Assembly: GCF_005049235.1 (NCBI RefSeq)
Contig: NZ_SUMD01000004.1
Span: 248,001 to 312,000 of the forward strand
Source: Rhodococcus oryzae
GTDB taxonomy: Bacteria > Actinomycetota > Actinomycetes > Mycobacteriales > Mycobacteriaceae
Direction of reading: 5' to 3'
DNA: 64,000 nucleotides
Shown here: piece after piece, positions 1 to 64,000 of the stretch
Position numbering within the stretch: the stretch's first letter is position 1
Layout of the letters: every line of letters begins with the position of its first letter
Notes under the pieces: model-generated
The model's input: only the letters and a program-made list of their open reading frames with translations
Told to the model about the DNA's origin: nothing
Databases searched by the model: none
Program-made: the position numbers and the translations under genes

Positions 1-1050
1 CAGGTGCCTCGGCCTGCCGAGGTCGAAAACGGCCTGGTACAGCGCGTGCGCGGCGTCCTCGGTCGGGGTCGCCGCGAACCAGCCGGCCAGGTGCCGTAGC
101 TGGCTCTCCCGGCTCACGCCCCCCTTGCGCGTCTCGGTGACGCGGCGCAGCAGCGAGAGCACCGCGGCGATGGCGCTCATGGTGCCCTCCCGCAGCCGGT
201 CCGATTCGCTGACGCCGCCGTCGGCGACGAACCAGTGCTTGAGCCCCGACCACCGGGACCGCCAGTCGTCTTCGCGTTCGTGCAGGGGCAGCAGCACCCG
301 CTCGTCGCTGGCCGCGGCCCTGGCCACCAGGCGGTCGATCCCGGTCTCCTCGACGGCCGCGATGGCCCCCGCGAGCTTGGGTGCATACCGGGCCAGATCC
401 GAGCTGAACTCGCGCATGTGGGTCAGCAGCGCGTCCTTGTGCGCGAGGAACGACTCGGGGGTGATTTCGGTGGTGCGCACCAGGTCGCCGAGGGTGAGGT
501 AGAACTGGGCCGCCCTGGACGCCATGTCCGACAGCGTGGAATCGAGCCTGCTGAGTTTGCGGTAGATCAGGTCGCCGTCGGCGGCCCGGTTCGCCTCGGC
601 GAGTTCCCGCATGTCCGCCAGCAGGTCGGGCAGCGCGAGTCGGGAGAGCGAGGCGTCCTCGAGCCGGGCCCCGAGCACGTCCTCGACCGCCCGGAAGGCC
701 TGGTAGCCGGCCTGGCTGAACTGGTACACGAAGTGCCGGTTGCGGTACTCGGCGAGGGTGGCCGCCCGGCTGCCGTCGTAGCTGCGTTCGAGCACACCCC
801 ACAGGTGCAGCTGCTCGAGCAGCGGCGTGATCTCGACCCCGGTCAGCCGGCCGGCCTGGTCGTCGCCCGCGATCCGGCCGAGGATCTCGGCGATCTCGCC
901 CGCGTGCAGCAGCACCACGTAATTCGCCCTTGCGTGATCGAACGCCCGCAGCACCCACAGGTACTCGCCGCGCTTCTCCGCGCTGGTGAAGGCGAACAGC
1001 CGCAGCCGGTCATCGCGCGGGCCCGCGGCGGGCGTTCCGGAATCACTCAT
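1..1050 (-). CDS. JetA-like DUF2397/TIGR02677 protein of a Wadjet/EptABCD-type plasmid defence system (3' end cut by window)
   Basis: Reverse-strand reading from ATG at 1050 stays open to base 1, giving the first 350 residues. Seen: N-terminus begins MSDSGTPAAGPRDDRLRLFAF, then LRAFDHARANYVVLLHAGEI, a winged-helix-like part with LHLWGVLERSYDG and YQFSQAGYQAFRAVEDVLG, then a helical stretch and HWFVADGGVSESDRLREGTM. This matches my memory of TIGR02677/DUF2397, the first gene of the conserved TIGR02677-2680 cluster. In that cluster the protein is the kleisin-like JetA of an SMC-based machine that restricts plasmids (EptABCD in M. smegmatis). The partners would lie left of base 1 on the same strand. 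The family normally runs to about 500 residues, so the C-terminus is missing. A strong terminator at 1129-1170 insulates it from the porin gene. Subtype cannot be assigned from this gene alone. Confidence 0.8.
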   Translation of the reverse strand, partial: MSDSGTPAAGPRDDRLRLFAFTSAEKRGEYLWVLRAFDHARANYVVLLHAGEIAEILGRIAGDDQAGRLTGVEITPLLEQLHLWGVLERSYDGSRAATLAEYRNRHFVYQFSQAGYQAFRAVEDVLGARLEDASLSRLALPDLLADMRELAEANRAADGDLIYRKLSRLDSTLSDMASRAAQFYLTLGDLVRTTEITPESFLAHKDALLTHMREFSSDLARYAPKLAGAIAAVEETGIDRLVARAAASDERVLLPLHEREDDWRSRWSGLKHWFVADGGVSESDRLREGTMSAIAAVLSLLRRVTETRKGGVSRESQLRHLAGWFAATPTEDAAHALYQAVFDLGRPRHL

Positions 1051-1128
1051 CGTGAACAGGGTAGGGGACCGGACGGCACCTAGCGGGCGTTGGGATCGGC
1101 GTTTCACGGCCGACCACCCGGTGCACGG

Positions 1129-1170
1129 ACGAGGGCCGGGGGACGCGAACCCGCGTCCCCCGGCCCTCGT
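1129..1170 (-). terminator. Perfect 19-bp hairpin terminator
   Basis: Arms 1129-1147 and 1152-1170 are exact inverted repeats around a 4-nt loop. It lies between the porin stop at 1188 and the start of the DUF2397 gene at 1050, both leftward. It would end porin and nitrate-operon transcripts before the defence gene. No long T-run follows, which is usual in high-GC actinobacteria. Confidence 0.8.
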
Positions 1171-1187
1171 GCTGCCCTGTGTCCGGC

Positions 1188-1892
1188 CTACAGCGGCACC
1201 GGCGCGCCGTAGGTCATCGCGATGTCACCGGATGCGGTCTCGACCCGGGCGTACGGGCGGAGTGTGACCTGTCCGAGGGCCCCCGAGATGCTGCCGTGCA
1301 CACCCGCGAGCCGGATCCTGGCCCCCGGGCCGTCGAACTCCTTCTCGCTGACCAGCGGGACGTCGGTGATACCGCCGGGTTCGAGGTCGACGATCAGATT
1401 CTGTTGCGGGATGATGTCGCCTGCCAGCATGCCGCGGTTCTCGAAGCCCAGCTCGACGTCGGGTTCGCCGAACACGTCGCCGAAGATGATGCCGTCGGTG
1501 TGCTCGAGCTCGAAGCCGAGGCCGGGGGTGTTCAGCTGTACCGACGCGCCCGTGAGGGCGACCGGGTAGCCGATCTGGTAGCCGAAGGACAGCTTGGTGC
1601 CGGTGAAACTAGCTGCCGTTGGGCCGTCGATGGTGACCTGCGCGTAGCCGTTGTGGAAGAACTCCCGGCTCAGCGGTGAGCTGTCGAGTGGCGGCACGGC
1701 ATTGATGAAGGTGTCGCCCTGTGAGACTTCGACGCGATTACCCGCGCCGTCGATGAGGCTGTTCGCATTGTTGACCACCGCCGCCGAGGTGCCGTTGCCC
1801 AGAACCATTCCGACGGCCGCAACCGCGGCGATCGCAGCCGCTCGACGGGGCCCGGTTCCGCGGCGGCGCCGAGGTCCACGAATTCTTGCCAT
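1188..1892 (-). CDS. MspA-family outer-membrane porin
   Basis: A 234-residue secreted protein. A basic n-region (MARIRGPRRRRGTGPRR) leads into an Ala-rich hydrophobic core and a probable signal peptidase site near residue 37. The mature part opens with the family-like NNANSLIDGAGNRVEVSQGD. Beta-rich stretches end in QVTLRPYARVETASGDIAMT, as in MspA porins. These octameric porins let small hydrophilic solutes and anions through the mycolic-acid outer membrane. ATG 1892 was chosen over an upstream in-frame ATG at 2006 because the signal peptide starts there. It lies 138 bp downstream of narI on the same strand with no hairpin between them. Supply of nitrate to the reductase is therefore plausible but inferred. 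Confidence 0.88.
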   Translation of the reverse strand: MARIRGPRRRRGTGPRRAAAIAAVAAVGMVLGNGTSAAVVNNANSLIDGAGNRVEVSQGDTFINAVPPLDSSPLSREFFHNGYAQVTIDGPTAASFTGTKLSFGYQIGYPVALTGASVQLNTPGLGFELEHTDGIIFGDVFGEPDVELGFENRGMLAGDIIPQQNLIVDLEPGGITDVPLVSEKEFDGPGARIRLAGVHGSISGALGQVTLRPYARVETASGDIAMTYGAPVPL

Positions 1893-2030
1893 GAATCCAC
1901 ATCCGTTCGGTCGAGTTTTCCGATCACGTACTTGCGATTGGCTCAAATCAACACAGATCCCCGATGCTTCTCGAACGCTAGTTGATCTGTAAGGATGCCG
2001 CGACATTTTCGACGGTGTGGCGGTGAGTGT

Positions 2031-2765
2031 TCACGCGCGGTTCTGGTTTGCGGTCTCCCAGGCCTTGTCGTAACGGTTGCCGCCGGGGCGCTTGACGTCC
2101 TTGCTCCGGTAGACGATGTACGGCCGGCCCAGGTATCCGATCGGCGCGCTGAACACGTGCACCAGGCGGGTGTACGGCCAGATCGCCAGGAGCGCCAGCA
2201 CCGTCAGCCCGTGCAGTTGGAAGCTCAGCGGGACGCCGACCATCAGGTCCGGCTGGGGGTTCAGCGTGAACAGGCTGCGGAACCAGGGCGAGACCGTCGA
2301 GCGGTAGTTGTAATCGCCCAGGATCAGGTTCTCTCCGAGAGTGTTGTACATCCCGGTCGCGATGACGGCGATGAACAGCACGTACATGATCTTGTCGCTG
2401 GTGCTGCTGGACTGACGCACGGCAGGAACACTGATCCGCCGGTACACGAGAATGGACAGGCCCACGACGGTGGCGATTCCCGCAGGCACACCCAATCCGA
2501 CCGCGAGCAGGTGATAGGTGTGATCGGAGATGCCCAGCGCCTCTGTCCAACTGGCCGGGATCAGCACGCCGCCGATGTGCCCCGCGAGCACGGCCAGGAT
2601 GCCGAAGTGGAACAGCGGGCTGCCCAGGCGCAGCAGACGGCTCTCGTACATCTGGGAGGAGCGGGTGGTCCAGCCGAACTGGTCCTTGCGGTAGCGCCAG
2701 ATATGCCCGACCACGAATGAGGTGAGGGCGATATAGGGCAGGGTCAGCCACATCAGCGTGGTCAC
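2031..2765 (-). CDS. narI: Respiratory nitrate reductase gamma subunit (cytochrome b)
   Basis: A 244-residue integral membrane protein with about five hydrophobic segments (for example LWLTLPYIALTSFVVGHIWRY-like at the N-terminus, FGILAVLAGHIGG and YVLFIAVIATGMYN). Conserved His residues in GHIWRYR, FHFGILAVLAGHIGG and QLHGLTVLAL fit ligands of the two b-type haems. It takes electrons from menaquinol and anchors NarGH to the membrane. Translation starts at GTG 2765, which overlaps the narJ stop in a GTGA junction, so the two are translationally coupled. Length is in the usual 225-250 range. The C-terminal SKDVKRPGGNRYDKAW tail is basic and probably cytoplasmic. Confidence 0.95.
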   Translation of the reverse strand: MTTLMWLTLPYIALTSFVVGHIWRYRKDQFGWTTRSSQMYESRLLRLGSPLFHFGILAVLAGHIGGVLIPASWTEALGISDHTYHLLAVGLGVPAGIATVVGLSILVYRRISVPAVRQSSSTSDKIMYVLFIAVIATGMYNTLGENLILGDYNYRSTVSPWFRSLFTLNPQPDLMVGVPLSFQLHGLTVLALLAIWPYTRLVHVFSAPIGYLGRPYIVYRSKDVKRPGGNRYDKAWETANQNRA

Positions 2766-3460
2766 CGTCGTTCTCCCATCTCGGGGTGCAATGCGGGGTC
2801 GAGCGCGTACGTGTCGAGGCCGACCGCTTCCTCGGGTGGCCCCTCGGACGCCATCTTCGCCACCTTCTGCCGGTCGTCGGTATCGAGTTCCGGCAGGGTC
2901 GCGCAGACCGCGTCCAGGACGGCAGCGAAGGGGGAGTCGCTGTCGCGCAGCGACAGTCGGAGCACCTCGACGACGGCTCGGTGTTCGACCAGCAGCCGCC
3001 ACCCGCGCGCGGCATCGGTCGTCGCCGCGAACTCGAGGACCACGGGCAGGAAGTCGGGCAGCTCGTGGTCACCCAGCGTCACGCCGCCGTTGCGGTAGGC
3101 GTTCTTGAAGCGCAGCAGCGCCATTCCACGATTACGGGTGTCTCCGTACGCGTAGTAGGACAGGTGCAGACTGCTGCGCCGACGCAGGTCGAACGTCTCG
3201 ACGTACAGCGACGACAGCTCGATCCGGGGCGTGCGCTGCATGAAGTCCACGCAGGCAGCCAGGTCGCCGCCCGGCTGCCCCGGCACCGTCTCGGCCGCCG
3301 CGCGCAGATCGCCGAGCATCCCCAGCGTCTGCTCCGTCGGGTAGTCCAGCAGGAGGGCGGCGATCCGCCACACGACCCGCTGGTCCCGCTCGGACAGCGT
3401 CGCCTCCGCCCCTGGCCGGAACTTGTTGGACACCTTGCGGCGCAATCCGAGCGCGACCAT
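2762..3460 (-). CDS. narJ: Nitrate reductase molybdenum cofactor assembly chaperone
   Basis: A 232-residue all-helical protein of the NarJ/TorD family. It binds apo-NarG and helps insert Mo-bisMGD and the FS0 cluster before membrane attachment. Recognisable parts are RVVWRIAALLLDYPTEQT near residue 25, YVETFDLRRRSSLHLSYYAYGDTRNRG in the middle (the family signature around the TFD and LHLTYY-like segments), and GDHELPDFLPVVLEFAA. The ATG at 3460 overlaps the narH stop by one base (TGATG), and its own stop overlaps narI by four. The open frame continues upstream into narH, but that part is out-of-frame narH sequence. Confidence 0.95.
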   Translation of the reverse strand: MVALGLRRKVSNKFRPGAEATLSERDQRVVWRIAALLLDYPTEQTLGMLGDLRAAAETVPGQPGGDLAACVDFMQRTPRIELSSLYVETFDLRRRSSLHLSYYAYGDTRNRGMALLRFKNAYRNGGVTLGDHELPDFLPVVLEFAATTDAARGWRLLVEHRAVVEVLRLSLRDSDSPFAAVLDAVCATLPELDTDDRQKVAKMASEGPPEEAVGLDTYALDPALHPEMGERR

Positions 3461-5127
3461 CAGGCGCCGTCCGATCCCGGCGTCGGGATGCCGGTGCCCG
3501 GCCCGGTGCCGGATCCCGCCGCCGCCGGGATCAGCCCCCTTGTGCTCTTGCCGTCCCAGTTGAGCAGGTTGATCCGGCCGGACTTGTTGTCCGGTGCCGC
3601 ACCGGAATTGGTGTCGACGACCTGCTCGGTGAGATGGAACTTGTCGGCCATCACGTCGAACGCGGTCATGCCCGGCCCGCCGTCGCCCTCGAGGCTGCAC
3701 CCGGTGGCGAGCGCGTCGAGCCGGTGGGCGTCGGAGCCCGCCCCGTTCGGGATGACGTACCGGTCCTCGTACTTCGCGATCGCGAGCAGTCGGTACATCG
3801 ACTCCAGTTCGGTCTCGGTCAACCGAACCGCGTTCGCGACCTCGGGCCGCGTCGGCTCACCCAGGTTGACCCGGCGCATGTGCGCGCGCATCGCCGCCAA
3901 ACGCTGCAGGGAGGCACGTACGGGCCCGATCTCGCCCGCCGTGAAGAGTTCGGCCAGGTACTCGACCGGGATGCGGAGCGAGTCGATGGCGCCGAACAGG
4001 TTGTCGGCCTCCTCGCCGTCGTGGCCGGTGTCCGAGAGGGCCTCGACCATCGGCGACAGCGGCGGGATGTACCAGACCATCGGCATGGTGCGGTATTCCG
4101 GGTGCAGCGGCAGCGCCACCTGATAGTCGACGATCAGCTTGTAGACCGGGGAGTTCTGCGCGGCCTCGATGAACTCGGCGGAGATGCCCGCCCGCTCGGC
4201 CTCGGCGACCACCCTCGGGTCGTGCGGGTTGAGGAACACACCCAGCTGCGACGGGTAGAGATCCTTGTCATCGGTGACCGAGGCGGCCTCCAGCACCGCG
4301 TCGGCGTCGTACAGCATCACGCCGATGTACCGCAGCCGGCCGACGCATGTCTCCGAACAGATGGTCGGGATGCCGACCTCGATCCGCGGGTAGCAGAACG
4401 TGCACTTCTCGGCCTTGCCGGTCTTGTGGTTGAAGTAGATCTTCTTGTAGGGGCAGCCGGTGACGCACTGGCGCCAGCCGCGGCACTTGTCCTGGTCGAC
4501 GAGCACGATGCCGTCCTCGGAACGCTTGTAGATCGCTCCGGAGGGGCAGGATGCCGCGCAGGCCGGGTTCAGGCAGTGCTCGCAGATGCGGGGCAGATAG
4601 AACATGAAGGTCTGCTCGAACTCGAGCTTGACCTTGGTGGAGACCTTGGCCAGCAACGGATCCTTGCCGACCTGCTCGGGTCCGCTGCCGAGGTCGTCGT
4701 CCCAGTTGGCACCCCAGGTGACCTTGGTGTCCTCACCGGTCAGCAGCGATTTCGGGCGGGCGACCGGGACCGTGTCCATGGCAGGCGAGGCCAGCAGGTT
4801 CTCGTAGTCGTAGGTCCACGGCTCGTAGTAGTCCGAGACCGTCGGCAGGTCGGGATTGGCGAAGATGTTGAGCAGGCGCTTGAGCCGGGAGCCGGTGCGC
4901 AGCGTCAGCTTGCCGCGCTTGTTGAGCGTCCAGCCGCCCTTCCACTTCTCCTGGTCCTGGTACTGCCTCGGATAACCCTGGCCAGGGCGGGTTTCCACGT
5001 TGTTGAACCAGGCGTACTCGACGCCGCCACGGTTGGTCCAGGCCTGCTTGCACGTGACGCTGCAGGTGTGGCAGCCGATGCACTTGTCCAGGTTCATCAC
5101 CATGGCCATCTGCGCCATAACTCTCAT
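3460..5127 (-). CDS. narH: Respiratory nitrate reductase beta subunit (four Fe-S clusters)
   Basis: A 555-residue electron-transfer subunit between NarI haems and the NarG active site. Cys16, 19, 22 and 26 form the first ferredoxin-type motif (CIGCHTCSVTC). Later come CEHCLNPACAASCP and CRGWRQCVTGCPYKK; the Trp in the last motif replaces a Cys, the NarH hallmark that gives a [3Fe-4S] cluster. A fourth Cys group appears in EKCTFCYPRIEVGIPTIC. ATG 5127 overlaps the narG stop in TGATG; further Met codons just inside the gene are possible but less coupled. It is a soluble cytoplasmic-side subunit with normal length for the family. Confidence 0.96.
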   Translation of the reverse strand: MRVMAQMAMVMNLDKCIGCHTCSVTCKQAWTNRGGVEYAWFNNVETRPGQGYPRQYQDQEKWKGGWTLNKRGKLTLRTGSRLKRLLNIFANPDLPTVSDYYEPWTYDYENLLASPAMDTVPVARPKSLLTGEDTKVTWGANWDDDLGSGPEQVGKDPLLAKVSTKVKLEFEQTFMFYLPRICEHCLNPACAASCPSGAIYKRSEDGIVLVDQDKCRGWRQCVTGCPYKKIYFNHKTGKAEKCTFCYPRIEVGIPTICSETCVGRLRYIGVMLYDADAVLEAASVTDDKDLYPSQLGVFLNPHDPRVVAEAERAGISAEFIEAAQNSPVYKLIVDYQVALPLHPEYRTMPMVWYIPPLSPMVEALSDTGHDGEEADNLFGAIDSLRIPVEYLAELFTAGEIGPVRASLQRLAAMRAHMRRVNLGEPTRPEVANAVRLTETELESMYRLLAIAKYEDRYVIPNGAGSDAHRLDALATGCSLEGDGGPGMTAFDVMADKFHLTEQVVDTNSGAAPDNKSGRINLLNWDGKSTRGLIPAAAGSGTGPGTGIPTPGSDGA

Positions 5128-8100
5128 CAGTACGTCACTTCCTGGTCGCGGCGGCGGATCGTGGTGACCTCGTCGCGCTGATTGCCGGTCGGGCCGTGGT
5201 AGTTCATCGCGAAGGACTGCTGGGCGTAGCCGCCGATCAGGTGCGAGGGTTTGATCATCAGCCGGGTCAGCGCGTTGTGGATGCCGCCGCGCTTTCCGGT
5301 GCGCTCGGTGCGCGGCACGTCTACCGCGCGATCCTGGGCGTGGTACATGAAGACGGTGCCCTCGGGCATCCGGTGGCTGACGATGGCGCGGGCGACGACG
5401 ATGCCGTTCCGGTTGCTCGCCTCGATCCAGTCGTTGTCCGCCACACCGATCTTGGCGGCGTCCACGTCGGACATCCAGATGGACTGGCCGCCGCGCGAGA
5501 GCGTGAGCATGTGCAGGTTGTCCTGGTACGCCGAGTGGATCGACCACTTCGAGTGCGGGGTGAGGTACCGGACGGTGACGGTGCCGCCGACCCCGTTTCC
5601 ATGGGTCTCGCCCACCGCGGGCTCGCTGAACAGCGCCGTCATGTCGAGCGGTGGACGGAAGATCGGCAGCTGCTCACCGAGCTCGGCCATCCAGTCGTGG
5701 TCGAGGTAGAAGTGCTGCCTGCCGGTGAGGGTGTGCCAGGGCTTGAGCCGCTCGGTGTTGATGGTGAACGGCGAGTACCGCCTGCCGCCGGTCTCCGACC
5801 CCGACCATTCCGGCGAGGTGATCACCGGCACCGGCCGGGCCTGGGTGTCCGCGAAACGGATTCGGGTGCCCTCGTTCTCGGCGGCCAGGTCGACCAGCTC
5901 GGTCCCGGTGCGCTCCTGCAGGTGCTCGAAGCCCTGGGTGGCCAGCCGTCCGTTGGTTGTGCCCGACAGCGCGAGGATCGCCTCGCAGGCGTGCTTGTCC
6001 TTGGCCAGCGAGGGACGCCCGGCCGCGACGCCGGTCTGCACCGTTCCGTTCACGCCGCGCAGGTACTCGACCTCCTCGGTGGGATGGGTGGTGACTCCCT
6101 TGGTGGTGAGGCCGAGCTCCTCGACCAGAGGGCCGAGCGCGCCGAGCTTCTCCGCGATCGCCGCGTAGTCCCGCTCGACGACGACGATCTTCGGCATCGT
6201 CCTGCCCGGGATCGGCTCGCATTCACCGCGTTTCCAGTCCAGCACCCGGCCGCCGGGCTGAGCGGTGGCGTCGTTGGTGTCGTGGATCAGCGGCATCGCG
6301 ACGATGTCGCGCCGGGTGCCGAGGTGCTTCTCGGCCAGCCAGCTGAAGCCGCGGGCGATGCGGTGGAACGCCTCGAAGTCGGTCTTGGTCTCCCAGGGCG
6401 GGGAGATGGCGGGGGAGAAGGCGTGCACGAACGGGTGCATGTCCGTGCTGGACAGGTCGTGCTTCTCGTACCAGGTGGCGGCCGGCAGCACGACGTCGGA
6501 GAACAGCGTGGTGCTCGTCATCCGGAAGTCCAGCGTGGTGAGCAGGTCGAGCTTGCCTGCCGGTGCCTCGTCCCGCCAGATCAGCTCCTCGGGCCTAATC
6601 CCCTCGGAGTCGCGGGCATTGAGGTTCGAATCGGCGCCGAGCAGGTGCTTGAGGAAGTACTCGTTGCCCTTCGCGGACGAGCCGAGCAGGTTCGAGCGCC
6701 ACACCGTGAGGCAGCGCGGGAAGTTCTCGGGCGCGTCCGGGTCCTCGACGGCGAACTGCAGGTGACCGGTCTTGAGACCGTCCACCACGTGCTCGGCCGC
6801 GCTCTTGCCCAGCCGGTCCGCCTCGTCCGCCAGGTCGAGGGGATTGCGGTTGAAGGTCGGGTAGCTCGGCATCCAACCGAGGCGGGTGGCGAGGGCGATG
6901 TTGTCCGCCGCCGTGCGGCCCGCGAACGTGCCGTTCGCCAGCGGCGAGGACATCACCTCGGCGGTGAAGGGGTCGTAGCGCCACTGGTCGGTGGCCAGGT
7001 ACCAGAAGATCGTGCCCTGCATCTGTCGGGCGGGCCGGGACCAGTCCGAGCCGAATGCGAGTGTCGCCCAACCGGTGACAGGCCGGCACTTCTCCTGTCC
7101 GACGTAGTGTGCCCAGCCGCCGCCGTTGACGCCCTGGCAGCCCGTGAGCATGGTCAGGGTGAGGAAGGACCGGTAGATCTGGTCGGAGTGGAACCAGTGG
7201 TTGGTGCCCGCGCCCATCAGGATCATCGAGCGGCCGCCCGACCGGTCGGCATTGTCGGCGAACTCGCGGGCGACGCGCGCCGCGGCGGCAGCCGAGACGC
7301 CGGTGATGCCCTCCTGCCACGCGGGGGTGTACGGCTCCTCGGTGTCGTCGTAGCCGGTGGGCCAGTTGCCGGGCAGGTCCGGACGTCCGACGCCGTACTG
7401 GGCGAGCATGAGGTCGAACACGGTGGTCACGCGCCTGCCTGCCACCATCCGGGTCGGCACACCGCGGCGCAGCACCCCCGGGGTGGAGGTGTCGTAGCGC
7501 GGGAAGTCCACGGCGACCGCGTTGGCCGCCATCCCCGGATCCTCGTGCATGGTCATCAGCGGGTCGACGCCGTGCAGGTCGAGGTTCCAGTGGCCCTTGC
7601 CGGATTCGGTGAACCGGTGGCCCAGCGAGCCGCCGGGGACGACCGCCTCACCGGTCTCCGCGTTCAGCAGCACCGTCTTGTGCTCGGCGCCCTCCGCGGA
7701 GTCACCGAGATCGGCTGCGGTGAGGAACTTTCCGGGCACGTACCCGTCGCCCCGCTCGTCGAGCGTGATCAGGTACGGGAGGTCGGTGTACTTCTTGACG
7801 TACTCGGTGAACCGTTCGGTGTTCTTCTCGACGAAGAACTCCTTGAGGATCACGTGACCCATCGCCATCGCGAGGGCGCCGTCGGTGCCAGGGCGAGCGG
7901 GCAGCCACTGGTCCGCGAACTTCGTGTTGTCGGCGTAATCGGGGGAGACCACGACGACCTTCTGGCCGCGGTAGCGGGCCTCGGTCATGTAGTGGGCGTC
8001 CGGAGTTCGGGTGACCGGGACGTTCGAGCCCCACATGATCAGGTAGCCGGCGTCGAACCAGTCGGCCGATTCGGGCACGTCGGTCTGGTCGCCGAACACC

Positions 8101-8840
8101 TGCGGCGAGGCCTCGGGAAGGTCGGCATACCAATCGTAGAAGGACAGCATCGCGCCACCGATGAGCGAGATGAACCGGGTGCCGACCGCATGGCTGACCA
8201 TCGACATGGCGGGGATCGGCGAGAACCCGGCGACGCGGTCGGGGCCGTACTTCTTGATGGTGTGCACGTGCGCGGCCGCTACGATCTCGGCGGCCTCCCA
8301 CCACTCGGCTCGGACGAAGCCGCCCTTGCCGCGGGCGGACTTGTAGCGCTTGGACTTCTCGGGGTCGGAGGCGATGTCCTCCCACGCGAGCACGGGATCC
8401 TTGAGGCGTTCCTTGGCATCGCGGTACATCTCGAGCAGCACACCGCGCACGTACGGGTAACGGACCCGCGCGGGCGAGTAGGTGTACCAGGAGAACGAGG
8501 CGCCGCGGGGGCAGCCGCGCGGCTCGTACTCGGGCTTGTCCGGGCCGATCGACGGGTAGTCGGTCTGCTGGGCCTCCCAGGTGATGATCCCGTCCTTGAC
8601 GTAGATCTTCCAGGAGCAGGAACCGGTGCAGTTCACGCCGTGCGTCGACCGGACCACCTTGTCGTAGGACATCCGGTCGCGGTAGAACTCGTCCGACGAG
8701 CGGCCGCCGATCTGGTACAGCGTGCGCAGGTCCTCGGAGGCCTCGCCGCGCTGGAAGTGCTTGCCGAACTTGAGCAGGGAATCGGCGAGATCTGTTCCCG
8801 CGACTCCGGTTGTGCTGCCGGGCTTGGTCGAGATTGGCAT
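5127..8840 (-). CDS. narG: Respiratory nitrate reductase alpha subunit (Mo-bisMGD)
   Basis: A 1237-residue catalytic subunit that reduces nitrate to nitrite in the cytoplasm. The FS0 [4Fe-4S] ligands are visible as His67, Cys71, Cys75 and Cys110, the H-x3-C-x3-C-x34-C spacing of NarG. Asp240 in WYADLPEASPQVFG aligns with the molybdenum-coordinating Asp of the E. coli enzyme. There is no twin-arginine signal, so the active site faces inward. ATG 8840 was chosen because GGAGAGG lies about six bases upstream; an in-frame ATG at 8888 lacks such a site. It follows nirD by 78 bp and overlaps narH by one base. Intact and full length. Confidence 0.97.
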   Translation of the reverse strand: MPISTKPGSTTGVAGTDLADSLLKFGKHFQRGEASEDLRTLYQIGGRSSDEFYRDRMSYDKVVRSTHGVNCTGSCSWKIYVKDGIITWEAQQTDYPSIGPDKPEYEPRGCPRGASFSWYTYSPARVRYPYVRGVLLEMYRDAKERLKDPVLAWEDIASDPEKSKRYKSARGKGGFVRAEWWEAAEIVAAAHVHTIKKYGPDRVAGFSPIPAMSMVSHAVGTRFISLIGGAMLSFYDWYADLPEASPQVFGDQTDVPESADWFDAGYLIMWGSNVPVTRTPDAHYMTEARYRGQKVVVVSPDYADNTKFADQWLPARPGTDGALAMAMGHVILKEFFVEKNTERFTEYVKKYTDLPYLITLDERGDGYVPGKFLTAADLGDSAEGAEHKTVLLNAETGEAVVPGGSLGHRFTESGKGHWNLDLHGVDPLMTMHEDPGMAANAVAVDFPRYDTSTPGVLRRGVPTRMVAGRRVTTVFDLMLAQYGVGRPDLPGNWPTGYDDTEEPYTPAWQEGITGVSAAAAARVAREFADNADRSGGRSMILMGAGTNHWFHSDQIYRSFLTLTMLTGCQGVNGGGWAHYVGQEKCRPVTGWATLAFGSDWSRPARQMQGTIFWYLATDQWRYDPFTAEVMSSPLANGTFAGRTAADNIALATRLGWMPSYPTFNRNPLDLADEADRLGKSAAEHVVDGLKTGHLQFAVEDPDAPENFPRCLTVWRSNLLGSSAKGNEYFLKHLLGADSNLNARDSEGIRPEELIWRDEAPAGKLDLLTTLDFRMTSTTLFSDVVLPAATWYEKHDLSSTDMHPFVHAFSPAISPPWETKTDFEAFHRIARGFSWLAEKHLGTRRDIVAMPLIHDTNDATAQPGGRVLDWKRGECEPIPGRTMPKIVVVERDYAAIAEKLGALGPLVEELGLTTKGVTTHPTEEVEYLRGVNGTVQTGVAAGRPSLAKDKHACEAILALSGTTNGRLATQGFEHLQERTGTELVDLAAENEGTRIRFADTQARPVPVITSPEWSGSETGGRRYSPFTINTERLKPWHTLTGRQHFYLDHDWMAELGEQLPIFRPPLDMTALFSEPAVGETHGNGVGGTVTVRYLTPHSKWSIHSAYQDNLHMLTLSRGGQSIWMSDVDAAKIGVADNDWIEASNRNGIVVARAIVSHRMPEGTVFMYHAQDRAVDVPRTERTGKRGGIHNALTRLMIKPSHLIGGYAQQSFAMNYHGPTGNQRDEVTTIRRRDQEVTY

Positions 8841-8918
8841 CGGTACCTCTCCGAGGATCTTCGGGCCCTGCCGCCGGCTGGGCCCCACTTGTTGAGCTGC
8901 GTCTTGTGTGCCAGGTGC

Positions 8919-9245
8919 CTAGATGTCGACCGTCACCATTCCGTCGACGACCCGGGCCGTGTAGGTCTGCGCCGCGCCGACACCCTCCGAGGTGCACGCG
9001 CCCGTGTCGAAGGAGAACGCGTACTGGTGCAGCGGACACATCACGACGCCGCCGTCGATCTGACCGTCGGCGAGCGGGCCGCCCTTGTGCGGGCACACCG
9101 CATCCATCGCGCGGATCGTGCCGTCCGACAACAGGAACACCGCCAGCTGGAGCCCACGGACGACGTACGCCCTGCCCTCGCCCGGGGTCAGGTCGGTGAC
9201 CGCGCCGAGCGTCGTCGGCGTCGCGCCCTCGGCGATGGCGGTCAT
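8919..9245 (-). CDS. nirD: Nitrite reductase (NADH) small subunit, Rieske type
   Basis: A 108-residue partner of NirB in reduction of nitrite to ammonium. It has a Rieske fold with all four cluster ligands, CPHKGGPLADG and CPLHQYAF (C-x-H and C-x2-H). Many proteobacterial NirD proteins have lost these ligands. The ATG at 9245 overlaps the nirB stop in an ATGA junction. The long upstream open frame seen on this strand is nirB in another phase. The ending TYTARVVDGMVTVDI is typical of the family. It sits 78 bp before narG, so dissimilatory or assimilatory nitrite reduction is linked to nitrate reduction in one direction. Confidence 0.94.
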   Translation of the reverse strand: MTAIAEGATPTTLGAVTDLTPGEGRAYVVRGLQLAVFLLSDGTIRAMDAVCPHKGGPLADGQIDGGVVMCPLHQYAFSFDTGACTSEGVGAAQTYTARVVDGMVTVDI

Positions 9246-11719
9246 CGGACCGGCACCTGGGGGAGCGGGAGCAGCGGAAGCGACGGCACGAACTGTGCCG
9301 GCGATTTCGGTTCGGTGCGTTCCTGCCATGGGTCGCGGTACCCGGCGACCGCGATGGCCATGCGCTCGTCCAACCCGGCCACGGCCCCCTCCTCGTCGCG
9401 GATCAGTATGGCCTGCAAGTGTTCCAGTCCCACCCGTGGAACCCAGGCATATGTGCGTTCCAGCCACTTCGCGTCCTCGCGGTAGTACTGGATGAAGCGG
9501 CCTGCCACGTCGAGTACCGCGTCCGACGATTCGACGGTCGCGAGCAGATCGCCCTTTCGGATGTGGGCCCCCGCCGCGCCGCCGACATAGATCTCCCACC
9601 GGTCCTCGCCCACCGAGACCACGCCGAAGTCCTTGCACAGCGCCTCGGAGCAGTTCCTCGGGCAGCCCGCGACCGCCAGCTTGAGCTTGGCGGGCGTCTC
9701 GAGCCCCTGGAACCGCTCCTCGAGTGCGATGCCCAACGCGGTCGAGTCGCCAAGACCGTACCGACAGAAGTCGCTGCCGACACAGGTTTTCACCGTGCGC
9801 ATGCTCTTGCCGTAGGCGTAGCCCGACGGCATGTCCAGATCACCCCACACCTTGGGCAGGTCTTCCTTGCGGATGCCGAGCAGGTCGATGCGCTGGCCGC
9901 CGGTGACCTTCACCAGCGGCACCTGGTACTTGTCGGCGACATCGGCGATGCGGCGCAGTTGGTCCGGGGTGGTCACCCCGCCCTTCATCTGCGGCACCAC
10001 CGAGAAGGTGCCGTCCCGCTGGATGTTCGCGTGCACCCGGTCGTTGATGAAGAGGGCGCCGCGCTCGTCGACCCAGTCCGGTCCCCAGATGGTGCGCAGC
10101 AGCGAGGCCAGCGGCATCTTGGACCCCGCGTCCTCGGTGCCGTCGGTCGCGAGTGCCGTGAACACCTGGGAGACCGCGCGCAGGTCCTGCTCCCGGATCG
10201 CGGAGATCAGCTCGGCCTTGGTCATCGGGATGCACGGGACGTACCAGTCGGCGGACGGATCCGGCACCAGCGCGCCACCCGCCGCGCAGGCGACGATGTC
10301 GGCCACGAGCCCCTTGCAGGAGCCGCAGCCCTTTCCCGCCCTGGTCTTCGCGATGACCTCGCCGAGCGAGGACGCGCCCGCGTGCACGCAGGACACGATG
10401 TCGCCCTTGCTGACCCCGTTGCAGTTGCAGACCTGGGTGTCGTCCGGCAGGTCGGCCGCGCTGGTCGCGGCGCCGCCGTCGGCGAGGTCGAACAGCAGGC
10501 TGAGGCGGTCCTCCGGGAGTTCGATCTTGCCGTCGAAGGCCTGGGTCAGCATCCCGGCCTTGCCGACCTCGCCCATCAGGGTCGCCCCGATCAGCTTGCC
10601 GTCGCGCACCACGACGTTCTTGTAGGTGCCGTTGCGCGAATCGTAGAACTGGAGGAACTCGTCGCCGTCGAGTTCGGGGCCCTTGACGCCCATCGCCGCG
10701 ACGTCGACGCCTGCGACCTTCAGCTTGGTGGTCGACCGTGAACCCTCGTAGGCGGCTTCGGGATTCGAACCGGTGAGGTGTTCGGCCAGCACCACGGCCT
10801 GCTCCCATACCGGCGCGACGAGTCCGTACAGCTCGCCGCGGTGCTGTGCGCACTCGCCGACCGCGTAGACCGAACCCTCGTCCTCGCAGCGCATCTGGTC
10901 GTCGACGACGATGCCGCGTTCGATCACCAGTCCGCCCGCGCGGGCCAGCTCGGTGTTCGGTCGGATTCCGGCGGTGACGACGACCATGTCGGCGGCGAGT
11001 GAGCTGCCGTCGGTGAAGGCGACACCCGTCACCCGTCCCTGCTCGTCGTGCAGCACCGCGTCGGTCCGGACCGAGGTGTGCACACCAACGCCAAGCGCCT
11101 CGATCTTGGCGCGCAGCACCGATCCGCCGCGCTCGTCGAGCTGCTGGTTCATCAGGTGCCCGGGGGAATGGACGACGTTGACCGTCAGCCCCTGGGTGCG
11201 CAGCCCGTAGGCCGCCTCGAGCCCGAGCAGACCGCCGCCGATGACCACCGCGGAGACGTCGTCCTCGGCCTGTGCCATCTGCAGCATGCCGTTCGTGTCG
11301 GCGATGGTGCGGAATCCGAACACGCCCCGCGCGAGCCGTCCGTCGGCCTCGCGCAGGCCGTCCATGTTCGGGAAGAAGGTGTTGCTGCCGGTCGCGACGA
11401 TCAGGACGTCGTAGGCGACCTCGCGGTCGCTCTCGCAGGTCACGGTCTTGGCGAACCGGTCGAGCCGGATGGCGCGGTCGCCGGCGTACAGCGTCACGCC
11501 GTTCTCCCGGTACCAGCTCATCGGGTTGAGGATCAGGTCCTCGTCGTCGGTGCTGGACTCGCCCGCCAGCACGTGCGAGAGCATGATCCGGTTGTAGTTG
11601 CCGTACGGCTCGTCGCCGATCATCGTGATGTCGAACTGGTCGCGGCCGCCTCTGGCGAGGATCTCCTCCACCGTGCGGGCGCCCGCCATTCCGTTGCCGA
11701 TCACAACCAGTCGTCGCAT
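9242..11719 (-). CDS. nirB: Nitrite reductase (NADH) large subunit, siroheme
   Basis: An 825-residue enzyme that transfers electrons from NADH through FAD, Fe-S and siroheme to reduce nitrite to ammonium. The N-terminal FAD-binding motif is LVVIGNGMAGARTVEE. A second nucleotide-binding segment is AVVIGGGLLGLEAAYGLR. A BFD-like [2Fe-2S] motif, CNCNGVSKGDIVSC with GCGSCKG, lies at roughly residues 430-470. The siroheme/[4Fe-4S] motif CVGSDFCRYG pairs with CPRNCSEALC around residues 645 to 690. An AGGTGGT ribosome site lies about eight bases before ATG 11719. It is the first gene of the unit, with two palindromes in the upstream DNA. Length is normal for the family. Confidence 0.96.
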   Translation of the reverse strand: MRRLVVIGNGMAGARTVEEILARGGRDQFDITMIGDEPYGNYNRIMLSHVLAGESSTDDEDLILNPMSWYRENGVTLYAGDRAIRLDRFAKTVTCESDREVAYDVLIVATGSNTFFPNMDGLREADGRLARGVFGFRTIADTNGMLQMAQAEDDVSAVVIGGGLLGLEAAYGLRTQGLTVNVVHSPGHLMNQQLDERGGSVLRAKIEALGVGVHTSVRTDAVLHDEQGRVTGVAFTDGSSLAADMVVVTAGIRPNTELARAGGLVIERGIVVDDQMRCEDEGSVYAVGECAQHRGELYGLVAPVWEQAVVLAEHLTGSNPEAAYEGSRSTTKLKVAGVDVAAMGVKGPELDGDEFLQFYDSRNGTYKNVVVRDGKLIGATLMGEVGKAGMLTQAFDGKIELPEDRLSLLFDLADGGAATSAADLPDDTQVCNCNGVSKGDIVSCVHAGASSLGEVIAKTRAGKGCGSCKGLVADIVACAAGGALVPDPSADWYVPCIPMTKAELISAIREQDLRAVSQVFTALATDGTEDAGSKMPLASLLRTIWGPDWVDERGALFINDRVHANIQRDGTFSVVPQMKGGVTTPDQLRRIADVADKYQVPLVKVTGGQRIDLLGIRKEDLPKVWGDLDMPSGYAYGKSMRTVKTCVGSDFCRYGLGDSTALGIALEERFQGLETPAKLKLAVAGCPRNCSEALCKDFGVVSVGEDRWEIYVGGAAGAHIRKGDLLATVESSDAVLDVAGRFIQYYREDAKWLERTYAWVPRVGLEHLQAILIRDEEGAVAGLDERMAIAVAGYRDPWQERTEPKSPAQFVPSLPLLPLPQVPVR

Positions 11720-11889
11720 CAGAGCACCACCTGTCCGAGGTCCGTGACGGCCCCGCCGGTGTACCTGTCCACGCTGCGCAGGTACCGCCGTGTGCTCGTC
11801 ATGGATTCGAGGGTGCTGCGCTCCGGTGACGAAGTGGATGCGCAGAGGTTACGTGGGAATCAGGAAGAACTCACCGGCCGGAGAGGCCA

Positions 11890-11920
11890 CATGTCAGGAC
11901 ATGAATCACAGGCCTGTGAT
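11890..11920. promoter_or_regulatory. Two adjacent palindromes upstream of nirB (candidate operator)
   Basis: CATGTC-AG-GACATG (11890-11903) is followed after one base by ATCACAGGCCTGTGAT (11905-11920), a perfect 16-bp palindrome. They sit about 170-200 bp before the nirB ATG and just outside the PAC2 terminator. The position suits an activator or repressor of the nitrate unit, but the protein is unknown. TCACA/TGTGA half-sites recall CRP-family sites, but here they are in inverted order with a 4-bp spacer. Confidence 0.4.
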
Positions 11921-11922
11921 CT

Positions 11923-11959
11923 GGCAGGATCGGCCCCGCGGGCCGGGGCCGATCCTGCC
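11923..11959 (-). terminator. 16-bp perfect hairpin after the PAC2 gene
   Basis: Arms 11923-11938 and 11944-11959 are exact inverted repeats with a 5-nt loop, 33 bp beyond the PAC2 stop codon. It would separate PAC2 transcripts from the nirB promoter region, which is read in the same direction. Confidence 0.75.
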
Positions 11960-11992
11960 GAAAGGGCTCCCGCCGACCGGGAGAGACGAATC

Positions 11993-12889
11993 TCACAGAC
12001 CGCCGAAGCTGCCCGGTCCACGCCTGCGCAGGTAGCGCTCGAACTCGGCCGCGATGGCGTCGCCGTCGATCTTGGAGATGACCTCCGAGATGTCGACCTC
12101 CGCATCGCCGCGCTCCTCCAGCGAGCGAACGTACTCGGTGATCTCCTCGTCGTCCTTGGTCATCTCGGTGACCGACTGCTCCCACTCCTCGGCCTGTGCC
12201 GGCAACTCGCCGAGCGGAACCTCCACGTCGAGCACCTCCTCCACCCGCTGCAGGAGCGCGACGGTGGCCTTCGGATTCGGGGGCTGCGACACGTAGTGGG
12301 GGACGGCGGCCCAGAACGAGATCGCGGGAACCCCGGCCTTGACGCATTCGTCCTGGAGCACCCCGGTGATCCCGGTCGGCCCCTCGTATCGGGTCTGTTC
12401 CAGGTTGAACCGTTCGGCCGACTCCGTGCTGTACGCCGTGCCGGTGACCGGCACCGGCCGGGTGTGCGGCGTGTCGGCGAGTAGCGCGCCGAGGATGACC
12501 ACGGTGGTGACGCCGAGGTCCTCGATGATCTCGAGCAGGTCGTCGCAGAAGCTGCGCCAGCGCATGTTCGGCTCGATGCCGCGCAGGATCAGCACGTCCC
12601 GTTCGCTGCCGGGGGGCGAGCACACCGAGACCCGGGTGGCGGGCCACTCGATCTCGCGGGTGACCCCGTCGACCTGGCGAACCGTCGGACGATTGACCTG
12701 GTAGTCGTAGTAGTCCTCGGAGTCGAGTTCGGCCAGCGGTCGTGCGTCCCAGATGAGTTCCAGGTGCTCGACCGCGCCGCTGGCGGCGTCGCCCGCGTCG
12801 TTCCAGCCCTCGAAGGCGGCGACGAGAATGGGGTCACGCAGCGCGGGCGCGTCGTGCTCGGACGTGACTTCGGGTTCGCTTGGACTCAC
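11993..12889 (-). CDS. PAC2-family protein (proteasome assembly chaperone 2-like fold)
   Basis: A 298-residue cytoplasmic protein. Family features are ILVAAFEGWNDAGDAASGAVEHL near residue 20, the acidic DYYDYQVNRPTV, LILRGIEPNMRW, VVILGALLADTPHTRPVPVTG and YEGPTGITGVL. The fold is shared with eukaryotic proteasome-assembly chaperones and the so-called ATP-grasp-linked PAC2 proteins. In M. tuberculosis the homologue (Rv2125, from memory) also sits beside metH and some distance from the 20S proteasome genes. A direct chaperone role in bacterial proteasome assembly is not established. The C-terminus is rich in acidic residues and ends RRRGPGSFGGL. It is divergent from metH, with 51 bp between the starts. 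Confidence 0.88.
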   Translation of the reverse strand: MSPSEPEVTSEHDAPALRDPILVAAFEGWNDAGDAASGAVEHLELIWDARPLAELDSEDYYDYQVNRPTVRQVDGVTREIEWPATRVSVCSPPGSERDVLILRGIEPNMRWRSFCDDLLEIIEDLGVTTVVILGALLADTPHTRPVPVTGTAYSTESAERFNLEQTRYEGPTGITGVLQDECVKAGVPAISFWAAVPHYVSQPPNPKATVALLQRVEEVLDVEVPLGELPAQAEEWEQSVTEMTKDDEEITEYVRSLEERGDAEVDISEVISKIDGDAIAAEFERYLRRRGPGSFGGL

Positions 12890-12940
12890 CCGACCAGCCT
12901 ACGACCAGGGTCCTTCAAGGGGCCCACTACTCTGGACGGC

Positions 12941-15900
12941 ATGTCTGCCCCATTTCACTCCGCCCTGTTGGATGCGCTGTCGCAGCGCGTTGTCATCGGC
13001 GACGGTGCGATGGGAACCATGCTGCAGGCCGCGGACCTCACCCTCGACGATTTCCTCGGCCTCGAGGGCTGCAACGAAATCCTGAACGAAACCCGCCCCG
13101 ACGTGCTCGCGGACATCCACCGGGCGTACTTCGAGTCCGGCGCCGACGCCGTCGAGACCAACACCTTCGGATGCAACCTGCCCAACCTCGCGGACTACGA
13201 CATCTCGCACCGGATCCGCGATCTCTCCGAGCGCGGTACCCGGATCGCCCGCGAGGTCGCCGACGAGATGGGCCCCGGCCGGGACGGCATGGCGCGGTTC
13301 GTGCTCGGTTCGATGGGGCCCGGTACCAAGCTCCCCACCCTCGGGCACGCGCCGTTCGCGGTGCTCCGTGACGCGTACACCGAATCCGCGCTCGGCATGA
13401 TCGAGGCGGGCGCCGACGCCATCCTGGTCGAGACCTGCCAGGACCTGCTGCAGGTCAAGGCCGCGATCATCGGTAGCCAGCACGCCATGGAGAAGCTCGG
13501 ACGCCGGATCCCGATCATCACCCATGTCACCGTCGAGACCACCGGAACCATGTTGCTCGGCAGCGAGATCGGCGCCGCGCTGACCGCGCTCGAGCCGCTG
13601 GGCATCGACATGATCGGCCTCAACTGCGCGACCGGGCCCGCGGAGATGAGCGAGCACCTGCGGCACCTGTCCAAGCACTCGACGCTGCCGGTGTCGGTGA
13701 TGCCGAACGCCGGACTCCCCGTGCTGGGCGCGAATGGCGCCGAATACCCGCTCACCGCACCGGAACTCGCGGAGGCCCTGAGCGGCTTCGTGTCGGAGTT
13801 CGGGCTCGGCATGGTCGGCGGTTGCTGTGGCACCACGCCCGACCACATCCGTCAGGTCGCCGACGCGGTGCGACTGGTCGAGAAGGCCACGCGCACCCCG
13901 GTTCCCGAGCCCGGTACGTCCTCGCTGTACGCCGCGGTCCCGTTCGAGCAGGATGCCAGCATCCTGATGATCGGTGAGCGCACGAACTCCAACGGTTCCA
14001 AGGCATTCCGCGATGCGATGATCTCCGGGGACCTGGATCGGTGCATCGACATAGCGAAGGACCAGACCCGCGACGGCGCGCACATGCTCGACCTCAACGT
14101 CGACTACGTCGGGCGCGACGGCGCTGCCGACATGACCGCACTCGCGAGCAGGCTCGCGACCGCCTCGACGCTGCCGATCATGATCGACTCGACGGAACCT
14201 GAGGTGATCCGGGCCGGCCTCGAGCACCTCGGCGGGCGGTCCGCGGTCAACTCGGTGAACTACGAGGACGGCGACGGGCCGGATTCGCGGTTCCAGAAGA
14301 TCATGCGGCTGGTCAAGGAGCACGGCGCCGCTGTCGTCGCGCTGACCATCGACGAGGAGGGCCAGGCGCGCACCGCCGAGCACAAGGTGCGGATCGCGGA
14401 GCGGCTGATCGAGGACATCACCGTCAACTGGGGCCTCGACGAGTCCGACATCATCATCGATGCGCTCACCTTCCCGATCTCGACCGGTCAGGAGGAGGTG
14501 CGTAAGGACGGCATCGAGACGATCGAGGCGATCCGACAGCTGAAGGCGTCTCACCCCCGCATCCACTTCACCCTCGGCATCTCGAACATCTCGTTCGGAC
14601 TCAACGCCGCCGCCAGGCAGGTCCTCAATTCGGTCTTCCTGCACGAGTGCACGGAGGCGGGCCTGGACACCGCGATCGTGCACGCGTCGAAGATCCTGCC
14701 GATGGCGCGGATCCCGGAGGAGCAGCGCCAGGTGGCGCTCGACCTGGTCTACGACCGCCGCCGCGAGGGCTACGACCCGCTGCAGAAGCTGATGGAGCTG
14801 TTCGAGGGCGTTTCCGCGGCCTCGGCCCGCGAGACCCGCGCACAGGAGCTCGCCGGTCTGCCGCTGTTCGAGCGGCTCGAGCGGCGCATCGTCGACGGCG
14901 AGCGCAACGGACTCGAGGCCGACCTCGACGAGGCGATGACCGAGAAGCCTCCGCTGGTGATCATCAACGAGACACTGCTGGGCGGCATGAAGATCGTCGG
15001 CGAGCTGTTCGGGTCCGGACAGATGCAGTTGCCCTTCGTGCTCCAGTCCGCCGAGGTGATGAAGGCGGCCGTGGCGTACCTCGAGCCGCACATGGAGGCC
15101 ACCGACGAGGACGGCAAGGGCCGGATCGTGCTGGCCACCGTCAAGGGCGATGTGCACGACATCGGCAAGAACCTGGTCGACATCATCCTCAGCAACAACG
15201 GCTACGAGGTGGTCAACCTCGGCATCAAGCAGCCGATCGCGACCATCCTCGACGCGGCGATCGACAAGAAGGCCGACGTGATCGGCATGTCCGGGCTGCT
15301 GGTGAAGTCGACCGTGGTGATGAAGGAGAACCTGCAGGAGCTCAACGCCAAGGGCGTCTCCGAGCAGTTCCCGGTCCTGCTCGGCGGAGCGGCACTGACG
15401 CGGACCTACGTCGAGAACGACCTCGCCGACATCTACGAGGGCGAGGTGTCCTACGCGCGCGACGCCTTCGAGGGCCTGCGGCTGATGGACACCATCATGA
15501 CCACCAAGCGTGGCGGTGGACCGGACCCGGACAGCCCCGAGGCACTGGCCGCGAAGGAGAAGGCCGCCGAACGCAAGGCGCGCCACGAGCGCTCGAAGCG
15601 AATCGCCGAGGCGCGCAAGGCCGCCGAGGTCCCGGTCGAGGTGCCCGAACGTTCCGATGTCGCCACCGACATCGGGATCCCGACGCCGCCGTTCTGGGGC
15701 AGCCGCATCGTCAAGGGCATCTCGCTGGCGGACTACTCCGGTCTGCTCGACGAGCGGGCGCTGTTCCTGGGGCAGTGGGGCCTGCGCGGGCAGCGCGCAG
15801 GCGACGGTCCCACCTACGAGGAGCTGGTGGAGACCGAGGGCAGGCCGCGGCTGCGCTACTGGCTGGACCGGCTCAGCACCGACGGCATCCTCGCGCACGC

Positions 15901-16510
15901 CGCGGTGGTGTACGGCTACTTCCCGGCCGTCTCCGAGGGCGACGACGTGGTCGTGCTCACCGAGCCGACTCCCGATGCGCCGGAACGGTTCCGGTTCACC
16001 TTCCCGCGTCAGCACCGGGATCGGTTCCTGTGCATCGCCGACTTCGTGCGCTCGCGCGAGGAGGCACGGCGCACCGGCCAGGTCGATGTGCTGCCGTTGA
16101 ACCTGGTGACGATGGGCCAGCCGATCGCGGACTTCGCGAACGAACTGTTCGCCGCGAACTCGTACCGGGACTACCTGGAGGTGCACGGCATCGGCGTGCA
16201 GCTCACCGAGGCGCTCGCCGAGTACTGGCACCGCCGGGTCCGCGAGGAGCTGGTGCTGGCGGGCGGGCACAACCTCGCCGAGCAGGATCCCGACGACGTC
16301 GAGGACTTCTTCAAGCTCGGTTACCGGGGCGCCCGTTACTCGTTCGGTTACGGCGCCTGCCCCGACCTCGAGGACCGCGCCAAGATGGTGGCACTACTCG
16401 AGCCGGAGCGGATCGGCGTTGTGCTGTCCGAGGAGTTGCAGCTGCATCCCGAGCAGTCGACCGATGCGTTCGTGCTGCACCACCCCGAGGCCAAGTACTT
16501 CAATGTCTGA
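12941..16510 (+). CDS. metH: Cobalamin-dependent methionine synthase
   Basis: A 1189-residue enzyme that moves a methyl group from methyltetrahydrofolate to homocysteine via cobalamin. Domains in order: homocysteine-binding barrel (zinc ligands in GLNCATGP and GGCCGTTPDH near residues 228 and 294-295), pterin-binding barrel (IGERTNSNGSKAF from about 345), B12 cap and B12-binding domain with the DVHDIGKN signature around residue 736 (His is the lower cobalt ligand), and a C-terminal SAM-dependent reactivation domain. ATG 12941 gives the expected MSAPFHSALLDAL start; upstream in-frame Met codons lie inside the divergent PAC2 gene. The short promoter gap leaves no room for a cobalamin riboswitch. 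The stop overlaps the next gene by 8 bp. Confidence 0.96.
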   Translation: MSAPFHSALLDALSQRVVIGDGAMGTMLQAADLTLDDFLGLEGCNEILNETRPDVLADIHRAYFESGADAVETNTFGCNLPNLADYDISHRIRDLSERGTRIAREVADEMGPGRDGMARFVLGSMGPGTKLPTLGHAPFAVLRDAYTESALGMIEAGADAILVETCQDLLQVKAAIIGSQHAMEKLGRRIPIITHVTVETTGTMLLGSEIGAALTALEPLGIDMIGLNCATGPAEMSEHLRHLSKHSTLPVSVMPNAGLPVLGANGAEYPLTAPELAEALSGFVSEFGLGMVGGCCGTTPDHIRQVADAVRLVEKATRTPVPEPGTSSLYAAVPFEQDASILMIGERTNSNGSKAFRDAMISGDLDRCIDIAKDQTRDGAHMLDLNVDYVGRDGAADMTALASRLATASTLPIMIDSTEPEVIRAGLEHLGGRSAVNSVNYEDGDGPDSRFQKIMRLVKEHGAAVVALTIDEEGQARTAEHKVRIAERLIEDITVNWGLDESDIIIDALTFPISTGQEEVRKDGIETIEAIRQLKASHPRIHFTLGISNISFGLNAAARQVLNSVFLHECTEAGLDTAIVHASKILPMARIPEEQRQVALDLVYDRRREGYDPLQKLMELFEGVSAASARETRAQELAGLPLFERLERRIVDGERNGLEADLDEAMTEKPPLVIINETLLGGMKIVGELFGSGQMQLPFVLQSAEVMKAAVAYLEPHMEATDEDGKGRIVLATVKGDVHDIGKNLVDIILSNNGYEVVNLGIKQPIATILDAAIDKKADVIGMSGLLVKSTVVMKENLQELNAKGVSEQFPVLLGGAALTRTYVENDLADIYEGEVSYARDAFEGLRLMDTIMTTKRGGGPDPDSPEALAAKEKAAERKARHERSKRIAEARKAAEVPVEVPERSDVATDIGIPTPPFWGSRIVKGISLADYSGLLDERALFLGQWGLRGQRAGDGPTYEELVETEGRPRLRYWLDRLSTDGILAHAAVVYGYFPAVSEGDDVVVLTEPTPDAPERFRFTFPRQHRDRFLCIADFVRSREEARRTGQVDVLPLNLVTMGQPIADFANELFAANSYRDYLEVHGIGVQLTEALAEYWHRRVREELVLAGGHNLAEQDPDDVEDFFKLGYRGARYSFGYGACPDLEDRAKMVALLEPERIGVVLSEELQLHPEQSTDAFVLHHPEAKYFNV

Positions 16511-17216
16511 GGCCTCGGTGTTCGAGGCGTCGATGACGGTGTCCGGTCCCGATCTCAAGGCCGTGCTCTGGGACATGGACGGCACCCTGCTCGACTCCGA
16601 GAAGCTCTGGGACGTCGCCATGCACGAGCTCGCCGCCGAGCTGGGCGGGGTGATGTCGGAGAGCACGCGGCACGCCATCATCGGCGCCTCCGGCCCCGAT
16701 GCGCTGGCGATGATCTTCGGTGCGCTCGAGCTGGACCCGACACCCGCGGCCCTCGCGGACGCCGCGGCGTGGATGAACGGCCGTGTGACCGAGCTGTTCT
16801 CGCTCGGCATCCCGTGGCGGCCGGGCGCACGGGAGGCGCTGCGCACGGTGCGCGCGAGCGGGCTGCGCACCGCGCTGGTGACCAATACCGAGCGGGTGCT
16901 GGCCGAGCAGGCGCTGGACACGTTGGGGCGCGAGCACTTCGACGTCACCGTCTGCGGTGACGAGGTTCCGCGCGGCAAGCCCGAGCCGGATCCGTATCTG
17001 CGTGCGGCGGAACTGCTCGGCATCGCCCCCGAACACTGCCTGGCCGTCGAGGATTCGCCGACCGGTTCGGCGGCAGCGGAGGCGGCAGGCTGCGCGGTCC
17101 TGGTGGTGCCGTGCGAGGTCGCGGTGCCGGTCGGACCGCGGCGGGTGCACCGGGAGAGCCTCGAGGGGATCGGGGAATCGGGGTTCGCCGCGGCGTGGCG
17201 GACCGTCCACGCCTGA
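16503..17216 (+). CDS. HAD-superfamily hydrolase, subfamily IA (phosphoglucomutase/phosphatase-like)
   Basis: A 237-residue soluble phosphohydrolase. HAD motif I is LWDMDGTLLDS (residues around 21-31). Motif II is ALVTNTERV, motif III is RGKPEPDPYL, and motif IV is LAVEDSPTGSAAA. An alpha-helical C1 cap follows motif I. The substrate is unknown; the DxD motif and cap type resemble beta-phosphoglucomutase and sugar or nucleotide phosphatases. The ATG at 16503 lies 8 bp inside the metH 3' end, so it is probably translationally coupled. The longer open frame upstream is metH in another phase. Confidence 0.85.
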   Translation: MSEASVFEASMTVSGPDLKAVLWDMDGTLLDSEKLWDVAMHELAAELGGVMSESTRHAIIGASGPDALAMIFGALELDPTPAALADAAAWMNGRVTELFSLGIPWRPGAREALRTVRASGLRTALVTNTERVLAEQALDTLGREHFDVTVCGDEVPRGKPEPDPYLRAAELLGIAPEHCLAVEDSPTGSAAAEAAGCAVLVVPCEVAVPVGPRRVHRESLEGIGESGFAAAWRTVHA

Positions 17217-17241
17217 GCCGAGCCATGGCAGGATTCCCGGC

Positions 17242-18753
17242 ATGACGCCTCGGTGGACCGGTCGGCTCCTGCGTGGGGTGGCCGCGTCGACCGTGGCCGT
17301 CGCTGTGCTGGCGTCCTGCTCGGCAGGCGCAGGCCTGTCGAGCGCGGGCGGACCGGATACGTTCACCGTCGCACTCACCGCGAAACCGGACAACCTCGAC
17401 TTCACCCGCACCGCGGGCGCGGCGATCCCGCAGGCGTTGCTGGACAACGTGTACGAGGGGCTGGTCCGGCTCGACGACCACGGCGCGATCGTCCCGCTGC
17501 TGGCCTCCTCGTGGACGGTCAGCCCGGACCGGACCGTCTACGAGTTCGCGCTGCGGGAGGACGCGACCTTCTCCGACGGCGAGGCGTTCACCTCCGAGGA
17601 CGTCAAGTTCAGCCTCGACCGGGTCAAGACCGAGTGGACCGCGAACTCGCCTGCGCTGATGGCTGTGGTCGATCGGGTGGAGACACCGTCGCCGCATCTG
17701 GCACGGGTGATCCTGCGGGCGCCGAGCAACGCCTGGCTGTTCAACATGACAGGACCCGTCGGCGCCATGTTCACCCCGCGCGGCGTCACCCAGCTGGCCA
17801 CCACCGCGATCGGGACCGGCCCGTTCACAGTGGCGCGCTGGAACCCGGGCTCGGAGCTGGTGCTCGCGGCCAACCCCCGCTACTGGGGCGCGCAACCGGC
17901 CATGAAGACGGTGCGGCTGAAGTACTTTGCCGATGCCACCGCGCAGGCGAACGCGATGCTCAGCGGCGGGGTGGACGCTATCTACGGTCTCGGGGCCCCG
18001 CAACTGCTCGGTCAGTTCGGCGCCGATCCCCGGTTCCGGGTCATCGAGGGCGGCACCAACGGCGAGGTCACACTGTCGATGAACGGGGCGGTCGCGCCCT
18101 TCGACGACATTCGGGTCCGCCGGGCGGTGATGTATGCCGTGGATCGGAAGGCCGTGCGGGACACAGCGTATGCGGGCTACGGCGAGCTCATCGGATCGAT
18201 GGTGCCGCCCACCGACCCCTGGTACGAGGATCTCACCGGCGTATACCCGTTCGATCCGCAGCGGGCCCGCGAGTTGCTGGCCGAGGCGGGCACCCCGAAT
18301 CCCGTGGTGCGGTTCGACGTGCCGAACCTGCCCTATGCCACCGCCGCCGCACAGGTGGTGAGTTCGCAACTGCAGCAGGTCGGTTTCACCGTGAAGACCA
18401 ATCCGGTCGAGTTCCCCGCGGTGTGGCTCGATTCCGTGTTCGGCAGACACGCGTACCAGATGTCGGTGATCCAGCACTCCGAGCCGCGGGACATCGTCAC
18501 CTTCGGCAATCCCGACTATTACTGGGGCTATCGCAATCCCGAGGTCAGTCGGCTGATCGCGGAGGCCGATGCGGCGGACGAGGCCGGCTACGTCGAGAAC
18601 ATGCGGACGGTGGCGCGCACGATCACCGACGAGGCGGCGGCGGACTGGCTCTTCCTCTTTCCGCTCCTCGCGGTGACCGATGCCGACATCTCCGGGCTCC
18701 CGGCGAACGCGACCTCCCTGGCGCTCGACCTGTCCCGGGTTCGGCGCGGGTAG
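17242..18753 (+). CDS. Peptide/nickel-type ABC transporter substrate-binding lipoprotein
   Basis: A 503-residue SBP family 5 protein (PF00496). The lipoprotein signal ends with LASC, Cys26 being the lipidated residue. Family features include TFTVALTAKPDNLDFTRT, NVYEGLVRLDD, the signature region DGEAFTSEDVKFSLDRV, and the C-terminal YYWGYRNPEVSRLI. It would capture an oligopeptide or similar ligand outside the membrane for the permeases encoded next. An AGGA site lies about nine bases before ATG 17242. Ligand specificity cannot be read from the sequence. A 9-bp gap leads to the permease gene. Confidence 0.9.
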   Translation: MTPRWTGRLLRGVAASTVAVAVLASCSAGAGLSSAGGPDTFTVALTAKPDNLDFTRTAGAAIPQALLDNVYEGLVRLDDHGAIVPLLASSWTVSPDRTVYEFALREDATFSDGEAFTSEDVKFSLDRVKTEWTANSPALMAVVDRVETPSPHLARVILRAPSNAWLFNMTGPVGAMFTPRGVTQLATTAIGTGPFTVARWNPGSELVLAANPRYWGAQPAMKTVRLKYFADATAQANAMLSGGVDAIYGLGAPQLLGQFGADPRFRVIEGGTNGEVTLSMNGAVAPFDDIRVRRAVMYAVDRKAVRDTAYAGYGELIGSMVPPTDPWYEDLTGVYPFDPQRARELLAEAGTPNPVVRFDVPNLPYATAAAQVVSSQLQQVGFTVKTNPVEFPAVWLDSVFGRHAYQMSVIQHSEPRDIVTFGNPDYYWGYRNPEVSRLIAEADAADEAGYVENMRTVARTITDEAAADWLFLFPLLAVTDADISGLPANATSLALDLSRVRRG

Positions 18754-18762
18754 GGCGGGGTG

Positions 18763-19710
18763 ATGGCGATCGCGCTGGCAAGGCGGCTCGGTATCTTCGC
18801 GCTCACGGCCGCGTTCGCGTCGGTGCTCGTGTTCGCGTTGCTGTCTGTGCTCCCCGGTGACCCAGCGCGAATCGCGCTGGGGGTGCAGGCCTCGGCCGAG
18901 GAGGTGGCCAGGGAGCGGACCGCGATGGGCCTCGACGCGCCTGCCCATGTGCGCTACGGCAATTGGGTGTGGGGCATGCTGCACGGCGACATGGGCGAGT
19001 CCTACCTGACCAGGCAGCCGGTCGGGCCGGAGATCTTCGATCGGTTGCAGGTCACGCTCTGGGTCGTCGGTGCGGCCATGGTGGTCGCGCTGCTGGTCGC
19101 GATCCCGCTCGGGGTCCTTGCCGCGATCCGGCGCAGCCGCCCCGACGGAGTGCTGATCGGCGGGCTCAGCCAGGTGGGCATCGCGATCCCGGCGTTCCTG
19201 GCAGGCGTGCTGTTGGTCACCGTGTTCGCCGTCGAGCTGGGCTGGTTGCCGTCGAGCGGTTGGCAGGCGCCGATCGAGGGGATCGGCGGGTTCCTCAGCT
19301 ACCTGACGTTGCCCGCGTTGGCTCTTGGACTGGTGCAGGGTTCGGTACTGACGCGGTACGTCCGTTCCGCCGTGCTCGACGAGCTGGGGGCGGACTATCT
19401 GCGGACGGCGCGGGCCAAGGGGTTGACCAGGACGGGAGCGCTGCTGCGGCACGGGTTGCGCAACGCCGCCGTGCCGGTGGTCACCGTCGCCGGCCTCCAG
19501 CTGGCCACGCTGCTGATCGGGGCCGTTGTCGTCGAGCGGGTCTTCGTGGTGCCCGGGCTCGGCAGTCTGTTGCTGGACAAGGTGAGTCAGCGGGACATGG
19601 CGGAGGTGCAGTCCATCGTGATGGTGCTGGTGTTGATGGTGCTGCTGCTCAATCTCGTGGTGGACCTGCTCTACACCGCGATCGATCCCCGCATGCGGAG
19701 CGCGGCATGA
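18763..19710 (+). CDS. ABC transporter permease, DppB type
   Basis: A 315-residue inner-membrane permease with about six hydrophobic helices. The N-terminal ARRLGIFALTAAFASVLVFA is followed by the DppB-family region SVLPGDPARIALG. The EAA-type loop that docks the ATPase is ELGADYLRTARAKGL. The C-terminus GLGSLLLDKVSQRDM is family typical. Start is either GTG 18760 or ATG 18763, both right behind a GGGCGGGG ribosome site; ATG is used here. The stop is part of an ATGA junction with the next permease, inside a 20-nt sequence that is repeated just downstream. Confidence 0.9.
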   Translation: MAIALARRLGIFALTAAFASVLVFALLSVLPGDPARIALGVQASAEEVARERTAMGLDAPAHVRYGNWVWGMLHGDMGESYLTRQPVGPEIFDRLQVTLWVVGAAMVVALLVAIPLGVLAAIRRSRPDGVLIGGLSQVGIAIPAFLAGVLLVTVFAVELGWLPSSGWQAPIEGIGGFLSYLTLPALALGLVQGSVLTRYVRSAVLDELGADYLRTARAKGLTRTGALLRHGLRNAAVPVVTVAGLQLATLLIGAVVVERVFVVPGLGSLLLDKVSQRDMAEVQSIVMVLVLMVLLLNLVVDLLYTAIDPRMRSAA

Positions 19711-19734
19711 CACAGCATGCGGAGCGCGGCATGA
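19691..19734 (+). repeat. Tandem 20-nt direct repeat across the permease/permease stop-start junction
   Basis: GCATGCGGAGCGCGGCATGA occurs at 19691-19710 and again at 19715-19734, a period of 24 bp. Each copy ends in an ATGA stop/start overlap sequence. The first copy supplies the dppB-like stop and one dppC-like start; the second supplies another in-frame ATG. Eight extra codons are therefore added at the N-terminus if the first ATG is used. Confidence 0.9.
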
Positions 19735-20552
19735 ATCGGGTTCGGTGGTCGGGCACGCTGACCCTGGGCGTCGGACTGGTCGCCGCGGTCGTGTTGGCCG
19801 CGCTGCTCTCCTTCGCCTGGACGCCCTACGACCCGACAGTGGTCGACTCCGGTGCGCGGCTGCTGCATCCGAGCGCCCGACACTGGCTGGGCACCGATGA
19901 TTTCGGCCGGGACATCTTCAGCTCGCTCCTCGTCGGTGCCAGGACGACGCTGCTGGTCGGCGTCGTGGCCGTGGCCATCGCGGCGTCGATCGGCATCCCG
20001 ATCGGGGTGGCCGCCGGGATGCGCCCCGGTGTGCCGGACGAGATCCTGATGCGTGGCAACGACGTGCTCCTTGCGTTCCCCGCGTTGCTGCTGGCCATCG
20101 TCTTCGCCGCGGTCTGGGGCGGGTCGACGGTGACGGCGATGACCGCACTCGGCGTCGGGACCGCGCCCGCGTTCGCTCGCGTCGCCCGCGGCGGAACCAG
20201 ACAGGTGATGGCCAAGGATTACGTGCTGGCGGCGCGGGCGGCGGGCAAGAGCTCGCTGCGGATCGCGCTGCGGCACGTGCTGCCCAACATCTCCAGCGCG
20301 CTGATCGTGCAGGCATCGGTGACCTTCGCGATCGCCGTGCTGGCCGAGGCCGCGCTCTCCTATCTGGGCTTCGGGACCCCGCCGCCGACCCCGTCGTGGG
20401 GCCGGATGCTGCAGGAGTCGCAGCCGTACCTGTACCTGCAGCCCGCGGTGATGCTGTGGCCCGGCCTTGCGATCGCGCTGACCGTGCTCGGGTTCAACCT
20501 GCTCGGCGACGGGCTGCGCGACCGATTCGACCCGAAGACGGTGCGGCAGTGA
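19707..20552 (+). CDS. ABC transporter permease, DppC type
   Basis: A 281-residue second permease of the peptide importer. Family features are HWLGTDDFGRDIFSSLLVGARTTL in the N-terminal domain, the EAA loop YVLAARAAGKSSLRIALRHVLPN, and the C-terminal ALSYLGFGTPPPTPSWGRML followed by GFNLLGDGLRDRFDPK. About five or six membrane segments are visible. Two starts are possible, ATG 19707 (coupled to the previous stop) and ATG 19731 in the repeated copy; the conserved part begins after the second. The stop overlaps the GTG of the ATPase gene. Confidence 0.9.
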   Translation: MTQHAERGMNRVRWSGTLTLGVGLVAAVVLAALLSFAWTPYDPTVVDSGARLLHPSARHWLGTDDFGRDIFSSLLVGARTTLLVGVVAVAIAASIGIPIGVAAGMRPGVPDEILMRGNDVLLAFPALLLAIVFAAVWGGSTVTAMTALGVGTAPAFARVARGGTRQVMAKDYVLAARAAGKSSLRIALRHVLPNISSALIVQASVTFAIAVLAEAALSYLGFGTPPPTPSWGRMLQESQPYLYLQPAVMLWPGLAIALTVLGFNLLGDGLRDRFDPKTVRQ

Positions 20553-22201
20553 CGGGCCCGCTGGTCGAGGTCTCGGACCTCACCGTCCGCGCGGGCGGTC
20601 GCACCCTGCTGGACGGAATCGGGTTCACGCTGAACCGGGGTGAGCGGCTGGGGCTGATCGGCGAATCCGGGTCGGGTAAGTCGCTGACCGCACTGAGCCT
20701 GATGGGGCTGCTGCCGGACCAGCTGTCGGCGACCGGTTCGATCGCCCTCGACGGCGTCGACGCGAATCTCGTCGGCGCGCCGGAGCGGTTGCTGACCACC
20801 CTGCGGGGAGACGACCTGGGGATGGTCTTCCAGGAGCCGATGACGGCGCTGAACCCGTTGATGAAGGTGGGCAGGCAGGTCGCCGAGGTGATCGAGCTGC
20901 ACGACGGCGCGCTGAGCCGCGGCGAGCGGCGGGAGGCGGCGCTGGCGCAGCTCGCCGCGGTCAATCTTCCCGACCCGGTGCGCATCGCCCGGTCCTATCC
21001 GCACGAACTGTCCGGTGGGCAGCGGCAGCGGGTCCTGATCGCCATCGCGATGGCGAACCGCCCTCGGGTGCTGATCTGCGACGAGCCGTCCACCGCCCTC
21101 GACGTGACCGTGCAGGCGCAGATCCTCGACCTGATCGACACCACGGTCCGCGAGCACGACACCGCGTTGCTGTTCATCACGCACGACCTGGCCGTTGTCT
21201 CCGCGCTGTGCGACCGGGTGCTGGTGATGCGGGACGGGGCGATCCTCGAGTCCGGACCCATCGAGCGGGTGTTCGGGGCTCCGCAGCACCCCTACACCCG
21301 CGCCCTGCTCGAGGCGTCGGACCTGAGCGGGTCGAGGCTCAGAGGGACGGCGGCGGCCGTATCGGTGCCGGCGCCGGGGGAGCCCACGGAGGCCGCGCAG
21401 GTGTCGAACGAGCAGGCCGAGCCGCTGGTGTCCGTGCGGGGGCTCGGTCGCACCTACCGAGGGTCACGGTCCTCGCTCCGGAGTCGGGCGGAGCCCGTGC
21501 ACGCACTGGCCGACGCGTCGTTCGACATCGGTCGCGGCCAGCGGTTCGGCGTGGTCGGCGAATCGGGTTCGGGCAAGTCCACGCTGATCCGGTTGCTGTG
21601 TGCCCTCGACACACCGACGGCGGGTTCGATCGTGGTGGACGGGCAGGAGGTCGTCGGGGCACGGGAACGGGAGCTGCGCCAGTTCCGGCGCGATGTCTCC
21701 ATCGTCTTCCAGGATCCGATGGGTTCGCTCGACCCGCGGATGAAGGTCGGCGACGTGGTGTCCGAGCCGCTCGACACGCGCGCGGGTTCGGCCGAGGCCG
21801 TCGCCCAGATGCTCACCGCCGTCGGGCTGGAGCCGGCGATGGCGCACCGGTACCCGCACCAGTTCTCCGGCGGTCAACGCCAGCGCATCTCGATCGCCCG
21901 CGCCCTGATCACCAAGCCGAAGATCCTGGTAGCGGACGAGCCGGTCAGCGCGCTCGACGTCTCGGTGCGCGCTCAGGTCCTCGACCTGCTGGCCGAGCTG
22001 GTCGACGAGTACGGGCTGACGTTGCTGTTCGTCTCGCACGATCTGGCCGTTGTCCGGCACGTGTGCGACGTGGTCGCGGTGATGCACCGGGGCCGGATCG
22101 TGGAGTGCGGGCCGACCGAGGACGTGTACGAGCGGCCGCGGGAGGAGTACACGCGAACGCTCATCGCGAGCGCCCCGAAACTGGTCCTGCCGGACCTCTG
22201 A
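20549..22201 (+). CDS. Fused double ATP-binding protein of the peptide ABC transporter (DppD-DppF)
   Basis: A 550-residue protein with two complete ABC ATPase halves. Each half has a Walker A GESGSGKS (near residues 36 and 339), an LSGGQRQR or FSGGQRQR signature, and a Walker B ending DEPSTALD or DEPVSALD. Both halves have the family extension where the NBD meets the OppD/F C-terminal region (HPYTRALL, REEYTRTL). It powers the two permeases. The GTG at 20549 overlaps the permease stop by four bases. Fusion of the two ATPases is common in actinobacteria. In M. tuberculosis the space between metH and hisE is different, so this four-gene transporter is a lineage-specific insertion in the backbone. 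Confidence 0.92.
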   Translation: MTGPLVEVSDLTVRAGGRTLLDGIGFTLNRGERLGLIGESGSGKSLTALSLMGLLPDQLSATGSIALDGVDANLVGAPERLLTTLRGDDLGMVFQEPMTALNPLMKVGRQVAEVIELHDGALSRGERREAALAQLAAVNLPDPVRIARSYPHELSGGQRQRVLIAIAMANRPRVLICDEPSTALDVTVQAQILDLIDTTVREHDTALLFITHDLAVVSALCDRVLVMRDGAILESGPIERVFGAPQHPYTRALLEASDLSGSRLRGTAAAVSVPAPGEPTEAAQVSNEQAEPLVSVRGLGRTYRGSRSSLRSRAEPVHALADASFDIGRGQRFGVVGESGSGKSTLIRLLCALDTPTAGSIVVDGQEVVGARERELRQFRRDVSIVFQDPMGSLDPRMKVGDVVSEPLDTRAGSAEAVAQMLTAVGLEPAMAHRYPHQFSGGQRQRISIARALITKPKILVADEPVSALDVSVRAQVLDLLAELVDEYGLTLLFVSHDLAVVRHVCDVVAVMHRGRIVECGPTEDVYERPREEYTRTLIASAPKLVLPDL

Positions 22202-22303
22202 TCCCCCGTACCGACTGCTTGCAGGTCGCTCGAAACAACACTGGGGGCGGGTTGTGGCGGGGCGGTGGGGAGTCCCGGCTCGTCCGTGAAAGAATCGTGA
22301 CCC

Positions 22304-22567
22304 GTGAAGACCTTCGATTCGCTGTTCGCCGAGCTGACCGACCGTGCCGCCACCCGTCCCGAGGGCTCCGGCACCGTGGCCGCGTTGGACGCGGGCGTCC
22401 ATGCGCAGGGCAAGAAGGTGCTCGAGGAGGCGGGTGAGGTGTGGATCGCCGCCGAGCACGAGAATGACGAGTCGCTGTCCGAGGAGATCTCGCAGCTGCT
22501 CTATTGGGTGCAGGTGCTGATGGTCGGTCGTGGCCTCAAGCTCGAGGACGTCTACCGACATCTGTGA
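22304..22567 (+). CDS. hisE: Phosphoribosyl-ATP pyrophosphatase
   Basis: An 87-residue cytoplasmic enzyme for the second step of histidine synthesis, hydrolysing PR-ATP to PR-AMP. MazG-like fold residues are visible: the [17 protein letters not shown] segment and the following [16 protein letters not shown] carry the Glu/Asp residues that bind magnesium. GTG 22304 gives the usual [14 protein letters not shown] start. A stand-alone hisE next to hisG is the actinobacterial arrangement (not fused to hisI). It is separated from the ABC gene by 102 bp and from hisG by 67 bp. Confidence 0.95.
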
Positions 22568-22634
22568 GTCGCGCTCCGCACCGACTCCGCACGTCCTCTG
22601 GCCACTTCTCGCCACTTCCGGAAGGAACACCCCC

Positions 22635-23486
22635 ATGCTGCGCGTCGCAGTACCGAACAAGGGCTCGCTGTCCGAGTCCGCCGCCGAGATCCTCGACGAG
22701 GCCGGCTACCGCCGCCGTACCGACTCCCGTGACCTGACCGTCCTCGATCCGGCCAACCAGGTCGAGTTCTTCTTCCTCCGCCCCAAGGACATCGCGATCT
22801 ACGTCGGGTCCGGCGAACTCGACCTCGGCATCACCGGTCGTGATCTCGCCCTCGATTCCGGCGCCCCGGTCTCCGAGCGGCTGTCCCTCGGGTTCGGTCG
22901 GTCGAGCTTCCGCTACGCGGCCCCCGCGGGCAAGGACTGGTCGCCCGCCGACCTGGCAGGCCTCCGGATCGCCACCTCGTACCCGAATCTGGTGCGCAGG
23001 GACCTCGCCGCCCGCGGCATCGAGGCGACCGTCATCCGTCTGGACGGCGCCGTGGAGATCTCGATCCAGCTCGGCGTCGCGGACGCCATCGCCGATGTCG
23101 TCGGTTCCGGTCGCACGCTGCGCCAGCACAACCTGGTGGCCTTCGGCGAATCCCTGTGCGACTCCGAGGGCGTGCTGATCCAGCGCGAGGGCTCGGACGG
23201 CACCGACAAGGCCCGCAACCAGCTGATCGCCCGCGTGCAGGGCGTCGTCTTCGCGCAGCAGTACCTGATGCTCGACTACGACTGCCCGCGCGCGCTGCTC
23301 GACGAGGCGCTGCGGATCACCCCCGGCTTGGAGTCGCCGACGATCTCGCCGCTGGCCGACGAGGCGTGGGTCGCGATCCGCGCGCTGGTGCCGCGCAAGG
23401 TCAGCAACGACGTGATGGATCAGCTCGCCGAGATCGGCGCCAAGGCGATCCTGGCGTCCGACATCAGGTCCTGCCGGGCCTTTTGA
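22635..23486 (+). CDS. hisG: ATP phosphoribosyltransferase (long form)
   Basis: A 283-residue enzyme for the committed first step of histidine synthesis, joining ATP and PRPP. The N-terminus is [20 protein letters not shown], the PRPP region is [21 protein letters not shown] (near residues 145-165), and a C-terminal ACT-like domain ([19 protein letters not shown]) indicates the HisZ-independent form with histidine feedback. A GGAAGGA ribosome site lies just before ATG 22635. It forms a pair with hisE and is followed by a strong bidirectional terminator. Confidence 0.96.
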
Positions 23487-23516
23487 CGCGGCGGCGTCCG
23501 CGTAGAACAACGTCGA

Positions 23517-23553
23517 ACGGCCCCGGTCACACCTCAGGTGTGACCGGGGCCGT
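23517..23553. terminator. Long hairpin between convergent hisG and the OYE gene
   Basis: ACGGCCCCGGTCACACCT and its exact complement are separated by one base (23535), so in practice a stem of about 17 bp with a tight loop. Outside it, AACGTCG and CGACGTT continue the pairing with a single bulged A. It can stop transcription from both sides. Confidence 0.85.
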
Positions 23554-23566
23554 CGACGTTCCGTGG

Positions 23567-24685
23567 TCAGTACAGCCGGCGCTCGTGCAGATTGCGGTCG
23601 AACGCCGGGATGGGCCCGCCGTCGCGGAGGATCGTCGCGAGGGCCGGATCGGCCAGGTGCAGTCGCCCGATGGCGACCAGGTCGAACTCCACGTCCTCCA
23701 GTCGGCGGAGGAGCCCGTCGAGATCCGCGGGACCCGGCGTGCCGGCATCGCGAAGCGACTTGTCGAGCCCGACGCTGCCCACCGCCATGCTGACCGCGCC
23801 GGTCAGCTTCTTTGCCCAACCGGCCAGGGTCAGCTCGCTGCCCTCGAACGCGGGGGCGTCGAACCGGCGGATGCTCGCGTCGAGCACGTCCACCCCGGCC
23901 TCCACCAGCGCGTTCAGGACGACGGCGAGCTCGTCGGGGGTGTTAGCGATCCGCGCCCCGTAATCCTGCTGCTTGTGCTGCGAGAACCGGTAGAAGATCG
24001 GCAGGTCGGCACCGATCTCGCGCCGGATCGCCCGCACCACCTCCACCGGGAACTCCGTGCGTCGTTGCAGGTCACCGCCCCAGCGATCGCTTCGCTGGTT
24101 CGTCGATTCCCAGAGGAAGGCGTCCAGCAGGTAGCCGTGCCCGGCGTGGATCGCGATCCCGTCGAACCCGACGTCGACCGCATTGCGCGCCGACCGCACA
24201 TAACCGTCGATGACGTCCGCGATGTCGCGCTCGGTCATCGCCTGCGTGGGAACGCTCGCCCGCGCGAGGTAGTCCTCCGGGTAGACGGTCTTTCCGACCC
24301 GACCCCACAGCCCGGAGGGGCGCATCGGCGTCAGTGCCGGATCCACTGCGCGCATCGCGCCCCACAGCGGACCGACGTGCCACAGCTGGGGAATGATCCG
24401 GCCGCCTGCCGCGTGCACCTCGTCGATCACGGTGCGCCATCCCGCCAGCGCCGACTCGCCGTGCAGGCGGGGGACTCTGGTGCTGTCGACGGCCGTCGGA
24501 TGGTCGATCGCCACGCCCTCGGTGATCAGCAGACCGGTACCGCCCTCGGCGCGTCGCCGGTAGTAGGCGGCCACGTCCGGGCCCGGCACCCCGGCAGGGG
24601 AGTGCTCTCGAGTCATGGGGGACATGACTATCCGGTTGGGCAGCGCCAGCGACCGGATCTGCAGCGGGGCGAAGAGCGGGTTCAC
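23567..24685 (-). CDS. Old yellow enzyme family NADH:flavin oxidoreductase
   Basis: A 372-residue FMN-dependent TIM-barrel enzyme. Family features are LFAPLQIRSLALPNRIVMSPMTR at the N-terminus, RIIPQLWHVG, the substrate-binding HAGHGYLLDAFLWESTNQRSDRWGG (the active-site region is H-A-G-H here where many members have HxAHGYL), and the C-terminal AIGRLHLADP. Such enzymes reduce activated C=C bonds, including enones of steroids. GTG 24685 overlaps the stop of the upstream SnoaL-like gene by four bases. The substrate is unknown; context suggests a catabolic role. Confidence 0.9.
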   Translation of the reverse strand: MNPLFAPLQIRSLALPNRIVMSPMTREHSPAGVPGPDVAAYYRRRAEGGTGLLITEGVAIDHPTAVDSTRVPRLHGESALAGWRTVIDEVHAAGGRIIPQLWHVGPLWGAMRAVDPALTPMRPSGLWGRVGKTVYPEDYLARASVPTQAMTERDIADVIDGYVRSARNAVDVGFDGIAIHAGHGYLLDAFLWESTNQRSDRWGGDLQRRTEFPVEVVRAIRREIGADLPIFYRFSQHKQQDYGARIANTPDELAVVLNALVEAGVDVLDASIRRFDAPAFEGSELTLAGWAKKLTGAVSMAVGSVGLDKSLRDAGTPGPADLDGLLRRLEDVEFDLVAIGRLHLADPALATILRDGGPIPAFDRNLHERRLY

Positions 24686-25197
24686 AGCGCCTGCAGGTAG
24701 TCGAAGAAGCCCTCGGTCACGTCCTCACGCAGCCGGGTGAGCTTCCGATAGCTGATCAGCCAGCGGCCGTTCACCTTTCGGTACTCCTCGTGGTAGTGCC
24801 CGTAGCCGTGGAGATGTTCCTCGTGGTCGCCGTTGGTCCACCACAGCTTGTCCTCCATCGCCCAGATCCCGCGGGCGGTGTCGTCGGAGGTCAGCTCGAT
24901 CTCCGGGGTGTGGCCGTGGTGGACGGTGGTCACCGCGGTCGGTCCGCCGAGCAGGGTGCTGATCGCGCGGGTCAGTTTGTCCTTGCCCACGACGCGGTTC
25001 GAGGTGCCGCCGGTCTGCGGCTGCTTGTCTCCGGGCAGCCCGCCCCACGTCTCGGAGACCACGTCGTCGGTGTGCAGTGTCGGGTAGAGGTCCCACTGCT
25101 TGTTGTCCATGCATCGCAGCCGCGCCGCGAAGGTGCGCTTGATCTGTTCGATCGCCAGGAGTTGTTCGGGGACGGTCAGTGTGAGCTCGGATTTCAT
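24682..25197 (-). CDS. SnoaL/NTF2-like fold protein
   Basis: A 171-residue protein with the alpha+beta cone of the SnoaL_4 group: EQIKRTFAARLRCMDNKQWDLYPTLHTDDVV at the N-terminus, then VHHGHTPEIELTSDDTARGIWAMEDKLWW, then HYHEEYRKVNGRWLISYRKLTRL. Members act as dehydratases, isomerases or cyclases on polycyclic substrates, or as subunits in ring-hydroxylating systems. It is translated just ahead of the OYE reductase and downstream of the IclR gene, all leftward. A role in the same catabolic route as the KshA-like operon opposite is an inference from position and from the second SnoaL-like protein there. Confidence 0.85.
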   Translation of the reverse strand: MKSELTLTVPEQLLAIEQIKRTFAARLRCMDNKQWDLYPTLHTDDVVSETWGGLPGDKQPQTGGTSNRVVGKDKLTRAISTLLGGPTAVTTVHHGHTPEIELTSDDTARGIWAMEDKLWWTNGDHEEHLHGYGHYHEEYRKVNGRWLISYRKLTRLREDVTEGFFDYLQAL

Positions 25198-25282
25198 GGC
25201 AACACGCTGTCAGGGGTCCGGCGTGCGGGCAATTCTCGTTTCCGATCAGCGGACTCGGGCCAGGTCAGGGCGGGGAGTTCGG

Positions 25283-25957
25283 TCAGGTCCGCTGCCCAGC
25301 CGCTCCGGTGAGATCGAAGTAGTGCGCGATCGCAGTTGCCGCCATCCGCACGGGCGCCGCATGCCGTTGATCGAACTTCAACCGGTCCATCGGTCCGCTG
25401 ACCGACAGACCGACCTCGGCACCGCCAAGGGAGCCGACACGCGCTCCGATGCAACCGAACCCGGCCTTACAGGTACCGAACGAGACGCCGGGCCGTGGTG
25501 CTGACGCGAGCAGTGCCTTGCCGATCGTCGACGATCGCGCGGGTATGCGTGTCCCGACCCGCGTCTGCAGGTGGGGCGCTGCGGAACCACCGACCTTCTC
25601 GAGGTAGAGCACGTCCTTGCCGTCGAGAATGCCCAGATGGACGACGTGGCCCGTCACCAGGTGCAGTTCGCGCAGCAGCGGTGTCACCACCCGGTCTGCG
25701 CTGCCCCGGTACAGCGACAGCGCCCCGAGTTCGGCGAGTGTGTCCCCGAGTTCGTACTCGGCACCCCTGCGGCGGAGCCACCCCATCCGCACCAACTGCT
25801 CGAGCATCCGGAGCGTGCTCGTCCGGGGTATGCCGGTTCCGCGGGACACCTCCGTCAGGCTGAGTCGCGGCGCGCTGCGGAAGCTGTCCAGGACCAGGGA
25901 GAGCCGATCGAGCGTGGAGGTGGGCAGGCTCGCTTTCGAGCTGTCTCCGACCGACAT
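25283..25957 (-). CDS. IclR-family transcriptional regulator with shortened effector domain
   Basis: A 224-residue regulator. The N-terminal winged helix is clear: LDRLSLVLDSFRSAPRLSLTEVSRGTGIPRTSTLRMLEQLVRMG. The effector domain begins normally (ELHLVTGHVVHLGILDGKDVLYLEKVGG, RVGTRIPARSSTIGKALLAS) but jumps from KALLASAP to KAGFGCIGARV, skipping the roughly 40-55 residues usually found there. It resumes with VGLSVSGPMDRL. ATG 25957 was chosen because GGGAGGAG lies six bases upstream; another ATG lies at 26026. It probably controls the divergent KshA-like operon and the genes downstream of itself. The missing part may abolish ligand sensing. Confidence 0.85.
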   Translation of the reverse strand: MSVGDSSKASLPTSTLDRLSLVLDSFRSAPRLSLTEVSRGTGIPRTSTLRMLEQLVRMGWLRRRGAEYELGDTLAELGALSLYRGSADRVVTPLLRELHLVTGHVVHLGILDGKDVLYLEKVGGSAAPHLQTRVGTRIPARSSTIGKALLASAPRPGVSFGTCKAGFGCIGARVGSLGGAEVGLSVSGPMDRLKFDQRHAAPVRMAATAIAHYFDLTGAAGQRT

Positions 25958-26021
25958 TGGCATCTCCTCCCGTGCGACTTCCGCAGCATCGCCGACGGAC
26001 CTCCGGGCCTGCGTAGGCACT

Positions 26022-26079
26022 GACATCCCACAGTGGGGAGCGGTGCGACGCCAGGGGGTCGTCCGTTCAGTGGGATGAC
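26022..26079. promoter_or_regulatory. Inverted repeat near the IclR promoter (candidate operator)
   Basis: GACATCCCAC (26022-26031) and GTGGGATGAC (26070-26079) match at nine of ten paired positions over a 38-bp spacer. The left arm also forms CCCAC-A-GTGGG locally. Placed about 65-120 bp upstream of the IclR start, they could mediate autoregulation. No binding evidence. Confidence 0.35.
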
Positions 26080-26200
26080 TCGAGGGAGGCGGACGGACCG
26101 CGGTGTGGTGCCGGCGGCACGAGAGCTGCCCGACATGGCTGACCTGCGTCTATTCCGGTCAGCGGGTGCGCGAATTGAGGCAGGTTCGTCGGGCTGAGAA

Positions 26201-26220
26201 GGTCACCTCACGCGGTGACC
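26201..26220. promoter_or_regulatory. GGTCACC-n6-GGTGACC palindrome upstream of the KshA-like gene
   Basis: Seven-base perfect arms (26201-26207 and 26214-26220) flank TCACGC. The site ends 63 bp before the GTG start and is followed by the 8-bp palindrome GTGATCAC (26221-26228). Position and symmetry fit an operator for the divergent operon; IclR binding is a guess. Confidence 0.4.
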
Positions 26221-26283
26221 GTGATCACATCGACCTTGCCGCGGCCGACCTTGTGAATGCCCAGACAAACGAGAGGATCCACT

Positions 26284-27429
26284 GTGGACATCGAGGAATC
26301 CGATGAGGTTCGCATCATCGACGAGGGCACTCCGCCCGCTCGCTTCGCACGTGGCTGGCACTGCCTGGGGCTGGTGGAGGGTTTCCGCGACGGGAAGCCG
26401 CACTCCATCGAGGCCTTCGGGACCAAGCTCGTCGTGTTCGCCGACAGCAACGGCGAGATCAAGATCCTCGACGCCTATTGCAGGCACATGGGCGGCGACC
26501 TGAGCCAGGGCACGGTCAAGGGCGACTCGATCGCCTGCCCGTTCCACGACTGGCGCTGGGGCGGCAACGGCAAGTGCACCGGCATCCCCTACGCCCGCCG
26601 GGTCCCGCCGCTGGCCCGCACCCGCACCTGGCAGATCATGGAGCAGGACGAGCTGCTGTTCGTCTGGAACGACCCGGAGGGCAATCCGCCGCCGCCGGAG
26701 GTCGCGATCCCAGCCATGCGGGCCGGCGATTCCGAGTGGACCGATTGGCAGTGGAAGTCGATCGTCATCGACACCAACTGCCGCGAGATCATCGACAACG
26801 TCGTCGACATGGCGCACTTCTTCTACGTGCACTACTCGTTCCCGACCTACTTCAAGAACATCTTCGAGGGACACGTCGCGATCCAGGAGCAGTCAGGCGT
26901 CGGCCGCGAGGACATCACCGAGTGGACCGATCCCGACGTCCCGAAGCTGGTCGGCCACGGCTCGATCGCGGCCTACCACGGGCCGTCGTTCATGATCGAT
27001 GACCTGGTGTACCACTACGACAAGTACGACGTCGAGTCCGTCCTGATCAACTGTCACTACCCGATCTCGCCGGACCAGTTCGTGCTGATGTACGGCATCT
27101 CCGTCAAGAAGACCGAGCAGATCCCGGCGGAGATCGCCGACCAGCTGGTCGACGCGATGATCGGCTACATCGGTGTCGGCTTCGAGCAGGACATCGAGAT
27201 CTGGAAGAACAAGACCCGGATCGAGAATCCGCTGCTCACCACCGAGGACGGCCCCGTCTACCAGCTGCGCCGCTGGTACGAGCAGTTCTACGTGGACGTC
27301 GCGGACGTCAAGCCGGAGATGGTGGACCGCTTCGAGTTCGAGCTCGACACCACAAGGCCGGTCGAGGTGTGGAAGCAGGAAGTCGCCGACAACATCGCCC
27401 GGCGCGATGCCGCGAAGATGTCGGTCTGA
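26284..27429 (+). CDS. Rieske non-haem iron oxygenase, KshA-like (3-ketosteroid 9-alpha-hydroxylase oxygenase type)
   Basis: A 381-residue terminal oxygenase. Rieske ligands are Cys66, His68, Cys85 and His88. The mononuclear iron region is DNVVDMAHFFYVHYSFP, with His178 and His183 as ligands. The stretch following it (TYFKNIFEG) is characteristic of KshA. KshA hydroxylates C9 of 3-ketosteroids, opening ring B in sterol breakdown; it needs a KshB reductase, not seen here. GTG 26284 follows a GAGAGGA site by about seven bases and matches family N-termini. Substrate identity within steroids or related terpenoids is unproven. It heads a four-gene rightward operon. Confidence 0.9.
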   Translation: MDIEESDEVRIIDEGTPPARFARGWHCLGLVEGFRDGKPHSIEAFGTKLVVFADSNGEIKILDAYCRHMGGDLSQGTVKGDSIACPFHDWRWGGNGKCTGIPYARRVPPLARTRTWQIMEQDELLFVWNDPEGNPPPPEVAIPAMRAGDSEWTDWQWKSIVIDTNCREIIDNVVDMAHFFYVHYSFPTYFKNIFEGHVAIQEQSGVGREDITEWTDPDVPKLVGHGSIAAYHGPSFMIDDLVYHYDKYDVESVLINCHYPISPDQFVLMYGISVKKTEQIPAEIADQLVDAMIGYIGVGFEQDIEIWKNKTRIENPLLTTEDGPVYQLRRWYEQFYVDVADVKPEMVDRFEFELDTTRPVEVWKQEVADNIARRDAAKMSV

Positions 27430-27656
27430 TGCGGCACATCGATTGTGCGCGTTGCGGAGTCCAGGTCCTCGTGGAGAAGAACAGCTGGCAGCACACCAGC
27501 GTCCAATGGAGCACCGCCCGCCCCGACTCCGTCTGCGATCAGTACCGGGACGACCCGACACTGACGCTGCGCGGCGCTCGGGTGGGGTGCTGCCCCGCAC
27601 TGCGCGAATCGATCGTCGCGGCCGCCGTGGACGGACGCATCCCCGTCGCCGACTGA
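27429..27656 (+). CDS. Small cysteine-containing protein in the KshA-like operon (function unknown)
   Basis: A 75-residue protein whose ATG overlaps the oxygenase stop in TGATG. Cysteines occur in an N-terminal DCARCG pair, in DSVCDQ, and as a CC pair in GARVGCCPALRE. The middle SWQHTSVQWS has an aromatic/His pattern. Five or more Cys in 75 residues suggest metal or Fe-S binding, but spacing does not match a standard [2Fe-2S] or [4Fe-4S] ferredoxin. Because it is coupled to the oxygenase, an electron-transfer or assembly role is possible. I do not recognise a named family with certainty. Confidence 0.75.
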   Translation: MRHIDCARCGVQVLVEKNSWQHTSVQWSTARPDSVCDQYRDDPTLTLRGARVGCCPALRESIVAAAVDGRIPVAD

Positions 27657-27684
27657 CAACCGACCCAAAGGAATCGAGACAACG

Positions 27685-28476
27685 ATGATCGACAAGGACA
27701 AGTACGGCCCGTGGGCAGTCATCGCAGGCGGCTCGGAGGGCGTCGGTGCCGGGTTCGCCGAGGAACTGGCAGAGACGGGGCTGAACCTCGTGCTGCTCGC
27801 TCGCAAGCCCGGACCCCTCGAGGAGACCGCGGCCAAGGCGCGAGCTCACGGAGTCGAGGTGCGCACCCTCGCCGTCGACCTCCTGGCGGCGGATGCCGTC
27901 GAACGGATCCGGGAGACCACCGCGGATCTGGAAGTGGGACTGTTGATCTTCAACGCCGGTGCCAACACCTACGGTCACGAGTTCGTCACCGGCGATCTCG
28001 ACGCCTGCCGAAAGGTCCTCACGCTCAACATCGATCGCCAACTGGAGCTGTCCCAGATCTTCGGCGCACCGATGCGCGAGCGTGGCCGCGGTGGCATCAT
28101 CCTGCTCGGCTCGCTGGCCGGGTTCGTCGGCGCCGAACACATGAGCATCTACGCGGCGGCGAAGGCATTCAGCCGCGTCTTCGCCGAGGGACTCTGGCTC
28201 GAGATGGCCGAGCAGGGCGTCGACGTGCTCGAGCTCGTCCTCGGCGTCACCCGAACGCCTGCAATGGAACGAGCCGGCCTCGATTTCGATCTGCCCGGTC
28301 TCAACGCCTCGGACCCCTATGCGGTCGCGCGCGAAGGTCTCGAGCACCTCGCCGACGGACCGATCTGGGTGGCGGGCGGCAATTACGAGCTTGCCGCCCG
28401 CCGTGCCGGCTTCCCCCGCGCCGAGATCGTGAGGGCAGCGTCGGCCGAGGCCCGCGCGATGATGGGGCGCCGATGA
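27685..28476 (+). CDS. Short-chain dehydrogenase/reductase
   Basis: A 263-residue NAD(P)-dependent oxidoreductase. The cofactor loop is AGGSEGVGAGFA (near residue 14), NAG appears in LLIFNAGAN, and the catalytic YAAAK sits near residue 156 with Ser in LLGSLAGF upstream. A KGAGCCG-like ribosome site (AAAGGAATCGAG) precedes ATG 27685. It is the third gene of the KshA-like operon and overlaps the next gene by four bases. It likely oxidises or reduces a hydroxyl/keto group on the same catabolic intermediates; the specific substrate is unknown. Confidence 0.88.
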   Translation: MIDKDKYGPWAVIAGGSEGVGAGFAEELAETGLNLVLLARKPGPLEETAAKARAHGVEVRTLAVDLLAADAVERIRETTADLEVGLLIFNAGANTYGHEFVTGDLDACRKVLTLNIDRQLELSQIFGAPMRERGRGGIILLGSLAGFVGAEHMSIYAAAKAFSRVFAEGLWLEMAEQGVDVLELVLGVTRTPAMERAGLDFDLPGLNASDPYAVAREGLEHLADGPIWVAGGNYELAARRAGFPRAEIVRAASAEARAMMGRR

Positions 28477-28991
28477 CCGAGACAGATCCGGGTTTCGAGT
28501 ATCGGCTGCAGGTCCTCGAGCAGCGCCTGCGGCTGCTCGAGGACCACAACGAGATCATGCGACTCATGTATTCCTACGGTCCGAGCGTCGACAGCGGCCT
28601 CGCCGATGTGGTCGGCGGCCTCTGGATCGAGGACGGCGTCTACGACGTCGACACCGGGCGGATGGCCGGTCGATGCGAGATCGAGAACATGGTCCGGACT
28701 CACCCGCACCAGGGCTTCATCCAGCAAGGATGCGGGCACATCATGAGTCCGGCGCACATCACCGTCGACGGTGACGCTGCCGTGGCGGTATGTCACACCC
28801 AGCTGATTCTCCGTCGGCCCGACGGGAGCGGCTATCAGGTCAGCCGGGTCACGGCCAACAGGTGGGAGCTGATCCGCACCAAGGACGGCTGGCGGGTCAC
28901 GACGCGGACCAGCCGAATTCTCAACGGGCAGGAGGGTTCACGAGCGATCCTCGCGAGCGCCTTCCGACAGGGGGACGCAGTCCCGCGATAG
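28473..28991 (+). CDS. SnoaL-like domain protein
   Basis: A 172-residue protein of the SnoaL_4 type, with EYRLQVLEQRLRLLEDHNEIMRLMYSYGPSVDSG at the N-terminus, then FIQQGCGHIMSPAHITVDGDAAVAVCHTQLILRR and RVTANRWELIRTKDGWRVTTRTSRILNG. Start ATG 28473 is in an ATGA overlap with the SDR stop. It is a second NTF2-fold protein in the island, the other being at 24682-25197. Such proteins are frequent in steroid and polycyclic degradation clusters as isomerases or hydratases. A terminator follows. Confidence 0.85.
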   Translation: MTETDPGFEYRLQVLEQRLRLLEDHNEIMRLMYSYGPSVDSGLADVVGGLWIEDGVYDVDTGRMAGRCEIENMVRTHPHQGFIQQGCGHIMSPAHITVDGDAAVAVCHTQLILRRPDGSGYQVSRVTANRWELIRTKDGWRVTTRTSRILNGQEGSRAILASAFRQGDAVPR

Positions 28992-28994
28992 CGG

Positions 28995-29030
28995 ACGGGC
29001 GGCCGCGCACCGGGGTGCGCGGCCGCCCGT
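28995..29030. terminator. 16-bp perfect hairpin after the KshA-like operon
   Basis: Arms 28995-29010 and 29015-29030 are exact inverted repeats with a 4-nt loop, four bases after the SnoaL-like stop and eight before the convergent thioesterase stop. It serves both converging transcripts. Confidence 0.85.
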
Positions 29031-29037
29031 CTCGCCG

Positions 29038-29847
29038 TCACCTGGCCCGGACCTGCACTGTCTGATTGATCCGGCCGACCGGACCCGACTCGTCGTGCAG
29101 TACGCCCGCGCACATCCCGACCCCGTCCGGGCCGTAGGAAGTCTCCGCGGCGATGCCTACCCACTCGCCCTCGGGAACCCGGAACAGGTGCACCGTCAGG
29201 TCGGTGTTGAGGAAGGTCCACTCGGCCGGGTCCAGCTTGGTGCCGACCCCGTTCGCGACATCGGCCACCACGAACAACCGCTGGACGGGGGAGAGCGGTT
29301 CGCCCTCCACGAGAACGGCATTCGGGCGCGCCCACATCTGCCCCGGACCCTCGCAGCCGATGTCGGTCAGCCACATCCACTCGAGGCTGGTGACGAACCC
29401 GGTGTCCCAGAACGGGCCCTCCAGCGCCGTCTCGTGGGCCTGCGACCGCGGGGCCAGTGCGGGGTCGCTTGCATGCGCGATGGCGGACGAGTCGGCGGTC
29501 TGCATGCGCCAGCCGGTGCCGCGGGCCGCCGCGCGGGCGGTGCCGTCCGGGCCGGTGGCCCAGAGTTCGGCGACCACCAGCTCCACGCGCTTGCCGGGAC
29601 GCTCGACCCAGGACCGGACCTCGATCTCGGAAATCGGTACCGGGCCGAGGATCTCGATGACCACCCGGGTGAGCCGGGAGTCATCGCGCGGAGCACACCG
29701 TTCCAGCGCCCGCACCAGCAGAGCCGACGGGGGAGCGCCGTGCTGCATGGTGTTTCCCCACGTGCTCTCCGTCAGCGCGGTACTGGCAAAGCGTTCGGTG
29801 CCGTCGGCGTCGCGTCCCAGCGGGACGTAATAGGCCTGGTCGCTCAC
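29038..29847 (-). CDS. Acyl-CoA thioesterase family protein (double hot-dog)
   Basis: A 269-residue protein with two hot-dog-like halves (PF13622 type). Visible family features are TWGNTMQHGAPPSALLVRALERC near residue 30, VVIEILGPVPISEIEVRSWVERPGKRVELVVAEL, and in the second half LVEGEPLSPVQRLFVVADVANGVGTKLDP and FLNTDLTVHLFRVPEGEWVG. It likely hydrolyses acyl-CoA or acts in lipid turnover. GTG 29847 starts immediately before the upstream gene's stop codon (the RecB-like gene ends at 29848), so the two are adjacent without spacing. The substrate is unknown. Confidence 0.85.
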   Translation of the reverse strand: MSDQAYYVPLGRDADGTERFASTALTESTWGNTMQHGAPPSALLVRALERCAPRDDSRLTRVVIEILGPVPISEIEVRSWVERPGKRVELVVAELWATGPDGTARAAARGTGWRMQTADSSAIAHASDPALAPRSQAHETALEGPFWDTGFVTSLEWMWLTDIGCEGPGQMWARPNAVLVEGEPLSPVQRLFVVADVANGVGTKLDPAEWTFLNTDLTVHLFRVPEGEWVGIAAETSYGPDGVGMCAGVLHDESGPVGRINQTVQVRAR

Positions 29848-30744
29848 TTAGCTGATCTCCTCGAAACTGTCTTCCTCAGCCGGTGTTTCCGGCCAGCCCG
29901 GATAGGGCGGCGGCGTGCCACCGAACTCGGGGCAGCGCACCTTATGATCGCACCAGCTGCACAGGCGCCCCGGCTTCGGTCGGAAGTCACCCGTCTTGCC
30001 CGCGGCGAGGATCGCCTTCCAGATCGCGGACAGGGTCCGCTCGAACCGGAGCAGTTCCGCCTCGTCCGGTGCGTAGGTGAGGATCTCGCCGTCGGTGAGG
30101 TAGATCAGGCGTAGCTGTGCGGGCACGATCCCCCGGGTGCGCAACAGCACCAGCGCGTAGAACTTCATCTGGAACAGCGCCTTGGATTCGGTCATCTCGC
30201 GCGGCGCACGGCCGGTCTTGTAGTCGACGACGCGGACCTCGCCGGTGGGTGCGACGTCGATCCGGTCCACGAATCCGCGCAGCAGCACCCCGTTGTCGAG
30301 CTCGGTCTCGACTCGCAGCTCACAGGACTCCGGCTCGAAGCGGGTGGGGTCCTCGAGCTTGTAGTAACCCTCGATCAGCGTGCGGGCCTCGGCGAGGAAG
30401 GCGGCCCGCTCCTCGGCGGGCACGGTGTCGGCGATCTCGGGGGATTCGGCGAGCAGTTGTTGCCACGCCGGGTCGACAAGGGACACCGCGCGGTCGGGTA
30501 CCCGCTCCTGCGCGGGCAGGCCGTACAGCGACTCCAGTGCCGCGTGCACCACAGTCCCCTTCAACTGCGCCTTGGACGGCACCTCCGGGATCCTGTCGAC
30601 GGCGCGGAAGCGGTACAGCAGCGGGCACTGCTTGAAATCGCCCGCACGGGAGGGGGACAGGGCGGGCCGTGAGCGCGGGCGCACCGTCCCCGTGTCGGCG
30701 GCGTCGGAGGACTCGGCAGGGGGCGTCGACACGGGAGAGCTCAC
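29848..30744 (-). CDS. RecB-family PD-(D/E)XK exonuclease (Cas4-like domain)
   Basis: About 298 residues from GTG 30744. Core: LSPSRAGDFKQCPLLYRFRAVDRIPE, LKGTVVHAALESLYG, then the nuclease motif GFVDRIDVAPTGEVRVVDYKTG (Asp and the DYKTG Lys). A C-terminal Cys cluster, LCSWCDHKVRCPEF, fits the Fe-S cluster of the AddB/Cas4 fold. It is a stand-alone nuclease, not part of a CRISPR locus. The homologue next to trmI in M. tuberculosis (Rv2119) supports the identity. The start is uncertain: the frame is open to 30855, but the first ~35 residues are Pro/Thr-rich and overlap the divergent trmI gene. Role in DNA repair is inferred. Confidence 0.85.
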   Translation of the reverse strand: MSSPVSTPPAESSDAADTGTVRPRSRPALSPSRAGDFKQCPLLYRFRAVDRIPEVPSKAQLKGTVVHAALESLYGLPAQERVPDRAVSLVDPAWQQLLAESPEIADTVPAEERAAFLAEARTLIEGYYKLEDPTRFEPESCELRVETELDNGVLLRGFVDRIDVAPTGEVRVVDYKTGRAPREMTESKALFQMKFYALVLLRTRGIVPAQLRLIYLTDGEILTYAPDEAELLRFERTLSAIWKAILAAGKTGDFRPKPGRLCSWCDHKVRCPEFGGTPPPYPGWPETPAEEDSFEEIS

Positions 30745-30829
30745 ACCTGGCAGGGTATGCGGCGGGTCCGACACCGCTGTCGGGGCCGGCGCGTGGGTCG
30801 CCGGGAATGCTGAATACGAGGAGATCTGA

Positions 30830-31711
<882 letters not shown>

Positions 31712-31724
31712 AGCAGGCGCTTCG

Positions 31725-31774
31725 CGCCCGTGAGCACTTCTGGACCCTATGGGGACCGGAACCACTCACGGGCG
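31725..31774. terminator. Imperfect long hairpin between trmI and the lipoprotein gene
   Basis: CGCCCGTGAG (31725-31734) pairs with CTCACGGGCG (31765-31774). The 30-nt loop holds GGACCC/GGGGACC, which can add more pairing with one mismatch. It sits between convergent stop codons. Confidence 0.5.
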
Positions 31775-31783
31775 GCGGAGCCG

Positions 31784-32269
31784 CTACTTCACGCAGGTGA
31801 GCTTGCCCATCGAGAAGATGGTGCAGACGGCGTCCTCGGAGATGACCCACTTGCCGTCGACCTGATCGAAGACGACCTCGGTCGGGGCGCCGCCGTGCGG
31901 GCCGGCGATGGTGGTGGTGGCCGAGACCGTGTCCTCGTCGACCGGGGTCACCTTGGTCACCTCGGCGGTGAGCGGGTAGCCCTGGAGCACCCCGTTGAAC
32001 TGCTCGAGCACGGCCGCCTGGGCGTTTCCGTCCTCGATGAGTGCGATCTTCTCGGTGGCACCGACCGCGGGGTCGAAGAAGGTCACAATGGTCGCCTGCA
32101 GCTCGGCGGCGGACGGGGTGGCGGCGGCCGCGGCACTGGCGCTCGTGCTGGTGGAGGCGGCGGAGGTGCTGGTATCCGATGCGCTGGACGAGTCGTCCGA
32201 GCTGCAGGAGGCGACGCCTACGGCCAGTGCGATGGTTCCGACGGCGATGAGGGACTTGCGAATGATCAC
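31784..32269 (-). CDS. Secreted lipoprotein with MTB12-like domain
   Basis: A 161-residue lipoprotein. Signal peptide [22 protein letters not shown] with the lipidated Cys22 is followed by a Ser/Thr/Ala-rich low-complexity linker to about residue 55. A compact domain follows, [28 protein letters not shown] to the end [19 protein letters not shown], with two Cys. This resembles low-molecular-weight antigen MTB12-type proteins and occupies the place of lppK in M. tuberculosis. A DtxR/IdeR-type iron box lies 37 bp upstream of GTG 32269. The function is unknown; the box suggests iron-repressed expression. Confidence 0.82.
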
Positions 32270-32306
32270 GAGTGGGGCCTTTCTCGTTGGCTACGGTGCC
32301 AATTAG

Positions 32307-32325
32307 TCAGGTAAGGCTAACATCA
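32307..32325. promoter_or_regulatory. Candidate DtxR/IdeR iron box
   Basis: TCAGGTAAGGCTAACATCA matches the 19-bp actinobacterial iron-box consensus TTAGGTTAGGCTAACCTAA at 15 of 19 positions. It lies 37-56 bp before the lipoprotein start and about 130 bp before mpa, where a repressor could block the lipoprotein promoter. Match counted by eye; no binding data. Confidence 0.6.
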
Positions 32326-32454
32326 GAGATGGTGCGGGTGAGGCGGCTCGCCGTCCCACACTGTGCGACGCCTGCGGTCCGTGTCCGCCTGTCGGTCCGC
32401 AGTTTTGGTACGGCGGCTGTAGCGTTGATAGATCGTCACTGGGAGGAGTCGCAC

Positions 32455-34230
32455 ATGAGCGCAACAGAGAATCCGGACTCGTTCGCCGCCCGGGCCGAGC
32501 TCGAGGCGCTACGCCTGGAAGCTGCTGGTCTTCGCCGCCAGCTCGCCCAGTCGCCCGAGCAGGTACGAGAGCTCGAGTCCCGTGTCGACTCACTGTCGAT
32601 CCGAAACTCCAAGCTGATGGACACGCTCAAGGAGGCCCGTCAGCAGTTGATCGCGCTCCGCGAGGAGGTCGACCGTCTCGGTCAGCCTCCCAGCGGCTAC
32701 GGCGTGCTCATCTCCGCCCACGAGGATCAGACGGTCGACGTGTTCACCTCCGGTCGCAAGATGCGACTGACGTGCTCGCCGAACATCGACACCGAGACGC
32801 TCCGACCAGGTCAGACGGTTCGGCTCAACGAGGCGCTGACCATCGTCGAGGCCGGGGCTTTCGAACGGGTCGGGGAGATCTGCAGCCTGCGCGAGATCCT
32901 CGACGACGGCGAACGGGCCCTGGTGGTCGGTCACGCCGACGAGGAGCGAGTGGTCTGGCTCGCGCATCCGCTCGCGTTGGCCGCGTCCGACGCGACGATC
33001 CATCCCGAGGACGAGGACATCGATTCGCCGTCGCGCAAGCTGCGGCCGGGGGATTCCCTGCTGGTCGATTCGAAGGCGGGCTATGCCTTCGAACGCATCC
33101 CCAAGGCGGAGGTCGAGGACCTCGTGCTCGAGGAGGTGCCCGATGTCGACTACGGCGACATCGGTGGCCTGGGGCGGCAGATCGAGCAGATCCGCGATGC
33201 CGTCGAGTTGCCGTTCCTGCACAAGGACCTGTTCCACGAGTACGCGCTGCGGCCGCCGAAGGGCGTGCTGCTGTACGGCCCTCCCGGCTGCGGCAAGACG
33301 CTCATCGCCAAGGCCGTCGCCAACTCGCTGGCGAAGAAGATCGCCGAGGCCAGGGGCCAGGATGCCAAGGACGCCAAGTCCTACTTCCTGAACATCAAGG
33401 GCCCTGAGCTGTTGAACAAGTTCGTCGGCGAGACCGAGCGGCACATCCGGATGATCTTCCAGCGGGCCCGTGAGAAGGCCTCCGAGGGCACCCCGGTGAT
33501 CGTGTTCTTCGACGAGATGGACTCGATCTTCCGTACCCGTGGGTCGGGCGTGTCCTCCGACGTCGAGACCACCGTCGTTCCGCAGCTGCTCAGTGAGATC
33601 GACGGCGTCGAGGGACTCGAGAACGTCATCGTCATCGGTGCGTCGAACCGTGAGGACATGATCGACCCCGCGATCCTGCGGCCCGGCCGGCTCGACGTGA
33701 AGATCAAGATCGAGCGTCCGGACGCGGAATCGGCGCAGGACATCTTCTCGAAGTACCTGACCGAGCACCTGCCGGTCAACGCCGACGATCTGGCCGAGTT
33801 CGGCGGGGACCGGGCGGCCTGCATCAAGACCATGATCGAGCGGGTCGTGGACCGGATGTACGCGGAGAGCGACGACAACCGATTCCTCGAGGTGACGTAC
33901 GCGAACGGCGACAAGGAGGTCCTGTACTTCAAGGACTTCAACTCGGGCGCGATGATCCAGAACATCGTCGACCGGTCGAAGAAGTACGCCATCAAGTCGG
34001 TGCTCGAGACGGGGGCGCCCGGACTTCGGGTGCAGCACCTCTTCGACTCGATCGTCGACGAGTTCTCCGAGAACGAGGACCTGCCCAACACCACCAATCC
34101 CGATGACTGGGCACGCATCTCGGGCAAGAAGGGCGAGCGGATCGTGTACATCCGCACGCTGGTCACCGGCAAGAACGCCAGTGCCAGCCGCGCCATCGAC
34201 ACCGAGTCCAACACCGGCCAGTACCTGTAG
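32455..34230 (+). CDS. mpa: Proteasome-associated AAA ATPase (Mpa/ARC)
   Basis: A 591-residue hexameric unfoldase that recognises Pup and feeds substrates to the 20S core. An N-terminal coiled coil (about residues 10-80, rich in E/R/L heptads) binds Pup. Interdomain OB folds follow ([24 protein letters not shown]). Walker A GPPGCGKT is near residue 276 and Walker [12 protein letters not shown] near residue 350; [17 protein letters not shown] is also typical. The C-terminus ends GQYL, with the penultimate Tyr needed to open the proteasome gate. GGGAGGAG sits before ATG 32455. Arrangement follows the mycobacterial order, but it lies several genes before dop. Confidence 0.96.
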
Positions 34231-34241
34231 CGCGACGACGC

Positions 34242-34276
34242 AGGGCCGGGCACTCGTTCCGCGGGTGCCCGGCCCT
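34242..34276. terminator. 12-bp perfect hairpin after mpa
   Basis: Arms 34242-34253 and 34265-34276 are exact inverted repeats with an 11-nt loop. It sits between the mpa stop and the convergent Nudix stop, followed rightward by CTCTCTCGTT. Confidence 0.8.
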
Positions 34277-34308
34277 CTCTCGTTGCGGCGGCGCCGTGCG
34301 GGTTCTGC

Positions 34309-34857
34309 TCAGGCGAAGTAGCCGGCGAGCAGTGTCCTGGTGTCGGGGACGAATGCCCATGCGGGGTCGGCGAGGTGGGCGCGCAGCTCCGCGTCGGTCC
34401 ACCACCAACCGTCGACGATCTCGCTCGCCTGGTGATTGATGGGGCCGTCGTAGCGCCCCTCGAAGGCAAACAGGTGGCATCGCAACGGTTTACCGTCCCA
34501 CCGGCCGTCCCACCTGACCTGGGCGATGGGAGACAGATCGACCCCGGTGACGCCGAGTTCCTCGGCGAGCTCGCGGGCCGCGGTCTCGCCGGGACTCTCG
34601 CCGGGATCCACCACCCCGCCCGCGAGGCAATCGTGCATGCCTGCGAAGACCGCCTTGTCGGGGGAGCGGCGGTGCACGTAGACCCGGCTGCCGTCCATCG
34701 AGCGCAGCAGTACCCCCGCGCTGGCGTGCCACAGGCCCTCCGCATACACCCGCGATCGTGGGGCCGTGCCGATGGCCGCTCCTGCGGCGTCGTAGACCGT
34801 CACGACCTCATCCGGCGCGGAGGGGTCGCCCGGCGGCGACGATGGGCGCTGATCCAT
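34309..34857 (-). CDS. Nudix hydrolase
   Basis: A 182-residue protein. The Nudix box is complete (GGVVDPGESPGETAARELAEELGV region, fitting G-x5-E-x7-R-E-U-x-E-E-x-G). An N-terminal VYDAAGAAIGTAPRSRVYAEGLWHASAGVLL resembles isopentenyl-diphosphate isomerase/YfcD-type Nudix proteins. The end reads WWWTDAELRAHLADPAWAFVPDTRTLLAGY. It hydrolyses a nucleoside diphosphate-linked compound of unknown identity. Divergent from the next gene with 35 bp between starts. Confidence 0.85.
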   Translation of the reverse strand: MDQRPSSPPGDPSAPDEVVTVYDAAGAAIGTAPRSRVYAEGLWHASAGVLLRSMDGSRVYVHRRSPDKAVFAGMHDCLAGGVVDPGESPGETAARELAEELGVTGVDLSPIAQVRWDGRWDGKPLRCHLFAFEGRYDGPINHQASEIVDGWWWTDAELRAHLADPAWAFVPDTRTLLAGYFA

Positions 34858-34892
34858 GCGTCCATCGTTCCACGTGGCGATAGGCTGACCAC

Positions 34893-35273
34893 GTGCCCCT
34901 TCCGCGCAGGCTCGCCGAGTTCAACAAGGTGGTCACCAATCGCGTCAGCAGGCTCGTCGCCGGCTGGTTGCCCGGCTGCGCCATCGTGCTGCACCGCGGA
35001 CGGCGGTCCGGCCGCCTGTACCGGACACCGGTCAATGTGTTCCGGCGCGGCGACGGTTACCGGTTCGCACTGACTTACGGTCCGGACAGCGACTGGGTGC
35101 GGAACGTGCTGGAGGCCGGACAAGTCGACATCACGACCCGCGGCCGGTTGGTCTCGCTGACCGATCCCCGTCTGGTCACCGATCCGTCAGCGAACTGGGC
35201 GCCCCACGGAGTCCGCCTGGTGCTCCGCCGAGTCCGTGCGGACACCTACCTGCAATGCCGGATCGACCGCTGA
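34893..35273 (+). CDS. Deazaflavin (F420)-dependent nitroreductase family protein (DUF385)
   Basis: A 126-residue split beta-barrel protein of the Ddn/FDOR-A type. The family core is VLHRGRRSGRLYRTPVNVFRRGDGYRFALTYGPDSDWVRNVLEAG, with the GRRSG/RTPVN region contacting F420 and YGPDSDWV typical of the group. Such proteins transfer hydride from F420H2 or protect against quinone redox stress. GTG 34893 gives a short N-terminal amphipathic helix. The last 87 bp overlap the convergent DUF418 reading frame. The natural substrate is unknown. Confidence 0.85.
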   Translation: MPLPRRLAEFNKVVTNRVSRLVAGWLPGCAIVLHRGRRSGRLYRTPVNVFRRGDGYRFALTYGPDSDWVRNVLEAGQVDITTRGRLVSLTDPRLVTDPSANWAPHGVRLVLRRVRADTYLQCRIDR

Positions 35274-36449
35274 CGTCGTCGGTGTTCCTGCGCCGGATCG
35301 CCTGACGCGGCCCTCGCCGGCCAGCAGGAGATAGCTTCGGTGCCACAGCCATTCGACCGGGCCACGCTCGAACCGGCGGAGCCACAGGTGCGCGGCGGCG
35401 ATCACCGCCGCGGCGACGCCGAGGTAGATCGCTACGGTCGCGGGTACCCGGGCGTCGGGGGAGAGGCGGGCCGCAAGGCCGAGGCCCCAGCCGTAGCAGA
35501 GTGCCGACGCGAGCAGGTTCTGGAGGACGTAGGAGCTCAGCGCCATCCGCCCGACATCGGCGAGCCGGACCCCGACCGTGCCGATGCGGGGGCGGCGGCA
35601 ATAGAACTCGGCGACCAGCGCGAGCAATCCCAGCGAGACGATCGGCGCGGTCCCGTAACGGGCAACCAGCAGGCCGGCCTCGCCGCCGAGGATCCCCGTC
35701 GCGAGGTCGATGGGCAGCGCGATCCCGAACCCGAGAATCATCAGGCGCCGACGGATTCGGGAGCCCTCGGGCGCCAGGACGCCCGCCCGAAACAGTGTGG
35801 CGCCGAGCAGAAACAACGCGATCGACAGCGCGAAGATGAAGACCGGCTCGATCCGGAACGCTGCCATGTTGTCGATCCGGAAGAGCACGAGGTCCCACCA
35901 CGAGCCGTCCGCGTACGGGTTCGGGTCGAGCGGTGAGGGATCGGGGCGCGGCGGCTGCGCAGCGAACGCGAGGGCGCCGAGCGTGAGCAGCACCAGATGG
36001 ATCACCGCGGCCCAGATCATCCAACGGCGCTGCGCGCGTTCGCTGCTCGCCAGCACGAACGCGACCACCAGGCCGGTGACGGCGTACCCCATCAGCACGT
36101 CGAACTCGACGACGAGCAGGTAGTGCACGACGCCGTCCACGAACAGCAGTGCCGCTCGCCACGGGTACTTCCCGGGCCATGGCCTACCAGCGCGGAGTGC
36201 GGAGCGCTGCTGGATGGCGAGCCCGATCCCGAACATCAGCGTGAGCAGCCCGAGGAACTTGCCCTGCGCGAGCTGCTGGAGCACTTTCTCGGCCCACCCC
36301 CAGCCGCCGTCAGCGGCCGCGGTGCCGTTCAGGTAGCCGACCAGTCCCTCCGGGTTGGTGAAGATCCAGATGTTGGTCGCCAGCGTTCCGAGGATCGCTA
36401 TGCCGCGCAGTACGTCGAGGCTGGGGTAGCGGGGAAGAGGTTCGGCCAT
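35187..36449 (-). CDS. DUF418 multi-pass membrane protein (acyltransferase-like)
   Basis: A 420-residue integral membrane protein with about ten hydrophobic segments. N-terminal YPSLDVLRGIAILGTLATNIWIF is the family signature, followed by FDVLMGYAVTGLVVAFVLA and the C-terminal DVGRMALSSYVLQNLLASALCYGWGLGLA and ERGPVEWLWHRSYLLLAG. DUF418 proteins resemble membrane acyltransferases of unknown substrate. ATG 36449 is preferred over 36491 because it fits the family start. The last ~50 residues (RVRRSGAGTPTTSAVDPAL onward) look unlike DUF418 and run through the convergent F420-type gene, a tail-to-tail overlap of 87 bp. Confidence 0.85.
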   Translation of the reverse strand: MAEPLPRYPSLDVLRGIAILGTLATNIWIFTNPEGLVGYLNGTAAADGGWGWAEKVLQQLAQGKFLGLLTLMFGIGLAIQQRSALRAGRPWPGKYPWRAALLFVDGVVHYLLVVEFDVLMGYAVTGLVVAFVLASSERAQRRWMIWAAVIHLVLLTLGALAFAAQPPRPDPSPLDPNPYADGSWWDLVLFRIDNMAAFRIEPVFIFALSIALFLLGATLFRAGVLAPEGSRIRRRLMILGFGIALPIDLATGILGGEAGLLVARYGTAPIVSLGLLALVAEFYCRRPRIGTVGVRLADVGRMALSSYVLQNLLASALCYGWGLGLAARLSPDARVPATVAIYLGVAAAVIAAAHLWLRRFERGPVEWLWHRSYLLLAGEGRVRRSGAGTPTTSAVDPALQVGVRTDSAEHQADSVGRPVR

Positions 36450-36750
36450 GGGGCAAAGATGCCGGGATTCTTCGGCGAGGGGATCCGCCAAAGGGATGAT
36501 CCGAAGGATGATTTGGAGGTTTTGAAGCTCCGGCTTTCAGGCGTCCTTTCCTGGGATAATGTCATAACGCAGCTTATCGGCGTTTCAGCCGAGGGCGGCG
36601 ACATCGGTCGGCGAACCATCTAGAACACGCATCGACGGCGGGGGTTGGTCGGCTGTGATTCGATTCGAGGATGGTTGATGAAGACCGGTTGACGTTGGCA
36701 GGGCTGCACAGCGAACGAACTCCGGGCTGGGTCGCACCAGTCGTGTTTGC
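36450..36750. other. Low-GC intergenic stretch before the nitrilase relic
   Basis: About 300 bp without a credible gene and visibly richer in A and T than its neighbours. It probably contains the DUF418 promoter and a promoter-proximal remnant for the broken nitrilase. I see no transposase, inverted termini or tRNA. Confidence 0.5.
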
Positions 36751-37227
36751 ATCACCATTCCCAAGATCCGGGTTGCGGTTGCGCAGCCGACGACCGTGCT
36801 CGGCGCCCTCTCTGACAACGTTGCCGCACACGCGGTGGCGGTGAACCGTGCTGCCGGCGATCTCGTCGTCTTCCCGGAGATGTCGCTGAGCGGATACGCG
36901 ATGGACGCGCCGACAGTTGCTCTCGACGACCCGCGCCTCCGCCCGCTGATAGCGGCATGCCGGCACACTGGCGCCGTCGCCCTTGCCGGAGCTCCGGTCC
37001 ACACCGGCACCGGCGGCCGGGGCATCGGAGTGCTCGCCGAACTCGATGCCAGGGCGCGGAGGATCGCAGCGGTATACGACCTGCCGGTCGCGTTTGCAGT
37101 ATTCGCCGGGCCAACGGGTGGTGGTTACGTCCAGACCTGCGGCGGCTCGGGAGTCTGGGATGTGACCGGAACCGTGGTGGCGCAGCTAGGACCCGAACCG
37201 GGAACGGTCGCATCGGCGGAGCTGTAG
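36751..37227 (+). pseudogene. Degraded carbon-nitrogen hydrolase (nitrilase family) relic
   Basis: The frame keeps the N-terminus KIRVAVAQPTTVLGALSDNVAAHAVAV and GDLVVFPEMSLSGY (with the catalytic Glu), then the C-terminus VFAGPTGGGYVQTCGGSGVW and [19 protein letters not shown]. Between GAPVHTGTGG and DARARRIAAVYDLPV roughly 100 residues are missing, including the catalytic Lys and Cys regions. No ATG, GTG or TTG precedes the conserved N-terminus after the upstream stop codon at 36679; the first is GTG 36796, already inside the fold. The internal deletion is in frame. A functional short protein is unlikely. Confidence 0.75.
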
Positions 37228-37360
37228 CCCCCGAGCGAATCTTCGTGTCGCTGCCTGCGGACCAGGAATGGCAGCGCGGGGACCGCCTGGCGGCGCCACG
37301 GCACCGCCAATGGGGGAACGGTCGAAGGGGGGAGCGGGTGGACGATCTAGGCTCGTGGGC

Positions 37361-38860
37361 ATGCAGCGCATCATCGGTATCGAGGTCGAGTACGGGATTT
37401 CCTCCCCGACGGAACCGACCGCGAACCCCATCCTGACCTCGACCCAGGCGGTACTGGCCTACGCGGCGGCCGCCGGTGTGCCGCGCGCCAAGCGCACCCG
37501 CTGGGACTACGAGGTGGAATCGCCGCTGCGTGACGCCCGCGGTTTCGATCTGGGCCGCTTCAGCGGACCGGCGCCGGTGATCGATGCCGACGAGGTCGGT
37601 GCGGCGAACATGATCCTCACCAACGGCGCCCGGCTGTACGTCGATCACGCGCACCCCGAGTACTCCGCACCCGAGTGCACCGATCCACTGGACGCCGTCA
37701 TCTGGGACAAGGCGGGGGAGCGGGTCATGGAGGCCGCCGCACGGCACGCGTCCAGCGTTCCCGGTGCCCCGCGGCTCCAGCTGTACAAGAACAACGTCGA
37801 CGGCAAGGGCGCGTCCTACGGGACCCACGAGAACTACCTCTGCTCCAGGGAAACCCCGTTCTCGGCGATCATCGCCGGGCTGACGCCGTTCTTCGCCTCC
37901 CGGCAGGTGATCTGCGGATCCGGGCGGGTCGGCGTCGGCCAGTCCGGCGACGAGTCCGGATTCCAGCTGTCCCAGCGCGCGGACTACATCGAGGTCGAGG
38001 TCGGCCTCGAGACCACGCTCAAGCGCGGCATCATCAACACCCGCGACGAGCCGCACGCCGACGCCGACAAGTACCGGCGCCTGCACGTGATCATCGGCGA
38101 CGCGAACCTCGCGGAGTGGTCCACCTACCTCAAGGTCGGCACCACCGCGTTGGTCCTGGACCTGATCGAGGCGGGCGTCGACCTGTCCGACCTGCAGCTC
38201 GCGCGCCCCGTCACCGCCGTGCACCTGATCAGTCACGACCCGACGCTGCGACAGACCGTCGCGCTCGCGGACGGGCGTGAGCTGACAGGTCTTGCGCTGC
38301 AGCGGATCTACCACGAGCGGTGCGCGGCGTTCGCCGAACGCCAGGGCAACGACGATCCGCGGGTGGCGGACCTGCTCGACAAGTGGGCCACCGTCCTCGA
38401 CATGCTCGAGCGGGACCCGATGGAGTGCGCGCACCTGTTGGACTGGGTCGCGAAGCTCCGGCTGTTCGAGGGCTTCCGCCAGCGGGAGGGCCTGTCCTGG
38501 TCGGCGCCCAAGCTGCACATGCTGGACCTGCAGTACTCGGACGTGCGCCTCGACAAGGGGCTCTACAACCGCCTGGTCGCGCGTGGCTCGATGGAACGGC
38601 TCGTCTCCGAGCAGCAGGTGCTGGACGCGATCAGCAACCCGCCAACGGACACCAGGGCGTACTTCCGCGGCGAGTGCCTGCGCAGGTTCGGGGCCGACAT
38701 CGCCGCGGCCAGTTGGGACTCCGTCATCTTCGACCTGGGCGGCGACTCCCTCGTCCGGATTCCCACCCTCGAGCCGTTGCGCGGCAGCAAGGCGCACGTC
38801 GGCAAACTGCTCGAGTCGGTGGATTCCGCCGCTGACCTGGTCGATCAGCTCACCAGCTGA
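37361..38860 (+). CDS. dop: Pup deamidase/depupylase
   Basis: A 499-residue enzyme homologous to PafA. It deamidates the C-terminal Gln of Pup to Glu and can also cleave Pup from substrates. Carboxylate-amine ligase fold signs are [14 protein letters not shown] (residues 4-17, metal-binding Glu), [38 protein letters not shown] and [17 protein letters not shown]. The family-specific insert after residue 40 ([23 protein letters not shown]) separates Dop from PafA. ATG 37361 has a GGGGGGAG site upstream. It is followed by pup after 128 bp. Needed here because Pup ends in Gln. Confidence 0.96.
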
Positions 38861-38988
38861 GACGCGCGCACGCGACACGCTCGTCCACCACCTCAGGGTG
38901 CCTCGCACTCGGTAGGGTAGGGGTCCGTGCACGAGCGCACACTGGTTGTGCCGGTAATTGTGCAAGAGCTAAGAGGAGGTCGGCGGCT

Positions 38989-39183
38989 ATGGCGCAGGAG
39001 CAGACCAAGCGCAGTGGCGGTGGCGACGACGACGATGCCCCGATCGGCGACGGTGCCGCGGGACAGGAACGTCGGGAGAAGCTCGCCGAGGACACCGACG
39101 ACCTCCTCGACGAGATCGACGACGTTCTCGAGGAGAACGCCGAGGACTTCGTGCGCGCGTACGTGCAAAAGGGCGGCCAGTGA
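38989..39183 (+). CDS. pup: Prokaryotic ubiquitin-like protein Pup
   Basis: A 64-residue disordered modifier. It starts [16 protein letters not shown] and has the conserved C-terminal half with [27 protein letters not shown]. The last residue is Gln, so Dop must convert it to Glu before PafA ligation to Lys of target proteins. The central helix region ([13 protein letters not shown]) binds the Mpa coiled coil. An AAGAGGAGG site precedes ATG 38989. The stop overlaps the prcB GTG by four bases. Confidence 0.98.
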
Positions 39184-40058
39184 CGGCGGATCACCAGCGG
39201 TCCGTGGCGGGGGGCGAGCGACTGCACTTCGGTTCACAGCTGTCCTCGTTCTCCGATCACCTCCGCAAGCATGCGCCGGAACTGTTGCCGGAGAACCGGA
39301 TCGACCTCGGTCGTCAGCGCGCCGGAAGGGGTGACTCGATGGATGCTGCGGACGTCGCTCCGCACGGCACCACGATCGTCGCGTTGACCTTTGCCGGTGG
39401 CGTGCTGATCGCCGGTGACCGCCGGGCGACCATGGGGAACCTGATCGCCAGCCGGGACGTGGAGAAGGTGTACGTCACCGACGACTACTCGGCGGCCGGG
39501 ATCGCGGGCACCGCGGGCGTGGCGATCGAGTTGGTGCGGTTGTTCGCCGTCGAACTCGAGCACTACGAGAAGATCGAGGGCGTTTCGCTGACGTTCGACG
39601 GTAAGGCCAACCGGCTCTCGTCGATGGTGCGCGGCAATCTCCCCGCGGCGATGCAGGGACTCGCGGTTGTGCCGCTGCTCATCGGCTTCGACCTGGATTC
39701 GGCCACGCCCGAGAAGGCCGGCCGGATCGTGTCCTACGACGTGGTGGGCGGACGCTACGAGGAGCGGGCCGGGTACCACGCGGTCGGTTCCGGATCGCTG
39801 TTCGCGAAGTCCGCCCTCAAGAAGCTGTTCGATCCGAAGGCGGATGAGGAGCACGCGCTGCGGGCTGCCATCGAATCCCTCTACGACGCCGCGGACGACG
39901 ACTCGGCCACCGGCGGCCCCGACGTCAGCCGGGGCATCTATCCGACGGCCGTGGTGATCACCTCGGCAGGCGCCGTCACCGTTCCCCAGGAACGGACGTC
40001 CGCGCTCGCCAAGGCGGTCATCGCCGAGCGCACCGAGGAAGCGGGGGAGAACGCATGA
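39180..40058 (+). CDS. prcB: 20S proteasome beta subunit
   Basis: A 292-residue catalytic subunit. A 63-residue propeptide is removed before Thr64 (in [14 protein letters not shown]), which becomes the N-terminal nucleophile. Supporting residues are Asp and Arg of [10 protein letters not shown], and the Lys in [11 protein letters not shown]. The [10 protein letters not shown] region near the end is typical of PrcB. Start GTG 39180 is in the pup stop overlap. The stop overlaps prcA in ATGA. It assembles with PrcA into the 28-mer core that degrades pupylated proteins. Confidence 0.97.
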
Positions 40059-40867
40059 CGTTGCCGTATTACGCCTCCGCCGAGCAGATCATGCGGGATC
40101 GCTCGGAGCTGGCTCGCAAGGGGATCGCCAGGGGCCGCAGCGTCATCGTGCTGACCTACGCGCAGGGTGTGCTGTTCGTCGCGGAGAACCCGTCGACCGC
40201 ACTGCACAAGGTGAGCGAGCTGTACGACCGGCTCGGGTTCGCCGCCGTCGGCAAGTACAACGAGTTCGAGAACCTGCGACGGGCGGGCATCGTGCACGCC
40301 GACATGCGCGGCTACTCGTACGACCGCCGCGACGTCACCGGCCGCTCGCTGGCCAACGCCTACGCGCAGACTCTCGGCACCATCTTCACCGAGCAGCCCA
40401 AGCCTTACGAGGTGGAGATCTGCGTCGCCGAGGTGGGCCGCATCGAGCAGGCCAGGCACGCGCAGCTCTACCGCATCACCTACGACGGGTCGATCGTCGA
40501 CGAGAAGCACTTCGTGGTGATGGGCGGCGCGACCGAACCGATCAGCACCGAGCTCAAGGCGTCCTATCAGCCGGACCTCGAGCTGGGGCCCGCGGTCGAG
40601 GTCGCGGTGAACGCGCTGCGGGTCGGCACGGGCATACCCGGCAACGGCGAGGCCGAACCGCGCACCATCGGTGTGGAGGCACTGGAGGTGGCGGTCCTCG
40701 ACCAGACCCGCCCGCGCCGGGCGTTCAAGCGGATCACAGGCGCGGCGCTGGCCGGGCTCCTGCCCGCCAACATGGTCGGCGGGTCGGACTCGGCGAAGGA
40801 ATCCGAGGCCACTCCCAAGAGCGGCGAGGACGCCGGTCCCGGCGAGAACGGGACCGACAAGGCCTGA
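40055..40867 (+). CDS. prcA: 20S proteasome alpha subunit
   Basis: A 270-residue structural subunit forming the gated outer rings. N-terminal [28 protein letters not shown] is the alpha-type H0 helix region, followed by the beta sandwich [45 protein letters not shown]. The C-terminal tail after about residue 235 is charged and disordered ([19 protein letters not shown]), typical for actinobacteria. ATGA overlap with prcB. A hairpin terminator follows immediately. Confidence 0.97.
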
Positions 40868-40868
40868 C

Positions 40869-40899
40869 CGGCTCTACCGGTACGTCACCGGTAGAGCCG
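40869..40899. terminator. 13-bp perfect hairpin between prcA and the DAGK gene
   Basis: Arms 40869-40881 and 40887-40899 are exact inverted repeats with a 5-nt loop, directly after the prcA stop and overlapping the last codons of the convergent kinase gene. Bidirectional function is likely. Confidence 0.8.
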
Positions 40900-42303
40900 C
40901 AACGCCAGCGGCCTACTGGTGAACCGGAACCGGTTGCCCTTCCCGACCACCTCGCCGTCGGTGGCGAGCGAGATGGCCTCACCGTGCACCCGCACCTCCA
41001 GGTCGGCGACCATGGTGCGCTCGTACCCGGCCGAGCCACCGAGCGTGCCGGTCGCGGCGGCCCACAACAGCCGTGTCCGTGACCAGCGCCGGTCGGCCCG
41101 CAGACAACGGACGTCGAGAAGACCGTTGTGCAGCTCCGGCCGCGACATCGGGACCTGATCGGCGGGCGAGTAGCGGCCGTTGCCGACGAAGAGCATCCAC
41201 ACAGCGATCCGGCGGCCGTCCATGGACACCTCGAGGGGCTGCGCCTGCGCGAGGACCCGGACCATCGCCGCGGCGGCCGCAGGCCACTTGCCCATCCGGT
41301 GCTCCCAGCGTTCGCGCAACCGGACCGCATCCGGGTAGCCGCCGAGGCTCGCGGTGTTGACGAATATCATCGGGTCCTGCTCGTCCGCAGTGACCTCCGC
41401 GACGTCCAGCCGTGTCGCCCGGCCCTCCGCAACGGCCTCCCTGGTGGCCTCGATGTCCTCGACCCCGGTGTCCCTGGCGAAGTGGTTGAGGGTGCCACCT
41501 GGGAACACCGCAAACGCGAGATCGTTGCGGATCGCGGCCGCCGCCGCTGCCACCACGGTGCCGTCGCCGCCGCACACGCCGAGCGCCCGCGGCTTCACCC
41601 GCGCGATCGCGTCGTCGAGCTGGGCTTCGAGATCGGTGTCCGGATCCGACTCGACGAGCGTCGCCTCCGGCAGTAGCTCGGACAGCGCTGCGGCCGGATC
41701 ATCGTCGGCCGTCCCCGATCCGGGGTTGACGAGGACGAGCAAGCCGGCGCCGTTCGGCATCTCGGGCGCTTCCGACGTCGGCCCAAGCGTGGCCGGTTCC
41801 TCGGTCCGCACGGCCCACCAGCGACGAGTCGCGAGGGCGATGCCCCCGCCGACGGCGGCACCCACGACCACATCGGACGGCCAGTGCACGCCGATGTGGA
41901 CCCGTGAATAGGCGACCGCGGCGGCCACCGGTGCGAGGAGCGCGGCGGTGGCGGGCGATTCGAGGGCAACGCCGGTCACGTAGGCGGCGGCGGACGCCGA
42001 GTGGCCGGAGGGGAACGACGAGGAGGTCGGGACCCGCCGCGCCTGCCGGTGCGCCGCCACCCACCCCACGGGCGGGCGCCTGCGGGGGAGTACCGGTTTG
42101 AGCACGGCGTTCGTGAGCGCGCTCGCACCGCCGAGCGAGAGCAGACCGCGCACCGCCGCACGCCTGGGCCTGCCACCGATCGCGAACAATCCGGCGCTGA
42201 TCGCGAACCACAGCACGCCGTGATCGGCCGCTCGACTGAGCGCCCTGAGGCCGCGGTCAGACGCGAGCGGCGCCGTGGGCAGGACCCGCTCCGACGTGGT
42301 CAT
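40885..42303 (-). CDS. PAP2 phosphatase - diacylglycerol kinase fusion protein
   Basis: A 472-residue two-domain protein. The first ~190 residues form a membrane PAP2 domain with [30 protein letters not shown] and [17 protein letters not shown], the three phosphatase motifs. The second half is a DAGK-type lipid kinase with [29 protein letters not shown] and [18 protein letters not shown]. It may phosphorylate and dephosphorylate lipid intermediates (phosphatidate/diacylglycerol turnover). It is encoded opposite to the proteasome genes, between prcA and pafA, which is not the mycobacterial arrangement as I recall it. ATG 42303 is used; the divergent pafA start is 87 bp away. Confidence 0.87.
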
Positions 42304-42390
42304 CAGTTCAGAGTAGACGGCGCGAAACGCCGCGGAGGTATGTATGCGGTGAGCCGGTCCGGGGGGCTCCCGGCGCTGTACTGTCAGAGT

Positions 42391-43749
42391 GTGGAGCGAC
42401 GAATCATGGGCATTGAGACCGAGTTCGGTGTTACGTGCACCTTTCACGGCCACAGGAGGCTGAGCCCCGACGAGGTGGCCCGCTACCTGTTCCGTCGCGT
42501 GGTGTCCTGGGGCCGCAGCTCCAACGTCTTCCTCCGCAACGGCGCGCGCCTCTATCTCGACGTGGGATCGCACCCCGAGTACGCCACCGCCGAGTGCGAC
42601 AGCCTGGCCCAGCTGGTCACCCACGACCGGGCGGGCGAGCGGGTGCTCGAGGATCTGCTGATCGACGCGGAGGAGCGGCTCGCCGAGGAGGGCATCGGCG
42701 GGGACATCTACCTGTTCAAGAACAACACCGACTCGGCGGGCAACTCGTACGGCTGCCACGAGAACTTCCTCGTGGTGCGGGCGGGCGAGTTCTCGCGGAT
42801 CTCCGACGTGCTGCTGCCGTTCCTGGTCACCCGTCAGCTGATCTGCGGCGCGGGCAAGGTTCTGCAGACGCCCAAGGCGGCGACGTTCTGCCTCTCGCAG
42901 CGGGCGGAACACATCTGGGAGGGCGTCTCGTCGGCCACCACCCGCTCCCGGCCGATCATCAACACCCGCGACGAGCCGCATGCGGACGCGGAGAAGTACC
43001 GGCGCCTGCACGTGATCGTCGGTGACTCGAACATGTCGGAGACCACCACCATGCTCAAGGTGGGCACGGCGGCCCTGGTGCTGGAGATGATCGAGGCCGG
43101 GGTCTCCTTCCGCGACTTCGCGCTCGACAATCCGATCCGGGCGATCCGCGAGGTCAGCCACGACATGACCGGCAAGCGCCCCGTTCGGCTGGCCGGGGGC
43201 CGCCAGGCCAGCGCGCTCGACATCCAGCGCGAGTACCACGCCCGCGCGGTCGAGCATCTCAAGACCAGGGCGCACGACCCGCAGGTCGACCAGGTGGTCG
43301 AGCTGTGGGGCCGCACCCTCGACGCCGTCGAGTCCCAGGACTTCGCGAAGGTCGACACCGAGATCGACTGGGTGATCAAGCGCAAGCTGTTCCAGCGCTA
43401 CCAGGACAAGCACAACCTCGAACTGTCCGACCCGAAGATCGCCCAGCTCGACCTGGCGTACCACGACATCAAGCGCGGCCGCGGCGTCTTCGACCTGCTG
43501 CAGCGCAAGGGGCTGGCCAAGCGTGTCACCGAGGACGAGCAGATCGATGAGGCGGTCAACACCCCGCCGCAGACGACTCGGGCCAAGCTGCGTGGCGAGT
43601 TCATCTCGGCCGCCCAGGACGCCGGCCGGGACTTCACGGTGGACTGGGTGCACCTCAAGCTCAACGACCAGGCGCAGCGGACGGTGCTGTGCAAGGACCC
43701 GTTCCGGTCGGTCGATGAGCGCGTCGAACGCCTCATCGCATCGATGTGA
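42391..43749 (+). CDS. pafA: Pup-protein ligase
   Basis: A 452-residue ligase that uses ATP to form an isopeptide bond between the Pup C-terminal Glu and a substrate Lys. GTG 42391 starts [16 protein letters not shown], the family N-terminus, and gives the same length as the M. tuberculosis enzyme as I recall it. Conserved segments are [20 protein letters not shown] (catalytic Asp region), [38 protein letters not shown] and [17 protein letters not shown]. It is followed by pafB after 40 bp. Confidence 0.97.
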
Positions 43750-43789
43750 GTGCCGGGCGGTCACCGTTCTGGCACTAGGCTGCTGAGCC

Positions 43790-44797
43790 GTGGCGATCAC
43801 CAAAGTCGAGCGGTTGATGAACCTGGTCATCTGTCTGCTCTCAACCCGGCAGTTCCTGACCGCCGAGAAGATCCGGCACAGCGTGGCGGGCTACGACGAA
43901 TCGGCCAGCTACGAGGCCTTCAGCCGGATGTTCGAGCGGGACAAGAACGAACTGCGTGATCTCGGCGTTCCGCTCGAGACCGGCCAGGCCTCCCGCTTCG
44001 GCACGGTTGAGGGCTACCGGATCAACCGGGACGCCTACGAGCTGCCGGACATCGATCTGAGCAGCGAGGAGGCGGCCGCCGTCGCGATCGCGGTGCAGCT
44101 GTGGGAGTCGCCGGAACTGAGCTCCGCCGCCCAGGGCGCGTTGCTGAAGCTGCGCGCGGCCGGTGTGGTGGTCGACCAGGATTCCGCATCGGCGATCATC
44201 ACCGCCCTGCCCGCCAGGTCGAGGGGTTCCGAGCCCGCGTTGGAGAAACTGCTGGCCGCGGTCGACGCCGGACAGAGCGTCCGCTTCGAGCACCGATCGG
44301 CCCGCAACGAGCCGCTGCGCACCCGAACCGTGCAGCCGTGGGGTGTGGTGACCCACGCCGGCCGCTGGTACCTCGTCGGGCACGACACCGACCGGGATGC
44401 CACCCGCACGTTCCGGCTGTCCCGGATCGGAGACGACGTCACCGCGTTCGGGCCGGTCAACTCGGTGCACAAACCCGACGGCGTCGACCTGCGCCAGATC
44501 GTGGACCGGATCGTCGGATCGGGCGGGGTCACCGGCGTCGCCGTCGTGTGGGTCGCGGACGGTCGCGCGCAGGAACTGCGGCGGCTCGGCCGCGCGGCCT
44601 CGGACCGGACCGTCCGGGGACGACCGGGCACGATGCTCGAGGTCCCAGTGCGGTCCTGGGACTGGGTGGCCAGGCTGATCGCAGGCTATGGGGAGGACGC
44701 GCTGGTGTTCGAGCCCGCGGAACTGAAGGAGGACGTCCTGGACAAGCTTCGATCGGCGCTGTCGACGTCCGGTGGCGAGGGGCTGGCCGGCCGATGA
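43790..44797 (+). CDS. pafB: WYL-domain transcriptional regulator PafB
   Basis: A 335-residue regulator. An N-terminal winged helix (VERLMNLVICLLSTRQFLTAEKIRHSVAGYD) is followed by a WYL domain with PWGVVTHAGRWYLVGHDTDRDATRTFRLSRI and a C-terminal WCX part. With PafC it activates the LexA-independent DNA-damage response in mycobacteria, likely sensing single-stranded DNA. GTG 43790 starts the conserved AITKVERLMNL. The stop overlaps pafC in ATGA, which fits heterodimer formation. Confidence 0.95.
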   Translation: MAITKVERLMNLVICLLSTRQFLTAEKIRHSVAGYDESASYEAFSRMFERDKNELRDLGVPLETGQASRFGTVEGYRINRDAYELPDIDLSSEEAAAVAIAVQLWESPELSSAAQGALLKLRAAGVVVDQDSASAIITALPARSRGSEPALEKLLAAVDAGQSVRFEHRSARNEPLRTRTVQPWGVVTHAGRWYLVGHDTDRDATRTFRLSRIGDDVTAFGPVNSVHKPDGVDLRQIVDRIVGSGGVTGVAVVWVADGRAQELRRLGRAASDRTVRGRPGTMLEVPVRSWDWVARLIAGYGEDALVFEPAELKEDVLDKLRSALSTSGGEGLAGR

Positions 44798-45768
44798 GCC
44801 AGAAGCTCTCCTCCCGGCTCGCCCGGCTGCTGAACATGGTCCCGTACTTCATCGCCAATCCCGGGATGAGCGCCGCGGAGGCGGCCACGGAACTGGGGGT
44901 CAGCACCGCCCAGCTGATGGACGACCTGAACCAGCTGTGGATGTGTGGGCTGCCCGGGTACGGACCCGGCGACCTCATCGACCTCTCGTTCTCCGAGGAG
45001 AGCATCGAGGTGACCTTCTCGGCGGGCATCGATCGGCCGCTACGGCTGACCTCGACGGAGGCGACCGCACTCCTGGTGGCCCTGCGCTCGCTGGTGGAGA
45101 TGCCGGGCACCGCGGACCCCTCGGCCGTGCAGGGTGCGATCGCCAAGATCGAATCGGCGGCGGGCGTCGCCGCGGGCGGGTCCGTCACCGGCGTGGCGGA
45201 TCAGCGCGAGCAGGCGGAGGACCCGGTCGCCGCGACCGTGCGCTCCGCGGTGCGCCGGGGCATGGCACTGGAACTGACCTACTTCTCCGCGTCGCGGGAC
45301 GCGGTGTCGCAACGGGTCGTGGACCCGGTGCGCATCGTCCTCGTCGACAACCAGAGCTACCTGCAGGCGTGGTGCAGGCAGGCCGGGGGAGTCCGGCTGT
45401 TCCGGTTCGACCGGATCGACGCGGCAACCGAGCTCGACGAGCCCGCCGCCGCGCCCGAGGCGGCACTCGAGGACGGCCACTCGATGGACCTGTTCCACGA
45501 CGACCCGACGCTGCCGCAGGCCCGGCTGTTGATCGCGCCGGAGCACGCCTGGGTCATGGACTACTACCCGATGACAGACGTCATCGTGGCCGCGGACGGC
45601 TCGATCGAGGCGTCGATGCGATACGGCTCGCAGGACTGGATGACCCGGCTGATGGTGGGGTTCGGTCCTGGGGTGCGTGTGCTCGGCCCCGACGATCTGT
45701 CGGCGTCCGTGCGAAACCGTGCAGAGGCCGCCCTTGCCGCCTATGGTGAGGCCTCGACCGCTGACTGA
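44794..45768 (+). CDS. pafC: WYL-domain transcriptional regulator PafC
   Basis: A 324-residue partner of PafB. It has its own winged helix (SSRLARLLNMVPYFIANPGMSAAEAATELGVSTAQLMDDLNQL), then a WYL domain with VVDPVRIVLVDNQSYLQAWCRQAGGVRLFRFDRI. ATG 44794 overlaps the pafB stop. The C-terminal half ends LDLSAS-like as DDLSASVRNRAEAALAAYG. The pair is coupled translationally. tatA begins 71 bp after the stop. Confidence 0.95.
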   Translation: MSQKLSSRLARLLNMVPYFIANPGMSAAEAATELGVSTAQLMDDLNQLWMCGLPGYGPGDLIDLSFSEESIEVTFSAGIDRPLRLTSTEATALLVALRSLVEMPGTADPSAVQGAIAKIESAAGVAAGGSVTGVADQREQAEDPVAATVRSAVRRGMALELTYFSASRDAVSQRVVDPVRIVLVDNQSYLQAWCRQAGGVRLFRFDRIDAATELDEPAAAPEAALEDGHSMDLFHDDPTLPQARLLIAPEHAWVMDYYPMTDVIVAADGSIEASMRYGSQDWMTRLMVGFGPGVRVLGPDDLSASVRNRAEAALAAYGEASTAD

Positions 45769-45839
45769 CCCGCACTCTCCGCGGGGGCCTGGCCGCTCTG
45801 GTCCGGTAGCATCGAATCATCTGATAACTGGAGGTAAAA

Positions 45840-46103
45840 ATGGGAGCCATGAGCCCCTGGCACTGGGCCATTGTGGCGCTTGTCGTCGTCATCCTGTTCG
45901 GTTCGAAGAAGCTTCCCGACGCCGCGCGCGGCCTGGGTCGCTCGCTGCGGATCTTCAAGAGCGAGGTCAAGGAGATGCAGAACGACGGTGCCACCACCGC
46001 CGCGCCGGCACCCGCCGCCCCGCCCGCCGAGCTGCCCTCCGTGGCACCGGTCGCCGATCCGACGCAGTCCGCGGTCACTCACACCGAGCCCCGGACTTCC
46101 TAG
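45840..46103 (+). CDS. tatA: Sec-independent protein translocase TatA
   Basis: An 87-residue protein with one N-terminal membrane helix ([29 protein letters not shown], including the FG hinge), an amphipathic helix ([16 protein letters not shown]) and an acidic/Pro-rich tail. It forms the pore-like oligomer for twin-arginine export. An AACTGGAGGT site precedes ATG 45840. Followed by tatC after 71 bp; the pafBC-tatAC-helY order is conserved in mycobacteria. Confidence 0.95.
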
Positions 46104-46174
46104 TCCCGATTCCGACGGTCCCGGGGCTGCGTCTCGCGCCCCGGGCCGACTGCTGACCAGAACCAGGGCCCACT

Positions 46175-47116
46175 GTGCGCATCCCATTCGACCCGCGGCG
46201 GAGCAAACGCAGGGTCAATCCAGACGGCAGCATGTCGCTGACCGATCACCTGTACGAGCTGCGGACCAGGTTGCTCCTGTCGATTCTCGCCGTGCTGATC
46301 ACCACCGCGTTCGGCTTCTACTGGTACTCGCACGAGATCTTCGGCATGCAGAGCCTCGGCGACCTGATGCTGGGGCCGTACTGCTCGTTGCCCCAGGCGA
46401 ACCGCGCCGAGCTCACCAGCGACGGCGCCTGCCGACTGCTGGCGACCGGACCGTTCGAACAGTTCATGCTCCGGTTCAAGGTGGCGTTCACGGCGGGCAT
46501 CGTGCTCGCCTGCCCGATCTGGCTGTACCAGCTCTGGTCGTTCATCACGCCCGGGCTGTACGCGAAGGAACGCCGGTACGCGATCGGTTTCGTCGCGGGT
46601 GGCGCGGCGCTGTTCGTCTCGGGCGCGGTCCTCGCCTACGTGGTGGTCTCGAAGGCGCTGCACTTCCTGCTCACCATCGGCGGCGACGTCCAGGTGACCG
46701 CGCTCAGCGGCTCCGAGTACTTCGGCTTCGTGATCAATCTGATCATCATCTTCGGTGTCAGCTTCGAGATCCCGTTGCTGATCGTGGCGCTCAACGCCGT
46801 CGGCGTGCTCAGCTACGCCAAGCTCAAGGCCTGGCGGCGCGGCATCATCATGGGACTGTTCGTGTTCGCCGCCATCGCGACCCCCGGTCAGGACCCGTTC
46901 TCGATGCTCGCACTGGCGGCCGCGCTGACCGTCCTCGTCGAGTTCTCCATCCAGATCGCGCGACTGAACGACAAGCGCAAGGCCCGCAAGCAGGAGGAGG
47001 GCTGGGGCGCTCTCGACGACGACGAGGCCTCGTCCATCTCCGGTGCTACGTCGCTCGACGACGCGTCGACGATCTCCGGTGCGACACCGCTCAAGGACCT
47101 CTCCGACACCCTCTGA
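46175..47116 (+). CDS. tatC: Sec-independent protein translocase TatC
   Basis: A 313-residue membrane protein with six helices. N-terminal [15 protein letters not shown] is the signal-peptide-binding region. Further family parts are [46 protein letters not shown] and [59 protein letters not shown] 46175 is the start. The C-terminal tail (after about residue 270) is long and acidic and contains two copies of an S-x-I-S-G-A-T motif ([22 protein letters not shown]), unusual for TatC. Confidence 0.95.
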
Positions 47117-47134
47117 CACAACCGGACCCGAGAC

Positions 47135-47185
47135 ACGGGCTGCCCTCACGACCGCCGTTCGGCGATCGGCTCGAGGGCAGCCCGT
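47135..47185. terminator. 13-bp hairpin with nested stem after tatC
   Basis: Outer arms 47135-47147 and 47173-47185 are exact inverted repeats. The 25-nt loop contains CGCCG-TT-CGGCG (47153-47164). It lies 18 bp after the tatC stop and 23 bp before helY. Confidence 0.7.
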
Positions 47186-47208
47186 TCGTCGTTGGCTAAC
47201 CTGGCTGT

Positions 47209-49908
47209 GTGGAACTCGAGACCTTCGCGGCGCAGATGAGCTTTCCGCTCGATCCCTTCCAGAAGGAGGCCTGCCGGGCGCTGGAGGCGGGGCACGGAGT
47301 GCTGGTGTGCGCGCCGACGGGCGCAGGCAAGACGGTGATCGGCGAGTTCGCGGTGCACCTCGCCCTCACCTCGGGCCGGAAGTGCTTCTACACCACCCCC
47401 ATCAAGGCGCTGAGCAACCAGAAGTATGCCGACCTGGTCGACCGGTACGGCAAGTCCTCCGTCGGCCTGCTCACCGGCGACCTGAGCATCAACCCCGAGG
47501 CGCCGGTGGTCGTGATGACCACCGAGGTGCTGCGCAACATGCTGTATGCGGACTCACCGGTACTGCGCGGGCTCTCGCACGTGGTGATGGACGAGGTGCA
47601 CTACCTGGCGGACCGGTTCCGCGGCGCCGTGTGGGAGGAGGTCATCCTGCACCTGCCGGAGGAGGTCCGTCTCGTGAGCCTCTCCGCGACCGTCAGCAAC
47701 GCCGAGGAGTTCGGCGCCTGGATGGAGACCGTGCGCGGTGACACCGAGATCATCGTCGACGAGGTCCGTCCGGTGCCGCTGTGGCAGCACATCATGGTGG
47801 GACGCCGGCTCTTCGACCTTTTCGACAACGATGCGCAGAAGGCTGACAGCGGCGCCAAGCTGATCGTCGACCGCGAGCTGGTGCGGCACCTCAAGCAGCG
47901 CCAGTCGCTGGACCGGGCCGACTCGTGGCAGCCTCGCGGCCGCGGGCGCGGGGACCGGGGCGGCTCGAACGGCAACTTCCGGCCGCTGGCCCGTCCCGAG
48001 GTGATCGCGCGTCTCGACGAGGAGGGCCTGCTGCCCGCGATCACCTTCATCTTCAGCAGGGCAGGCTGCGATGCGGCGGTCGCCCAGTGCCTGCGGTCGC
48101 GGCTACGGCTGACCACCGAGGAGCAGGTCGAGGCGATCACCGCGATCATCGACAAGCACACCGGGGAGTTGCCGCGCGCCGACCTCGAGGTGCTCGGCTA
48201 CTGGGAATGGCGGGAGGCCCTCGAACGGGGCATCGCCGCACACCACGCCGGCATGCTGCCCGCGTTCCGGCACACCGTCGAGGAGCTGTTCGTCAACGGG
48301 TTGGTCCGGGCCGTGTTCGCGACGGAGACGCTGGCGCTCGGCATCAACATGCCCGCCAGGACCGTCGTCCTCGAGCGTCTGGTCAAGTACAACGGCGAGA
48401 CCCACGCCGAGCTCACCCCCGGCGAGTACACCCAGCTCACCGGCAGGGCCGGCAGGCGCGGCATCGACGTCGAGGGCCACGCCGTCGTGCTGTGGCAGCC
48501 CGGGATCGAGACCACCGAGGTGGCGGGCCTGGCCTCCACCCGCACCTTCCCGCTGCGGAGTTCGTTCCGGCCGGCGTACAACATGTCGATCAACCTCATC
48601 GACCGGATGGGGGCGGCCGAGTCACGCTCGCTGCTTGAGCGGTCGTTCGCACAGTTCCAGGCGGATCGGTCGGTGGTCGGGATCGTCCGCACGATCGAAC
48701 GCAACCGGGTCACTCTCGCAGAGCTGAGCGATCAGCTCGGCGGCGCCGACGGCGAGTTCTTCGAGTACGCCCAGCTGCGGGAGCGGGTTCGCGCACGCGA
48801 ACGGCTGCTGGAGAAGCAGGGCCGCACCGATCGCAGGCAGGACGCGGTGAGCTCCCTGACGGCACTCCGGCGCGGCGACGTCATCGCGATCCCGGTGGGA
48901 CGGCGGACCGGGCTGGCTGTGGTGCTGGAGACCGATTCCGACCCGAATGACCCTCGTCCGCTGGTGCTCACCGAGGACAAGTGGGCGGGGCGGATCTCCG
49001 CTGCCGATTTCCCGGCACCCGCCACGTCGCTCGGCAGCATGCGGTTGCCCCGCCACGTCGACCACCGAACCGCGCGCAGCCGACGGGATCTCGCCTCGGC
49101 GTTGCGCAGTACCGGGATCGTGCCACCCGGCCGGTACAGCAAGCGGAAGTCGCCCGCGGCCAGTGACCGCGAACTGGCGACGCTCCGGCGGGCGCTGCGT
49201 TCGCACCCGTGCCACACCGCGCCGGATCGAGAGCAGCTCAGCCGGATCGGGGAGCGATACAACTCGCTGGCCCGCGAGACGGAGACGCTGCGGCAGAAGG
49301 TCGCGGCGACGACGAACTCGTTGGCCCGGACCTTCGACCGCATCGTCGCGCTGCTCGCCGAACGCGAGTACATCGAGCAGGAGGGACACGGGATCACCGA
49401 GAACGGGCAGCGGCTGAGCCGGATCTACTCCGAGAGCGACCTGCTCGTCGCGGAATGCCTGCGGGGCGGTCTGTGGAAGGGACTCGGACCGGCCGAGCTG
49501 GCGGGGGTGGTGTCGACGATGGTCTACGAGTCGCGGATGGACGGCGACACCGGTGACCGCGGACCGACCGGACCGGCGCGGCACGCGCTCACCCGGACGT
49601 TGCAGATGTGGAGCGAGATTCGCGCGGATGAGGTTCGGCACAAGCTGCCGCTCACCAGGGAACCGGACTTCGGTTTCGTCGCGGCCATCTACAAGTGGGC
49701 GCGAGGGGAGCCGTTGGTGGACACGCTGCTCGCCGCGGGCGATCGCGGACAGGCCCTCTCGGCAGGCGATTTCGTCCGGTGGTGCAGGCAGGTGATCGAT
49801 CTCCTCGACCAGGTGCAGTCGACCGCGCCGGACCGAGAGGTGCGCGCCGCCGCGACCAAGGCGGTGCACGCCATCCGGCGGGGCGTGGTGGCCATCGACG
49901 CGGCCTGA
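47209..49908 (+). CDS. helY: Superfamily 2 (Ski2/Mtr4-like) ATP-dependent helicase HelY
   Basis: An 899-residue RNA/DNA helicase. Motifs: Q region FPLDPFQKEACRALEAG, Walker A APTGAGKT (near residue 38), Walker B MDEVHYL (motif II DEVH), SLSATVSN (motif III), then FATETLALGINMPARTVVLERLVKYNG and GRAGRRGIDVEGHAVV (motifs V-VI). The C-terminal part contains an arch-like insert and a DSHCT-type end (RHKLPLTREPDFGFVAAIYKWARGEPL). GTG 47209 starts VELETFAAQMSFPLD. In the mycobacterial order it follows tatC. Role in RNA turnover is inferred from homologues. Confidence 0.93.
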   Translation: MELETFAAQMSFPLDPFQKEACRALEAGHGVLVCAPTGAGKTVIGEFAVHLALTSGRKCFYTTPIKALSNQKYADLVDRYGKSSVGLLTGDLSINPEAPVVVMTTEVLRNMLYADSPVLRGLSHVVMDEVHYLADRFRGAVWEEVILHLPEEVRLVSLSATVSNAEEFGAWMETVRGDTEIIVDEVRPVPLWQHIMVGRRLFDLFDNDAQKADSGAKLIVDRELVRHLKQRQSLDRADSWQPRGRGRGDRGGSNGNFRPLARPEVIARLDEEGLLPAITFIFSRAGCDAAVAQCLRSRLRLTTEEQVEAITAIIDKHTGELPRADLEVLGYWEWREALERGIAAHHAGMLPAFRHTVEELFVNGLVRAVFATETLALGINMPARTVVLERLVKYNGETHAELTPGEYTQLTGRAGRRGIDVEGHAVVLWQPGIETTEVAGLASTRTFPLRSSFRPAYNMSINLIDRMGAAESRSLLERSFAQFQADRSVVGIVRTIERNRVTLAELSDQLGGADGEFFEYAQLRERVRARERLLEKQGRTDRRQDAVSSLTALRRGDVIAIPVGRRTGLAVVLETDSDPNDPRPLVLTEDKWAGRISAADFPAPATSLGSMRLPRHVDHRTARSRRDLASALRSTGIVPPGRYSKRKSPAASDRELATLRRALRSHPCHTAPDREQLSRIGERYNSLARETETLRQKVAATTNSLARTFDRIVALLAEREYIEQEGHGITENGQRLSRIYSESDLLVAECLRGGLWKGLGPAELAGVVSTMVYESRMDGDTGDRGPTGPARHALTRTLQMWSEIRADEVRHKLPLTREPDFGFVAAIYKWARGEPLVDTLLAAGDRGQALSAGDFVRWCRQVIDLLDQVQSTAPDREVRAAATKAVHAIRRGVVAIDAA

Positions 49909-50025
49909 GCGCGTCGAACGTGATGGGATTCGACGGCTTCCGCGGCAGCCACGCCGTTTGACCTCGGGGTGACGAGCCGCGGGGGACTACGGTGTATCTC
50001 AACACAACCTTCAGGGGAGGCAACG

Positions 50026-51093
50026 ATGAGTGGCCCGGTCGGACCCAGCCAGCCAGACGAGCGCGGGGCGTCACGCGAGGACCAGCCCGGTGCCGGTGAG
50101 CAGTCACCCGCCGAAAACGATGCGCCCGGAGCCAACCCGCAGGAGGCAGGCGGCGAACCGTCACAGCCGGGGGGCGAGCACACGCCACAGCACAGCGGCG
50201 ACCAGACACAGCAGTTCCAGTGGCCGCAACAGGCCGGCGCGGAACCGACTCAGGCGTATCCGTCTGCGCAGCAGCCGTATCCGGGCGTCGAGCACCAGCA
50301 GGCGCCGCAGCAATACCCCGGGCAGCAGTACCAGCCGCAGCAGTACCCGGGACAGCAGCAGTACCCGGCGCAGCCCGCGACCGACCAACAGCAGTGGAGC
50401 CAGCAGGCCTGGGGCGCACAGCAGCCCGGCCAGCCACAGACCGGCGCCCAACCGCAGTACCCCGCGTACTCCGCGCCACAGCAGCCGTATCCCGGTCAGC
50501 CGCAGTACCAGCCACAGCAGTACCCGGGACAGCAGCAGTACCCGGCGCAGCCCGCGACCGACCAACAGCAGTGGAGCCAGCAGGCCTGGGGCGCACAGCA
50601 GCCCGGCCAGCCACAGACCGGCGCCCAACCGCAGTTCCAGGCGTACAACGCGCAGCAGCAGCAGCAGCAGTACCCGGGCCAGCCCGGTCAGTATCCGCAG
50701 GCTGGTTACCAGCCCGGCCAGCCCGGCCAGCCGCAGTGGGGTGCACCGGTCGCCGGGCAGCCGGGAGGCGGTTCGTCGAAGGCCCCGCTGTGGATCGCGC
50801 TCGGTGTCGGCGCCGTGGTGGTGCTCGGCGCCATCGCCGTGATCGCCGGGATGGCGTTCGTCGGCGGTGACACATTGGACCGGGCGGCGGCGGAGCGGGG
50901 CGTCGAGCAGGTGCTCACGGGCTCATACGGCATCAAGGACGTCGACGACGTGACCTGCCCCGCCGACCAGAAGGTCGAGCAGGGTGAGAGTTTCACCTGC
51001 GAGCTCACCGTCGACGGTGAGCCGCAGCAGGTGACCGTGACCTTCACCGACGACTCCGGCACCTACGAGGTCAGCAGGCCGACCAGCAAGTAG
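50026..51093 (+). CDS. Pro/Gln-rich membrane protein with C-terminal DUF4333-like domain (Rv2091c-like)
   Basis: A 355-residue protein. Residues 1-240 are a low-complexity cytoplasmic tail with many PGQQQY, QQPY and QPQY motifs. One membrane helix follows (APLWIALGVGAVVVLGAIAVIAGMAFV). The extracytoplasmic domain, from about residue 285, has VTCPADQKVEQGESFTCELTVDGEPQQVTVTFTDDSGTY, two Cys likely disulfide-linked, as in DUF4333. A GGGGAGG site lies before ATG 50026. The tail contains a near-identical 59-codon duplication. Function unknown; the position after helY matches M. tuberculosis Rv2091c. Confidence 0.85.
   Translation: MSGPVGPSQPDERGASREDQPGAGEQSPAENDAPGANPQEAGGEPSQPGGEHTPQHSGDQTQQFQWPQQAGAEPTQAYPSAQQPYPGVEHQQAPQQYPGQQYQPQQYPGQQQYPAQPATDQQQWSQQAWGAQQPGQPQTGAQPQYPAYSAPQQPYPGQPQYQPQQYPGQQQYPAQPATDQQQWSQQAWGAQQPGQPQTGAQPQFQAYNAQQQQQQYPGQPGQYPQAGYQPGQPGQPQWGAPVAGQPGGGSSKAPLWIALGVGAVVVLGAIAVIAGMAFVGGDTLDRAAAERGVEQVLTGSYGIKDVDDVTCPADQKVEQGESFTCELTVDGEPQQVTVTFTDDSGTYEVSRPTSK
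50326..50635 (+). repeat. 133-bp near-perfect direct repeat (period 177 bp) in the low-complexity coding tail
   Basis: 50326-50458 and 50503-50635 are nearly identical over 133 bp; one clear difference is G50335 versus A50512. The copies are offset by 177 bp, exactly 59 codons, so the frame is kept. Matching third codon positions indicate a recent duplication or gene conversion. A (CAG)6-like run follows at about 50654-50670. Confidence 0.9.
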
Positions 51094-51111
51094 GTCTTCC
51101 CGGACCGTCCA

Positions 51112-51161
51112 TTCGACCGTCCACCCGTCCGCCCGACCAGGGCGTCGGGTGGGCGGTCGAA
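51112..51161 (+). terminator. 16-bp imperfect hairpin with nested stem
   Basis: TTCGACCGTCCACCCG (51112-51127) and CGGGTGGGCGGTCGAA (51146-51161) pair with one mismatch; CGCCC/GGGCG inside adds further pairing. ATTCGTTTTC follows, giving a T-rich end. It ends transcripts from the DUF4333-like gene. Confidence 0.8.
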
Positions 51162-51301
51162 TTCGTTTTCCGCCACGGTGTCTCGCGTGTTGACGGATTC
51201 GGGTACAGCGCCGCCAATTCTTTGAGAAGGTTCATTGAGAATTGCTTCCCAGTGGCCGACGGTTTGCGCCGTCGTGGTCGCGCATGACACCTGGAGGAAA
51301 T

Positions 51302-52435
51302 GTGACGAACGCTCAGCCACCTGACATGAAGTTGCAGCGCACGAGCCGCGACATGGCCGTCGTGCCTGCCGCCCTGGCCACGTGGCTCGCCACCAAGCTC
51401 CCCGAGGGAGCGGAGCCAACCGTCACCCTTCATTCCGGGATCGACGCCAACGGGATGTCCTCCGAGACCCTCGTTTTCGACGCGTCGTGGCAGGAGGAAG
51501 GCGAGCAGCGCACCGCTGAGTATGTGGCCCGCGTCGTGCCGTCGGTCGAGGACTTCCCGGTCCTCGAGACCTACGCATTGCAGCACCAGTTCGACACGAT
51601 GCGGATCATCGGCGAGCTGAGTGACGTCCCGGTACCCCGCGTGGGTTTCATGGAGCCGTCGGGTGAGGTGCTCGGGATGCCGTTCTTCCTCATGGACCGT
51701 CTCGCCGGAGTCGTCCCACCCGACGTGATGCCGTACAACTTCGGCGGCAACTGGCTTTTCGACGCGTCGCCTGCGGACCAGCGGCGCCTGCAGGACAGCA
51801 CCGTCAAGGCACTCGCGGGATTGCACGCGATCCCGGCGGCGGAGAAGGCATTTGCCTTCCTCGACCCGAAGCAGGCAGGCGCAACCGCGTTGCAGCGCAA
51901 CCTCGCCCGAACCCGCGCCTGGTACGAGTTCGCGGTCCGAGACCTCGAGCGCTCACCGCTGATCGAGCGCGCCCTGACGTGGCTCGAGTCCACCCTGCCG
52001 GACACCACCGAGTCCGTGCTGGTCTGGGGCGACGCCCGCCTCGGCAACGTGATGTACGCCGACTTCGAGCCGGTCGGAGTCCTCGACTGGGAGATGGCGA
52101 GCATCGGCCCGCGCGAGCTGGACCTGTCCTGGCTGATCTTCGCGCACCGGGTCTTCGAGTCGATGACGACCACCTTCGGCCTCCCGGGCATGCCGGACTT
52201 CATGCGCGAGGAGGACGTCGTGGCCGAGTACGTCGATCTGACCGGCGCCCCGATCGGCGACCTGCTCTGGTATCACGTCCACAGCGCGGTCAACTGGGGC
52301 GTGCTGTTCATGCGCACGGGAGCGCGATCCATCCACTTCGGGGAAATCGAGCGCCCCGAGGACATCGAGTCGCTGTTGCATCACCGATCACTGTTCGAGA
52401 GCCTTCTCGACGGTCTGGACGAGGTGGCCCCGTGA
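51302..52435 (+). CDS. APH/ACAD10-like phosphotransferase family protein
   Basis: A 377-residue kinase-fold protein. The catalytic loop is VLVWGDARLGNVMYADFEPVGVLDWEMASIG (His in the usual HGDxxxxN is replaced by Trp, but Asp and Asn remain; Asp in LDWE binds metal). The nucleotide region near the N-terminus (SGIDANGMSSETLVFDASW) is typical of aminoglycoside phosphotransferase-like proteins found in lipid and steroid catabolism. GGAGGA precedes GTG 51302. The stop overlaps the LLM gene. The substrate is unlikely to be an antibiotic; probably an organic alcohol or acyl carrier. Confidence 0.82.
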   Translation: MTNAQPPDMKLQRTSRDMAVVPAALATWLATKLPEGAEPTVTLHSGIDANGMSSETLVFDASWQEEGEQRTAEYVARVVPSVEDFPVLETYALQHQFDTMRIIGELSDVPVPRVGFMEPSGEVLGMPFFLMDRLAGVVPPDVMPYNFGGNWLFDASPADQRRLQDSTVKALAGLHAIPAAEKAFAFLDPKQAGATALQRNLARTRAWYEFAVRDLERSPLIERALTWLESTLPDTTESVLVWGDARLGNVMYADFEPVGVLDWEMASIGPRELDLSWLIFAHRVFESMTTTFGLPGMPDFMREEDVVAEYVDLTGAPIGDLLWYHVHSAVNWGVLFMRTGARSIHFGEIERPEDIESLLHHRSLFESLLDGLDEVAP

Positions 52436-53517
52436 GCGAGCAACTGAACGAACTCGGCTACTACGCGGTGACCCGGCACCCGGCAGACGCACGGGTGATC
52501 TTCTCGGAGGCGCGCGCGGCCGAGGAGCTCGGGCTCGGCTCGTGCCACGTCGGCGAGCGCTTCACAGTGAAGGACGCCGCGGTCCTCTCCGGCGCGCTGG
52601 CGGGCTGCACGACGACCCTGGGTATCGGCCCGTCGACCAATCCTCACACCCGGCACCCGACGGTCACGGCCACCATGGGGTCGACGATGCACGCGCTGAC
52701 CGAGGGGCGCTTCTCGATGGCCTTCGGCCGCGGCATGGCCGCCTACTGGCAGGCCGTCGGGCTTCCCGTGGTGACCGAGGCCCGGCTGCGCGACTACTTC
52801 GGCATCCTGCGTCGCCTGTGGGACGGCGAGATGATCCTGGGCCACGACGGGCCGGCAGGGAAATGGCCGATGCTGCGGCACGCGAACGGGCTGGCGGACG
52901 CGCCGCCCCTCGGCCTGGTGGCGGTCGGTCCGAAGACGATGGAGCTCGCGGGTGAGATCGGCGACTTCGTCGTGCTCCACACGTTCTTCTCCGACGAGGC
53001 GACAGTGGCGTCCGTCGAGGCCGTGCGTCGCGGCGCCGAGCGCGCGGGCAAGGACCCCGACAGCGTCCGCATCTGGGCCTGCCTGGCGACGGTGGGCGAC
53101 AACCTGCCGGAGGAGGACCGCCTGCGCCGCCGGGCCGGGCGGTTGGTGACCTACCTGCAGGCCTACGCGGACGTGCTGATCCGCGCAAACGGCTGGGACC
53201 CGGCCGTGTGGGAGCGGATACGCCAGACCGAGCTCTATTCCAACGCGGCCGCAGCGGGACCCATCGACGCCAGCGCATCGGTCGAGACGCTGGAGCAGCT
53301 CGCCGCGATGATGCCCGACGAATGGCTGGACTCGGCCGCCTCGGGTTCGCCCGAGGCCTGCGCGAAGACCATCGCCCGACAGTACGACCTGGGCGTGCAC
53401 TCGGTCATCATGCACGGGGCGACCCCACAGGAGCTCGCGCCGGTCGTCGCGGCCTACCGCGCCGATCGACCGACGCTGCGCCGTGCCGTCGCCGCGAATC
53501 CGGGAAGGTTCGCCTGA
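52432..53517 (+). CDS. LLM-class F420-dependent oxidoreductase
   Basis: A 361-residue luciferase-like TIM barrel. Family features are LGYYAVTRHPADARVIFSEARAAEELGLGSCHVGERF near the N-terminus, LGIGPSTNPHTRHPTVTATMGSTMHALTEGRFSMAFGRG in the middle (the GRF-x-G segment), and PDSVRIWACLATVGDN. Such enzymes use F420 for hydride transfer to or from a carbonyl, hydroxyl or enone. GTG 52432 overlaps the preceding stop by four bases, so it is coupled to the APH-like gene. The substrate is unknown. Confidence 0.88.
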   Translation: MSEQLNELGYYAVTRHPADARVIFSEARAAEELGLGSCHVGERFTVKDAAVLSGALAGCTTTLGIGPSTNPHTRHPTVTATMGSTMHALTEGRFSMAFGRGMAAYWQAVGLPVVTEARLRDYFGILRRLWDGEMILGHDGPAGKWPMLRHANGLADAPPLGLVAVGPKTMELAGEIGDFVVLHTFFSDEATVASVEAVRRGAERAGKDPDSVRIWACLATVGDNLPEEDRLRRRAGRLVTYLQAYADVLIRANGWDPAVWERIRQTELYSNAAAAGPIDASASVETLEQLAAMMPDEWLDSAASGSPEACAKTIARQYDLGVHSVIMHGATPQELAPVVAAYRADRPTLRRAVAANPGRFA

Positions 53518-53534
53518 TCGGCCGCCCGTAAACT

Positions 53535-53573
53535 GTGCGCAAGACCGAGGGCGTCGACCCCGGTCTTGCGCAC
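53535..53573 (+). terminator. 13-bp hairpin after the LLM gene
   Basis: GTGCGCAAGACCG (53535-53547) and its exact complement (53561-53573) enclose a loop with additional GGG/CCC pairing. It lies 17 bp after the LLM stop and 80 bp before the TetR start. Confidence 0.7.
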
Positions 53574-53653
53574 ACCCGACACGGAGGACGGACCGAGATG
53601 TCAACAACGTCGACTCCTGTTGGCGCGGCGCGGGTGCCCCGGACCTGCGGGTC

Positions 53654-54337
53654 ATGACGAGCGAGTCCCCGCAGGCAGCCCGGGCCCTGGAACAGTGGCT
53701 GGTGGCCGTCCCGACCCCGGTCACGACATCGGCCGCCGGTACGCGGCTGAACAAGCGCGGCCTCGAGACCAGGGCACGGTTGCTCGAGGTGGCCATCCGC
53801 TGCCTGGCCGAGGAGGGCAGTGAGCCGGTCTCGGCGAACCGCGTCGCCAAGGAAGCGGGCGTGACCTGGGGCACGGTGCAGCACCAGTTCGGGGACCTCG
53901 ACGGCCTGTGGGTCGCGGTGATCACCGAGATCCACGCCCGCAGTTGGGGCGAGATCCCGGGTCCGTGGCCCGCGCTGAGCGGTTCGCTGCGCGAGCGGGT
54001 CGAGGGCGCCATCGACTCCGTGTGGATCTACCTCGACACGCCCGAGGGACGGGCGCTCACCGCGCTGCGCACCTTGCTGCCGCCGCGACGCTCGGACATC
54101 GTCGCCGAATACCCGAGGACGGCAGCGGCATTCGCCGCCCGCGAGCACGACTGGATCCAGGGCTTCGACTACCTGATGGACGGTCTCGACCTCGACCCGG
54201 TCAAGCTCGACCAGGTGCGGTGCCTGTTACCCGCGGCCGTGCGGGGCCTCGGCAACGAACGCCAACTCGGCTTCACCTCAGACCTCGATGTCGCCCGTCG
54301 GACGCTTGCCGAGGCCCTCGTGGCCTTCCTGACCTGA
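53654..54337 (+). CDS. TetR-family transcriptional regulator
   Basis: A 227-residue regulator. The helix-turn-helix is ETRARLLEVAIRCLAEEGSEPVSANRVAKEAGVTWGTVQHQFGDLDGLWVAV (residues about 38-90). The C-terminal ligand domain is all-helical and of unknown specificity. ATG 53654 is used; a nearer AUG at 53599 is in another frame and stops after 19 codons. It probably controls the APH-LLM pair upstream or itself. The convergent exonuclease ends 13 bp downstream. Confidence 0.87.
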   Translation: MTSESPQAARALEQWLVAVPTPVTTSAAGTRLNKRGLETRARLLEVAIRCLAEEGSEPVSANRVAKEAGVTWGTVQHQFGDLDGLWVAVITEIHARSWGEIPGPWPALSGSLRERVEGAIDSVWIYLDTPEGRALTALRTLLPPRRSDIVAEYPRTAAAFAAREHDWIQGFDYLMDGLDLDPVKLDQVRCLLPAAVRGLGNERQLGFTSDLDVARRTLAEALVAFLT

Positions 54338-54350
54338 GGCCCCCTCGGAC

Positions 54351-55313
54351 CTAGCCGCCGTACCCGTTCCGCGGCGCGGCCATCGCCTTCGTCAGCCGGC
54401 CGATCGACGCCCCGATCGCCAGTTCGTCCGCGAGTGCCGCGAGCCGCTCCTGGTCCACCGGCGCGACGGGCAACGGGTCCGGACGCGACATCTCGACCGC
54501 CGCGTCGGTGGCCACCCGAACCACCGGCAGCGCGGCGTCGAGATAGTCGGAGGCCGCGGTGAGCTTGGCCCGGATCCCCTTGGCCAGACCGGACTTCGGA
54601 TCGTCGACGGCCGCGCGAAGCGCCTCGACCGACCCGTATTCGAGCAGCAGCGACGAAGCGGTCTTCTCGCCGACTCCCTTGACGCCCGGCAACCCGTCGG
54701 AAGGGTCGCCGCGCAGCAGGGCCAACTCCGCGTATCCGATGCCCGGTCGATCCGCGGGCACGCCGTACTTCTCGGCCACCTCGAGCGGACCGAAGAGTTC
54801 GGCCTTCGACAGGCCGCGCCCGACGTACAGCACCCGCACCGGCACCGGCTCGTCGGCGACGACCTGCAGCAGGTCCCGATCGCCGCTCACCACGACGACC
54901 GTGTCGGCGCGTTCGCGGGCGGCGAGGGTGCCCAGCACGTCGTCTGCCTCGAAGCCCTCGGCACCGGCGGTGGCGATACCGGCCGCGGCCAGCACGTCGA
55001 GGATCATGTCGACCTGCGGCGTCAGCGTGTCCGGCACCTCCTCGACGTCGGGACCGACCTCGGTCTCGACCGCGACGCGATGGGTCTTGTACGAGGGCAC
55101 GGCGTCGACCCGGAACTGCGGGCGCCAGTCCAGATCCAGGCAGACCGCCAGCCGCTCGGGCTGATGCCTGGTGATCAGCGAGGCGACCATGTCGGTGAAT
55201 CCGCGGACCGCGTTGACCGGTCGCCCGTCGCGGGAGGTGAACGATTCGGGGAGCGCGTAGTACGCGCGAAACCACAGGCTCGCGCCATCGAGCAGGAGCA
55301 GGGGGCCAGTCAT
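54351..55313 (-). CDS. 5'-3' exonuclease (FEN/PolI N-terminal type)
   Basis: A 320-residue stand-alone flap/5' nuclease. Motifs: [19 protein letters not shown] (first metal Asp), [26 protein letters not shown] (acidic pair), [12 protein letters not shown] and the helix-hairpin-helix [23 protein letters not shown]. Removes RNA primers or flaps during replication and repair. ATG 55313 is preferred; a Met three codons upstream (55322) is possible. It matches Rv2090 in position next to pepE and is divergent from it, with 37 bp between the starts. Confidence 0.92.
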
Positions 55314-55350
55314 GGCCCTCATCCTGCCAAACCGAACTAACCTGAGTGGC

Positions 55351-56526
55351 ATGAGTTCCCACGGCGGTTCCGCGAGCACCTCATCCGACAGTCCAGAAGC
55401 GCAGGCTCCCGCGCGCTTCCCGACCGCGATCTACGCGGAACGCCTGCGCCGAGCTGCCGAACTCACCGCGGCTGCGGGGCTCGACGCCCTGCTCATCACC
55501 CCGGGTCCGGATCTTCGGTACCTGCTCGGATCCCGGGCGGATTCCTTCGAGCGGCTCACCTGCCTCGTCATCCCCGCCGACGGATCCACTGCCTCCGTGG
55601 TGGTTCCGCGGCTGGAGTTGGCGGCGCTCGGCGATTCGGCGACCGCGGAACTGGGCCTGACCGTGCGGGACTGGGTGGACGGTGTCGACCCGTACGCCTT
55701 GGTCGCGTCGGGGTTGCCCTCGCCGGCACGGACGGCGGTCGCCGACGCGATGCCCGCGCTGCACGTCATCCCGCTGACCTCGGCCTTCGGTGCACCGCCG
55801 GTCCTGGCCACGGACGTGCTCCGCGAACTCCGGATGATCAAGGACCCGGCCGAGATCGACGCGCTGCGACGCGCGGGTGCGGCCATCGACCGGGTGCATG
55901 CCCGGATGGCGGAGTGGCTGCGTCCCGGTCGCACCGAGGCGGAAGTGGCTGCGGACATCGATGCCGCGATCCTCGAGGAGGGCCACACCGCGGCAGAGTT
56001 CATCATCGTCGGGTCCGGTCCACACGGGGCGGACCCGCACCACGAGGTCTCGGATCGGACGATCCGATCGGGGGACGTCGTCGTCGTGGACATCGGCGGT
56101 CCGGTCGAGCCCGGCTACAACTCCGATTCGACCCGCACCTACTGCCTCGGTGAGCCCAGTGCCGAGGTGGCCGCCCAGTTCGCCGTGCTGGAGCGGGCGC
56201 AACGGGCCGCCGTGGACGCGGTTCGGCCCGGCGTCACGGCCGAGTCCGTGGACGCGGCCGCCCGCGACGTGCTGGCCGCGGAGGGGCTCGCGGACGTGTT
56301 CGTGCACCGCACCGGCCACGGCATCGGCCTGTCGGTCCACGAGGAGCCGTACATCGTGGCGGGCAATCGCATCGAGCTCGCCGAGGGCATGGCCTTCAGC
56401 ATCGAACCGGGCATCTACTTCCGCGGCGCCTGGGGCGCGCGGATCGAGGACATCGTGGTGGTCACGGCGGACGGCTGCGAGCCGATGAACTCCCGTCCGC
56501 ACGGACTGACGGTGCTCGGGGGCTGA
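55351..56526 (+). CDS. pepE: M24-family dipeptidase PepE (Xaa-Pro aminopeptidase-like)
   Basis: A 391-residue metallopeptidase. An N-terminal creatinase-like domain ([33 protein letters not shown]) precedes the pita-bread fold. Metal ligands: VVDIGGPV and [11 protein letters not shown] (two Asp), [17 protein letters not shown] (His), [11 protein letters not shown] (Glu) and ARIEDIVVV (Glu). It cleaves short peptides, in keeping with downstream handling of proteasome products, but this link is only positional. It corresponds to Rv2089c, the last gene of the conserved block. Confidence 0.93.
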
Positions 56527-56535
56527 CGGCGCACG

Positions 56536-57762
56536 TCAGAGGCCGAGCGCGGTGACGGCGTTGCCGTGCAGGCCCGCGTGCTGTCGGGAGTAGATCGCGA
56601 TCATCCGCTGGTCGGTGTGTCCGCTCTGGGTCATGATCTGTTCGGCGCTCGCGTCGTTGCGGACCGCCTGGGTCACGAATCCGGCCCGGAGGCTGTGCCC
56701 GCCGAGCAGGGCAACGAACTCCTCGGCGTACCCGGCCCCGACGGCGCGGCGCTTGATCATCGACGCGATCGCCTGTCCGGACAGGGCTTTGGCACCCAGG
56801 CCACCGGTACGGTGCACGGGCCGGAACAACGGCCGGACCTCGGACTCACGGCGCCCGAGTGCGCCGCGGCAACGATGCGTGAGGGGTTCGGTGTCTGGCT
56901 CTGCGAGCAACGCGCTGAGCGCGGGTTTGCCGTCCCGGTCCCACGCGTCCAGCACCTCGCGCCACCGCCAGTAGGCGCATACGGGGCAGGTGATCTCGGC
57001 GGAGCCGTAGGGCAGTGTGACCGTACGTCCCGCCGCGGCTTGGTCGGTCTTCGACCGGCGGATCGTCACATACAGTCCGTCCGCCCGGTGCGGGACGACG
57101 TCGCCGACCGCGAGCCCTGACAGTTCCGACCGCCGCATCGCGCCGGTCAGTCCGAGTAGCAGCAGCGCAGTGTCCCGCCGCTCGGCAGCCCGGTCGGCCC
57201 ACGAGCCGTGTGCGGACTGGGCACGCATGGACTCGACGATGCTGCGGATGTCGGCGGTGAGCAGCGGCTCGCGCCGAACCGGCGGCGTGGCCCTGGTACG
57301 GGCGATACCTCGCAGGATCTCGCGCACGGTGGAGGACTGCCCCGGCTTGGGATGGCCGGCGAGCGAGTGCACCTTGTTGATCGAGGCGACCCAGCGCGTC
57401 ATTGTCGACGACGCGTAGGCGGGTCGGCCGTCCGGCCGCACCTCCGAGGACTTCTCGGTCAGGAACCAGCCGACGAGGTCAGGGGAGGCGGGCAGCGGAT
57501 CCCGGCCGACGCGCGTGCACCAGCGGATGAAGCTGGTCCAGTCACTCAGTTGCGCGGCGCGAGTGTTGGGGGAGACGGATTCGACGCGCAGGCGATGCAT
57601 GGCCGCGGCTGCGTCGACCGGGACCGCGAGCGCTCCGGCCGACGAGTCGCCAGCGGTGAAGGATTCGAGTTCGGCCGCCACGACACAGGACGATACGTGG
57701 CCGAACCGACAGTTCGCGGCCGGCAGCACGATCCGGGGCGCGACATCTCGGCCAACCGTCAC
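56536..57762 (-). CDS. Tyrosine recombinase/integrase
   Basis: A phage/plasmid-type site-specific recombinase. Catalytic residues are visible: Arg in GLTGAMRRSELSGLAVGD, Lys in IRRSKTDQ, HSLRAGF (His-x-x-Arg), SGHTDQRM (His) and IYSRQ (Tyr nucleophile). An N-terminal SAM-like core-binding domain begins around VSPNTRAAQLSDWTSFIRWCTRVGRDPLPASPDLVGWFL, and CPVCAYWRWRE lies in between. The true start is uncertain; the frame is open to 57996, GTG 57762 is used (408 codons), GTG 57681 is possible. It is convergent with pepE (9 bp between stops) and divergent from a coiled-coil protein gene. No tRNA adjoins it. Confidence 0.9.
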   Translation of the reverse strand: MTVGRDVAPRIVLPAANCRFGHVSSCVVAAELESFTAGDSSAGALAVPVDAAAAMHRLRVESVSPNTRAAQLSDWTSFIRWCTRVGRDPLPASPDLVGWFLTEKSSEVRPDGRPAYASSTMTRWVASINKVHSLAGHPKPGQSSTVREILRGIARTRATPPVRREPLLTADIRSIVESMRAQSAHGSWADRAAERRDTALLLLGLTGAMRRSELSGLAVGDVVPHRADGLYVTIRRSKTDQAAAGRTVTLPYGSAEITCPVCAYWRWREVLDAWDRDGKPALSALLAEPDTEPLTHRCRGALGRRESEVRPLFRPVHRTGGLGAKALSGQAIASMIKRRAVGAGYAEEFVALLGGHSLRAGFVTQAVRNDASAEQIMTQSGHTDQRMIAIYSRQHAGLHGNAVTALGL

Positions 57763-57781
57763 ATGACGTAACGGGACCGGG

Positions 57782-57817
57782 GTGTCGGCGTCCGGAACGC
57801 GCTCTGGACGCCGACAC
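57782..57817. repeat. 12-bp perfect inverted repeat (GTGTCGGCGTCC / GGACGCCGACAC)
   Basis: Arms 57782-57793 and 57806-57817 with a 12-nt centre (57794-57805). It lies just upstream of the integrase start. It may be a recombinase core site, a regulator site or a transcription barrier; the sequence does not decide. Confidence 0.6.
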
Positions 57818-58020
57818 GCGGGGCATCTTCGTCGCCACCGCGGCGGTGCGACACTCCGCCGCGAGTCCTCACTCGTCCCGTCACATCGCGGCCGGCCCAC
57901 TTTTCCGAATCCGTTTCTCCGACGGTTCGGTGCACAATTCCGACCCGAAATCCTCTCAGTCGCTAACTCACGATAAGTGGGGATTATGACGATCAAGTGT
58001 CATCGTTTCATTACATACGG

Positions 58021-58048
58021 CGTAACGTAACATGCAACGTAACGTAAC
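58021..58048 (+). repeat. Iteron-like direct repeats: CGTAACGTAAC, six-base spacer ATGCAA, CGTAACGTAAC
   Basis: Two exact 11-bp copies at 58021-58031 and 58038-58048, period 17, each itself two CGTAAC/GTAAC units. They end 18 bp before ATG 58067. Placement is that of an operator or replication-type iteron for the coiled-coil protein encoded next. Confidence 0.8.
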
Positions 58049-58066
58049 TTTAAGGGCGGACGCGCA

Positions 58067-59140
58067 ATGAAAAGGGGAGTGCACGTGAACACCGAGGACG
58101 AGAAGGACGCGGATACCGCCGAGGAACCGAAGGCGCGCCCAGGCCGTCCCCGGCAGTACGCCAGCGACGCAGACCGCGTCAGGGCCTTCCGCTCGCGCCG
58201 GAAGGCCCGCGAGCAGCAGGGCGAACTCGACGCGCTCGCAACCGCGACGCCGGGCGAGGTGGTCGGGGTCCTCGAACGGACACTCGACGACCTCCGAACC
58301 GTCACCGCCAATTCGATCGAGCAGTTCAACGTGTTCGCCCGGCAGATCACCGCCGCCGTGGACAAGCTCAGCGACCCGGACGCGCTCGACGTTGCACTGC
58401 ACCGCGCCACCGTCGAACTCGCGCAGACGAAGGCGAAGTACGAGACGGACCTGGCCGAGCTGCGGACACGGCACGAGGCCGCGGTGGAGGATCGGGCGAA
58501 CGCAGAGGCCACCGTCGACGCGGTCGACGCCGAACTCTCTGCCGCGGTAGAGAATCACCGGCTCGAACTCGAACGACTGTCCGCTGACCACCAGGCCGAG
58601 CTCCGGGATCTGGAGCAGACCCACGCGGCGGAGCTACGAGCCGCGACCGAGCGGGTGGCGGCCGTTGAGGCGGATCGCGACACCCGCCTGTCCGTCGCGG
58701 AGTCCGACCTCGACGATCTGCGCAGCAGGTTCCGCGAGGCGCAGTCCCTGGCGGAGGCGGCCGAACGAAGGGCCGCGTCCGCCGAACAGTCCGCGGCCGT
58801 ATCGGAGCAGCGTGCCGAGCAGGCAGGCGTGGCGGCCGAACAACGCCTCGCGCAGGTCGTCGCCTCGGCCGAGCAACGGATCGCCGACATGCGCGCCGCG
58901 GCCGAACTCGCGGCGAACACTACGGCGGCGACCATCGCGCGGCTCGAGAAGTCCGTCGACCACGAGCGGGCGGCGGCCACCACCGCCCGTGAACGCGCCG
59001 ACACCCTCAGGGACGACCTCGAGCTGGCCCGCCTCGACACCCGCGAGGCGCGCACCGCCGAGGCCGCACTGCGGGAGAAGTTGGACGAGCTGCGCCAGCG
59101 CGCTCGGGAAGGTGAGCCTCCAGAGACCGCGACGACGTGA
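58067..59140 (+). CDS. Coiled-coil protein with basic GRPR-type N-terminus (KfrA-like, plasmid-type DNA-binding)
   Basis: A 357-residue protein. Residues ~28-50 are basic and contain RPGRPRQYASDADRVRAFRSRRKAREQ, an AT-hook-like GRPR followed by an Arg/Lys-rich helix. From about residue 110 to 350 it is a long coiled coil rich in Ala, Glu and Arg (for example AEAAERRAASAEQSAAVSEQRAEQAG). This layout resembles plasmid KfrA-type proteins that bind repeats and form filaments. ATG 58067 is given; GTG 58085 with a GGGGAG site six bases upstream is equally possible. Located downstream of iteron-like repeats and divergent from the integrase. Function is inferred, not known. Confidence 0.72.
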   Translation: MKRGVHVNTEDEKDADTAEEPKARPGRPRQYASDADRVRAFRSRRKAREQQGELDALATATPGEVVGVLERTLDDLRTVTANSIEQFNVFARQITAAVDKLSDPDALDVALHRATVELAQTKAKYETDLAELRTRHEAAVEDRANAEATVDAVDAELSAAVENHRLELERLSADHQAELRDLEQTHAAELRAATERVAAVEADRDTRLSVAESDLDDLRSRFREAQSLAEAAERRAASAEQSAAVSEQRAEQAGVAAEQRLAQVVASAEQRIADMRAAAELAANTTAATIARLEKSVDHERAAATTARERADTLRDDLELARLDTREARTAEAALREKLDELRQRAREGEPPETATT

Positions 59141-59249
59141 CGCTGATCGGAACCTGACCGACCCTGGCGATTCCTTGACAGGTCCCGGCCGCATGGAACC
59201 ATGGTGAATGGGTATTCGCGACACGCACCGCGACCACAGGAGCGCCGTC

Positions 59250-60206
59250 ATGACTGTTTCCTCACCGACCAGGCAGGGATTCGGATCGATCCGCGCGGGC
59301 GGACTGAACTGGGATTCCTTCCCGCTGCGACTGTTCGCCAAGGGGAACTCACTGTTCTGGGATCCGGCGAACATCGACTTCCGGCGCGACGCCCAGGACT
59401 GGCGCGAGCTCAACAGCGAACAGCAGCGCAGCGCGACCTACCTGTGCACCCAGTTCATCGCGGGTGAGGAGGCCGTCACCGAGGACATCCAGCCGTTCAT
59501 GAAGGCGATGTCCGCGGAGGGGCGGCTCGGCGACGAGATGTACCTGACACAGTTCTGCTTCGAGGAGGCCAAGCACACCGCCGTCTTTCGGCTGTGGATG
59601 GACGCGGTGGGACTGACCGGCGATCTGCATCCCTTCGTCGCGGAGAACCCGTACTACCGGACCCTCTTCTACGAGGAACTCCCCGGCGCTCTCGGTGTCC
59701 TCGAGACCGACCCGAGTCCGGCCAACCAGGTGCGCGCCAGCGTCACCTACAACCACGTGATCGAGGGCAGCCTCGCCTTGACGGGCTATTTCGCCTGGCA
59801 GAAGGTGTGCACCAAGGAGGGGATCCTGCCCGGGATGCAGGAGCTGATCCGCCGGATCGGCGTCGACGAGCGCAGGCACATGGCGTGGGGCACCTTCACC
59901 TGTCGGCGTCACGTCGCCGCCGACGACTCGAACTGGGGCGTCGTGCAGCAGCGGATGACCGAGCTGATGCCGCTCGCGCTCGGCATGATCGACTGGGTCA
60001 ACAAGCAGTTCGAGGTTCAGCCGTTCGGGCTCGACGAACAGGAGTTCATCGACTACGCCGCCGACCGGGCGCAGCGCAGGCTCGTCGCCATCGAGTCGGC
60101 CCGCGGCCGCCCGCTCGAGGAGATCGACGTCGACTACTCGCCCGAGGCACTCGAGGACCAGTTCGGCAGGGAGGACGCGGCCGTCTTCGTCGAGGCCAGC
60201 GAGTGA
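59250..60206 (+). CDS. R2-like ligand-binding oxidase (R2lox)
   Basis: A 318-residue ferritin-fold protein homologous to class I ribonucleotide reductase R2 but of the Mn/Fe R2lox group (Rv0233-like). Metal-ligand positions fit: Glu73, Glu106, His109, Glu172, Glu207 and His210. Val76 and Tyr167 align with the residues that form a Val-Tyr ether cross-link in characterised R2lox. All these counts come from the ATG at 59250, which has AGGAG eight bases upstream. It probably oxidises a fatty-acid-like ligand; the natural substrate is unknown. No catalytic R1 (nrdE) is nearby. Confidence 0.92.
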
Positions 60207-60212
60207 GTTCGG

Positions 60213-60677
60213 CTAGACGATGAAGGTCCCGGTCGACGGACTGTTCGAACAGATCGGGGCACTGCCCAGGTTGATCGATCCGAACGCGGTGGCGATGACC
60301 TCGCCGTGCCCGGTGCGCACGGTCTTGGACAGGTAGGGGTACTTGCCCTCGAGGTCCACGATTCCGCTCTGGCCGGTGGTGGTGTTCAACCACGCCACCG
60401 TCACCTGTCCGGCCGCCGGGATCGGCGGGGCGGCAGGGAAGGACTGGAACCTGATCTCGCCGGGTGCGATCCCCGGTTCGGGCCCCGACTGCCCGGTCGC
60501 CGCGGTGAGCGACATCAGGCTGCCCTGGTTGGGACAGCCGATGGTCAACACGGGCAGGCCGAACGGGTGGGGTGGCAGGGCGGTGGCCGGCCCGGCCATC
60601 AGTCCGCCGATGAGGGCTGCCGTGGCCGCGGGGGCGGCCAGGGTGAGGATCATCCGAGTGGTGCGTAGAGCGCGCAT
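60213..60677 (-). CDS. Secreted protein of unknown function
   Basis: A 154-residue exported protein. Signal peptide MRALRTTRMILTLAAPAATAALIGGLMAGPATA is followed by a mature part starting LPPHPFGLPVLTIGCPNQGSLM with two Cys in all (IGCPNQ and APICSNS) that could pair. Beta-rich stretches such as GQVTVAWLNTTTGQSGIVDLEGKYPYLSKTVRTGHGEVIATAFG suggest a small extracellular beta domain. AGGGAG precedes ATG 60677. The stop lies 6 bp from the convergent R2lox stop. I do not recognise a family. Confidence 0.75.
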   Translation of the reverse strand: MRALRTTRMILTLAAPAATAALIGGLMAGPATALPPHPFGLPVLTIGCPNQGSLMSLTAATGQSGPEPGIAPGEIRFQSFPAAPPIPAAGQVTVAWLNTTTGQSGIVDLEGKYPYLSKTVRTGHGEVIATAFGSINLGSAPICSNSPSTGTFIV

Positions 60678-60805
60678 TGCTGCTCCCTGGGTCCGAATGT
60701 CATTGCCGGACCGGTCGCGGCGGGGCACACGGCCGAGTCCCCGACGAGCAATGTATGACCTAGATCACACTAGTCGCCGGCGGTGGGACGGTCGAGCGGC
60801 GATGC

Positions 60806-61219
60806 TCAGCGGCCGAGCAGGGTGCCCAGGCCCATGACCCGCTGCACCGCGATCTCGACGACGACCCGGGTCGGGTTCTCCCGCGGCTGGCGGTACCGGG
60901 CGGCGTAGCGGGCGACGGCGTCCGCGACCGCCTCGGGGTCGGAGCGCACGGTCGCCGGCCCCTCGAGGGTCAGCCACCGGGGGCCCTCGATCTGGGTGAC
61001 AGCGGCGTACCCGCGGCGCTCGGCGTTGATCGCCTTCTGCGATCCGCCGTTTGTGATCACCCTGGCGAGCCCGCTCTCCGGATCCCAGGTGAACCCGACC
61101 GCCACCACGTGCGGGGTGCCGTCCAGGCGCAGCGTCGAGAGGGTGGCCAGGTGCCGATCGGTGAGGAAGGCGAGCGCCTCGGCCGACAGATCTGCTGGGT
61201 TGAAGGGGGTGCGGGCCAT
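60806..61219 (-). CDS. F420-dependent FDOR-B / PPOX-class protein (Rv2074-like biliverdin reductase type)
   Basis: A 137-residue split beta-barrel enzyme. N-terminal [44 protein letters not shown] is the family start, followed by [36 protein letters not shown]. The length equals that of M. tuberculosis Rv2074 as I recall it, an F420H2-dependent biliverdin reductase. The next genes (SDR, cobL, cobM) match the Rv2073c-Rv2071c order, which supports the call. ATG 61219 is divergent from the SDR start at 61251 (31 bp apart). Confidence 0.88.
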
Positions 61220-61250
61220 GTGCCGACCGTAGTCCAGCACACTTGACGGT

Positions 61251-61988
61251 ATGAGTGTCGGATCAGTCGTCATCCTCGGGGGCCGCAGCGAGATCGGTCT
61301 CGAACTGGCCACCAGACTCGCCCCCGGGCGGACCGTCGTCCTGGCCGCGAGGCGAAGCGTGGACCTCGAAGACGAACGCCGGGCGGTGCTGGCCGCCGGA
61401 GCCACCTCGGTCGAGACCGTCGAGTTCGACGCCGACCGCCTCGCCGACCACGCCCGGGTGCTGTCGGAGATCGTCGAGCTCGGCCCGATCGACGTGGTGG
61501 TGCTGGCCTTCGGCATTCTCGGCGACCAGGCCCGCGCCGAGACGGATGCCCAGCACGCGGTGAACGTCATCCACACCGACTTCGTCGCGCAGGTCGGCGT
61601 GCTCACGCACCTCGCGCAGCTGCTGCGTGCGCAGGGATCGGGGCGGATCGTCGTGTTCTCCTCGATCGCGGGCGCCCGGGTGCGGCGCGCGAACTACGTG
61701 TACGGCTCGGCCAAGGCGGGGCTCGACGGCTTCGCCAGCGGGCTCGGTGACGCCCTCGCGGGCAGCGGCGTGAGTCTGCTGCTGGTCCGTCCCGGCTTCG
61801 TCGTCGGCAAGATGACCGAGGGGATGAGCCCGGCGCCGATGTCGAGCACCCCGGGGCAGGTCGCGGATGCGGTGGTCAAGGCGCTGAGCCGGGGCCGCGA
61901 GCGCGTGTGGATCCCCGGCATGCTGCGCCTGGCCATCTTCGTGATGCGGCTGGTGCCACAACGTATCTGGCGACGGATGCCGCGATGA
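61251..61988 (+). CDS. Short-chain dehydrogenase/reductase (Rv2073c-like)
   Basis: A 245-residue SDR. The cofactor loop is [27 protein letters not shown]-like [13 protein letters not shown] holds the usual NAG position changed to AFG, and the active site has [25 protein letters not shown] (Tyr and Lys about residues 149 and 153). The C-terminus is hydrophobic and basic ([21 protein letters not shown]), as in DprE2-type reductases. The substrate is unknown. Its stop overlaps cobL in ATGA. Confidence 0.88.
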
Positions 61989-63214
61989 CCGAGCTGCTGA
62001 CCGTCGTCGGCATCGGTGCGGACGGATGGTCCGGGCTGTCCCCGAACGCGCAGCGCGCGATCACCGACGCAGAGGTACTGATGGGGTCGCCGCGCCAGTT
62101 GGACCTGGTCCCGGTCGGCGACGACGGATCGGAGACCGTGCGGGTGTCCTGGCCGTCGCCTCTCGTACCCGCGCTGCCCGGCCTGCTCGCCGAGCACGAG
62201 GGCAGGCGGGTGTGTGTGCTCGCCAGCGGCGACCCGATGTTCCACGGCATCGGGGTGACCCTCACGAACCTCGTCGGTCCCGAACGGATGCGGGTGATCG
62301 CGCACCCCTCCTCCGCCTCGTTGGCCTGCGCCCGGCTCGGCTGGGCGTTGCACGAGATCCCTGTCGTGAGCGTGGTGAACCGGCCCGTCGAGGTCATCAC
62401 CCCGGAACTGGCCGACCACCGGCGGTTCCTGGTTCTCAGTCGCGACGCGGGCACCCCGACGGCGCTGGCCGCGCTGCTCCGCGAGAACGGCTACGGCGGT
62501 AGTGAACTCGCTGTGCTCGAGCAGCTCGGCGGCGATCGCGAGCGGATCGTGCGGGGGCGGGCGGATGGCTGGGATCATCCGACCGGCGACCCCCTCAACG
62601 TCGTCGCGGTCCGCTGCGTGCGGGGCGTCGCGACACCGCGACTGACCCGCGTGCCCGGCCTCCCCGACGAGGCGTACGAGTCCGACGGCCAGCTCACCAA
62701 GCAGGAGATCCGGGCCCTGACCCTGTCCGCACTCGCCCCGGGCCCCGGCGAGCTGCTGTGGGATGTCGGCGGCGGAGCGGGCAGCATCGGAATCGAGTGG
62801 ATGCGTGCCGACGCCGGCTGCCGTGCGATCGGTTTCGAGCGCGATCCCGATCGCGCGGCCCGGATCGCGACCAATGCCCGACGGCTGGGCGTGCCCGGGC
62901 TCGAGATCCGCGGCTCCGCACCGGACGCACTCGCAGGTGCACCGACACCGGACGCGATCTTCCTCGGTGGCGGCGTCACCGCGTCCGGGGTGTTCGAGAC
63001 CTGTTGGGACCGACTGCCGCCCGGCGGCCGGATGGTGGTGAACGCGGTGACCGCGGAATCCGAGACCCTCGTACTGCGGTGGCACGGGCTGCACGGCGGC
63101 ACGCTGCGCAAGTTCCAGGTCTATCGGGGCGGGCCGCTCGGCGGGTTCACCGCATGGCGGCCGCAGCTGCCCGTTGCCCAGTGGATCGCGACAAAGAAGG
63201 AATCAACCCAGTGA
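61985..63214 (+). CDS. cobL: Precorrin-6Y C5,15-methyltransferase (decarboxylating)
   Basis: A 409-residue fusion of two methyltransferases in aerobic cobalamin synthesis. The N-terminal CbiE part has LTVVGIGADGWSGLSPNAQRAITDAEVLMGSPRQL and ASGDPMFHGIG. The C-terminal CbiT part has GELLWDVGGGAGSIGIEWMR (SAM loop) and LGGGVTASGVFETCWDRLPPGGRMVVNAVT. ATG 61985 overlaps the SDR stop. The stop overlaps the cobM GTG by four bases. Fits with MetH as a B12-using enzyme in the same window. Confidence 0.95.
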   Translation: MTELLTVVGIGADGWSGLSPNAQRAITDAEVLMGSPRQLDLVPVGDDGSETVRVSWPSPLVPALPGLLAEHEGRRVCVLASGDPMFHGIGVTLTNLVGPERMRVIAHPSSASLACARLGWALHEIPVVSVVNRPVEVITPELADHRRFLVLSRDAGTPTALAALLRENGYGGSELAVLEQLGGDRERIVRGRADGWDHPTGDPLNVVAVRCVRGVATPRLTRVPGLPDEAYESDGQLTKQEIRALTLSALAPGPGELLWDVGGGAGSIGIEWMRADAGCRAIGFERDPDRAARIATNARRLGVPGLEIRGSAPDALAGAPTPDAIFLGGGVTASGVFETCWDRLPPGGRMVVNAVTAESETLVLRWHGLHGGTLRKFQVYRGGPLGGFTAWRPQLPVAQWIATKKESTQ

Positions 63215-63960
63215 CCGTCCATTTCATCGGAGCGGGCCCCGGCGCCGCCGACCTCATCACGGTGCGCGGCCAGCGGATCATCGGCCGTAGCCCCGTGTGC
63301 CTGTACGCGGGCAGCCTGGTCCCCGCCGAACTCCTCGCGATGTGCCCCGAGGGCGCGGAGATCGTCGACACCGCGCGCCTGAGCCTCGACGAGATCACCG
63401 ACCGCCTCATCGCGGCCGACCGGGCCGGGCTGGACGTGGCGCGGTTGCACTCGGGCGACCCGTCCATCTACAGCGCGGTCGCCGAACAGGCGCGCCGCCT
63501 CGATGCGGCGGGGGTCGGCTACGAGATCGTGCCCGGGGTACCGGCATTCACCGCCGCCGCAGCGGCGCTGGGCCGCGAACTGACCGTCCCGGGGGTGTCC
63601 CAGTCGATCGTCCTCACCCGGGTCTCGACGCTGTCCACCGCCATGCCGCCGGGCGAGGACCTGGCGACACTCGGAGCGAGCGGGGCCACGCTGGTCATCC
63701 ACCTGGCCGCGCACCGCATCGATCAGGTCGCCGAGGAGTTGCGCGCCCCCTATGGCGGCGACTGCCCCGTCGCGGTGGTCGCATTCGCCAGCCGACCGGA
63801 CGAGATCATCCTGCGGGGGACCGTCGACTCGATCGCCGCCCAGGTTCACGCGGCCGGGGTGACCAAGACCGCCGTGATCATCGTCGGCCGGGTACTGAGC
63901 GCCGAGGGATTCCCGGACAGCTACCTGTACTCGGCCTCGCGGCGTCGAACCGACCACTGA
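63211..63960 (+). CDS. cobM: Precorrin-4 C11-methyltransferase
   Basis: A 249-residue SAM-dependent enzyme of the tetrapyrrole methylase family. N-terminal VHFIGAGPGAADLITVRGQRII, CLYAGSLVPAELL, RLHSGDPSIYSAVAEQ and YEIVPGVPAFTAAAAALGREL are conserved. GTG 63211 lies in the cobL stop overlap. It ends TGATG with the next gene, cobK. The cob genes are thus tightly coupled and continue off the right edge. Confidence 0.95.
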   Translation: MTVHFIGAGPGAADLITVRGQRIIGRSPVCLYAGSLVPAELLAMCPEGAEIVDTARLSLDEITDRLIAADRAGLDVARLHSGDPSIYSAVAEQARRLDAAGVGYEIVPGVPAFTAAAAALGRELTVPGVSQSIVLTRVSTLSTAMPPGEDLATLGASGATLVIHLAAHRIDQVAEELRAPYGGDCPVAVVAFASRPDEIILRGTVDSIAAQVHAAGVTKTAVIIVGRVLSAEGFPDSYLYSASRRRTDH

Positions 63961-64000
63961 TGGCGCCGACGGTGCGCGTGCTGATCCTCGGCGGGACCTC
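63960..64000 (+). CDS. cobK: Precorrin-6A reductase, N-terminal fragment cut by the window
   Basis: Only 41 bases are present, from ATG 63960 (overlapping the cobM stop in TGATG): MAPTVRVLILGGTS. The VRVLILGGT start is the NADPH-binding loop of CobK-type reductases, and cobL-cobM-cobK is the expected order. Identity rests on 13 residues and gene order. Confidence 0.75.
   Translation, partial: MAPTVRVLILGGT

Follow-up and report, generated by a model that had tools for sequence, protein, structure and literature searches.

Here we describe a tyrosine recombinase gene (Rec), a 31-bp core resembling dif, a cluster of RTTWC/GWAAY repeats and a gene for a coiled-coil protein (CC) which, judged from their sequences, probably make up a single chromosomal system of site-specific recombination that is clade-specific, terminus-resident and used for resolution. 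All four lie in the 64-kb window, by which we mean the whole stretch of DNA analysed. The system exists in one copy, occurs in each genome sampled from three genera and has stayed near dif despite a reshuffled neighbourhood, which makes it notable.

Architecture of the locus

Rec lies on the minus strand (56536..57681) and encodes 381 amino acids from a GTG at 57681, within a longest ORF that extends to 57996. CC is on the plus strand (58085..59140) and encodes 351 amino acids from a GTG at 58085, within an ORF that begins at an ATG at 58067. The two ORFs (56536-57996, with PF00589, and 58067-59140) bear out the divergent pair of recombinase and coiled-coil genes proposed in the first-pass annotation. 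The spacer, previously given as 304 bp, becomes approximately 385-403 bp, because orthologues indicate the two GTG codons as the starts. To the left is a gene formerly called pepE (55312..56526, plus strand), which encodes an M24 Xaa-Pro-type peptidase (PF00557) and adjoins R2lox in genomes G002, G003 and G004. The right neighbour (59250..60206, plus strand) is, as proposed, the gene for an R2-like ligand-binding oxidase, R2lox (NF006199, 604.6 bits against a cut-off of 286). Both neighbours are outside the system. The reported absence of tRNA genes from the window was upheld, and no transposase occurs among the 12 neighbouring gene products scanned (50.0-64.0 kb of the window).

The dif-like core (57965..57995, plus strand) consists of a 12-bp left arm, AACTCACGATAA (57965-57976), a 7-nt centre, GTGGGGA (57977-57983), and a 12-bp right arm, TTATGACGATCA (57984-57995). 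It carries ATAA-N7-TTAT, the layout of a tyrosine-recombinase site, and although it stands out most of all elements at the locus it had escaped the first-pass annotation. Across 25 loci the core averages 1.68 bits per column, compared with 0.33 and 0.30 in its flanks, and at all 25 it is found upstream of CC. The distance from the core to the codons of the CC head ranges from 117 to 494 bp, yet the core sequence is nearly unchanged. The left arm exists in two forms, so the two arms are non-equivalent in 11 of the 25 genomes.

Between the core and CC is the repeat cluster (58005..58048), presumed to be a CC-binding accessory site. It holds the two period-17 copies of CGTAACGTAAC noted earlier (58021-58031 and 58038-58048), which are the only ones in the window; the further CGTAAC near the recombinase gene was also found, at 57767-57772. 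Over the 25 loci, 169 RTTWC pentamers were observed in the interval between core and CC against 33 expected, and the highest of 500 mononucleotide shuffles gave 48. This count uses a trimmed interval that leaves G002 with 3 nt and no repeats; a less trimmed interval contains six in G002. The 12-bp inverted repeat to which the first-pass annotation had drawn attention is indeed perfect (57782-57793 and 57806-57817, with a 12-nt loop), but its importance did not survive comparison. Perfect inverted repeats of at least 12 bp with a short loop occur at about 10 places in the window (0-2 in 10 shuffles) and the spacers of five sister genomes contain no counterpart, so we regard it as an ordinary, non-conserved hairpin and rejected it as a crossover site.

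The window Rec matches PF00589 with 34.3 bits (cut-off 27.1). Its 24 orthologues are 61-92% identical to it, and R183, K211, H329, R332, H355 and Y364 are invariant in all 24. Rec dN/dS is 0.10-0.28. In a tree built without a Xer outgroup, and with TnpS and one paralogue on long branches, the terminus Rec sequences form their own group, separate from nine paralogues (support 96/93); the Rec sequences of group g27 do not resolve as a single clade. PHROGs returned only integrase families for Rec, and a PADLOC search with it gave no match.

CC has a conserved basic head around GRPRxYxSxADRVRAxR (24-row alignment). With a dN/dS of 0.20-0.45, it evolves faster than housekeeping genes nearby. Pairwise identities of Rec and CC are correlated (r = 0.92, 276 pairs). 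No solved relative of CC was found by sequence profile and no match by a PHROGs search; PADLOC gave a single weak match (LmuB, 0.0022), which was left unused. One CC relative was found on a plasmid. Searching plasmids with the whole of CC by tblastn gave no match, perhaps owing to the low-complexity filter.

Distribution and placement near dif

At up to three mismatches, the core occurs exactly once in each of 25 of the 351 family genomes, and a reversed-pattern control gave zero. The carriers comprise every genome sampled from three Rhodococcus-type genera (6/6 in g1, 1/1 in g25 and 18/18 in g27; 0/326 elsewhere). A Rec orthologue is present in 24 of the 25 core genomes and in none of the other 326 (E ≤ 1.9e-171, with the next class at 5.8e-108), and the sole core genome lacking one is 75% complete. 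CC is present in 25/25. For these two families at most five first-look candidates were scored in most genomes; the core pattern was sought throughout.

An ordinary dif is present in all 25 core genomes. Each of the 12 genomes checked also has a XerD-type recombinase (327-343 bits; cut-off 329.6, exceeded in 8/12) together with another Xer match, taken as XerC (258-271 bits). In each of the 16 genomes that have core and dif on the same contig, 20-140 kb separates them, in three placements; the other nine are uninformative for distance. In the 5.27-Mb G134, dnaA-like motifs lie near 12.5 kb and the core at 2.77 Mb. Across 300 kb of terminus in G134, the GC skew is noisy and has no clean switch at the core or dif.

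Rec and CC diverge, with the core between them, in 22/24 genomes. The exceptions are G145 and G204, where Rec is 41-48 kb from the core, beyond CC, and the two genes converge; a divergent layout is therefore dispensable. Between Rec and the core are 20 bp to 15 kb of DNA, or 41 kb in G204 and 48 kb in G145, and the interval is about 2-48 kb in 18/24 genomes. Families scanned in the interval include a short-chain dehydrogenase, a HAD hydrolase, LysM, a selenium-binding protein and an M1 peptidase. A cargo hotspot between Rec and core was considered and rejected: the scanned genes include ordinary families, and the genes present vary from clade to clade.

The first-pass annotation had reckoned that finding the pair in all relatives, at the same locus and with no empty sites, would make it part of the core genome. 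Set against that criterion, the outcome is mixed. Every close relative sampled has the pair, including all six genomes of its own genus, but it occupies different places. The pepQ-R2lox junction is empty in three of the six (G002, G003 and G004), with approximately 70-80 bp between the aligned gene parts, since the Rec-core-CC block has shifted position and sits elsewhere in the terminus region.

Proposed function and alternative readings

In the mechanism we propose, Rec would bind both 12-bp arms of the core and exchange strands across the 7-nt centre. CC would bind the repeats beside the core and thereby gate the Rec reaction, acting as an accessory protein that permits synapsis only of directly repeated sites on one molecule. 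Since there is one core copy per genome, a pair of cores should come together only when the chromosome has dimerised or has fused with another molecule that also bears the core, which would make dimer or cointegrate resolution near the terminus the likely job. This would run alongside XerCD-dif and independently of it. What the sequences show in its favour is the layout of the parts, one core per genome, the joint occurrence of core, Rec and CC, their place close to dif, an unbroken set of catalytic residues and dN/dS values well below 1. The strong conservation of the core relative to its flanks, the correlated identities of Rec and CC, the kinship of Rec with TnpS, the usual divergent arrangement around the core, the RTTWC excess and the similar layout of TnpS/TnpT-rst (see below) were also counted for it. 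Of the two roles suggested in the first-pass annotation we favour the chromosomal resolution device, with CC binding to the repeats putative. That annotation also suggested that CC could control both promoters, which is unlikely as a general feature because Rec is so often kilobases from the core (18/24 genomes).

Several points were counted against resolution. With dif in 25/25 genomes and XerD/XerC-type recombinases in 12/12 checked, a second dimer-resolution system looks redundant; the dissimilarity of CC to TnpT (see below) and the G145/G204 layout were also counted. Further points are the separation of core and dif, the noisy G134 skew, the non-equivalent arms and the fast-evolving CC.

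The 31-bp palindrome could instead be an operator through which a regulator, perhaps Rec, controls CC, with no present strand exchange. Palindromic operators are common, and the constant position of the core upstream of CC fits such a role. We nevertheless think this unlikely, given that the core sequence hardly changes while its spacing varies and carries the layout of a recombinase site. Similar repeats are retained by CC relatives at five loci without a core (L072 and L074-L077); hence CC does not depend on the core as an operator. Rec is also retained with the core even at 48 kb, with all six catalytic residues. Less probable again is the reading in which an integrative element left behind its integrase and attachment site, since domesticated and now either functionless or kept so that incoming DNA can occasionally integrate. 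Such an origin would suit the movement of the block inside the terminus region and the Rec paralogues (<60% identity) on plasmids (225 records among 72,556, with 96 named Rhodococcus). It would also suit the flanks: in six of seven own-genus pairs, alignment over 80 bp on the core's left side is no longer above chance (z ≤ 2.4; the exception is G000-G001, z 5.1) while the right side does align (z 3.7-12.8), and both flanks align in seven g27 pairs. However, none of the 25 genomes has a second att-like copy of the core at up to three mismatches, and the core is unmatched in viral contigs (searched with exact patterns fitting 15/25 and 19/25 cores), plasmids and phages. Presence in all 25 genomes, dN/dS well below 1 and the separate grouping of the terminus Rec also count against a remnant. 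The single core, the missing viral-contig, plasmid and phage matches and the clade-wide presence led us to reject an integrative element as the main reading; the minimal integrating element of the first-pass annotation is set aside with it, the pair being in 6/6 own-genus genomes, and a mobile element is unlikely.

We consider it very improbable that CC primarily organises the terminus or acts in partition, in the manner of MatP or a centromere-binding protein, and is loaded at the repeats, with Rec and the core secondary. Its long coiled coil, the terminus location, the plasmid-borne relative and the repeats before core-less CC genes would all agree with this. Against it, Rec and the core are retained as strictly as CC, and the tandem-repeat 10-mer has just two occurrences across 300 kb of terminus in G134, one of them at the locus, and none beyond the locus in 144 kb of the present genome (G000). 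The regions examined thus hold no dispersed repeat array, and no dispersed MatP-like sites were found in them.

If resolution is the function, a broader idea can be offered tentatively. Rhodococcus-type chromosomes may have two independent resolution systems, XerCD-dif and a Rec/dif-like site with a coiled-coil gatekeeper, the latter captured from plasmid or transposon resolvases, fixed near the terminus and resolving dimers or chromosome-plasmid cointegrates without FtsK. The usual picture is of a single dedicated dimer-resolution system per chromosome. If true, the idea would mean that a resolution system of the transposon or plasmid type can be recruited to maintain a chromosome, and it would prompt the question of what these bacteria gain from having two. 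Because the sites are short and defined, it is testable in ordinary laboratory hosts.

Comparison with known systems

A literature search, with subscription papers outside its scope, gave no second dif-like system in Rhodococcus among the matches listed. In sequence-profile comparison, Cre is the solved structure nearest to Rec (5.9e-13). The Cre-loxP system of phage P1 likewise has symmetric arms and a short centre, and Cre is not known to need an accessory protein. In contrast, the Rec site is accompanied by a conserved partner gene and conserved repeats. KfrA plasmid proteins combine a basic DNA-binding head and a long coiled coil with repeats upstream of their own gene, as CC does. The earlier label "KfrA-like" thus holds for architecture but not for domain content, since KfrA_N (PF11740) was not detected in the window CC or in three relatives.

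Like XerCD-dif, XerS-difSL and XerH-difH, the Rec system has one terminus-region site per chromosome, with short inverted arms and a small centre (here 12-7-12). According to PMC5357621, the sites of XerS and XerH are close to their own recombinase genes, and the core is likewise near Rec. However, Rec is far under the cut-offs of the four Xer models compared (XerS, 27.5 bits against 267; XerD, 26.8 against 329.6; XerA, 23.5 against 220; XerC, 13.4 against 335). Unlike XerS and XerH, the Rec system coexists with XerD/XerC-type recombinases and dif and replaces neither; unlike Xer-dif generally, it has a dedicated coiled-coil partner and a repeat cluster, and its core is 20-140 kb away from dif. 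At the XerCD-cer and -psi plasmid sites, a core adjoins an accessory site at which DNA-binding proteins impose resolution only (PMC5357621). By analogy, these sites, with PepA, ArgR or ArcA, could serve as a working model for Rec and CC, although the Rec system is chromosomal, with its own recombinase and an unrelated accessory protein.

The first-pass annotation knew of no described system with this pairing, but PMC7157771 and PMC4619425 contain one: the closest described arrangement is TnpS/TnpT-rst of the Tn4651-type Tn3 transposons (pWW0). Between tnpS and tnpT are a TnpS core and an accessory palindrome bound by TnpT, and genes can separate recombinase and helper (PMC4619425). Rec is related to TnpS of Tn4651 (BLASTP, 28% identity over 300 columns, E 3e-20; hhalign, 98.2%). 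Both systems have a recombinase gene divergent from that of a coiled-coil helper, and a core palindrome with separate accessory repeats in the spacer. The helpers differ: TnpT has KfrA_N (2.6e-26), which CC lacks, and no homology between the two was found, BLASTP and hhalign giving no meaningful match. Unlike these Tn3 transposons with their tnpA, the Rec-CC pair has no transposase in its 12 scanned neighbours. The Rec-CC system is instead single-copy and near the terminus, has a dif-like core and is fixed across the three genera as sampled.

A dif-like core and repeats between two divergent genes

The tyrosine recombinase gene Rec (56536-57681, minus strand) and the coiled-coil protein gene CC (58085 or 58067 to 59140, plus strand) are divergent in the window, both with starts revised from orthologues. 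Comparison of CC upstream regions in six genomes of the window's own genus, g1 (the 5.37 Mb source genome G000, whose contig 26 carries the window, and five others), revealed a near-invariant segment that is single-copy in all six. A profile search found CC relatives in 30 of the 351 genomes of the family sample (one per species, mostly drafts), and among 24 CC loci inspected beyond the genus the segment lies upstream of CC in 19 and is absent from 5. Aligned across 25 genomes, this core is 31 bp long (57965-57995 in the window), comprising a left arm, a 7-nt centre and the right arm TTATGACGATCA, with 1.68 bits of information per column versus about 0.3 in the flanks. The right arm is nearly invariant in the 25 cores, altered in G004 and G222 only. 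The left arm (57965-57976) occurs in two discrete forms: TGATCGTCATAA in 14 genomes, 13 of which have a perfect 12-bp inverted repeat, and RACTCRCNATAA in 11, namely g1 (window included), G029, G185/G195 and G054/G110. The ATAA-N7-TTAT layout of the core is similar to that of dif sites. Of the 18 loci of g27, another Rhodococcus-type genus (L055-L071, L073), 16 share an element resembling CAGTTTTCG, with the pattern [GC]TTTT and in many cases the sequence GTGCACAGTTTTCG, 30-32 nt left of the core ATAA; this is perhaps a promoter or accessory site.

Over the 25 loci, the stretch from core to CC holds 169 RTTWC pentamers where 33 would be expected, and 500 mononucleotide shuffles reached at most 48. 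Across 144 kb of G000 the tandem form was confined to this locus; across 300 kb of G134 it appeared twice, one of the two being at the locus itself. The excess at the locus, together with similar repeats seen by eye upstream of core-less CC relatives, makes the repeats (58005-58048) the likely CC sites.

Rec is similar to TnpS and to Cre in sequence comparison, and its residues R, K, H, R, H and Y are kept in 24/24 orthologues. CC combines a long coiled coil with a basic head conserved around GRPRxYxSxADRVRAxR; domain and profile searches gave no recognised domain above cut-off. Within the genus, dN/dS ranges from 0.10 to 0.28 for Rec and from 0.20 to 0.45 for CC, compared with 0.054 and 0.035 (one pair each) for the neighbouring pepQ, an M24 Xaa-Pro peptidase gene, and R2lox, encoding an R2-like ligand-binding oxidase. 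Both genes are thus under selection, though looser than that on housekeeping genes.

Co-occurrence of core, Rec and CC

With up to 3 mismatches allowed, the core occurs once each in 25/351 genomes (6/6 of g1, 1/1 of a third Rhodococcus-type genus, g25, and 18/18 of g27) and in none of the remaining 326, and a reversed-pattern control gave no matches in the 351. Rec orthologues were split from paralogues at an E-value gap (1.9e-171 vs 5.8e-108). An orthologue is present in 24 of the 25 core-bearing genomes, the exception (G230) being 75% complete, and in none of the 326 core-less genomes, 48 of which have a paralogue at E <= 1e-90. In the Rec tree the 24 orthologues stand apart from 9 paralogues (support 96/93); g1 and g25 form one group (100/100), and the g27 sequences are not resolved into a single clade. 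CC is found in all 25 core-bearing genomes. Across 276 pairs, Rec identity tracks CC identity (r = 0.92; 0.81 inside g27), as expected for joint inheritance.

CC relatives without a core occur in five further genomes (G063, G133, G194, G265 and G289), and we infer from matching position that one of them lies on plasmid pKNR of R. opacus B4. Another CC relative (L029:8031-8960) is on the 24-kb contig 6 of G003, which also carries a gene judged ParA-like by eye and is probably a plasmid. Second-copy Rec relatives (L175:5148-7054, L176:2998-4823 and L028:5775-8010), of which two are carried by small G213 contigs, adjoin another, divergent tyrosine recombinase about 27% identical to Rec. They form a paired recombinase unit, in contrast to the single Rec at the terminus.

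Neighbourhood and position relative to dif

The core and CC stay together in 25/25 genomes, 117-494 bp apart when measured from ATAA to the codons of the CC head. Rec is <1 kb from the core in 6/24 genomes and about 2-15 kb from it in 16/24; the distance reaches 41 kb in G204 and 48 kb in G145, in both of which Rec is on the other side. pepQ and R2lox border the block of Rec, core, repeats and CC in G000 and G001. They adjoin each other in G002-G004, with the block about 28-34 kb off (nearest gene edges), and are about 6 kb apart in G005.

For dif matches we used an actinobacterial dif pattern. It gave a match in 6/6 genus genomes and in 19/19 other core-bearing genomes; G145, G185, G204, G222 and G230 had extra, weaker matches, and the best was taken. 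The Frankia dif, as given in PMC3025954, agrees with this pattern. In all 16 genomes that have core and dif on the same contig, 20-140 kb separate the two; nine genomes, with the two on separate contigs, are uninformative on distance. The core lies 52-119 kb to one side of dif on the same strand in G000-G004. In nine g27 genomes the distance is 84-140 kb and the two are on opposite strands, and in G145 and G204 the core is found across dif from there, on the same strand as dif and at a distance of 20-25 kb. Because related genomes are not independent, we count three placements rather than sixteen. Local neighbourhoods differ and nearness to dif is constant; the block has therefore been repeatedly re-placed yet stays near dif. 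In G134 (one contig, 5.27 Mb), the core is at 2.77 Mb, with dnaA-like motifs near 12.5 kb; GC skew over 300 kb around the core was noisy, with no clean switch.

Several other genes were seen near Rec or dif. At four g27 loci (L158:5813-9399, L163:5444-9063, L166:3972-7594 and L167:9742-13361) Rec lies 3' of an aminopeptidase-N-type gene with a 4-bp overlap; the one scanned is Peptidase_M1, and the family occurs in 9/21 genomes compared. In G001, G002 and G004 the neighbours of Rec are a small ORF together with genes for a response regulator and a histidine kinase (L022:7026-9358 and its L023/L025 counterparts); the window has none of the three between Rec and pepQ. Besides the XerD-type and XerC-type enzymes, 12/12 genomes checked have a third tyrosine recombinase that is XerD-like, scoring 126-162 bits against TIGR02225 (G000:C26:429692-430585, outside the window). 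Its distance from dif is about 3-17 kb in 10 of them, ~62 kb in G005 and ~75 kb in G002.

A proposed resolution system and its models

XerD-type and XerC-type recombinases are present in 12/12 genomes checked, the XerD-type above the family cut-off in 8. Rec, core, repeats and CC most likely constitute a terminus-resident resolution system working beside XerCD-dif. With one site per chromosome, a tyrosine recombinase could act only once two copies come together, as core copies would in a dimer or when another molecule bearing the site has fused with the chromosome; we infer all biochemical steps of this resolution. Beyond the family, the search covered a close-relative scan (6 loci) and plasmid, phage and viral collections. 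The core was found in no plasmid, phage or viral contig of the collections scanned, the viral scans using exact patterns, one matching 15 and another 19 of the 25 cores.

Two working models come closest to a repeat cluster with a co-inherited, basic-head coiled-coil partner. One is TnpS/TnpT-rst, the cointegrate resolution system of Tn4651-type transposons. The other is XerCD-cer with PepA/ArgR, as described in PMC5357621. The accessory factor PepA that serves cer is likewise an aminopeptidase; its likeness to the aminopeptidase gene beside Rec may be chance.
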